From a virus: DNA of 26,467 nt. Shown in pieces: positions 1-26,467 of this stretch. The translations under genes and the position numbers were made by a program. Under the pieces are notes generated by a model. The model saw only the letters and a list, made by a program, of their open reading frames with translations. It was not told the origin of the DNA and searched no databases. Numbering within the stretch: the first letter of the stretch is position 1; each line of letters starts with the position of its first letter. The stretch lies in the IMG/VR virus record IMGVR_UViG_3300025705_000238, positions 1 through 26,467 of that record; one strand, 5' to 3'.

Positions 1-36
1 CTCGTCAATCACTTGTAACGGATGGATGATCCGCAT
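1..36 (-). CDS. Start of an unidentified gene, cut by the left edge
   Basis: An open frame of twelve codons begins with ATG at 36 and runs off the window; it reads MRIIHPLQVIDE. An AGGA sits five to nine bases before the ATG, an in-frame stop lies two codons upstream, and a T4-type late box is found at 85-91. Too little is visible to name the product. It is supported by the ribosome site and promoter rather than by homology. Confidence 0.45.
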   Translation of the reverse strand, partial: MRIIHPLQVIDE

Positions 37-84
37 AGTCTATCCTATGTGTCTATGTGTGTTGTACAATTCCTTATACGCATT

Positions 85-91
85 TATTTAG
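85..91 (-). promoter_or_regulatory. T4-type late promoter (CTAAATA)
   Basis: Read on the minus strand the box is CTAAATA, one base from the ATAAATA core used elsewhere here. It would start RNA near 79 and give a leader of about 43 bases to the ATG at 36. Confidence 0.5.
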
Positions 92-133
92 CTTATTATA
101 ACACAAAATACGTAAGGGTCACTGCACTATTTT

Positions 134-150
134 TGCATAGTCGGTATGCA
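134..150. repeat. Perfect 6-bp inverted repeat between genes
   Basis: TGCATA and TATGCA flank the five bases GTCGG, and GTCA/TGAC further out could extend it (117-154). It lies after the stop of the gene at 180-1253. On the minus strand the stem is followed by A, not U, so it is not a standard terminator. Role unknown. Confidence 0.5.
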
Positions 151-179
151 TGACAGTAATATTAAAATGTGGGGGAGGG

Positions 180-1253
180 TTAGATGCCTGAAGCACTCAT
201 ACTAATTTGAGCAAACTGTTCACGTGGTCCAGCTTTTGTTGGAATAACACTGATGCCAAATCCAGTAATTTGTCCTGCTTTGCGTAGGTTAACAATGTCT
301 TTGCCAGTTGTACCCATAGCAGTTTTTTGTCTAGTGAAACTAATACACAAGTATGCATCGAAATTATCACGGTTCTTATACCATTCGAAGTTTTGTTCTA
401 CATAGGCTGCAATAATAACTTCGGGATCTTCTTGTCTAAATGCTGCGGCAATAGGAGCCGCATAACCACTAAAGTTTGGTGTAAACAATGCACGTGCAAT
501 ACGTTCACGATCGCCAGCATTTTTAGATCCATCAGGACCAGTTACTGGTAGCTCTGAATTCATACTTTTAACAAACTCAGTAATACTAATACTGTTAGTG
601 ATACGTGCAATAGTGTTTGGAATTAGATCTTGAAAAGTTTCTAAGATACGCATTTGACTGGATTGACTTGCGCCGCCGTGTCCTAAACGTCCACCTGCAC
701 CACTTGATCCCACAGCCGCTTTAACTTCTACTTTACCAATACCATCAATTTCAGTATCGCCTTCGCCTTGTGCCAAACGTATTTTATTGCTTAATACAGC
801 CAGTGCAAACTCACCAGGGCCTTTCTGGTTTTGTCCAACACCATACATTTTAAGTGCATCAAACGCTTTAATAGCAATGCCATCGCCATCAAAAATAGCA
901 TTAAAGCTATTGATAGGTTGTTTTAGTGCATCAATATTAACTACACCGCCACGCTCTAACTTCTTGAGGAAGCCGTCCATTGCTTTGTAATCACTATCAA
1001 GTTGACTTAGTATTTTTGTAATTTCAAGTCTGTGTAAATCTTTAACCTTATCACTCATAAACTCATCTTTCATGGGTTCCATGAAGCTGTTTGTGATATT
1101 ATTGGTTACTGTTTCAGTATTAAGTAGTTTCCAGATACGATCCAGTAGTGCGGCCTGATCGTCATCTTCAGCAGCCAAACCACTAATAGTTTGAATAATT
1201 TTTTGTTTCTCTTGATTTAGATCTTCGTATTCACGTAACTCACGGTATCTCAT
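180..1253 (-). CDS. PD-(D/E)XK-like protein of unknown role
   Basis: 357 residues. The N-terminal 140 residues are charged and helical. A stretch in the middle has the layout of a PD-(D/E)XK nuclease core: E148 in a helix (GPGEFALAVL), D166 in GEGDTEIDG, then E176-V-K178 in KVEVKAA, followed by a glycine-rich GGRLGHGG. In this fold these residues bind the metal, so a nuclease or nuclease-derived role is an inference. No clear relative with known function was recognised. A TATAAATA late box lies 28 bases upstream, and the SD is AGGA. The late promoter and position suggest expression late in infection, perhaps as a virion or packaging-associated protein. Confidence 0.75.
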   Translation of the reverse strand: MRYRELREYEDLNQEKQKIIQTISGLAAEDDDQAALLDRIWKLLNTETVTNNITNSFMEPMKDEFMSDKVKDLHRLEITKILSQLDSDYKAMDGFLKKLERGGVVNIDALKQPINSFNAIFDGDGIAIKAFDALKMYGVGQNQKGPGEFALAVLSNKIRLAQGEGDTEIDGIGKVEVKAAVGSSGAGGRLGHGGASQSSQMRILETFQDLIPNTIARITNSISITEFVKSMNSELPVTGPDGSKNAGDRERIARALFTPNFSGYAAPIAAAFRQEDPEVIIAAYVEQNFEWYKNRDNFDAYLCISFTRQKTAMGTTGKDIVNLRKAGQITGFGISVIPTKAGPREQFAQISMSASGI

Positions 1254-1280
1254 AGTTCTATCCTACTTGTTTGTTAGTAG

Positions 1281-1288
1281 TATTTATA
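1281..1288 (-). promoter_or_regulatory. T4-type late promoter (TATAAATA)
   Basis: Exact TATAAATA on the minus strand. The predicted RNA start is near 1275, giving a leader of about 22 bases to the ATG at 1253. A 5-bp inverted repeat (CTACT/AGTAG, 1280-1263) straddles the predicted start, so only read-through RNA could form it. Confidence 0.8.
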
Positions 1289-1293
1289 CAGTC

Positions 1294-2445
1294 TTAAAGT
1301 TTTGTTGTGGTTGATTCATATGTACGATTAAACTGATTGTTTACACGAATAAATGTTGTACACTTACTGAGTTGTTTGAGTGTGTTAGCACCAACATATG
1401 TACATGTTGATCGAACGCCGCCTAGAATGTTTTGCACAGTTCTAGCAACTTCTCCACGATAAGGAACAAGTACTTCACGTCCTTCACTTGAACGATACTC
1501 TTTTAGTCCACCAAAGTGCTTAGTGTTTGCCGCATCACTGCTCATTCCGTAGAACTTTATAAATTGTTTTTCTTCTATTTTATGTACACGATTGGACAAA
1601 TGCTCGCCAACTTGATATTCTAGTTCACTAGTTTCATAGTATCGGGTAATTACGTCACCGCCGCCTTCATCATGCCCAGCAAGCATACCACCCAGCATCA
1701 CAAAGTCTGCTCCGCCTGCAAATGCTTTTGCTACATCTCCAGGACAAGTACAACCGCCGTCAGCAATAATGTGTCCCCCAAGACCGTGAGCGGCATCAGC
1801 GCACTCAATGACAGCTGATAACTGCGGGTATCCAACACCAGTCTGTATCCTAGTAGTACAAACACTACCAGGCCCAATGCCAACTTTAACAATATCTGCT
1901 CCATTTAGTATTAACTCCTGTGTTTGATCTGCGGTAACAACATTACCTGCTATGATTACTACTTTGGGAAAGCGGAATTTAAATTCTCCCACAAACTCCA
2001 CAAAACGTTGACTGTATCCGTTTGCTACATCAATGCAGACGTATTTTAAATTTTCTTTACACACTGCATAGACTTTTTCAAACTTGTTTAAGTCACGATC
2101 CTGAATACCAATGCTCATAGCAACATAGTCACTACGCTCAGGTAAATCAGATGTAAAGTATTTGATTAAATCTTTTTCACTATATGTTTTAACTAGACAT
2201 GTAAAAATATGTCCTTCGGCAAGTTTATCTGCCATATCAAATGTACCAACACCATCCATGTTGCTTGCCATAATTGGAACACCTTTCCAATCATATTCTC
2301 CAGTCATAATATCCTGGTTATGGTTATAATTGCGGAAAGTGAATTCACGTTCTAAATTTACTTCTTTACGTGAGCCTAATGTGCTACGCTTTGGACGAAT
2401 CAAGACATCGCTGTAGTCCAATAGTACTTCATTTTCAATTCTCAT
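1294..2445 (-). CDS. guaC: GMP reductase
   Basis: 383 residues. GMP reductase turns GMP into IMP and ammonia using NADPH, moving guanine nucleotides back to the common purine precursor. The catalytic cysteine is Cys196 in [21 protein letters not shown] (60-69), [14 protein letters not shown] and [16 protein letters not shown] are typical of GuaC. The flap-like [16 protein letters not shown] also favours GuaC over IMP dehydrogenase, and there is no CBS domain. It is slightly longer than the bacterial enzyme (about 347), partly through an insert near residues 44-55 and a C-terminal tail. It starts 2 bases after clpS ends, so the two are probably co-translated. In this phage it may feed purines to the nrd-driven dNTP supply. 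Confidence 0.93.
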
Positions 2446-2447
2446 GT

Positions 2448-2753
2448 TTATTCTTTCTCTAATTCAACCTGTAGTGAATAACCGCGGCTACGACTATCAG
2501 CAAGTGTTTCACTTGCTTTTTGTTCTGCAATCTCATACACAAATACACCTGCTACGCCACGTCCTGCTTGGTGTATCGTCATTGTAATTTCAGTTGCAAC
2601 ATCAATATCATGACTAAAAATACCCTGTAGTACTTCAATAACATATTCCATTGGTGTACTATCGTCATTAAAAAACACTACCTTCCATCTTCCAGGAGGC
2701 TCAAGTGTTACTCGGTTTTCAGTTTTTTGTATGGTTTCAAATTCTGTTGACAT
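2448..2753 (-). CDS. clpS: ClpS, N-degron adaptor for ClpAP
   Basis: 101 residues. ClpS binds proteins that start with a large hydrophobic residue and delivers them to the ClpA/ClpP protease. The sequence covers the whole ClpS core. The pocket residues are all present: N29-D30-D31 in [10 protein letters not shown]35, and H61 in [11 protein letters not shown]. The end ([10 protein letters not shown]) matches the usual ClpS terminus. No ClpA or ClpP is seen in the window, so it would have to work with the host protease. It lies between hsp20, from which a hairpin separates it, and guaC, 2 bases downstream. The SD is AGAG. An intact pocket argues for a working adaptor, although ClpS can also inhibit ClpA on other substrates. 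Confidence 0.93.
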
Positions 2754-2770
2754 GATATCTCTTTTTCTTA

Positions 2771-2800
2771 GTTAAAAGACGGAGAGGACTATCCCCTCCG
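2771..2800 (-). terminator. Rho-independent terminator after hsp20, probably leaky
   Basis: On the minus strand an 8-bp GC-rich stem (CGGAGGGG/CCTCTCCG, one G-U pair, 5-base loop, 2780-2800) is followed by TCTTTTAAC. It sits between the hsp20 stop and the clpS start. No convincing promoter follows it, so clpS-guaC are likely reached by partial read-through. Confidence 0.65.
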
Positions 2801-2812
2801 CCCAGTGTGTAT

Positions 2813-3247
2813 TTACACTTCAGTAATTGAAATCTTCTTGGGTTGAAGTTCTTCTGGAACCTCACGTACCAAATGAATGTTAAGCATACCTAAATCCAAG
2901 GTTGCATTTTCCACATGCACGTGATCCGCTAGCGTAAATGTACGCTTGAAGCTTCTACTACCGATTCCTTTATGTAAGTAAGTTGTGTCCTCATTGCCTT
3001 CTGGTGCAGTACCAGTTACTAAAAGTTCACTTCCGTCCTGTGTTACATCCAGGTTATCCATTCCAAATCCTGCAACGGCTACACTAATCATGTATTCGTC
3101 ATCATTAATTTGTACAATGTTATACGGGGGATAGTTACCATTTCCTGATGAACCTGCGAACTGACGATCCAAATTTTGGAACATTCTGTCAAATCCAACT
3201 GTAGCTCTGTGAAATTCAGGTAGGTTTATTGTTGTTAGTCTTGTCAT
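2813..3247 (-). CDS. hsp20: Small heat-shock chaperone, Hsp20/IbpA family
   Basis: 144 residues. It holds unfolding proteins and stops them aggregating without ATP. An IbpA-like N-terminus (GFDRMFQNL) leads into an alpha-crystallin domain: NYPPYNI, VAVAGFGMDNLDV, YLHKGIGSRSFKRTF, LADHVHVENATLDLGML, and the C-terminal ISI motif that docks subunits. The start is the ATG at 3247, which has AAGGAG eight bases upstream; a TTG start at 3271 would place that SD inside the coding region. Hsp20 genes are common in T4-like cyanophages. It has its own promoter and an ~80-base leader, and is followed by a terminator hairpin. It falls in a block with IF-3, bS21 and ClpS, suggesting control of protein synthesis and quality. 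Confidence 0.93.
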   Translation of the reverse strand: MTRLTTINLPEFHRATVGFDRMFQNLDRQFAGSSGNGNYPPYNIVQINDDEYMISVAVAGFGMDNLDVTQDGSELLVTGTAPEGNEDTTYLHKGIGSRSFKRTFTLADHVHVENATLDLGMLNIHLVREVPEELQPKKISITEV

Positions 3248-3280
3248 ATCTTTTCTCCTTTTAATAAGCAAGAATTATGT

Positions 3281-3299
3281 GGAGTCCTATTGGCACTCC
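3281..3299 (-). other. Hairpin in the hsp20 leader
   Basis: In the minus-strand RNA, GGAGUgCC and GGACUCC form a 5+2 bp stem with one bulged base and the loop AAUA. Closer to the start, UUCUU (3275-3271) can pair with GAGAA of the SD region (3258-3254). Together they resemble the folded leaders of heat-shock mRNAs, but this rests on paper pairing only. Confidence 0.4.
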
Positions 3300-3335
3300 T
3301 ATGCACAACTGAATACATTTCTGCTGTACACATTA

Positions 3336-3364
3336 TATTTATGTACTTAGACATAAAAAGTCAA
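3336..3364 (-). promoter_or_regulatory. Promoter region of hsp20, sigma-70-like with an overlapping late box
   Basis: TTGACT (3364-3359), a 17-base spacer and TAAATA (3341-3336) make a moderate sigma-70 promoter. The same bases read ATAAATA (3342-3336), the T4-type late core. hsp20 may therefore be transcribed both early and late. RNA would start near 3330. Confidence 0.6.
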
Positions 3365-3379
3365 TACCCTTCGTAAAAT

Positions 3380-3634
3380 TTAGTATTTTCTATCGCTTTT
3401 ACTGGGTAATTCCATTCCCGATGACTTTTTAAGCCAGCGTTTACGTGCGGCTGCTTTTGCTTTTTTACGTTTGGCACTTGGTTTTTCAAAATGCTGTCGT
3501 TCACGTAACTCTTTAAGCAACCCATCGTTATTAATTTTTTTCTTTAATTTACGCAACGCACGGTTAACGTCATTGTTAATCACGGTTACATATAGCCCCT
3601 TTTCAGGTTCTTTTTTATTATAATCTCTACTCAT
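3380..3634 (-). CDS. rpsU: Ribosomal protein bS21
   Basis: 84 residues. bS21 is a small-subunit protein near the anti-Shine-Dalgarno end of 16S rRNA and helps mRNA binding during initiation. The core matches the family: VTVINNDVNRALRKLKKK, then ELRERQHFEKPSAKRKK and an Arg/Lys-rich helix. It has about 12 extra N-terminal residues and a C-terminus ending RKY. The HFEKPS segment is closer to alphaproteobacterial S21 than to the E. coli FYEKPT form. Its ATG overlaps the infC stop in ATGA, so translation is probably coupled to IF-3. bS21 is the ribosomal protein most often reported in marine phages. It can exchange on ribosomes, so a phage copy could replace the host protein. Confidence 0.95.
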   Translation of the reverse strand: MSRDYNKKEPEKGLYVTVINNDVNRALRKLKKKINNDGLLKELRERQHFEKPSAKRKKAKAAARKRWLKKSSGMELPSKSDRKY

Positions 3635-4167
3635 TTTTCGCCTTTTACTATTGCTATTAATCTGTTGCCGTTCAATGAGGGTTTAGCTTCGAATCCTAAA
3701 CCTTCCACTGTTTCCATCAACCTACTAATTATTTGAAAGCCAACTTGTTTGTTAGCCATTTCTCGACCTCTAAAGCGGACCATTAATTTTACATGGTTAC
3801 CTTTCTCTATAAATCGTTGAACATGCTTGCACTTGGTTTCGAAATCATGGGTATCAATATTTGGTTTAAATTGAACTTCCTTGACTTCAATACGACTCTC
3901 TCTTTGCTTTTTTGCTTGTTCTTTTTCTTTTTGTTTCTTTTGATACAAAAACTTATTTAAATCAACTATCTTGCAAACTGGCGGCTTGGCATTCTCAGTA
4001 ACTAGTACTAAATCCAATCCACGTTGTCTTGCGGCATTAAGGGCCGCAGCTTTGCTTAAGATACCTAGAGCTTCACCTTCAGCGTTAACTCGAACTTCAT
4101 GAAAGCGTATGCTATCGTTAGCTACCACGTCGGGTAACTTTGGTTTTCTTCTGTCAAATTTTGACAT
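3631..4167 (-). CDS. infC: Translation initiation factor IF-3, full length
   Basis: 178 residues, the normal size. IF-3 binds the 30S subunit, keeps 50S away and checks the start codon and initiator tRNA. The N-domain (about 12-78) has NDSIRFHEVRV and the signature KPPVCKIVD (61-69). A lysine-rich linker (76-95) leads to the C-domain, with KEVQFKPNIDTHDFETK and RFRGREMANKQVG (131-143). Both domains are intact, unlike a relic. It starts with ATG, whereas E. coli infC uses AUU for self-repression. The SD is GGAG, about 15 bases away. It is the first gene after a perfect consensus promoter and overlaps rpsU by ATGA. Likely role: shifting start-site choice towards phage mRNAs early in infection. 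Confidence 0.95.
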   Translation of the reverse strand: MSKFDRRKPKLPDVVANDSIRFHEVRVNAEGEALGILSKAAALNAARQRGLDLVLVTENAKPPVCKIVDLNKFLYQKKQKEKEQAKKQRESRIEVKEVQFKPNIDTHDFETKCKHVQRFIEKGNHVKLMVRFRGREMANKQVGFQIISRLMETVEGLGFEAKPSLNGNRLIAIVKGEK

Positions 4168-4203
4168 ATGTTTTTACTTTTTCTCCATTGGGTTAATATT
4201 ATT

Positions 4204-4232
4204 ATTATATACGATTATATACGATTTGTCAA
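4204..4232 (-). promoter_or_regulatory. Perfect sigma-70 consensus promoter for infC-rpsU
   Basis: TTGACA (4232-4227), a spacer of exactly 17, then TATAAT (4209-4204); both hexamers match the consensus fully. A second TATAAT lies inside the spacer because of a tandem ATTATATACG repeat. The stop codon of the upstream gene is part of the -35 box. RNA would start near 4197, giving a 30-base leader. Confidence 0.9.
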
Positions 4233-4672
4233 GCACTTTTCATTTCAAACTCATGTCTAACATCAGTTTCCATATCGTTGAAACTATAGTATACTTTTAA
4301 TCTATAATTAGTAATCAGTTTACACAAACCTTTATTGGTTTGTTCTGGAGCAACAAAAACTATCGGCACATCATCTGCCTTTTGCCATTCCATAGTTGCA
4401 ATAAACATCTCTACTGCGTTTGCTGTATCAGCATTAACAATAATAAAGTCTACCATACCACACACTGCTCTTGCCCAAGGTGCAGTTACATCATTGATGC
4501 CTTTGACATCATAATAGTATGTAATGCTATTCTCAGTGAATAATGTGTCGTATACTTGACTGATTCTTTTTACTTGTTCTTCATCCATACCCATTAAAAA
4601 TATGCTTGGGCCGTTCTCATTCAAATAAAGGGTAGGCGGGGTTACGCTATAAACGCTATTATCAAATTCCAT
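4229..4672 (-). CDS. Unknown protein
   Basis: 147 residues, not recognised. It alternates hydrophobic strands and helices: PSIFLMGMD, MVDFIIVNAD and VPIVFVAPE look like beta strands of an alpha/beta fold, with acidic residues after them, but no nucleotide-binding motif is complete. No membrane segment or signal peptide is seen. It begins one base after the stop of the 680-residue membrane protein and is the last gene of that run. Its stop codon lies inside the -35 box of the infC promoter. Confidence 0.75.
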   Translation of the reverse strand: MEFDNSVYSVTPPTLYLNENGPSIFLMGMDEEQVKRISQVYDTLFTENSITYYYDVKGINDVTAPWARAVCGMVDFIIVNADTANAVEMFIATMEWQKADDVPIVFVAPEQTNKGLCKLITNYRLKVYYSFNDMETDVRHEFEMKSA

Positions 4673-4673
4673 G

Positions 4674-6716
4674 TTATGTATTTAACCAACTGTTATCAGG
4701 GTGATCTTTTTTCTTTTTGGGTTCAGGCTCTTGTTTTTCACCAGCGTCTGGTTTTGCTGGCTTTCTTATTTTTTTGGTGTCCGGTATCTCTCCAACACTT
4801 CCTCCGGTGTCCTGCTCGGCAGTAGTTCCTTCTTGGGTTTCGCTACTGTCAGGAACTTGTTCTTCTGCAGGTTCCACATCGCTCCGTCCTGATAGACTTT
4901 CCTCATCATCGGCTTCTCTATCTCGTTCATCAGATTCCACATTGTCATTTTGTATACTGCTACTTGTAGATCTATTAGTTGTTTCATTTTCAAGTTCATT
5001 ACGATCTTGCTCCTCTAATCTCTTTCTGCCAAACTTATGTATTGTCATTACGCCAGCTAGTACAAGTACAATTGCTAAAGGATCAAACACTGCAACTAAA
5101 AGAAGTATAACCCAACGTACTGCCTGTTCTAGTATATTGGTATCAGTTTGATCACCGTACACCATCTCTGCAATATATTTAACTGGTCCTACTTCTGCTT
5201 CAAGTTTTCTATTCTCAGCTTCTAAAGTATACTTTTCTTCTGTGAGATTGTCAATAGTATTATTTGCTTCTCGTATTTTATTTTGCTGTTCGTCTATTAT
5301 AGCATCTATGTCAGCACCGCCGTCAACACGGATTCGCTCTCTAAGACGCTGTATCAAGTCATTACTTGCAGCTATTTGTCCATCTGCACTAGTACGTAAC
5401 TGCTTGATGCTGTCACGTGCAGCAATGATACGTGTGTCGTCTGCTTGGCGTAATGCAGTTATGTTATCTTGTGCTGTTTGTCTGGATGCTCTGTTTGCAG
5501 GTATATCAGTGTCAAGCACTGCGTTAATTTTAACTTGTATATCTGACTTTGCAGTTTTAGCATTATCAATTGCACCTGCACGTACACTGTCAATAGCTTC
5601 TAATAATCCTTGCTTACGATTTTGTATTGCAATTGTTTGTGGGCCACGCAAGTCTTTAACCAAGTCTGTTAAACGTGTGCGCTCAGTATCCAGTGTTGCC
5701 TGTGCTTGTGTGCGTAATTCTACTGTTTGTGATTGTAACTGTGTAATACGTGTTTGCTGTGCATCTACCCATTTATTCAATGCACGTTGAGTATTACCGC
5801 CAAATAATCCATCACTGGTTACACCAATAACGGCCTGGCCTGCTTGAATCTGTCCACGCTCAGTACTTTGTAATTGGTTAGTAACTTTAACAATATTATC
5901 TTCCACCGCTGTTATCTGTGCTTCTAGAGCATCTAACGCACTGTTATCAATGTCCACATCACTAATACGTGTCTCGTATTGGTTTGCTTGTGTGTTTATT
6001 CTATCTAGATCTGCATCCAATTGTGCAATTTGATCTTTGTATGGCTGTACTTGTTCTTCAATACTTGCTACAGTTGTACCACTAAGCTCAGATCTAAATT
6101 CAGATACTAAACTATTTAAACGCTGTAATTCTTCATCCAAACTATTAATCTCATCAGTATACACTGCAACTCTATCTTCCAGTATACCCAATTGTGTTTG
6201 TATAATAGCATTTTGTTCATCAATAGCAGGCTGTACACGACTATATGCACTGTCAATACGCCCTTGTTCTTTGTCAATCTGTGCTTGAATGTCAGTGTTT
6301 AAGTTGCCAGTACTGGCTTCTGCTTTGACAATCTTTTGTTCAGCTCGAGTTATGATGCCTTCATTTCTACCAATTTCAGTTGCTATACGTTCAATTTGTG
6401 CAACACCTTCTGTTGCCATACTTGTTTGTTCAATATGTGCTTTTGATAGGAAACCAAAGATACCCATACTGGTGATAAACATCAGTACTACTGTGGCAAT
6501 TGTCAAATAAAACTTCATTAAAAATGGTGCAACATGCCAATATCTGTGTAACCACACTGCCGTGGTCACTTTAGCAACTTCTAATGCACTACCCATAATA
6601 ACAATAGGTATAACGGCCGCTGCAAAAATAGCAGTCAGTCCTATAATACTATAATACGCCGCTACTCCACTGATTGCAAGAGCGATTAATAATGTCCAAT
6701 AACCAAATACTTTCAT
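4674..6716 (-). CDS. Large membrane protein with a long coiled coil
   Basis: 680 residues. Three hydrophobic segments lie at the N-terminus (about 5-22, 25-43 and 66-90), with SALEVAKVTTAVWLHRYW between the second and third. Then come about 420 residues of Gln/Asp/Glu-rich helix with strong coiled-coil character (95-515). Another hydrophobic stretch follows near 535-562 (VRWVILLLVAVFDPLAIVLV). The last 110 residues are disordered: acidic first, then Lys/Pro-rich. The ends would anchor the protein twice in the inner membrane, with the coiled coil between them. Proteins of this design occur in marine T4-like phages, function unknown to me. The SD is AAGGA, and it follows the SNase-like gene by one base. 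A role in membrane remodelling or superinfection control is only a guess. Confidence 0.85.
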   Translation of the reverse strand: MKVFGYWTLLIALAISGVAAYYSIIGLTAIFAAAVIPIVIMGSALEVAKVTTAVWLHRYWHVAPFLMKFYLTIATVVLMFITSMGIFGFLSKAHIEQTSMATEGVAQIERIATEIGRNEGIITRAEQKIVKAEASTGNLNTDIQAQIDKEQGRIDSAYSRVQPAIDEQNAIIQTQLGILEDRVAVYTDEINSLDEELQRLNSLVSEFRSELSGTTVASIEEQVQPYKDQIAQLDADLDRINTQANQYETRISDVDIDNSALDALEAQITAVEDNIVKVTNQLQSTERGQIQAGQAVIGVTSDGLFGGNTQRALNKWVDAQQTRITQLQSQTVELRTQAQATLDTERTRLTDLVKDLRGPQTIAIQNRKQGLLEAIDSVRAGAIDNAKTAKSDIQVKINAVLDTDIPANRASRQTAQDNITALRQADDTRIIAARDSIKQLRTSADGQIAASNDLIQRLRERIRVDGGADIDAIIDEQQNKIREANNTIDNLTEEKYTLEAENRKLEAEVGPVKYIAEMVYGDQTDTNILEQAVRWVILLLVAVFDPLAIVLVLAGVMTIHKFGRKRLEEQDRNELENETTNRSTSSSIQNDNVESDERDREADDEESLSGRSDVEPAEEQVPDSSETQEGTTAEQDTGGSVGEIPDTKKIRKPAKPDAGEKQEPEPKKKKDHPDNSWLNT

Positions 6717-6717
6717 A

Positions 6718-7071
6718 TTATTCCTTGTTTAACTCATACTTTTGGGCAATGCCTTCTTCAACCAAAATGTCATTGATACATTTTCGTCCATCTTCATCGT
6801 CGATATACACATATCCCAATGTACGTCCAAATTTGCCACGTTTGTTTAGAACTGTTTTTACAACAAATTCTTTAGGCAATAACTCTATTAGACGTGCTTT
6901 AGCAGCTAGCCCTTTTTCTTTAATCTCAACATCAGGTGTTTGAAGTGATGCTGTTTCTATTCCATACAAACGAACTCTTTGGCGTACTAGCACATTAAAG
7001 CCTAAATCTATTTCTGCTTCAATAGTATTTCCATCAATTACTCGTTCTAATTTACATTTATACTCATACAT
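6718..7071 (-). CDS. Staphylococcal-nuclease-like protein with altered active site
   Basis: 117 residues, one TNase/SNc domain of beta-barrel type: VIDGNTIEAEIDLGF, VRLYGIET, KGLAAKARL and KFGRTLGYVYI, ending VEEGIAQKY. Aligned to staphylococcal nuclease, the two arginines are kept (R34 for R35, R83 for R87). The calcium ligands and general base are changed: N15 for D21, E39 for D40 and S42 for E43. The usual DGDT and DTPE motifs become DGNT and ETAS. Strong nuclease activity is therefore unlikely unless nearby D47 or E49 substitutes. No signal peptide is seen, so it acts inside the cell, perhaps as a nucleic-acid-binding protein. It sits in a run with a P-loop kinase and the membrane coiled-coil protein. 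Confidence 0.85.
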   Translation of the reverse strand: MYEYKCKLERVIDGNTIEAEIDLGFNVLVRQRVRLYGIETASLQTPDVEIKEKGLAAKARLIELLPKEFVVKTVLNKRGKFGRTLGYVYIDDEDGRKCINDILVEEGIAQKYELNKE

Positions 7072-7087
7072 TATACTGATACCTTTG

Positions 7088-7294
7088 TTATGATTTTACT
7101 GTAAAGGTATCATTAATGCTATCGCCATTGATAGCTAATTCGTATCCACCAGATTCAGTTGGTCCATATGTGAACCCATGATCTGGAAGATTACCTAACA
7201 CTTGTTTTAATATATCTTGACTTGTTGTCTGGTTATCTACAAACGTATACCCGTCTATCCATTCTTGAATTGTTTCTGCTGTGTGTATTGCCAT
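7088..7294 (-). CDS. Small unknown protein
   Basis: 68 residues, acidic, not recognised. A short helix (AETIQEWIDGYTF) is followed by a segment rich in glycine and beta formers (FTYGPTESGGYELAINGD). Its ATG overlaps the stop of the P-loop kinase in TAATG, with AGGA eight bases before it, so the two are probably coupled. No motif indicates a function. Confidence 0.7.
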   Translation of the reverse strand: MAIHTAETIQEWIDGYTFVDNQTTSQDILKQVLGNLPDHGFTYGPTESGGYELAINGDSINDTFTVKS

Positions 7295-7977
7295 TATGAA
7301 TTATCCTGTATCCATTTTCTAGCAACTCTGTTGCGCACAGGAGCAGTAACAAATGCTCTGATGGATTTTTCTACCTGTTTAAAATTTTCTGCACGTGTTG
7401 GATCTTCTAGTCCGCCACTGTTGTCTACAACGTGGAAATCTTTAGCACCAAATATTTGTTGAAATTTCATAATATTTGATTGTACTTGTTTCCACATACT
7501 ACTAACCACATCACGTTTAAGTACTCTTGGACGATCTTGGTTACGTTGTTGTGACACTTCTTCACTTGTATTAACAAAAAGCATCATTGGTTCATATCCT
7601 AAGGATTTTAGTGCGGCACTGTGTTTGGCAACTTTTTCAACATCTTTACCTGTGCCATCAATAATAATACCAAGTCTGCCATCCAAGTGTGATGTTTCTT
7701 TATTCTTAGTAAGCTGTTTTGCACGATTACGAATTTCTTGTCCTTGTGGACTAGCAATAGCATCAGGATTTCGCAAATCAAGATCCTGCTTTTTTGCAAG
7801 GTATTCGTATATATCATCACTATTAATTGTTTTCATTCCAAGGCCAGTTAATAATTTTTTAGCGACAAAGCTCTTGCCGCTGCCTGGGCCTCCAGACAAG
7901 AAAATTGCTTTAAAAATAGCAGGGTCATTGACGCCTTCTGCAAAGTTATCTTCTTGTGTTATTTCTTCTATAAGCAT
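7294..7977 (-). CDS. P-loop kinase, zeta-toxin/polynucleotide-kinase-like
   Basis: 227 residues. A Walker A motif GGPGSGKS (29-36) follows the strand KAIFLS. SDDIYEYL comes next, then GIIIDGTG as the second strand with its acidic residue, and a basic stretch (RNQDRPRVLKRDVV) that could be the lid. This is the layout of small P-loop kinases such as the zeta-toxin and T4 polynucleotide kinase group. The phosphate acceptor cannot be told. A late promoter lies about 30 bases upstream, and an 8-bp inverted repeat covers the leader. It heads a run with a small unknown, the SNase-like protein, the membrane coiled-coil protein and another unknown. Confidence 0.85.
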   Translation of the reverse strand: MLIEEITQEDNFAEGVNDPAIFKAIFLSGGPGSGKSFVAKKLLTGLGMKTINSDDIYEYLAKKQDLDLRNPDAIASPQGQEIRNRAKQLTKNKETSHLDGRLGIIIDGTGKDVEKVAKHSAALKSLGYEPMMLFVNTSEEVSQQRNQDRPRVLKRDVVSSMWKQVQSNIMKFQQIFGAKDFHVVDNSGGLEDPTRAENFKQVEKSIRAFVTAPVRNRVARKWIQDNS

Positions 7978-7978
7978 T

Positions 7979-8003
7979 ACACTAAATTCCTATTGTTTAG
8001 TGT
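7979..8003 (-). other. Leader hairpin with the SD in its loop
   Basis: ACACTAAA and TTTAGTGT form a perfect 8-bp stem around the 9-base loop CAATAGGAA, directly before the kinase ATG. The predicted late start (near 7997) lies within the 5' arm, so RNA begun there would lack the stem while read-through RNA would have it. Confidence 0.6.
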
Positions 8004-8010
8004 ATTTATG
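8003..8010 (-). promoter_or_regulatory. T4-type late promoter (CATAAATA)
   Basis: CATAAATA on the minus strand, with predicted RNA start near 7997 and a leader of about 20 bases to the kinase gene. Confidence 0.75.
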
Positions 8011-8024
8011 CTTTTGGTGTGGTA

Positions 8025-8570
8025 TTAATCCCAACGATAAAAGATATGAGCACCAACACGGCCTACTAAATGTAAGTCTTTAGCCCAACGTGGGTTAACA
8101 TATGTGGCATGATAGTGTGTTGCACCTTCTGTAATGCCACGAAACTTGCCTTCTTCTACAATATAGTACGCTAACATCTGCGCACTTACCCAACGATCAG
8201 TATCCTGTGGATTGTCCGCTTTACCATCACACCACCAACTAAACTGACATTTATTACGAATGGGGTTGCCATTGGCATCATTTACTGATTGCTTTACAAC
8301 TTTACAAATTGTGTCTGGATAACGTGAATCTATAACACGATTCAACACAACATCAGCAGTTGCCACTTGGTCTGCCATGCTACTGCCACGTGCTTCGTAA
8401 TAGATATTCATTGCTAAACAAATATGCTGTTGTTGATTAAGCTCGTCCAGTATTTTTAACTCTTGATCCTGTGCTTGGGCATACGTAATACTGCTAAATG
8501 TAATTGCGGTAACGATTGAAAAGTTCATTACACCACTAAGGATATTCATTGCTATTGCTCGATACTTCAT
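8025..8570 (-). CDS. SleB-like cell-wall hydrolase with signal peptide
   Basis: 181 residues. The N-terminus has a basic start, a hydrophobic run (about 9-29) and AQA, a likely signal-peptidase site, so the enzyme is probably exported. The rest matches the SleB/CwlJ family of peptidoglycan hydrolases: CLAMNIYYEARG with the presumed catalytic Glu59, VATADVVLNRV, YPDTICKVVKQ and CQFSWWCDG (108-116). Expected role: lysin, or wall opening during infection. AGAGG lies directly after the stop of a 34-residue membrane peptide, so the two are coupled. The pair has a sigma-70 promoter and no late box, which is odd for a lysis enzyme; it could be repressed, or serve an early role. Confidence 0.9.
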   Translation of the reverse strand: MKYRAIAMNILSGVMNFSIVTAITFSSITYAQAQDQELKILDELNQQQHICLAMNIYYEARGSSMADQVATADVVLNRVIDSRYPDTICKVVKQSVNDANGNPIRNKCQFSWWCDGKADNPQDTDRWVSAQMLAYYIVEEGKFRGITEGATHYHATYVNPRWAKDLHLVGRVGAHIFYRWD

Positions 8571-8582
8571 TTTACTGCCTCT

Positions 8583-8687
8583 TTATAGTATTGTTAGTAG
8601 TAACATTAATAAAAGTGTTCCTATGACTACACCAAGCAGCCAACCTGTTAAGAACCCAATTATTATGTCTATCATTGTTTTTATCAT
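8583..8687 (-). CDS. 34-residue membrane peptide before the wall hydrolase
   Basis: Starts MIKTMIDIII and is hydrophobic almost to its end (about residues 6-34): one transmembrane helix with GFLTGW and GVVIG small-residue motifs. The first ATG (8687) falls exactly at the predicted RNA start of the promoter at 8694-8722, so it may be leaderless; an in-frame ATG at 8675 would give 30 residues. The stop is followed at once by the SD of the SleB-like gene. Small single-helix proteins next to a lysin often act as holins, but this one is very short and that role is a guess. Confidence 0.6.
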   Translation of the reverse strand: MIKTMIDIIIGFLTGWLLGVVIGTLLLMLLLTIL

Positions 8688-8693
8688 ACTTAT

Positions 8694-8722
8694 ACTATAT
8701 AGTAAAACGTCTTACTTGTCAA
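8694..8722 (-). promoter_or_regulatory. Near-consensus sigma-70 promoter
   Basis: TTGACA (8722-8717), a 17-base spacer, TATAGT (8699-8694). RNA would start at 8687, the first base of the small membrane peptide's ATG. Confidence 0.85.
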
Positions 8723-8739
8723 GTAAAAAGTTATACTTT

Positions 8740-9036
8740 TTAGTCACATTCTGGAAACATTTGCACCACAAAGCTCTTTACCTTGTCCACATGCTGTGTT
8801 TTCCAACGTTGATCTACAATATTATATGGTACAGTTATTCCGTACTCTCTAATTGTATCTTTCGCCAGTTGATATATCTGTCGTTTGTTTAATTTTTCAA
8901 TCCCATGCATTGGGTTGGCATATTCTTGAAAGCTAGGATGTCCAATAGCATACACAGCAATTTGTGTGCCATCTACAGGTACTTCTACCTTAGCGATCAT
9001 CCTACGCTTGCCATCTTCGCATAATGCGCTTCTCAT
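8740..9036 (-). CDS. Unknown protein
   Basis: 98 residues, not recognised. Starts MRSALCEDGKRR, with GAGG eight bases before the ATG; an internal Met13 is a weaker choice. The middle (IAVYAIGHPSFQEYANPMHG) is followed by a helical, lysine-rich part (LNKRQIYQLAKDTIREYG). Soluble, with no signal peptide or membrane segment. It is the only gene between two strong sigma-70 promoters, so it is probably made early and could be a host-takeover protein, which is inference from position only. Confidence 0.75.
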   Translation of the reverse strand: MRSALCEDGKRRMIAKVEVPVDGTQIAVYAIGHPSFQEYANPMHGIEKLNKRQIYQLAKDTIREYGITVPYNIVDQRWKTQHVDKVKSFVVQMFPECD

Positions 9037-9111
9037 AATTTTAACCTCTAACCAGTAATTGGTGTGTTATTGTTGTCTCCGTACAGGCACCATTGCCTAC
9101 ACAATACTATT

Positions 9112-9140
9112 ATAATACGGTAAAAAGGCTTGGTTGTCAA
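9112..9140 (-). promoter_or_regulatory. Near-consensus sigma-70 promoter
   Basis: TTGACA (9140-9135), a 17-base spacer, TATTAT (9117-9112). RNA would start near 9105, giving a 69-base leader to the gene at 9036. The leader holds a small AGGCA/TGCCT hairpin (9085-9098). Confidence 0.85.
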
Positions 9141-9169
9141 GTAAAATTTAATGGTTTTTTTGTAAAAAG

Positions 9170-11524
9170 TTATGAAGCAGCAATTAATTCTACTTTCACT
9201 GTCCAGTTAATATTGGTTGCGTTAGCGCCAACCACATACATACGGAAATCATTGCTGGAATCGTCTATTATTAGATCCCATGCACTACCAACATTGTTGT
9301 TGTATTTTGTACTGGCGCTGTCATCACTTACTATAGAAATTGCACCACTACTGTTATCAACCACACCTTCACGCTTAATAGCCATGCTTCCAACACCGCC
9401 TATAACTTTACCAATAGCTGTAATTGTAAAGAACCAACTGGTATCAGCTGGTGGTCCTAGACGTGCGCCACTGAACAATACTTCTGTTTGTGCGCTTGTG
9501 CTTGTGGATGTAGTTGTATATTTGACGTTTTGATCACCACTAATGGTGATTGTATCGCCCACTGTACTTACACTGATGTTGTTGTTTGCATCAATGCGTT
9601 TAAACTCAAAATCGTTACCGTTACGTTGCTTGAATGTAGATTGTCCAGTACCCACATTACTTGCAGTAATATTCTCACTGATAGTAATAGCATTACCATT
9701 ATCAGTAAGTTGTATACTGGCAGATTGCAATAGTGTTTTAAACTCTAGGTTTCCAACATTATTTTGTAGGAATATTCCAACACCGCCACCTATATTACTG
9801 GCGTTGTTTACACTTGATCCTCCAGTGTTAAATGCTCTCCAACCTGCACTTGATCCTCCAAAGTATCCTTCATATACATCATTAGTTGTGTTGTATCTAA
9901 ATTCACCTGGCTCAGTGTTTGGTCGTTGTGCTGTTGTGCCACGTGGTACTTGAATTGCTGCTGTACCAGGTATTACTGGATTTTCACTAATACTAATATT
10001 AATATCACCGCCCTGTCCAGTGTCATTTAAAATTTGTAATTGATTTGATGTTGTTGTTAGTTTACGTGTCTGGCTTAGTGAGCCATCTTTAACAACAATA
10101 CCACTTCCAGCATTAGCATCCAAATCCTGTAAGTAATTACCCACTGGAGTTGCCATTGCTGTGTAATCTGTAATAGTATTAGTGACAGCATTACTGTTAC
10201 GAGAATATGCAACGTTAATATCACTACGTACAACAATGTCACCTTCACTAAGTGAGCTTGCAAGAGCTAATTGTGCGCTAAGGCTGCCCACAATTTTTAC
10301 TGTGCCGCCAGATACAGTTGTACTATTAATAATTGTAGTGCTTGATCCACCTGCTCCAGAACCATTACTGCCAGTGGTGTCAATACCTCCAGCATTGTAA
10401 CCTGGGTATGATGTAATGTCTACACTTTCACCTTCTGGAGTAGTTGTTGCTGGAACATATCCGCTACTATTATCTGGATCGTCTTGTGTTACTGATGCTG
10501 TGTATCCCACAATCTCACCACAGTAACTAAACACTGGTTGTCTTTCGCTAATTTCTGGACTTGGATCTTGTAAACTATCCAACAGTGCCAGTAATCCAGG
10601 CTCAAGTATTAGTTCAAATATATTTTTGTATACTTTACCATTTTTATCAACTACCGGATATCCAGCCAATCTGTCATATTGTGCTTTTAATTGACTTGCT
10701 AATCGTGTGTTGCCTTGTATTCCTGCCGCATCTGCATTGTGCATTAGGCCCATTTCAGTGTTTGTAGTTGTGCTGACATCATTACTAAACATACTGCCGC
10801 CAAGTTCACCTTCAGTACCCACGACACTGTTTTCACGATCCATTAGTGACTTTAGGTCGTCTTTTACACTATTAATACTTGCTACTAAACCATTAAGTTG
10901 GTTTTGTGTTAGCTGCCCACTTTTAATATTATCCCACTGACTGGTAATATCACCAAGTATACCGCCATTAAATAAATTTAAGTTGAATTCCTGTCCATTA
11001 AATCCAAGGCAACCTCCCACTTGATCCGGTACCATATTGCCAATGGCATTGATAATGTCTTTACCAGCACCTAGGAAACTGTCCATAGTTTGTTCAAGTA
11101 TGTTTGGAATTGCTATTGGTGCAATTGGGGTAGCACAGAAATTAATCATGTTTGCTATCTGTGTTACTTCAGCCAGTGCGTTGTTAACACGGCCCAGTGT
11201 TTCTTCAATACCAGTGTGTGTCATAAACTTGTCAAATTCACTGTCAAGTTCGTTTAGGGCATCCAAAAGTTCCGCCTGTATACCTGGTACACCTAAAATT
11301 GCTTTAAGGTTTACGCTCAGGCATACTTGTATGTTTGGCAATTTAATACCACGTCCGGCCAACAAATTACATATGATTTCACGTAATGAGAAATCATATT
11401 CACTTTTTACAACAACTTTTGCATTGTCGCCTATTTGACCTTGGATGTCAGTATTTGTGTGATGTCGAGTATCTAAGTACTCGTTAACACTTGCTAAACC
11501 ATTTGGAAAATCTGTTGACGCCAT
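9170..11524 (-). CDS. Large tail or baseplate structural protein
   Basis: 784 residues. The first 350 residues are mostly helical, with an opening (PNGLASVNEYLDTRH) and a cysteine-containing hydrophobic stretch. From about 370 on it is Ser/Thr/Gly/Asn-rich beta sequence typical of fibres. Near residue 535 it has PRGTTAQRP followed by GEFRYNTTNDVYEGYFGG, a segment found in many phage fibre and virion proteins. The C-terminus (WDLIIDDSSNDFRMYVVG) resembles a beta-sandwich tip. The SD is GGAGG. It follows the PAAR gene by 2 bases, so both belong to one late run, which supports a baseplate or spike-associated fibre. Exact T4 counterpart not assigned. Confidence 0.85.
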   Translation of the reverse strand: MASTDFPNGLASVNEYLDTRHHTNTDIQGQIGDNAKVVVKSEYDFSLREIICNLLAGRGIKLPNIQVCLSVNLKAILGVPGIQAELLDALNELDSEFDKFMTHTGIEETLGRVNNALAEVTQIANMINFCATPIAPIAIPNILEQTMDSFLGAGKDIINAIGNMVPDQVGGCLGFNGQEFNLNLFNGGILGDITSQWDNIKSGQLTQNQLNGLVASINSVKDDLKSLMDRENSVVGTEGELGGSMFSNDVSTTTNTEMGLMHNADAAGIQGNTRLASQLKAQYDRLAGYPVVDKNGKVYKNIFELILEPGLLALLDSLQDPSPEISERQPVFSYCGEIVGYTASVTQDDPDNSSGYVPATTTPEGESVDITSYPGYNAGGIDTTGSNGSGAGGSSTTIINSTTVSGGTVKIVGSLSAQLALASSLSEGDIVVRSDINVAYSRNSNAVTNTITDYTAMATPVGNYLQDLDANAGSGIVVKDGSLSQTRKLTTTSNQLQILNDTGQGGDINISISENPVIPGTAAIQVPRGTTAQRPNTEPGEFRYNTTNDVYEGYFGGSSAGWRAFNTGGSSVNNASNIGGGVGIFLQNNVGNLEFKTLLQSASIQLTDNGNAITISENITASNVGTGQSTFKQRNGNDFEFKRIDANNNISVSTVGDTITISGDQNVKYTTTSTSTSAQTEVLFSGARLGPPADTSWFFTITAIGKVIGGVGSMAIKREGVVDNSSGAISIVSDDSASTKYNNNVGSAWDLIIDDSSNDFRMYVVGANATNINWTVKVELIAAS

Positions 11525-11526
11525 TG

Positions 11527-11814
11527 TTACCCTCCAATAAACACATTGTTACTACCAGATGTAGCACTTGGGTTACAATGACTTCCTCCTGGAATAGGGC
11601 ATAAACTGTCTGCACCTGCACTGTTGCCCACAATAACAGTAAGTATGCCGCCAATATATACATTAGGATTAGCGGCATTTAAATTACCGCCTCCATGACT
11701 ATTGGGGTTACCATCAACTGATGTTATTAAATTATTTGTATAAACACGTTCACAAGCGGCGTTTGTTTGCGCTCCGCATGCTCTTGCGTCTGTATCTCTA
11801 TGAACTGCTGGCAT
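11527..11814 (-). CDS. PAAR-domain spike-tip protein (T4 gp5.4-like)
   Basis: 95 residues. PAAR proteins form the sharp metal-bound cone on the central spike of contractile tails and pierce the host envelope. The sequence fits: it starts MPAVHRDTDARACGAQTNA, then HGGGNLNAANPNVYIGGI, VIVGNSAGADSLCPIPGG and a closing SHCNPSATSGSNNVFIGG. It has regularly spaced glycines and several His and Cys residues that could hold the metal ion. Length matches single-domain tips. It lies at the head of a late run with the 784-residue tail protein, 20 bases after an ATAAATA late box. Confidence 0.87.
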   Translation of the reverse strand: MPAVHRDTDARACGAQTNAACERVYTNNLITSVDGNPNSHGGGNLNAANPNVYIGGILTVIVGNSAGADSLCPIPGGSHCNPSATSGSNNVFIGG

Positions 11815-11834
11815 AACTTTTTCCTATCTAATGG

Positions 11835-11841
11835 TATTTAT
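11835..11841 (-). promoter_or_regulatory. T4-type late promoter (ATAAATA)
   Basis: Reads TGATAAATA on the minus strand; the TGA is the stop codon of the gene at 11841-12161. Predicted start near 11829, leader about 15 bases to the PAAR gene. Confidence 0.78.
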
Positions 11842-12161
11842 CAGAAGATAAGTTTAGATCCCTCAGCACTGGTATCGATACCTGTGGTTGCTTGCATATA
11901 TGCATCTTTAAATGGCTTGTGTGCTTTAGCTTGTGCTACAACTAAGTTTTCGTTAAACGAAATCTCTGGTGTGTCAGTCATAACATCTGCTGTTGCAAAA
12001 TATGGAGCCATTGCTGGTCCTTTTTCTGTCATCACCATTGCAAGTGGTTTACGCATACGGATTTGACCGTTGTTGTGTTCTTGCCACACACCAATGATCT
12101 CTTCTCCGCTGGTAAGTTTAAGGGCAATAACATCGCCCTTTTTATTAATATCAATAATCAT
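11841..12161 (-). CDS. Small unknown protein
   Basis: 106 residues. The N-terminus (KKGDVIALKLTSGEEIIGVWQE) reads like successive beta strands of an Sm-like small barrel, followed by RKPLAMVMTEKGPAMAPYF and a helical C-terminal half. That fold idea is from pattern only; I cannot name a function. Its start overlaps the glutaredoxin stop by ATGA, so it is translated with the nrd group and may be tied to nucleotide metabolism or just carried along. Its stop codon is built into the late promoter of the PAAR gene. Confidence 0.75.
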   Translation of the reverse strand: MIIDINKKGDVIALKLTSGEEIIGVWQEHNNGQIRMRKPLAMVMTEKGPAMAPYFATADVMTDTPEISFNENLVVAQAKAHKPFKDAYMQATTGIDTSAEGSKLIF

Positions 12162-12415
12162 AAAGTATATCCTGTTCCGTTAAATCCTGTGGCCTCAATG
12201 TATGTTGTCAATTGATCATAACCACCTATTACCTTACCATCAATTATAATTTGAGGTACGGTCCTTGCATTTGGAGCAGCTTCTAAAAGTTGCTCACGTG
12301 TTGCATCTACACCAACTACCCACTCAGTGAAAGGTAATTTCATCTGAGTAAGTAATCTTTTTGCCTTGACACAGTAAGGACAATTTGGCTTACTGTATAC
12401 GGTAATTTCGCTCAT
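12158..12415 (-). CDS. grx: Glutaredoxin
   Basis: 85 residues, one thioredoxin-fold domain. The active site is C12-P-Y-C15, followed by AKRLLTQM. TVPQIIIDGKVIGGYDQL carries the cis-proline and the glutathione-binding GGYD. Glutaredoxin passes electrons to ribonucleotide reductase. It overlaps nrdB by ATGA, which places it directly in the RNR operon and supports this role: re-reducing the C-terminal cysteines of NrdA. Confidence 0.93.
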   Translation of the reverse strand: MSEITVYSKPNCPYCVKAKRLLTQMKLPFTEWVVGVDATREQLLEAAPNARTVPQIIIDGKVIGGYDQLTTYIEATGFNGTGYTL

Positions 12416-13542
12416 AAGCTCATCCCTTTAAAGGTATCTTCGCTAACGTCCTTGTTAACTCCACCAATTACATAACTACTAATTTCTGTTTCTTGTGGTG
12501 CTACTTGTACGTCTGCTCCACTGATCCATTTTTGTGTCCATGGTAGTGGACTTGCTTGTGGAGTTTTGTATGGGCTTGGCAATCCAACCGCTGTCATACG
12601 TTTGTTTGCAATCCATTCCACAAACTCACTCAGCAGTTGCTCGTTAAGACCAATCATGCTACCGTCTTTAAACAGATACTTTGCCCATGCTTTTTCTTGG
12701 TCAACAGCATCAACAAACATTTGTACCATTTCAGCTTCGCACTCTTTGGCAATTTTAATATAGTCTGGATCATCTTTTGGTAAGATTTTCAACAAATATT
12801 GTGTACTTGCCAAGTGCAAGTTTTCGTCACGACAGATTAGTTTAATAATCTTTGCATTACCTTCCATCTTTTTAAGTTCAGCAAACGCCCAACTACATGC
12901 AAACGATACATAAAAGCGAACGCCCTCCAGAATGTTTACACTCATAATAGTTTTATACAATGCTTTCTTGAGTTCGTATTTGCTAACGACTCGTTCTTTT
13001 CCATTAACTGTGTGTTTGCCTACTCCTAGTAAATTATAGTAACCAGCTTGTTCAATCAGGTCATCATAATACTTTGAAATGTCATCAGCACAATCCACAA
13101 TCTCTGGAATGTCCATAAGCTCATCAAAGATTTTAGTTGGGTCATTATAGATGTTACGAATAATGTGTGTATAACTGCGTGAGTGAATTGTTTCACTAAA
13201 TGTCCATGTGATTACCCAGTTTTCCAATTCAGGAATACTTACAAGGCTACCAAATGCTTCAGCAGGCGCACGACCCTGTACACTATCCAATAGGATCTGA
13301 CGCTTTAGGTTTGATGTAAAGATGTGACGTTCATGCTCATTTAAGTCTTTGAAGTCTTTTCCATCTTTATACACATCAACTTCTTCAGGACGCCAAAAGA
13401 ATCCCAACTGCTTGTCAGTTAACTGATCAAACTTACGATACTTTAGCGTATCATAACGTTGTACTGCTACTCCGCCTTCTGGATCCAGAAAGGCTAATGC
13501 TTCCGTGTGGTTGCCTTCTTTTTTGCTGTTAAAAACACTCAT
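12412..13542 (-). CDS. nrdB: Ribonucleotide reductase class Ia, beta subunit
   Basis: 376 residues, normal length. NrdB holds the di-iron centre and the tyrosyl radical needed by NrdA. The ligands are visible: D86 in RQILLDSVQGRAP, E117 and H120 in SETIHSRSYTHIIRNI, and later Glu/His in NILEGVRFYVSF and RDENLHLAS. Tyr124 matches the radical tyrosine of E. coli (Y122). The similarity to the enterobacterial protein is strong across the whole chain. The C-terminal tail should dock on NrdA. The gene is uninterrupted (no intron, no frameshift) and lies 13 bases after nrdA. Confidence 0.96.
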   Translation of the reverse strand: MSVFNSKKEGNHTEALAFLDPEGGVAVQRYDTLKYRKFDQLTDKQLGFFWRPEEVDVYKDGKDFKDLNEHERHIFTSNLKRQILLDSVQGRAPAEAFGSLVSIPELENWVITWTFSETIHSRSYTHIIRNIYNDPTKIFDELMDIPEIVDCADDISKYYDDLIEQAGYYNLLGVGKHTVNGKERVVSKYELKKALYKTIMSVNILEGVRFYVSFACSWAFAELKKMEGNAKIIKLICRDENLHLASTQYLLKILPKDDPDYIKIAKECEAEMVQMFVDAVDQEKAWAKYLFKDGSMIGLNEQLLSEFVEWIANKRMTAVGLPSPYKTPQASPLPWTQKWISGADVQVAPQETEISSYVIGGVNKDVSEDTFKGMSL

Positions 13543-13555
13543 TGTTCACTCTTCC

Positions 13556-15847
13556 CTATATTACACATGCGTCACAGTCGTCATCATCCATTTGACCCGG
13601 CGCTAGTTCATTGTCTTCTGCGTTGATGTCAAGCTCGCCTTGGCCATCGAATGTATTAAAGTAGTATAATTGCTTGCCGCCATATTTGTAGAACATAATA
13701 AGGTGCTGTAGCATAACACTCATTGGGATCTTTTCATCTTCAAAGAATGTTGGGTTGTAAGTAGTGTTAACGCTGATACCTTGATCGATATACTTTTGTA
13801 ACACTGCCATAATTTTTAAGTAACCTTCTGGAGACTTTTGATCCCACAGTAGGTCATATTTGCTTTTTAGTTTGTGGATACCCGGCACAACTTGTTTTAA
13901 TACGCCATGCTTGGATTGTTTAACACTTACAAAACTACGTGGCGGTTCAATGCCGTTTGTACTGTTTGAAATTTGCGCTGATGTCTCTGCCGGCATCAGT
14001 GCCATTAGTGTTGAATTACGGATACCCGTTTCTTTAAGTTGTTCACGCAATCCTGTCCAATCCATACGTTCAACGTGTGGAACCAATTCGTCAACATCTT
14101 TTTTGTATGTTTGGTTAGGGGTAATACCTTTGCCATACAATGTTTCTGGTGTGCCTGGGCATGCTCCACGTTCTGCCGCTAAATCTGCACTTGCTTTAAT
14201 TAGGTAGTAACTCCATGCTTCTGCCCACTCATCCACAAGTTCTAGGTTAGGATTCTGATACGTTGTATCATTTTTAGCAAGCCAATATGCAAAGTTAATA
14301 ATCCCAATGCCAATTGGTCGGCGCTTCATTGTGCTTAGTTCTGCGGCTAATACTGGATACTTTTGATAATCTAATAGTGCATCAAGTCCACGTACTGCCA
14401 GTTCACACGCACTCTTAAAGTCGTCAACGCCACGCATTACACCCCAATTTACAGCACTCAGTGTACAAAGACTAATTTCACCTTCTTCATCAAATTGATG
14501 GTTAAGTGGCTTAGTGGGTAGATCAATTTCACTACATAAATTACTCTGGTGTATTGGTGCAACCATTTTATCAAATGCACCATGATCATTTGCATGGTCA
14601 ACATTCATTAAGTATACACGACCAGTGTTCTTGCGCTCTTCAATAAACTGACTAAACAAGTCAATTGCTTTTATACTCTTTTTACGTAATCGTGTATTGC
14701 GCTCTGCTGTTTCGTATAAACGTTTAAATTCGTCTTGATCTTGGAAAAATGCTTCGTATAAACCAGGAACATCGCTTGGGCTGAACAATGTAATGTCTCC
14801 GCCAGTAAGCAAACGCTCATACATAAGTTTATTAAATTGTACACCATAGTCTAAATGACGTACACGATTGTCTTCAGTGCCTTTGTTGTTTTTAAGCACC
14901 AACATATCTTCTACTTCCAAGTGCCAGATTGGATAATATAATGTTGCCGCTCCACCACGAACACCACCTTGGCTACATGATTTTACAGCCGCTTGGAACA
15001 TTTTGTAGAAAGGTATAACGCCCGTGTGTGTTGCGTCTCCTTTGCGTATAGGGCTACCGATAGCTCTAATGCTACCTGCACCAATACCAATGCCTGCTTT
15101 TTGACTTACATACTTTACAACTGCACTTGACGTTGCATTAATACTATCTAAACTGTCGCCAGTTTCAATAAGCACACAACTACTAAATTGCCTTTGTGGT
15201 GTACGTACACCCGCCATTACTGGTGTGGGCAAACTAATCTCAAATGTACTCACAGCATCATAATAATCTTTAACCCAACGCATACGTGTTTCGTGCGGAT
15301 AGTCGCTAAACAATGTAGCGGCAATCAACATGTATGCCATTTGTGGTGTTTCAAATATCTCACCACTGGCACGATTTTGTACCAAATACTTTCCACGAAA
15401 CTGTTCCATGCCAACATACGCAATGCTGTTGTCACGTTCGTGCTTAATATAGTTGTTTAATTGATCCCACTCAGCTTCAGTATAGCTTGATCCTAATTCT
15501 GGATCATAAAAGCCACGCTCAGTGTTTACTTGAATCAAGCGACTGATGTGCCAAGGCTCATAATTATTGTATACCATTTTACGCAAGTGGTAATTTATAA
15601 GTCTACCTGCTACCCATTGATAGTTTGGCGTTTCTTCACTAATTAAATCAGCGGCACTTTTTATCAAAGTTTCTTGAATATCTTCACTAGTGATACCATT
15701 ATAAAATTGTATGTGACTTTTAATTTCTACTTGGCTTGGACTTACGCCGCTGATGCCTTCACATGCATGGAACACTACTTTGTGTAGTTTGTCTATATCT
15801 AAATCTTCTCGATCGCCGTCTCTTTTAATTACTTGTATGTCGCTCAT
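13556..15847 (-). CDS. nrdA: Ribonucleotide reductase class Ia, alpha subunit
   Basis: 763 residues, full length. NrdA reduces ribonucleoside diphosphates to deoxy forms. An ATP-cone (1-90, IKRDGDREDLDIDKLHKV) for activity control is present. The catalytic barrel has SSCVLIETGDSLDSI, GIGIGAGSIRAIGSPI, the radical loop QSNLCSEIDLPTKPL and ALMPAETSAQISNSTNGIEP. The C-terminal redox pair is C758/C761 in the last six residues (CDACVI). It is strikingly like the E. coli enzyme. Retaining the ATP-cone means dATP feedback may still apply. AGAGGAAAG precedes the ATG. No sigma-70 promoter lies just upstream, so transcription must come from further back (17049 or 17776). Confidence 0.96.
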   Translation of the reverse strand: MSDIQVIKRDGDREDLDIDKLHKVVFHACEGISGVSPSQVEIKSHIQFYNGITSEDIQETLIKSAADLISEETPNYQWVAGRLINYHLRKMVYNNYEPWHISRLIQVNTERGFYDPELGSSYTEAEWDQLNNYIKHERDNSIAYVGMEQFRGKYLVQNRASGEIFETPQMAYMLIAATLFSDYPHETRMRWVKDYYDAVSTFEISLPTPVMAGVRTPQRQFSSCVLIETGDSLDSINATSSAVVKYVSQKAGIGIGAGSIRAIGSPIRKGDATHTGVIPFYKMFQAAVKSCSQGGVRGGAATLYYPIWHLEVEDMLVLKNNKGTEDNRVRHLDYGVQFNKLMYERLLTGGDITLFSPSDVPGLYEAFFQDQDEFKRLYETAERNTRLRKKSIKAIDLFSQFIEERKNTGRVYLMNVDHANDHGAFDKMVAPIHQSNLCSEIDLPTKPLNHQFDEEGEISLCTLSAVNWGVMRGVDDFKSACELAVRGLDALLDYQKYPVLAAELSTMKRRPIGIGIINFAYWLAKNDTTYQNPNLELVDEWAEAWSYYLIKASADLAAERGACPGTPETLYGKGITPNQTYKKDVDELVPHVERMDWTGLREQLKETGIRNSTLMALMPAETSAQISNSTNGIEPPRSFVSVKQSKHGVLKQVVPGIHKLKSKYDLLWDQKSPEGYLKIMAVLQKYIDQGISVNTTYNPTFFEDEKIPMSVMLQHLIMFYKYGGKQLYYFNTFDGQGELDINAEDNELAPGQMDDDDCDACVI

Positions 15848-15866
15848 ATTTCGCTTTCCTCTTATC

Positions 15867-16349
15867 TTATGCTGATAGATTGTGTTTTGTTACTTCAACT
15901 ACGTCTGTACATAAAAAACTTTCTTGCACTTCAAGAGTATCTTTTACAGACGACCATTCAGCAACCTCAGTAAGGTTGTAGTTTAGTAACCAACGGCCAT
16001 CAATCAATGCTGTCATATATATATCTGAATTTGCTTGATCATACACTCTTATTATACGATTTTCTATATTTTCGTCTATATAAAAAAGTGTGTATGCCAT
16101 GCCAATTGCAGTACTAAATTTACAATAGTTGCCGCGGTGTAGCATTTCCCACACGCTTGGCCAAGTCTGAATTTCGTAAGGATCCAAACTAATATTACTC
16201 AGTGGAGCATATCTCCACCACTCACAAACATTACGACATGTGTTTAATAAGTCGTTAACGTCCAGTCCTTTTCTAAAGTCTCTCCAAGAGGCTAGCCGCT
16301 TCTGAGGAGATTCAAACCACATGGTTCTAAGCTGATTTACATTTTCCAC
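15867..16349 (-). CDS. Conserved-looking unknown protein
   Basis: 160 residues, tryptophan-rich (MWFESPQKRLASWRDFRKG, CEWWRYAPL, TWPSVWEML), soluble, with a cluster at CKFSTAIGMAYTLFYI. I do not recognise a domain. It overlaps the end of the fibre-like gene by 13 bases and precedes nrdA by 19 bases. No motif suggests an enzyme, and the placement between a structural gene and nrdA gives no clear hint. Confidence 0.75.
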   Translation of the reverse strand: MENVNQLRTMWFESPQKRLASWRDFRKGLDVNDLLNTCRNVCEWWRYAPLSNISLDPYEIQTWPSVWEMLHRGNYCKFSTAIGMAYTLFYIDENIENRIIRVYDQANSDIYMTALIDGRWLLNYNLTEVAEWSSVKDTLEVQESFLCTDVVEVTKHNLSA

Positions 16350-17023
16350 AATTTGAATGTATAATAAAGGGTTGCTGTTGAGGTCTCGTTATTGGTGTAT
16401 GTTAGTGAGAAATCACTACCATTAATGTTTCCAGCAAATGTTACATCTACGTTTGCTGTTAACGTGTTGTATTGATCATCAATATACACTGTTCCTGCAC
16501 TGCTGTCAATCAATAATCTTAGTTGACCAATGCGATAGCCTGTGCCGCCTGACAGTTTAATACTGTAGTCGATAAAAGCTGTGTCGTAAATTGATGTATC
16601 AAAACCAAACCCAGTTGCAGTACCAGCACTTGCGCTAGCAGCTAACTGTAGGTTTCCTGGACGCACTGTATCGTTAACAGTGGCAAGTTCGCTATTGAAC
16701 TTCATCGTAATTGTGCCAGCGGCTGGTGGAGAGCTAAAGGTAATAGTAGTGCCTGCAACTGTATAAGATGCCGCATTAATCAGTGTATTATCCAAATACA
16801 AAGCAGGATTTGTAATATTACTGCTTGTTAAAGGATAGTCAACACCTGTGGGTACTTGAAATACCGTCTGTGCCGCATTTCCTGTTCCAACTGTGTATTC
16901 TTCATTTCCTAAAAATAGTCGTTGTGTATCTGTTGCATAACCAAACTCGCCAGGGGCTAAGATTGGGAGGTCTGCAATATCACCTCGTCTAATTTGAATT
17001 TTACTGATTCTTGTATCTGCCAT
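16337..17023 (-). CDS. Fibre-like virion protein
   Basis: 228 residues. It opens with SKIQIRRGDIADLPILAPG followed by EFGYATDTQRLFLGN, the N-terminal module found at the base of many phage fibre and tropism proteins. The rest is Thr/Ser/Asn-rich beta sequence (SYTVAGTTITFSSPPAAG, YIDDQYNTLTANVDVTF) without charged helices, as in trimeric beta-rich fibres. A late box lies 20 bases upstream and the SD is GGAG. Probably a tail or head fibre; target unknown. Confidence 0.8.
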   Translation of the reverse strand: MADTRISKIQIRRGDIADLPILAPGEFGYATDTQRLFLGNEEYTVGTGNAAQTVFQVPTGVDYPLTSSNITNPALYLDNTLINAASYTVAGTTITFSSPPAAGTITMKFNSELATVNDTVRPGNLQLAASASAGTATGFGFDTSIYDTAFIDYSIKLSGGTGYRIGQLRLLIDSSAGTVYIDDQYNTLTANVDVTFAGNINGSDFSLTYTNNETSTATLYYTFKLWKM

Positions 17024-17042
17024 ATTTTTTCTCCACTAAACA

Positions 17043-17049
17043 TATTTAT
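17043..17049 (-). promoter_or_regulatory. T4-type late promoter (ATAAATA)
   Basis: GCATAAATATG on the minus strand. Predicted RNA start near 17037, leader about 14 bases. It may also feed 15867-16349 and the nrd operon. Confidence 0.78.
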
Positions 17050-17054
17050 GCGTC

Positions 17055-17741
17055 TTAAAGATTATAAAATTGTTCTAATCTTTTTGCCCACAATGTTTCA
17101 TAATGTTTGAACTCTTCGTCTGCTACTTCAAACAACTGCCACTCACAATCGCCACTACACATAAAAATTGCAATGTTTTGAATCTTTGAATCAAACATCT
17201 CGTTGTGTGCAATGCCGTATGCGGCGCCTTGTAGGAAATAATCTTCAATCCATTCACGCTTCTTGGGCTTGTTGGTTTGTTTAAAGTCCATGATAGTTGG
17301 TTTGCCTTTGTATATGCCAACCAAGTCAGTTGTACCAGCATACAAATTAGCGGCACACAAGTTTACTTCTGTACCCCATATTTCCTCAACATCATTTTCA
17401 ATATTGTCCACAACAACTTGTGCCATTGCTTTGGCTTGTTGATGTACCATGTTGTTGCCAGGATTATAAGTTTCGTATTCTCCCAATGCCCAATGTTCTA
17501 ATATATTGTGCATAACTGTTCCACGATTAGCGGCAGTGGTCGTAACACGCTGTGCTTCGTCCTTGCCCACACGTTTGCGCCAATTGGCTAATGCTTGTCG
17601 CTTTTCAGCTGGCTGTGTGGCACTTAGGATTGTTGTTACACTGGGTACAGGATCGCCATAGGGATTCTGATATAGACGTTTACCGTCTACTTCTGTACGC
17701 TTGAGTTCTTTATACGGGTATTTTTCATTTATTGTTAACAT
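17055..17741 (-). CDS. PD-(D/E)XK nuclease of the Cas4/RecB type
   Basis: 228 residues. Motifs appear in order: NRGTVMHNILEHW with H78, AGTTDLVGIYKGKP with D139, TIMDFKQT with D152 and K154, and the helix YFLQGAAY with the Q171-x3-Y175 signature of the RecB/Cas4 group. This is the full active site, so a working DNA nuclease is likely. There are no cysteines arranged for an iron-sulphur cluster. It may process phage DNA ends or recombination intermediates, or degrade host DNA. Its ATG is the predicted first base of RNA from the promoter at 17748-17776, no SD is visible, and no earlier in-frame start exists, so the message looks leaderless. Confidence 0.88.
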   Translation of the reverse strand: MLTINEKYPYKELKRTEVDGKRLYQNPYGDPVPSVTTILSATQPAEKRQALANWRKRVGKDEAQRVTTTAANRGTVMHNILEHWALGEYETYNPGNNMVHQQAKAMAQVVVDNIENDVEEIWGTEVNLCAANLYAGTTDLVGIYKGKPTIMDFKQTNKPKKREWIEDYFLQGAAYGIAHNEMFDSKIQNIAIFMCSGDCEWQLFEVADEEFKHYETLWAKRLEQFYNL

Positions 17742-17747
17742 AGAACT

Positions 17748-17776
17748 ATAATAACAGATAAATTATTGTGTGTCAA
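17748..17776 (-). promoter_or_regulatory. Near-consensus sigma-70 promoter
   Basis: TTGACA (17776-17771), a 17-base spacer, TATTAT (17753-17748). Predicted RNA start at 17741, the A of the nuclease ATG. Confidence 0.87.
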
Positions 17777-17793
17777 TCACAAAGTACTATTAG

Positions 17794-18414
17794 TTACCAA
17801 TAAAGTATCCACTTAAAGGTAGTTCCAGTAGTAGTGTTTGTTTGTTGTTGTATGTTGTATCCCAAGTTAGTAAAGTATAGTCTAACCTGTGTCATCTCAT
17901 CATCACTCTTACGATTGGTAACTGCACCAGTATGTACACTGTTGTAAGTTACACTGGCAGGTGCGGTTGGAGTTATTGTGCTTGCACTTAGCCCCAGGTC
18001 TGCGTTTGCAGTTCCACTACCAATTGCTACACTCCAGCTAGCTTGTTGTGGGTGTGTATAAGATAAAACTAAGTTATTGCCAGCGTCTTTACTGGCCACT
18101 AGTCCTGTTACACCAGCATCATTAATGTCGGCTACTACTGCATTTAAATTAGTTCCACTTGTACCTAATGTGATTGTAACTCCAGCAATTATTAGTGTTG
18201 GTGTGCCTGTAATTGTTGGATTACTTTGTGTTCCAGTAATTGTACTTGTTGGTGTACTCTCTGTCATAGTAGTACCATCATCTACAGTTACACTATAGTC
18301 ACCAGCATCACTGGCAACAATAACTTTGCGCATAATTGTGTTTACTTCATCAAATATATTTAATTGACTTCTAGCATGGCTACGGGCCTGTGTTTTGTTT
18401 AATTGATATGTCAT
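17794..18414 (-). CDS. Likely virion structural protein
   Basis: 206 residues, Thr/Ser-rich. A helical start (QLNKTQARSHARSQLNIFDE) leads to a beta domain with IIAGVTITLGTSGTNL then NAVVADINDAGVTGLVASKD, a pattern like the insert domain of flagellin- and hook-like proteins. The end (VRLYFTNLGYNIQQQTN) is shared in style with phage virion proteins. Its ATG overlaps the stop of the 110-residue gene by ATGA, so it belongs to the late run started at 19571. Exact role unknown. Confidence 0.75.
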   Translation of the reverse strand: MTYQLNKTQARSHARSQLNIFDEVNTIMRKVIVASDAGDYSVTVDDGTTMTESTPTSTITGTQSNPTITGTPTLIIAGVTITLGTSGTNLNAVVADINDAGVTGLVASKDAGNNLVLSYTHPQQASWSVAIGSGTANADLGLSASTITPTAPASVTYNSVHTGAVTNRKSDDEMTQVRLYFTNLGYNIQQQTNTTTGTTFKWILYW

Positions 18415-18743
18415 AATCCTAGATCCTTTTTAGCCTGCTTTTGCGCATCTTTAGTAACTTTACTTTTTTCTCTTGTTCGTGTTTTTAAATCCGCGGCACG
18501 GGTCATATCTGCGCCGCGAATTTGAATTGTTTCGCTGTTAGCGTTAGCAACTATCGGCAAGCCGTTTAGTGTTGAGAAAAGGCTATTCTTGTTAATACTG
18601 AATCCTTGGTTTTGGAGATCGAGTATAAGTTGATCAGTATCAACTGTATTCAGCCCTTCCGCACCAATAGCTGTTAGAAGCGTTACTATCGCATCTTCTA
18701 ACTCACCTTCATAATTACTTTCTACTAACTGCTTAAATCTCAT
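18411..18743 (-). CDS. Unknown protein with possible capsid-targeting N-terminus
   Basis: 110 residues. It begins MRFKQLVESNYEGELED; the L-V-E ahead of Ser fits the (L/I)-x-E cleavage rule of the T4 gp21 head protease, whose substrates carry short N-terminal targeting peptides. A helical middle is followed by a very basic tail (TRTREKSKVTKDAQKQAKKD), fitting contact with DNA. No known domain recognised. It follows the acidic 266-residue protein by one base in a late run. Confidence 0.72.
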   Translation of the reverse strand: MRFKQLVESNYEGELEDAIVTLLTAIGAEGLNTVDTDQLILDLQNQGFSINKNSLFSTLNGLPIVANANSETIQIRGADMTRAADLKTRTREKSKVTKDAQKQAKKDLGL

Positions 18744-18744
18744 A

Positions 18745-19545
18745 TTACTTTGCTCTAAACTGTGCTAGTGCGCCTTCGAGATCAGCACGGCTAACTTCGC
18801 CATTTTCGTTTACTTTAGACTGTAATTCTTCCAACATTGTATCAAATACATCTGCTGATTCAGCTTTTAGTTCACGTCCTTCTGGCTCGCCATCTGCATC
18901 TGCAGAAGCATCGTCACCGCCAAATGCATCATCGTCTGGTGCATCTGCATCCATACCAGTCATGTCAACATCATCAGCACCAATATCAGCGGCTGGCATT
19001 TCCATGTCAACTGCTGGTGCTTGACCTTGAGCACCCAAGATAGCATTTTCAACTGCTTCTTTTGTACTTTTAACTGTGTCTAATAATCCACCCAATGCTG
19101 TATCAGCTGCATTGTTGAATGCTTCCGCTTGTTCCATACCTAGTTCTGCTTTCATAGCGTCCACTAGTGGAATAAGGTCTTGCACTTGCATCTCTGCAAC
19201 ACGCTCTACCATTTTCTGTAGTTCGTCATTCATTTCTTGTGCGGCTAAAATAACCTTTGCACCTTCAACTGCTTCGTCATCCACAGCTTCACTAACATAT
19301 TCTGTTAATTCACTTTGGATTGGTGCTGGTGTCCATAATTTAAGGCTTTCAGCAATCATATGTAACCTTGTGTACTCTGTTGAGTCCTCAGTTACTTTCA
19401 TTTTATTTGTTGTGCTAGTAATAATGTCTGCAACTTTTGTTACATCCATTGCACTCATGTCAAGTTCGTAGCCATGGTTCTCTTTCAAGTACCTTTGCAT
19501 TTTTTCGAATTTTGACTGTGTTGTTTCAAAATCTTGTAAAAACAT
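18745..19545 (-). CDS. Acidic coiled-coil protein, perhaps head assembly
   Basis: 266 residues. Helical N-terminal two thirds, with AAQEMNDELQKMVERVAEMQ and QDLIPLVDAMKAELGMEQAE likely to form coiled coils. Then comes an Asp/Ala/Gly-rich linker (about 185-225, many DD and DAD repeats) and a helical C-terminus. Such very acidic, helical proteins are often scaffold or core proteins of T4-type heads, but I could not match it to gp22, gp67 or gp68. A TATAAATA late box lies 26 bases upstream and GGAG precedes the ATG. Confidence 0.78.
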   Translation of the reverse strand: MFLQDFETTQSKFEKMQRYLKENHGYELDMSAMDVTKVADIITSTTNKMKVTEDSTEYTRLHMIAESLKLWTPAPIQSELTEYVSEAVDDEAVEGAKVILAAQEMNDELQKMVERVAEMQVQDLIPLVDAMKAELGMEQAEAFNNAADTALGGLLDTVKSTKEAVENAILGAQGQAPAVDMEMPAADIGADDVDMTGMDADAPDDDAFGGDDASADADGEPEGRELKAESADVFDTMLEELQSKVNENGEVSRADLEGALAQFRAK

Positions 19546-19570
19546 TGTTCGATCTCCGTTTAGTTTACTG

Positions 19571-19578
19571 TATTTATA
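19571..19578 (-). promoter_or_regulatory. T4-type late promoter (TATAAATA)
   Basis: Exact TATAAATA on the minus strand; its TAA is the stop codon of the upstream gene (19574-20086). Predicted start near 19565, leader about 20 bases. Confidence 0.82.
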
Positions 19579-20086
19579 GAGTTTCTAGAATTTTCTCTTT
19601 AGTATTTTTTAATTTACCCAATACATTGCTGTACTTGGCTTCAAACACGTCAAGTCTTGAATAGTCTTCGTTAACATGTTTTAATTTTTGCTTATAATAA
19701 TAAGCCTCCCGGACATAACTATCGTAGTTTGCATCCAGTGATTGTATATTATTACAATCAATAGTTCGTCTGTTAAACACTAATCTTTTTGTAATACTTA
19801 ATGCACTTTCAAATAAACTTAAATCTTTATAAAGTACTTCGTCGTATTCTGTATCAACAATAGTGTAGTAATTCTTATTTAGGCCATCTATATCGACCTT
19901 TTCAACAACAATGTCATAATCACCCATACGCACACCAGTTTGTGTTCGGTGTGTATTGAGAGCCAAATATGTTTCATTACAACTGTCGCTTTCTGCGATC
20001 ATTTGTTTGGCACCATTAGTGGTGGCGTTTTCCAAACGGCGTAATAAATCAGCCATTACTTCTGTATTGCTGTAGTCAAGTGTCAT
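19574..20086 (-). CDS. Unknown protein
   Basis: 170 residues, soluble, Tyr- and Asp-rich, not recognised. The first half has a strand-like GVRMGDYDIVVEKVDIDG and YYTIVDTEYDEVLYKDL. The second half is helical (YYYKQKLKHVNEDYSRLDVF). It overlaps the 72-residue gene by ATGA and is the last gene of that coupled run. Its stop codon lies inside the next late promoter. Confidence 0.75.
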   Translation of the reverse strand: MTLDYSNTEVMADLLRRLENATTNGAKQMIAESDSCNETYLALNTHRTQTGVRMGDYDIVVEKVDIDGLNKNYYTIVDTEYDEVLYKDLSLFESALSITKRLVFNRRTIDCNNIQSLDANYDSYVREAYYYKQKLKHVNEDYSRLDVFEAKYSNVLGKLKNTKEKILETL

Positions 20087-20301
20087 GATATTAACCTATT
20101 AGTATTTCTAGTATAAAATGTTTTTCCTTCCCTAACATGTAGGTTTAGGATGCCTTTTTTACACAGCGTTTTAGCCATGTATCGCTCACGTTCATTTAAA
20201 TTATCTTTGTACACTTTGGCGTCAGTGTATTTGTCTAACCAAACACCTTCTTGTAGTGTAACAAAGGTTTCAATGCCGCCGCTGACTGTTACTGTTCTCA
20301 T
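20083..20301 (-). CDS. Small unknown protein
   Basis: 72 residues, basic at the end. It has ERERYMAKTLCKKGILNLHV followed by REGKTFYTRNTNRL, which reads like a small winged-helix unit, but this is a weak impression. ATGA overlaps on both sides tie it to its neighbours. Confidence 0.68.
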   Translation of the reverse strand: MRTVTVSGGIETFVTLQEGVWLDKYTDAKVYKDNLNERERYMAKTLCKKGILNLHVREGKTFYTRNTNRLIS

Positions 20302-20756
20302 CTGATGCCTGCCTTCTTTTTTAAATCTGCAAGCTCTGCTTCACGGTCTGCAATTTCCGTATCAACGTCTGTGTTGTCGTCTTGTCCAATTTCGTCTGCG
20401 CCACCAGTTGCTGTTTTGTTTCCGCCTGCTACTGGTTTTGTCATTGATGTTGTTTTTGTTGTACCGCCAGTTTTTTGTGTTGTAGGTCTGGTTGTTGCAG
20501 CACTTTTCAGTCCACTACGTCCTGGCAAGCTGTATTCTTCCAAGCTCATATGTTTACTTATGATGTCGCGAATTGCTTCTTCATTTTGATCATCCAGTGC
20601 TGTGTCTAATTCCAACACATCACTAAGTCCAAGTTTATCAGTAAGTGTACGAGCTTCATCGTCACTTATATCCATTACTAACACATCTTTCAACATCGCT
20701 TTTATAGCTAAATGCATCTGGTGTCCGTATTCTTCCATACCTTCAAATATTTTCAT
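20298..20756 (-). CDS. Unknown protein with a low-complexity middle
   Basis: 152 residues. Helical N-terminus (MKIFEGMEEYGHQMHLAIKA), then SDDEARTLTDKLGLSDVLEL, a Thr/Gly/Lys-rich linker (about 85-120) and an acidic helix at the end (DREAELADLKKKAG). Not recognised. The start overlaps the stop of the basic 97-residue gene by ATGA. Confidence 0.7.
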   Translation of the reverse strand: MKIFEGMEEYGHQMHLAIKAMLKDVLVMDISDDEARTLTDKLGLSDVLELDTALDDQNEEAIRDIISKHMSLEEYSLPGRSGLKSAATTRPTTQKTGGTTKTTSMTKPVAGGNKTATGGADEIGQDDNTDVDTEIADREAELADLKKKAGIR

Positions 20757-21046
20757 CTCTTATTCAACTTTGCTACCATTCTACTGGCTGGGTTAAACTT
20801 CTTAGTTCTCTTTGCCTTACGTGCCATACGGGCACCTTTCATTGCTTTTGTTCGTTTTAGCGTAAAACGCTTTTTTAAATCTATTGGAGCATTACACTGT
20901 GTTGGGTTAGCAACAACTCTGCCTTTACGCTTACCAACTGTACAGCGATATTTACGTGTCAAGCTCTTTCCAGCTCGAGCCCATACTAGTTTTGCCTCTA
21001 ATACTGTAGATACGCTTGTGTTTTCACATAATTCGGTTAAATGCAT
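20753..21046 (-). CDS. Very basic protein, probably DNA-binding
   Basis: 97 residues, extremely rich in Lys and Arg. LVWARAGKSLTRKYRCTVG is followed by KRKGRVVANPTQCNAPIDLKK, with two cysteines about 15 apart, then a long K/R-rich C-terminal part (AKRTKKFNPASRMVAKL). Proteins of this kind are common in marine T4-like phages; a DNA-binding or head-internal role is inferred from charge. Translation depends on an SD (AAGGAG) that lies in the 3' arm of a hairpin containing a late promoter (21052-21099), a T4-style timing device. Confidence 0.8.
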   Translation of the reverse strand: MHLTELCENTSVSTVLEAKLVWARAGKSLTRKYRCTVGKRKGRVVANPTQCNAPIDLKKRFTLKRTKAMKGARMARKAKRTKKFNPASRMVAKLNKR

Positions 21047-21051
21047 AGAAA

Positions 21052-21099
21052 AAAACTCCTTGCATATATTTATCTTTATGACAAATTACAAGGAGTTTT
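21052..21099 (-). promoter_or_regulatory. Hairpin holding terminator, late promoter and SD
   Basis: An 11-bp perfect inverted repeat (AAAACTCCTTG at 21052-21062, CAAGGAGTTTT at 21089-21099) closes a 26-base loop. On the minus strand the stem is followed by U residues, so it can end RNA from the upstream gene. The loop holds GATAAATA (21074-21067), a T4-type late box, with RNA predicted to start near 21061 at the SD. Only RNA begun here would have a free SD. Confidence 0.8.
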
Positions 21100-21346
21100 A
21101 CAAAAACGCCATTAGGGCGACTACAATAGTTCCTAATAGTCCACTGATGACTGTACCAGCAGCCATAATAATTACTTTATTACTGCTTTGATGTTGCTTA
21201 ATATTTTCTTCTCGCATTTCGGCGACGACAGTTGTTAGACGGTCAAGACCATCCCCTACACGATTAACTTTTTCTTCTAACACTCTATACCTCTCTTCGC
21301 AAAGATCGACATGAGCCTCTAGGTTTTCTCTTTCCAGTTGTGACAT
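21098..21346 (-). CDS. Small membrane protein with N-terminal coiled coil
   Basis: 82 residues. Residues 1-50 form a charged helix with heptads (LEEKVNRVGDGLDRLTTVV). Residues 58-81 form one hydrophobic helix (VIIMAAGTVISGLLGTIVV) ending at the C-terminus, so it is tail-anchored with most of it in the cytoplasm. This layout occurs in some phage holins and in small virion or membrane proteins; I cannot decide between these. The SD is AGGAAG. It has an unusual ~149-base leader from a TATAAATA late promoter and a terminator hairpin right after its stop. Confidence 0.8.
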   Translation of the reverse strand: MSQLERENLEAHVDLCEERYRVLEEKVNRVGDGLDRLTTVVAEMREENIKQHQSSNKVIIMAAGTVISGLLGTIVVALMAFL

Positions 21347-21495
21347 TTCTCTTCCTATTTTGTCTTCACTAACTCAGTCAGTGTTACAATAGTGTGAGTA
21401 TTGTTTTGGCCTTTTGTTAACGGAGGCTAGTGACCGACTCCGTGGGGACATTTGAAAGTGTGCCTATTTGCTTGCCTAATGGGAATCAATCCCAT
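21347..21495 (-). ncRNA. Long structured leader RNA, unknown type
   Basis: From the late promoter at 21501-21508 to the ATG at 21346 about 149 bases are transcribed. The RNA can fold into three hairpins: AUGGGA/UCCCAU (21496-21480), CGGAG/CUCCG (21442-21421) and CACUGAC/GUUAGUG with a UGA loop (21384-21368). It is clearly more GC-rich than its surroundings and has no open frame of note. I recognise no known riboswitch class. Confidence 0.45.
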
Positions 21496-21500
21496 ACACC

Positions 21501-21508
21501 TATTTATA
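21501..21508 (-). promoter_or_regulatory. T4-type late promoter (TATAAATA)
   Basis: Exact TATAAATA on the minus strand, itself inside a short palindrome (ACCTATTTATAGGT). Predicted start near 21495. Confidence 0.8.
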
Positions 21509-21547
21509 GGTATTGGAATGATAATTAAACTACTAGATATTGTATGA

Positions 21548-22027
21548 TTATAGTTCGTCGTTACGAACAAAATACAGGTTCATATCATTTGATGTTGAGT
21601 CTGTATCAAATACATCAAGTGCAAATGTTGCAGTATCGTCTATACCAGTTGTAATTGAAACACCCTGACAATCCTGTACTAAATGATACAGTGGGTCTGC
21701 ATTTTTAGCCCAGGCACCTTTGTACTCAGTTGCAAACTTAACAATCCATATTGTTTGGTTACCAGTGTGATTTGAACCAAAACTATAATCTGCCATTGCT
21801 TGTGTTGTGCGTTTTATTACACTACTAATAATTGGCTGAGTTCTTAAGCTCATTGTTTGTAATAATACATTTAAATTTTGTGCTTGATTGTATCCATCAA
21901 CATTTGCGCTGTTGGGATCTGTTATTCCACTATCAGTAACATCGACTAGAGTGTATGCTGTAAAATATTCTATATCGCCTGTCAGGTGTTCTCCAGGTCT
22001 TCCAGTGCCATTCTTTTGTACGGGCAT
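21548..22027 (-). CDS. Possible virion protein
   Basis: 159 residues, beta-rich with few charged helices. It starts MPVQKNGTGRPGEHLTGDIEY. QNLNVLLQTMSLRTQPIISS is helical, and the later part reads as strands (QTIWIVKFATEYKGAW, GVSITTGIDDTATFALDVF). The style fits small structural proteins of T4-like phages, but I cannot name it. AGGAG lies six bases before the ATG. A TATAAAGA (22049-22042) could be a weak late box. Confidence 0.72.
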   Translation of the reverse strand: MPVQKNGTGRPGEHLTGDIEYFTAYTLVDVTDSGITDPNSANVDGYNQAQNLNVLLQTMSLRTQPIISSVIKRTTQAMADYSFGSNHTGNQTIWIVKFATEYKGAWAKNADPLYHLVQDCQGVSITTGIDDTATFALDVFDTDSTSNDMNLYFVRNDEL

Positions 22028-22044
22028 CTTGATCTCCTATATCT

Positions 22045-22839
22045 TTATACTAAACTTTTACCAATGCTTCGGCCTACTTGGAACCCTGCATAGCCAGCGG
22101 CGCCCATGGCGGCGGCTGTTGCAACAGTTTGCATAGATTTGCTTTTTGGTTTTTCTGCGTTGTGTGCATTGCGTATTTCCAGTTTCTTAGTACGTGCATA
22201 GTCTTGTAAGAATCCAAACAGCTCACTTCTACGTGCGTGTGTTCTATAAAACTGTAATAAACGTGTAACTACTAGAGCTCTTTGCGTTGCATTAATACGT
22301 GGCCAATCCTGTGCAAGTCTGCGTACACTGCGGTAACCACTGTTTGTGATCATAAACTTACGTTCAATCAGTTGTAGTGCTTGTCTTGCCAGTGATGGAT
22401 TCACGTTGTTCATTTTCATTGAATTTAAAAATGTTCTAATTATTTGTTCTGGAAAATTAATACGCTGAAGTAATGCGTCATCTGCGCCGTCACCAGCCAG
22501 TGCGTCTGCATCTTTTCTTTGAATTAAATGTAATGCTACATATAAATCTGTACCACTTTGTCTGTACGCTTTGAATGTACCGTACATCATAGTCTTTTTT
22601 GCATACTTAACAGCAATTGGTGCCATGTCAAATTCATTATATAAAATATATAATGTAATCATATCTAAAAATGCATGATCCACAATTTCTCGTGCATTAC
22701 TACGTTGTATTTGTTGACGTGTACGATACTGACGACTTTCATTAAGGTCTCTAACAAATCCAAATTTTGGTTCTTTGTTTTCACTCATTGTGTGGCCGCC
22801 TTCGATCTCTGCCCATTGTTTTGCTGTATACTTTTCCAT
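22045..22839 (-). CDS. Unknown helical protein
   Basis: 264 residues, helical (AREIVDHAFLDMITLYILYN, NFPEQIIRTFLNSMKMNN). The C-terminal end is rich in Gly and Ala (TAAAMGAAGYAGFQVGRSIG) and may insert in or contact a membrane. The first ATG (22839) is at or next to the predicted RNA start of the late box at 22845-22851 and has no SD. Met18 (22788), with AAGG ten bases before it, would give 247 residues and a 51-base leader. The peptide between the two starts looks protein-like, so I kept the longer form. Function unknown. Confidence 0.7.
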   Translation of the reverse strand: MEKYTAKQWAEIEGGHTMSENKEPKFGFVRDLNESRQYRTRQQIQRSNAREIVDHAFLDMITLYILYNEFDMAPIAVKYAKKTMMYGTFKAYRQSGTDLYVALHLIQRKDADALAGDGADDALLQRINFPEQIIRTFLNSMKMNNVNPSLARQALQLIERKFMITNSGYRSVRRLAQDWPRINATQRALVVTRLLQFYRTHARRSELFGFLQDYARTKKLEIRNAHNAEKPKSKSMQTVATAAAMGAAGYAGFQVGRSIGKSLV

Positions 22840-22844
22840 ACTAA

Positions 22845-22851
22845 TATTTAT
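22845..22851 (-). promoter_or_regulatory. T4-type late promoter (ATAAATA)
   Basis: GGATAAATATT on the minus strand, with predicted start near 22839. Confidence 0.72.
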
Positions 22852-22854
22852 CCG

Positions 22855-23988
22855 TTAGTTCTTTACCTTGTTTAAGTTAGCGGCACTGAAGCCACTGCGG
22901 TTAACAAGTTTAGCATCGCCATTGCCAATAACATAACCTTCTCCGCCACGCTGACCATCGGTGTAGGCCTCAACGTCTGCATCCTGATTGTCCAGTTGTT
23001 GGATAACGTCATTCTTTGTCTGCATAATAGCAGTAATTAAATCAAACATTCCTTTAAACGCCGCTGGGTCAGTCTCAATATGCTGACGTATACGGTCCTG
23101 TTTAACACCAGTTACTTTACTACCACTTAGCCAATCAATAAACTCTCCAGATAAATTATCTAAACTGCGTGTTTTGGTTTTGTGGTTGATGTAACTGTAT
23201 AATATTTTACTAAAGTCACTAATTTTAAGTTGCTTTACCATTTCAGCATTGAGTAATTTATCAATACCATTGCCGTGTTTTTGTAACAATGACTCTGCTG
23301 TTGTGAAAATCTTTTGATCAATTTTTGGTGGTTGTTGTGCTGTAACAGGCGGCATTACCAGTAATGTACCTTCGTTTAATTCACTTGCATCAGCACGGCT
23401 CTTGTTGCCGTCCAAGTCCAGCTTCATGTGGATAACAACACCAGCAGTACTGCCAGCAATACGTTTACCAATATCACTATCAGCTTTAACACGATACACA
23501 ACCATTTGTGGTTTAAACACAAAGTCGCCATCATCAACCTGTGGACGTGTGTAGTACAACAAGTCGCCCCACATAAATCCACGGAAGTTATCTGGTACTG
23601 CACTTTCAAAAACTGTAAATGCCTGTGCCATACTGGCCGCAAATGCTTTACGGCTGTCGTCTGGTGCTTCTTTACCACGATTAAGCAACATGTTTTGTAA
23701 TGCTTGTGGTGTTTTTACTTTGCCGTCATAACCTTTGGCACCAAATCCACTTTTGTCAGTCATTATAAATTCGCCACGTTCGTCACGTCCAAAAATAACT
23801 GCTGGAGATCCGTCCCATTTAACTGTGATTGCTTTTGGGTTGCCTTGAATGTTTTCCAGTGTGTCTAGTGCTTGACGTGCGCCTGCACTACCACCCCATA
23901 ATACTTTGTCTTCCAAATGATGAATACGAGCTTCAGCATTTTCCAATAAAGGCTTTTTATTTTCTGTTATTAGTTCACGAAATTTCAT
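22855..23988 (-). CDS. Ligase-like covalent nucleotidyltransferase
   Basis: 377 residues. It has the motif order of the DNA/RNA ligase and capping-enzyme superfamily: K57-W-D-G in AITVKWDGSPAVIFG (motif I, the lysine that takes the nucleotide), FRGFMWGDLLYY with G142-D143 (motif III), GGEGYVIGN with E350 (motif IV) and AKLVNR with K360 (motif V). Standard ligases have KxK in motif V, so this is a divergent member and the substrate is unknown. The N-terminus MKFRELITENKK resembles a T4 capsid-targeting peptide with I-T-E as cleavage site. Start: ATG at 23988, AGGTG seven bases before it. It overlaps the Pol-beta-type gene by 14 bases, so the two are coupled. Confidence 0.8.
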   Translation of the reverse strand: MKFRELITENKKPLLENAEARIHHLEDKVLWGGSAGARQALDTLENIQGNPKAITVKWDGSPAVIFGRDERGEFIMTDKSGFGAKGYDGKVKTPQALQNMLLNRGKEAPDDSRKAFAASMAQAFTVFESAVPDNFRGFMWGDLLYYTRPQVDDGDFVFKPQMVVYRVKADSDIGKRIAGSTAGVVIHMKLDLDGNKSRADASELNEGTLLVMPPVTAQQPPKIDQKIFTTAESLLQKHGNGIDKLLNAEMVKQLKISDFSKILYSYINHKTKTRSLDNLSGEFIDWLSGSKVTGVKQDRIRQHIETDPAAFKGMFDLITAIMQTKNDVIQQLDNQDADVEAYTDGQRGGEGYVIGNGDAKLVNRSGFSAANLNKVKN

Positions 23989-24862
23989 CTGGCACACCTA
24001 TATCTTGTACTACTGGATTAGATTTAAAATCATCCAGTATTTGGTTAATCTGTTGACCTTTGTACGATTTTTTCAACGCACTTAGTAATGTTTCAAAACT
24101 ATACAAGTCTTTACCATTTGTCAAGCCTAATTGTTTTGCAATACCATCCGGGTCTCTGATAGGCTGACTGATAGGTGTATCAATTTTTGCTTTAGTGTAA
24201 CCATTGCCGTCTTTTCTCGGCTTTGGCTCTCGCTTAATACGAACTAAACCATCTGTTGGGCTCCAGATCCATCGTTCCTGAACTAGTGGACGTCCATCTT
24301 CTATTTTTTCATCTCCAACAACCACGTCAATCTTGCCCGCAATAGTGGCGATCATTATATTTCTAAATGTACCTTTGTACTTGCTGTCTTTTTCATGTGG
24401 TGCGTGATAATAAGTTTTCATCCAACCAGGGTCGCCCGGCATAAAGTCTACCTGTACATAACCTGTACGTGTAAGACCGTCTCGTGTTTTGTTTTCGTCG
24501 TATCCCACAATAGGAACACTTGTCATAAACACACTGCTTTTCTTTACTTCCTGTGTGCTTGGCGCCGCTTGTAATTTTTTAGCAAAGTCTGCCAACTCCT
24601 CAGGTTTCAAATTAATAGCAATATCAATATCGCCACTAAATTCTTTTTTACCCACACTGCCCAGTGTAAAGTCACGAAGATTTAACCCTAATTCTTTTTC
24701 TAATTTAATTAGAGTGGGTTCGATTTCGCTAATATGAATAGCACCAACACCGGCCATTGCGCCACCTTCGTGAAGGTCACGACCACGATAACGTGGTTTA
24801 CGATGTGGGCCGCGATGTCTTTTCTTTAATGGGTTACTTCCCAGTATGTCTTTTACTTTCAT
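23975..24862 (-). CDS. Pol-beta-fold nucleotidyltransferase
   Basis: 295 residues. The N-terminal 30 residues are very basic (KKRHRGPHRKPRYRGRD). AGVGAIHISEIEPTLIKLEK follows, then FTLGSVGKKEFSGDIDIAI, with the G68-S69 and D78-x-D80 signature of the polymerase-beta nucleotidyltransferase fold. VQVDFM supplies the third carboxylate, D139. All catalytic residues are present, so transfer of a nucleotide to nucleic acid, protein or a small molecule is expected, but the acceptor is unknown. A basic middle (VRIKREPKPRKDG) may bind RNA or DNA. It overlaps both neighbours. Paired with the ligase-like enzyme, it may form a nucleic-acid end-repair or tagging unit. Confidence 0.85.
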   Translation of the reverse strand: MKVKDILGSNPLKKRHRGPHRKPRYRGRDLHEGGAMAGVGAIHISEIEPTLIKLEKELGLNLRDFTLGSVGKKEFSGDIDIAINLKPEELADFAKKLQAAPSTQEVKKSSVFMTSVPIVGYDENKTRDGLTRTGYVQVDFMPGDPGWMKTYYHAPHEKDSKYKGTFRNIMIATIAGKIDVVVGDEKIEDGRPLVQERWIWSPTDGLVRIKREPKPRKDGNGYTKAKIDTPISQPIRDPDGIAKQLGLTNGKDLYSFETLLSALKKSYKGQQINQILDDFKSNPVVQDIGVPDEIS

Positions 24863-25097
24863 TAGCTTTCCTGATACCTCGACGGAATTTCATTTCGTCC
24901 TGGGTCCGAATACTATTAATGAAACGCTTAACAAGATCCGCACTGGTGTCGGAGTCATAAGTCTCGTTAATTAATTTGATTAAATTACTAGCACTGGCAA
25001 TAACGTTGTCCGCTGTATTTTCTACAATATAACGGCGATCACGCTGATCACTTATGCTGTTAATCTCATCAAGGATGCTTCTAGTACGTTTTTTCAT
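24834..25097 (-). CDS. Small basic unknown protein
   Basis: 87 residues, charged and helical (MKKRTRSILDEINSISDQRD, YIVENTADNVIASASNLIKL, FRRGIRKANESKRHTG). No domain recognised. It overlaps the Pol-beta-type gene by 29 bases, heads that coupled run and has a CTAAATA late box 25 bases upstream; the SD is AAAGGG. Its basic nature fits a nucleic-acid-binding partner of the two nucleotidyltransferases, which is inference from position. Confidence 0.75.
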   Translation of the reverse strand: MKKRTRSILDEINSISDQRDRRYIVENTADNVIASASNLIKLINETYDSDTSADLVKRFINSIRTQDEMKFRRGIRKANESKRHTGK

Positions 25098-25111
25098 AAT
25101 ACTCTGCCCTT

Positions 25112-25140
25112 TTGTTAATGGTATTTAGCTGAAATAGATA
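25112..25140 (+). promoter_or_regulatory. Weak sigma-70-like promoter for the plus-strand gene
   Basis: TTGTTA (25112-25117), a 17-base spacer, TAGATA (25135-25140). It overlaps the minus-strand late box at 25122-25128, so the two could interfere. Confidence 0.4.
25122..25128 (-). promoter_or_regulatory. T4-type late promoter (CTAAATA)
   Basis: CTAAATA on the minus strand, predicted start near 25116, leader about 19 bases to the gene at 25097. Confidence 0.6.
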
Positions 25141-25162
25141 ATTAGTATTGAAGGAGACAATA

Positions 25163-25483
25163 ATGTCAAAAAGCGCAGAAGAGATTCGTTCTATCATTGA
25201 TAGACTCCATGATTTAAAAGAAAATAACGATGGCATGGATAATGCACAGTTGAGTAAACTTATGATATTGGCCAACGATGGGTTAGTAGCAGAAGAAGAT
25301 GTTCGATTTGTGCGATCGGCAATGAGAACTATGGACGCAGGACGGTTACCTTCCCCACAGCAACGTGATGTCTTAATGGGCATGTTGGGCACCCTCGCTG
25401 AATTAATTACCAGCGACATGAGCATGTACCAGAGAATAAGAACACAGATGCAAAAACAAGACCAACCGGAGGATAAGGAATAA
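25163..25483 (+). CDS. Unknown helical protein, the only plus-strand gene
   Basis: 106 residues, helical and acidic (SAEEIRSIIDRLHDLKE, LSKLMILANDGLVAEEDVRF, RDVLMGMLGTLAELITSDMS), methionine-rich, with no known motif. AAGGAG lies seven bases before the ATG at 25163; the TTG at 25148 is less likely because it precedes that SD. It ends exactly where the convergent helicase gene ends (adjacent stop codons). The clear SD and protein-like sequence make it real rather than a shadow. A helicase partner or regulator is possible from position, but nothing in the sequence shows it. Confidence 0.75.
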   Translation: MSKSAEEIRSIIDRLHDLKENNDGMDNAQLSKLMILANDGLVAEEDVRFVRSAMRTMDAGRLPSPQQRDVLMGMLGTLAELITSDMSMYQRIRTQMQKQDQPEDKE

Positions 25484-26467
25484 CTACTCAGCACGTTTAA
25501 GTATACTACGAAGTCTATCAGTATTATCCACAGCATTTTCAACAATGTTATTTGTTTGAGAAATGCCTATTGAATCACTACTGCTTCCGTTTTGACGTTT
25601 GAGCTTGTCGTAAATGGCACTTGTTCCGGCACTTTCTGCACTCTCCGCATCTTCATCCAAATCTGTTATTCGCAGTGTTTCAATATTAAAATCTAAATCA
25701 AGTTTACTGCCAACACCACTACTACTACGTGTTTTCATAAACTGTATCTGCGCCCTTCCACGTTCACGCATTGCCCTGCTTGTAAAGATACCAATAACAT
25801 TATCTGCTGTATTAATCTTACTAATACCACCAGCAATGTGACTGTGATCAAATTCAACTTCATCAACACTGCCACGGTTCAACTGCGATGCTGTCACAAA
25901 CAGTATGTTTAGCTCAATAGCTAAGTTACGTAACTCTTCACTTACATATTTGTCTTTAATAAACTGGTCACTTGGGTTAACTTTAACTGTAACTGGCATC
26001 ATCAAGTCCAAATAATCAACCAACAGTGCATCAATTTTTACACCCATCTGAATTTGTACTTCTTTAACATACGCTTTGATGTCGTTAATAGTACTACCAT
26101 TTGGCATTTGTATAGTCTGAATGAGTCCAGCTTTTTTGCCTTTCATTTTAACTTTAAGTGCCGCATCATCTGCATTACGCATAACGTCTCTGGTACTCAT
26201 GCCTGTTACCATAGCATCAATACGCATGCCACACAGTTCTTCACTAAGTTCCAAACTGATGTACACTACATTTTTACCTGCTAAACTCCAGTTAAGTGCC
26301 ATGTTCTGCATAAACAAACTTTTACCAGATCCACTACCACCTGCAAAGATGTTTAGTTCGCCTGGATTAAATCCACCATACAGTATTTGATCCATTGTTT
26401 TCCAACCAGTACTATTTTGTCCACGGTTGTCTTTGATGCGTTGTATACGTCCTGCAGGATCATCCCA
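25484..26467 (-). CDS. Replicative DNA helicase (T4 gp41/DnaB type), 5' end outside the window
   Basis: 328 C-terminal residues are visible and the frame stays open to the right edge. It unwinds the fork as a hexamer. After a linker (RGQNSTGWKTMDQILYGG) the RecA-like core has Walker A GGSGSGKS (visible residues 43-50), VVYISLELSEELCGMRID, the Walker B strand ALLVDYLDLM, LFVTASQLNRGS and an AGGISKINTADNVIGIF segment. These are the DnaB motifs in order. The C-terminus is Ser/Asp-rich and probably flexible. No primase, polymerase or other fork protein lies within the window. Confidence 0.93.
   Translation of the reverse strand, partial: WDDPAGRIQRIKDNRGQNSTGWKTMDQILYGGFNPGELNIFAGGSGSGKSLFMQNMALNWSLAGKNVVYISLELSEELCGMRIDAMVTGMSTRDVMRNADDAALKVKMKGKKAGLIQTIQMPNGSTINDIKAYVKEVQIQMGVKIDALLVDYLDLMMPVTVKVNPSDQFIKDKYVSEELRNLAIELNILFVTASQLNRGSVDEVEFDHSHIAGGISKINTADNVIGIFTSRAMRERGRAQIQFMKTRSSSGVGSKLDLDFNIETLRITDLDEDAESAESAGTSAIYDKLKRQNGSSSDSIGISQTNNIVENAVDNTDRLRSILKRAE

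Follow-up and report, generated by a model that had tools for sequence, protein, structure and literature searches.

The window, by which we mean the whole stretch of 26,467 bases analysed here, is a viral record and represents a fragment of a marine phage. On its minus strand lies a block of genes in the order membrane/coiled-coil protein, 147-aa protein, IF-3, bS21, Hsp20, ClpS and IMPDH. The upstream member is a 680-aa protein (4674–6716), which on inspection has membrane segments at its N-terminus and an extended coiled-coil stretch; it has no trustworthy Pfam match, and relatives are present in 67 of 86 loci, the window counted. The conserved 147-aa protein (4229–4672), which likewise has no Pfam match, heads the block in the window's sub-clade and was found in 16 of the 86 loci. 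The infC gene (3631–4167) encodes both domains of IF-3 (PF00707 and PF05198; TIGR00168, 170.9 bits against a cut-off of 60) and overlaps the start of the gene for ribosomal protein bS21 (3380–3634; PF01165, 63.8 bits; phrog_21469) by 4 bases. This overlapping pair of bS21 and a full-length IF-3, scoring above the NCBIfam cut-off, is an observation in its own right, and the phage IF-3 may match ClpS in interest. A gene for an IbpA-like Hsp20 small heat-shock protein (2813–3247; PF00011, 55.9 bits; phrog_432) is located directly upstream of clpS (2448–2753), and a gene for a 383-aa protein of the IMPDH/GMP reductase family (1294–2445; PF00478, 231 bits; phrog_9582) starts 2 bases past the clpS stop codon. 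Judging from the sequence, clpS and the IMPDH gene are probably co-transcribed.

The minus strand of the window also encodes a protein of 357 aa that matched neither Pfam nor PHROG (180–1253) and is found again in other loci, 20 of the 86 having it (window counted), and a kinase of the Zeta-toxin/AAA_33 type (7294–7977) with a weak PADLOC match to VakA, which lies immediately upstream of a nuclease gene and is conserved across the sub-clade.

Identity and conservation of the viral ClpS

The sequence-only reading had placed a ClpS at 2448–2753, and this identification is borne out by profile search, sequence matches in the PDB and the predicted fold, with the gene on the minus strand. The 101-aa product matches PF02617 with E = 6e-25 (87.3 bits, cut-off 23), and its PDB sequence matches are exclusively ClpS. 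The AlphaFold model (pLDDT 90, with a less certain N-terminal extension of low pLDDT) lies within 0.5–1.3 Å of most of the top E. coli and Caulobacter ClpS structures (including 1mbx, 3o2b, 3dnj and 3gq0), some of which have an N-degron peptide bound, and Foldseek aligned it to many ClpS structures with probability 1.00 and TM by target of 0.92–0.98. The NCBIfam equivalog models for ClpS match below their cut-offs (best NF000669, 88.5 bits against 149). The gene is a genuine ClpS of the PF02617 family, with the clamp, gatekeeper and docking positions described below, and chance resemblance is ruled out by the Pfam score, the PDB matches and the fold. The median dN/dS across 37 pairs of related viral ClpS is 0.08, and the viral family is under purifying selection. 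Recent capture from a host is unsupported: all 64 distinct viral ClpS fall on one side of the split from chromosomal ClpS, a split with support of only 65. PADLOC gave no match for ClpS, and a link to anti-phage defence was rejected.

In the alignment with E. coli ClpS, residues N29, D30, D31 and H61 correspond to the amino-group clamp N34, D35, D36 and H66, and M35 corresponds to the gatekeeper M40. On the docking surface, E74 and K79 correspond to E79 and K84, which we take to be important for docking on the ClpA N-domain; E77 is also listed as a docking position. Among 85 viral ClpS, the residues N34, D35, T38, M40, V43, H66, E82 and L99 (E. coli numbering, as in the rest of this paragraph) are invariant; position 36 is Asp in 66 and Asn in 19, the clamp being otherwise unvaried, and the docking residues E79 and K84 are retained in 83 and 79 sequences, respectively. 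In the viral ClpS of two contigs that also encode ClpA, G344 and G343 (loci L365 and L366), the gatekeeper Met40 is replaced by Gln and the remaining clamp is kept.

The earlier statement that all pocket residues are kept is correct for N29, D30, M35 and H61 but inexact as a whole, because the position of E. coli Met62, a residue that presumably lines the hydrophobic pocket in the E. coli and Caulobacter structures, is occupied by T57. This replacement is typical of the viral form. Residue 62 is Thr in 46 and Met in 18 of 64 distinct viral ClpS, compared with Met in 61 and Thr in one of 62 sampled chromosomal ClpS, mostly from Pseudomonadota (Fisher p ~2e-18, shared ancestry ignored). The retention of Met in chromosomal ClpS rules out a plain host trait. 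Position 62 is a specificity residue that is unneeded for membership in the ClpS family, and its change to Thr may weaken or alter N-degron binding.

Compared with the proteobacterial ClpS of E. coli and Caulobacter, an adaptor of ClpAP, the window ClpS shares the fold, the clamp, the Met gatekeeper, the docking Glu and Lys, and a flexible N-terminal extension. It differs by the Thr at Met62, by an Ala at Cys73 and by an extension of 18 residues before P19, 5 fewer than the 23 of E. coli; moreover, its gene is not located beside clpA but is phage-borne, in the IF-3/S21/Hsp20 block. Residues 2–26 of E. coli ClpS sit in the ClpA pore (PMC9663308). Given the shorter extension, delivery by the window ClpS is not assured. 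A variant ClpS with an altered pocket is also seen among alphaproteobacterial paralogs, such as ClpS2 of Agrobacterium tumefaciens, but in the reverse form: in 7 paralogs of this type, the gatekeeper Met40 is replaced by Arg and Met62 is kept.

A conserved block with Hsp20, S21 and IF-3

The sequence-only reading implied that a phage ClpS would be novel and called for a search of viral genomes. The search, now run, yielded at least 555 viral ClpS loci in IMG/VR, so that novelty is not upheld and ClpS proves common in phages of this kind; together with many annotated records and papers from 2018 and 2021 (PMC6102473, PMC7824862), these loci led us to reject phage ClpS as new in itself. In Atu_ph07, Attai et al. 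2018 (PMC6102473) found seven Clp proteins, ClpA, ClpP, ClpX and ClpS among them. Iyer et al. 2021 (PMC7824862) observed ClpS among the proteins of jumbo phages and proposed that it delivers to host ClpAP; they mention IF3, ClpP, ClpA and ClpX separately from ClpS. Zaragoza-Solas et al. 2020 (PMC7029224) described S21 in pelagimyophages, and a further paper dealt with phage AlaS, heme oxygenase and bilin reductase (PMC11480375); neither mentions Clp. In the open-access literature, we came across no description of the IF3-S21-Hsp20-ClpS block or of the replacement of Met62 by Thr in viral ClpS, nor of the joint loss of pocket and docking residues in Rak2-like phages discussed below.

Gene neighbourhoods were compared across the 80 viral ClpS loci closest to the query, so the resulting frequencies describe a wider lineage rather than all phages. 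Hsp20 is encoded directly upstream of ClpS in 61 of 64 distinct loci, with gaps of −3 to 108 bp, and S21 occupies this place in the remaining 3. Directly downstream, heme oxygenase is found in 47 of the 64 and IMPDH in 7. Subsets of loci add DnaK, GroEL/ES, ClpX, bilin reductase and 5-aminolevulinate synthase to the block; among the loci sampled, 47 have DnaK and 6 have GroEL. A role tied to the bilin and heme genes was considered and rejected: the window and its sub-clade carry IMPDH instead of heme oxygenase, which therefore is not the common factor. In five loci (L005, L012, L014, L021 and L081), an S-adenosylhomocysteine hydrolase lies between heme oxygenase and bilin reductase, and their block can also contain DnaK and GroES/GroEL. 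In another set (L104, L110, L111, L123, L045, L064 and PA5oct, L095), a ClpX with a zinc-binding domain and an IGF-type ClpP loop adjoins IF-3 or S21.

A search for phage IF-3 made independently of ClpS recovered 45 loci, and 39 of these have ClpS downstream. The same association with the block is observed in distant cultured phages, the order being ClpX-S21-x-x-Hsp20-ClpS in PA5oct, IF3-S21-ClpS in Vibrio 2.275, IF3-ClpS in CBB, and Hsp20-thymidine kinase-ClpS in Phosso and Atu_ph07.

The near-invariant pairing with Hsp20, which extends to PA5oct and, with one gene between, to Phosso and Atu_ph07, brings up a different function, in which ClpS and Hsp20, together with DnaK or GroEL in relatives, would channel proteins that are unfolded or aggregated into ClpAP instead of selecting N-degrons. 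The presence of DnaK and GroEL in the loci counted above points in the same direction, as does the redirection of ClpAP to aggregates by E. coli ClpS, insofar as Dougan 2002 is cited to that effect in PMC6102473. However, such a function gives no reason for the N-degron clamp to be so strictly conserved, and as a replacement for N-degron selection we consider it rather doubtful. The two roles of ClpS are compatible and not mutually exclusive.

Clp partners in related phages and, probably, in the host

The earlier observation that neither ClpA nor ClpP is encoded holds for the 26-kb window only; where contigs are longer, many relatives encode both. Among the 14 ClpS-bearing records of at least 100 kb, all contain ClpP and 11 contain a protein with a Clp_N domain (ClpA); the ClpA of Phosso was found by tblastn instead of this domain. 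The best fit of the phage ClpA is the ClpA model TIGR02639 (770–885 bits, below its cut-off of 993 and well above ClpB), and the IGF/VGF ClpP loop is present wherever it was read. The stronger phage ClpPs have an intact Ser-His-Asp triad, and phage ClpX mostly keeps the zinc domain and the IGF loop. A second, weakly ClpP-like family (~45–70 bits to E. coli ClpP), also with an intact Ser-His-Asp triad, is frequent (L250, L251, L254, L264 and others).

We take E23, E28, T81, R86 and R90 of ClpA to be the residues on which ClpS docks. They are exact in 16 of 19 phage ClpAs from ClpS-bearing contigs and mildly changed in the other 3. They are also exact in most of 20 phage ClpAs from contigs without a ClpS match, so retention alone is no proof of a viral partner, and we rejected it as a strict sign of a co-encoded ClpS. 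Joint loss is the more telling signal. In 4 ClpAs of the Rak2/CBB/Vibrio type, these residues are lost, and the sampled ClpS-like partners have degraded clamps. The ClpS-like protein of the Rak2/CBB/GAP32 type resembles the window ClpS in its ClpS domain and its position downstream of a phage IF-3 gene. Unlike the window ClpS, however, the 177-aa protein of CBB has lost the Asn/Asp clamp and the Met gatekeeper, that of Vibrio 2.275 has lost His66 and Met40, and the phage ClpA accompanying this type is devoid of the docking residues. The two losses may represent a single event. Because ClpS persists in Rak2-like phages after loss of the pocket, its presence alone is no proof of N-degron delivery.

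The ClpS proteins of the jumbo phages PA5oct, Phosso and Atu_ph07 are ~35–43% identical to the window ClpS and are likewise phage-borne, with Hsp20 adjoining or near, and in PA5oct additionally with ClpX and S21; in PA5oct and Phosso, position 62 is Met, unlike the Thr of the window. Each of the three genomes has a ClpA gene. ClpP was detected in PA5oct and Phosso, and for Atu_ph07 it has been reported. In contrast, the available fragments of the window's nearest relatives (L007, L008, L032, L029, L020, L003 and others) have so far yielded no ClpA, ClpX or strong ClpP, the sole exception in the sub-clade being one weak ClpP-like match in the contig of L029.

The regular company of ClpA and ClpP in long relatives suggests that the window, too, could come from a phage with a complete Clp machine served by its ClpS, the ClpA and ClpP genes lying beyond the fragment. 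In the more distant relatives G310, G343 and G344, which have the IF-3 block, ClpA is encoded ~17–23 kb downstream of ClpS on the same strand; the window ends 2.4 kb downstream of ClpS, and contigs of the same species (98–100% across the gene compared) are no longer than 31 kb. Against this possibility, ClpA is absent over that 17–23 kb span in L008 (~30 kb downstream covered) and L032 (~46 kb), neither of which shows ClpX or ClpP on the part covered, and none of the three was found in the 75 kb of L007. We therefore regard a machine of the phage's own as unlikely here; the simplest reading, with all of these records being fragments, is that the sub-clade relies on host ClpAP.

ClpS is present in 277 of 299 Pseudomonadota genomes, so if the host is within Pseudomonadota, it very likely carries a ClpS of its own. 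Matches of the viral-type ClpS to genome contigs were rejected as a basis for host assignment, being largely phage contigs binned into MAGs: L087, L088 and L092, from Marinimicrobia, Pirellulales and Methylophilaceae MAGs, are phage-like contigs with the Hsp20-ClpS-heme oxygenase block or phage-type genes. Acinetobacter phage MD-2021a was also rejected as a ClpS phage; its records CAKLQF020000008.1 and CAKLQH020000043.1 contain an argC-clpS-clpA-aroF stretch that resembles a bacterial chromosome. None of 16 records, many ClpS phages included, was found to encode an L/F-transferase, an enzyme that would generate N-degrons; this counts against the N-degron reading, and pairing with a phage-made enzyme was rejected.

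The very abundance of host ClpS implies that a further ClpS could work through titration, occupying host ClpA and sparing the substrates of host ClpS, along with SsrA-tagged or phage proteins, with no productive delivery. The shortened N-terminal extension and the scarcity of Clp partners on the fragments of the nearest relatives would agree with such a blocker. A pure blocker of ClpA, however, would need neither the N-degron clamp nor the gatekeeper, and yet both are invariant in the 85 viral sequences; we consider this explanation improbable.

Functional model and implications

Taken together, these results favour a functional viral ClpS that serves as an N-degron adaptor to ClpAP, the partner being that of the host in the present case and a phage ClpAP in many relatives; we assign this reading a probability of about 0.62. 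It draws on the identity and fold of the protein, its clamp and docking residues, the purifying selection, the gene neighbourhood and the co-occurrence of ClpA and ClpP in relatives, and we infer binding, delivery, choice of partner and substrates. Delivery to ClpAP, as in the sequence-only reading, is still the best interpretation and matches that of Iyer et al. 2021, although the novelty of ClpS does not stand; overlooked at that stage were the replacement of M62 by T, the IF-3/bS21/Hsp20/ClpS block, and the relatives' own ClpA and ClpP.

Under this model, the window ClpS would bind proteins whose exposed first residue is bulky and hydrophobic and attach to the ClpA N-domain, bringing the bound proteins to ClpAP for degradation. 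By analogy with E. coli, it should also divert ClpAP from other targets, SsrA-tagged proteins among them. The gene is probably expressed in one run with those of IF-3, bS21, Hsp20 and IMPDH, in which case ClpS would help the infecting phage to take over translation and the quality control of proteins, host proteins being dismantled while the phage IF-3 and S21 organise new translation. Within the window's sub-clade, host ClpAP is the most likely partner; many related phages encode ClpA, ClpP and ClpX themselves. The viral protein would most likely add to or override the host ClpS, routing N-degron or unfolded proteins to ClpAP.

A more far-reaching version of this model, which we put forward as a speculation with the odds clearly against it, is that a large group of aquatic phages run an N-degron pathway of their own, in which a ClpS pocket reshaped by Thr62 would recognise other first residues than host ClpS does and feed a phage ClpAP or a recaptured host ClpAP, as part of a gene cassette dedicated to translation and protein quality.

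The block and the Met62-to-Thr change raise the questions of whether a different set of N-degrons is recognised and whether a host or a viral ClpA is served. The Rak2-like phages, in which the pocket and the docking surface of ClpA seem to have degraded together, offer a natural comparison. If the adaptor works, the first residue would let these phages decide which host or phage proteins are destroyed, a level of host takeover that has seldom been studied.

Follow-up and report, generated by a model that had tools for sequence, protein, structure and literature searches.

Start-codon selection is governed by IF-3, and ribosomal protein bS21 is located next to the anti-Shine-Dalgarno sequence. 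The genes for both lie together in a 26,467-base IMG/VR virus record, IMGVR_UViG_3300025705_000238 (positions 1 to 26,467, here called the window). This raises the question of whether the two serve a phage as a set in translation initiation or are auxiliary genes that happen to be neighbors. It seems probable, judging from the sequence comparisons below, that they form a phage-specific translation-initiation operon whose two products are expressed jointly from a host-type promoter and act on the host 30S subunit. The minus strand of the window carries infC, rpsU, their promoter, an upstream gene termed gene X, and the genes for Hsp20 and ClpS.

Identification of infC and rpsU

The gene infC (3631-4167, minus strand) encodes a translation initiation factor IF-3 of 178 amino acids. 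Both Pfam domains, IF3_N (2.5e-25) and IF3_C (1.8e-27), score above their cut-offs in a single chain, and the motifs KPPVCKIVD and RFRGREM are both intact. The protein also matches phrog_9787. Its AF2 model has a pLDDT of 89, and the top PDB matches of the model are IF3 structures, including 30S-bound IF-3 (TM 0.77-0.81). Four residues that hardly vary among the bacterial IF-3s compared (D106, K110, G132, and R133) are retained in the window protein and in almost every relative, as are P62 and Y75, which are common in bacterial IF-3. Compared with E. coli IF-3, the core operon IF-3s possess a two-residue insert in the linker. They also carry Gln at 97, Lys at 120, Asn at 166, and Asn at 168 (E. 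coli numbering), each of which is rare or absent among the bacterial IF-3s compared. Since the key residues are kept, the phage-type residues are shared, and the predicted fold matches 30S-bound IF-3, the window protein is, on sequence and model, a real IF-3 with features of its own and no degraded copy.

Asn at position 168 is present in the window and in 33/33 core members, and 88 percent of the bacterial set has Arg there; in the window the Asn is followed by Arg, and the alignment register may be off by one. Arg-168 is a common feature of the IF-3 family and does not define it. The triplet GNR (167-169) was considered as a phage-only mark and rejected, because a Saprospiraceae IF-3 has GNR too; it is a strong trend and is not unique. 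A literature search for a list of IF-3 30S-contact residues found none, and residue 168 is for this reason given no functional interpretation here.

The gene rpsU (3380-3634, minus strand) encodes ribosomal protein bS21, a short basic protein of 84 amino acids. It matches Pfam Ribosomal_S21 (1.2e-17, 63.8 bits against a cut-off of 27) and phrog_21469, and the profile of the bS21 alignment (A2) matches the bS21 chains in solved ribosomes. The infC stop and the rpsU start share ATGA, seen on the plus strand as TCAT at 3631-3634. Thus, the preliminary description, which had read the locus as a full-length, two-domain IF-3 encoded beside bS21 and overlapping it by ATGA, is borne out on each of these points.

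Promoter and translation start signals

A sigma70-type promoter, TTGACA-N17-TATAAT, is located at 4232-4204 (minus strand), its -10 ending 36 nt before the infC ATG. It matches the consensus at 12/12 positions, as had been claimed for it, and is the sole perfect match in the window. By its match to the consensus, the promoter would be strong and may act early. Promoter-like sites with at most one mismatch number six in the window against 0.46 expected, and because of this excess the phage seems to make wide use of host-type promoters. One-mismatch N17 sites were found upstream of phage genes at 17748-17776, 8694-8722, and 9112-9140 (-).

The place of the infC promoter and its N17 spacing are kept in five lineages: the window, L011, L002/L008, L003, and L040. 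In these the distance to infC is 34-39 nt, and the relatives match 10-11 of the 12 consensus positions that the window matches in full. The stop codon of gene X falls inside the -35, which is thereby partly fixed; the -10 and the spacing are not fixed in this way. In other relatives, TTGACA-N17-TATACT occurs about 150-180 nt upstream of gene X. This site was rejected because the leader alignment shows it within what looks like the end of a coding sequence (LDKDKYDPYTDTR-like), and its conservation may be that of the protein. The T4-type late motif TATAAATA gave no signal in the window, with three sites against 2.8 expected.

A short leader runs from the -10 to the infC ATG (4168-4203, minus strand) and contains GGAG about 15 nt before the start. 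A Shine-Dalgarno core was identified at 18/35 window genes, compared with 2.8 expected at random places, and the host therefore presumably uses Shine-Dalgarno pairing. The infC start of other relatives is overlapped either by gene X or by a short reading frame led by a Shine-Dalgarno site. Coupled translation of infC may thus be common in relatives with an overlapping upstream frame. In eight loci (L013, L014, L018, L020, L024, L025, L027, and L030), a frame of 10-15 codons, for example MITNQYAGTYEKV, overlaps the infC start codon and is preceded by a strong AAGGAG-like site, which suggests leader-coupled translation of the phage IF-3 there. The gene apparently starts with TTG in L004-L010, L002, and L008; in L004-L010 its first 13 nt or so overlap the end of gene X. 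Bacterial infC autoregulation involves an AUU-type start. No such start was recognized in phage infC, which uses ATG or, in some groups, TTG.

Putative action on the host 30S subunit

The proposed course begins at the host-sigma70-type promoter, from which a single mRNA for IF-3 and bS21 would be made. The ATGA overlap would couple their translation, so that the two proteins are produced together and in fixed proportion. The phage bS21 would then exchange into the platform of the host 30S, beside the anti-Shine-Dalgarno sequence, and the phage IF-3 would bind the host 30S during initiation. As a result, the 30S subunits of the infected cell would initiate with a matched phage IF-3/bS21 pair. 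We infer the 30S binding of both proteins, its timing, and its effect on mRNA choice from the two genes and their arrangement.

Published work touches on several of these steps. In Flavobacterium, the extent to which 30S complexes depend on IF3 varies with bS21 (PMC9976891). Incorporation of a phage bS21 into the 30S subunit has been described only for that of HTVC008M in E. coli, where the protein enters ribosomes that stay about 5 percent active, and the authors raised a possible need for additional factors from the virus or the host (PMC6375957). Expression data have been published only for other phages, those of Bacteroidetes, in which bS21 is expressed late (PMC9723584). Proteolysis has also been put forward, as a speculation, as a means by which phages favor the exchange of bS21 (PMC9976891). 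In several phages ClpS adjoins the pair, which fits such an exchange but is no evidence for it.

The pair could instead top up two limiting, exchangeable 30S components as host synthesis falls, so that initiation is sustained for all mRNAs with start choice unchanged. We regard this as unlikely, although several features agree with it. Because the window genes use ordinary Shine-Dalgarno sites, the phage mRNAs appear to ask for no altered start rule, and these sites lend no support to a redirected start-site choice. Most 30S-facing residues of IF-3 are kept, and the proteostasis and nucleotide genes nearby (Hsp20, ClpS, IMPDH, and RNR) suggest a general cell-maintenance set. However, the fixed phage-specific residues and the linker insert would be unneeded for mere supply, and a phage bS21 left E. 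coli ribosomes nearly inactive (PMC6375957).

Conservation of the infC-rpsU pair

The preliminary description had proposed a search of viral genomes for infC next to rpsU as well as trees of both with candidate hosts. When viral contigs were scanned with the window IF-3, nine relatives were recovered, and rpsU is directly downstream of infC in 9/9. A profile scan gave 80 IF-3 loci. These were collapsed at 92 percent identity and joined with loci from S21 probes to give 53 distinct viral IF-3s, of which 43 have rpsU immediately 3' of infC. Among the loci from IF-3 probes alone, rpsU adjoins infC in 39/48. The IF-3 probes were drawn from loci that all have S21, which inflates these proportions; the fraction among all viruses will be lower. 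Across the 43 loci, the S21 start lies at most 64 nt before the IF-3 end, as judged from longest-ORF calls, and at most 7 nt past it.

Bacterial loci were found to differ. About 78 bacterial infC loci were compared, drawn chiefly from Pseudomonadota and Bacteroidota and in most cases spanning about 1.5 kb to either side; with the exception of the viral contig L091/L183, none has rpsU beside infC. The bacterial infC-rpmI-rplT operon shares infC with the window, but there the gene is followed by those for L35 and L20, and such ORFs follow infC in L254. In the window, infC is followed by rpsU and the Hsp20 and ClpS genes, and the bacterial rpmI-rplT order is absent.

The phage operon IF-3s group apart from bacterial IF-3 in a tree whose deep branches are only moderately supported, and the operon S21s split from standalone phage S21s as a group of their own (SH-aLRT 94). 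The nearest relative of the window IF-3 is that of L011 (65 percent). The IF-3 and S21 distance matrices are correlated (Mantel r = 0.90, 0/2000 permutations, n = 43). Since shared descent of linked genes alone gives such a correlation, it is no proof of contact and is taken, at the level of sequence, as joint inheritance. For both genes, dN amounts to between about one-tenth and one-quarter of dS in nearly all pairs tested, and both the IF-3 and the bS21 gene are by this measure under purifying selection. The earlier view that IF-3 and bS21 are coupled, and that the locus does not hold a single stray ribosomal gene, agrees with the conserved adjacency and the correlated distances. The preliminary description had gone further in proposing early production that would replace host IF-3/bS21 and shift initiation towards phage mRNAs; its interpretation as a whole is supported in part.

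The adjacency is not obligatory in phages, because several IF-3 phages, including GAP32 and CBB, have no S21 next to IF-3, and in some S21 is encoded far from it. In Phosso, S21 is about 7 kb from IF-3, and in the uncultured huge-phage records LR756501 and LR756504 it is in a part of the genome distant from IF-3. No S21 was found anywhere in the GAP32 genome. Jumbo phages of the GAP32/CBB/XaC1 type resemble the window in having a phage IF-3 with ClpS adjoining, but they possess no rpsU beside it. In the phage collection, 71 records match the window IF-3, many of them jumbo phages and all under 60 percent identity.

The pair is also present in an isolate, Vibrio phage 2.275.O (MG592671), in which NVP2275O_044 to 046 encode IF-3, RpsU, and a ClpS-like protein in a row. 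As in the window, IF-3 is followed on the same strand by RpsU and the ClpS-like gene; unlike in the window, a 10-nt gap separates IF-3 and RpsU and there is no overlap. The IF-3 of this phage is 35 percent identical to that of the window and 44 percent identical to that of GAP32 over the match. It belongs to the GAP32 lineage, and a single clade with the operon IF-3s was rejected (AU p = 0.0003). The S21 counterpart of this test gave AU p = 0.67, the S21 tree being too short to discriminate. The pairing either arose more than once or is ancestral with repeated losses.

That infC and rpsU are two unrelated auxiliary genes, which became neighbors once and have been kept by linkage in one phage group, is improbable. 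One IF-3 clade does hold most of the adjacency, and some phages carry the two genes apart. Against this, the two genes still adjoin, overlapping or nearly touching, where IF-3 identity has fallen to about 36-47 percent. The GAP32-lineage IF-3 of Vibrio phage 2.275.O is paired as well, although an ancestral pair with losses could account for that.

Neighboring genes and origin of the window

Gene X (4229-4672, minus strand) encodes a protein of 147 amino acids and is the upstream neighbor of infC. A homologue of 140-150 amino acids is present in 43/53 distinct loci; it directly precedes infC across the wider clade of the window, and in another set of loci it lies upstream at a distance of some 1.2 kb. 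It matched no family in Pfam or PHROG. Its model is confident and alpha/beta (pLDDT 91), and the fold matches are weak and receiver-like.

Downstream of the pair is a gene for the small heat-shock protein Hsp20 (2813-3244, minus strand; Pfam HSP20 4.2e-15), a candidate operon member placed by its adjacency. An Hsp20-like ORF follows the pair in L003 too. In the window, the Hsp20 gene is followed by that for the protease adaptor ClpS (2448-2753, minus strand; Pfam ClpS 6e-25); L002, L008, and Vibrio phage 2.275.O likewise have a ClpS-like ORF after the pair. A homologue of IMP dehydrogenase/GMP reductase (1294-2445, minus strand; Pfam 2e-68; phrog_9582) belongs to the same gene cluster. Elsewhere in the window, a Zeta-toxin/polynucleotide-kinase-like P-loop protein is encoded at 7294-7977 (minus strand; Pfam Zeta_toxin 2.9e-15). 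Rfam and tRNA scans of the window gave no matches.

Structural proteins of the virion, a DnaB-like helicase, an exonuclease, an endolysin, and ribonucleotide reductase are encoded around the pair. Pseudomonas phage PA5oct has the closest match to the helicase (58 percent), and Stenotrophomonas phage DLP_6 has the closest match to NrdA (62 percent). Both matches suggest that the window comes from a large tailed phage infecting Gram-negative bacteria. The possibility that the contig is bacterial, which the preliminary description had named as grounds for refutation, or that the genes are a bacterial contaminant is very remote: IF-3 and S21 are normally cellular genes and the relative L091 sits in a gammaproteobacterial MAG, but the window is catalogued as a virus record, virion proteins, the helicase, and the endolysin flank the pair, terminase genes are on the contigs of 4/12 relatives, the IF-3s closest to that of the window are viral, and L091 is best read as a misbinned virus. 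L091/L183 is contig NZGL01000024.1 in the 1.2-Mb MAG MED685 and carries the viral infC-rpsU operon. No other IF-3 was recovered from this MAG, and the contig is probably a misbinned virus.

Relation to known phage genes and implications

Huge phages were previously found to carry IF1, IF3, S1, S4, S21, and L7/L12, and interception of initiation was proposed (Al-Shayeb 2020, PMC7162821). The two genes and the proposal of initiation takeover are the same as for the window, but IF-3 and S21 were given there as separate genes, whereas the window has them in one overlapping operon. Phage IF-3 and the idea of a takeover of initiation are therefore not new (PMC7162821, PHROG 9787, and the 71 phage records). 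Phage bS21 was likewise already known, as the preliminary description had noted (Mizuno 2019, PMC6375957; Chen 2022, PMC9723584). Those proteins are also from tailed phages, often with Hsp20 near, but were not reported with IF-3. The bS21 of Chen (PMC9723584) is expressed late and lies beside structural genes, and the S21s of window-type operons form their own group. No description of a phage infC-rpsU operon was found in the open-licence PMC papers searched. As far as this literature shows, the conserved, phage-specific infC-rpsU operon has not been described before, although each of its two genes is known from phages.

A bolder proposal can be made, which we consider doubtful. The two-protein module would swap bS21 and IF-3 on the host 30S and rewrite start choice for phage mRNAs. 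It would have co-evolved in at least two IF-3 lineages, possibly having been assembled more than once, and IF-3 would be the missing partner that lets ribosomes with phage bS21 work.

For the initiation operon itself, its recurrence and joint inheritance in dozens of uncultured phages suggest that the two proteins, as a set, take over the initiation step. Phage bS21 is common, and its benefit to the phage is unsolved, since the sole protein tested nearly stopped E. coli ribosomes (PMC6375957). A conserved operon that supplies IF-3 with bS21 gives bS21 a concrete candidate as partner. Since the pair is present in a phage already isolated, Vibrio phage 2.275.O, a possible reprogramming of the host initiation complex is directly testable.
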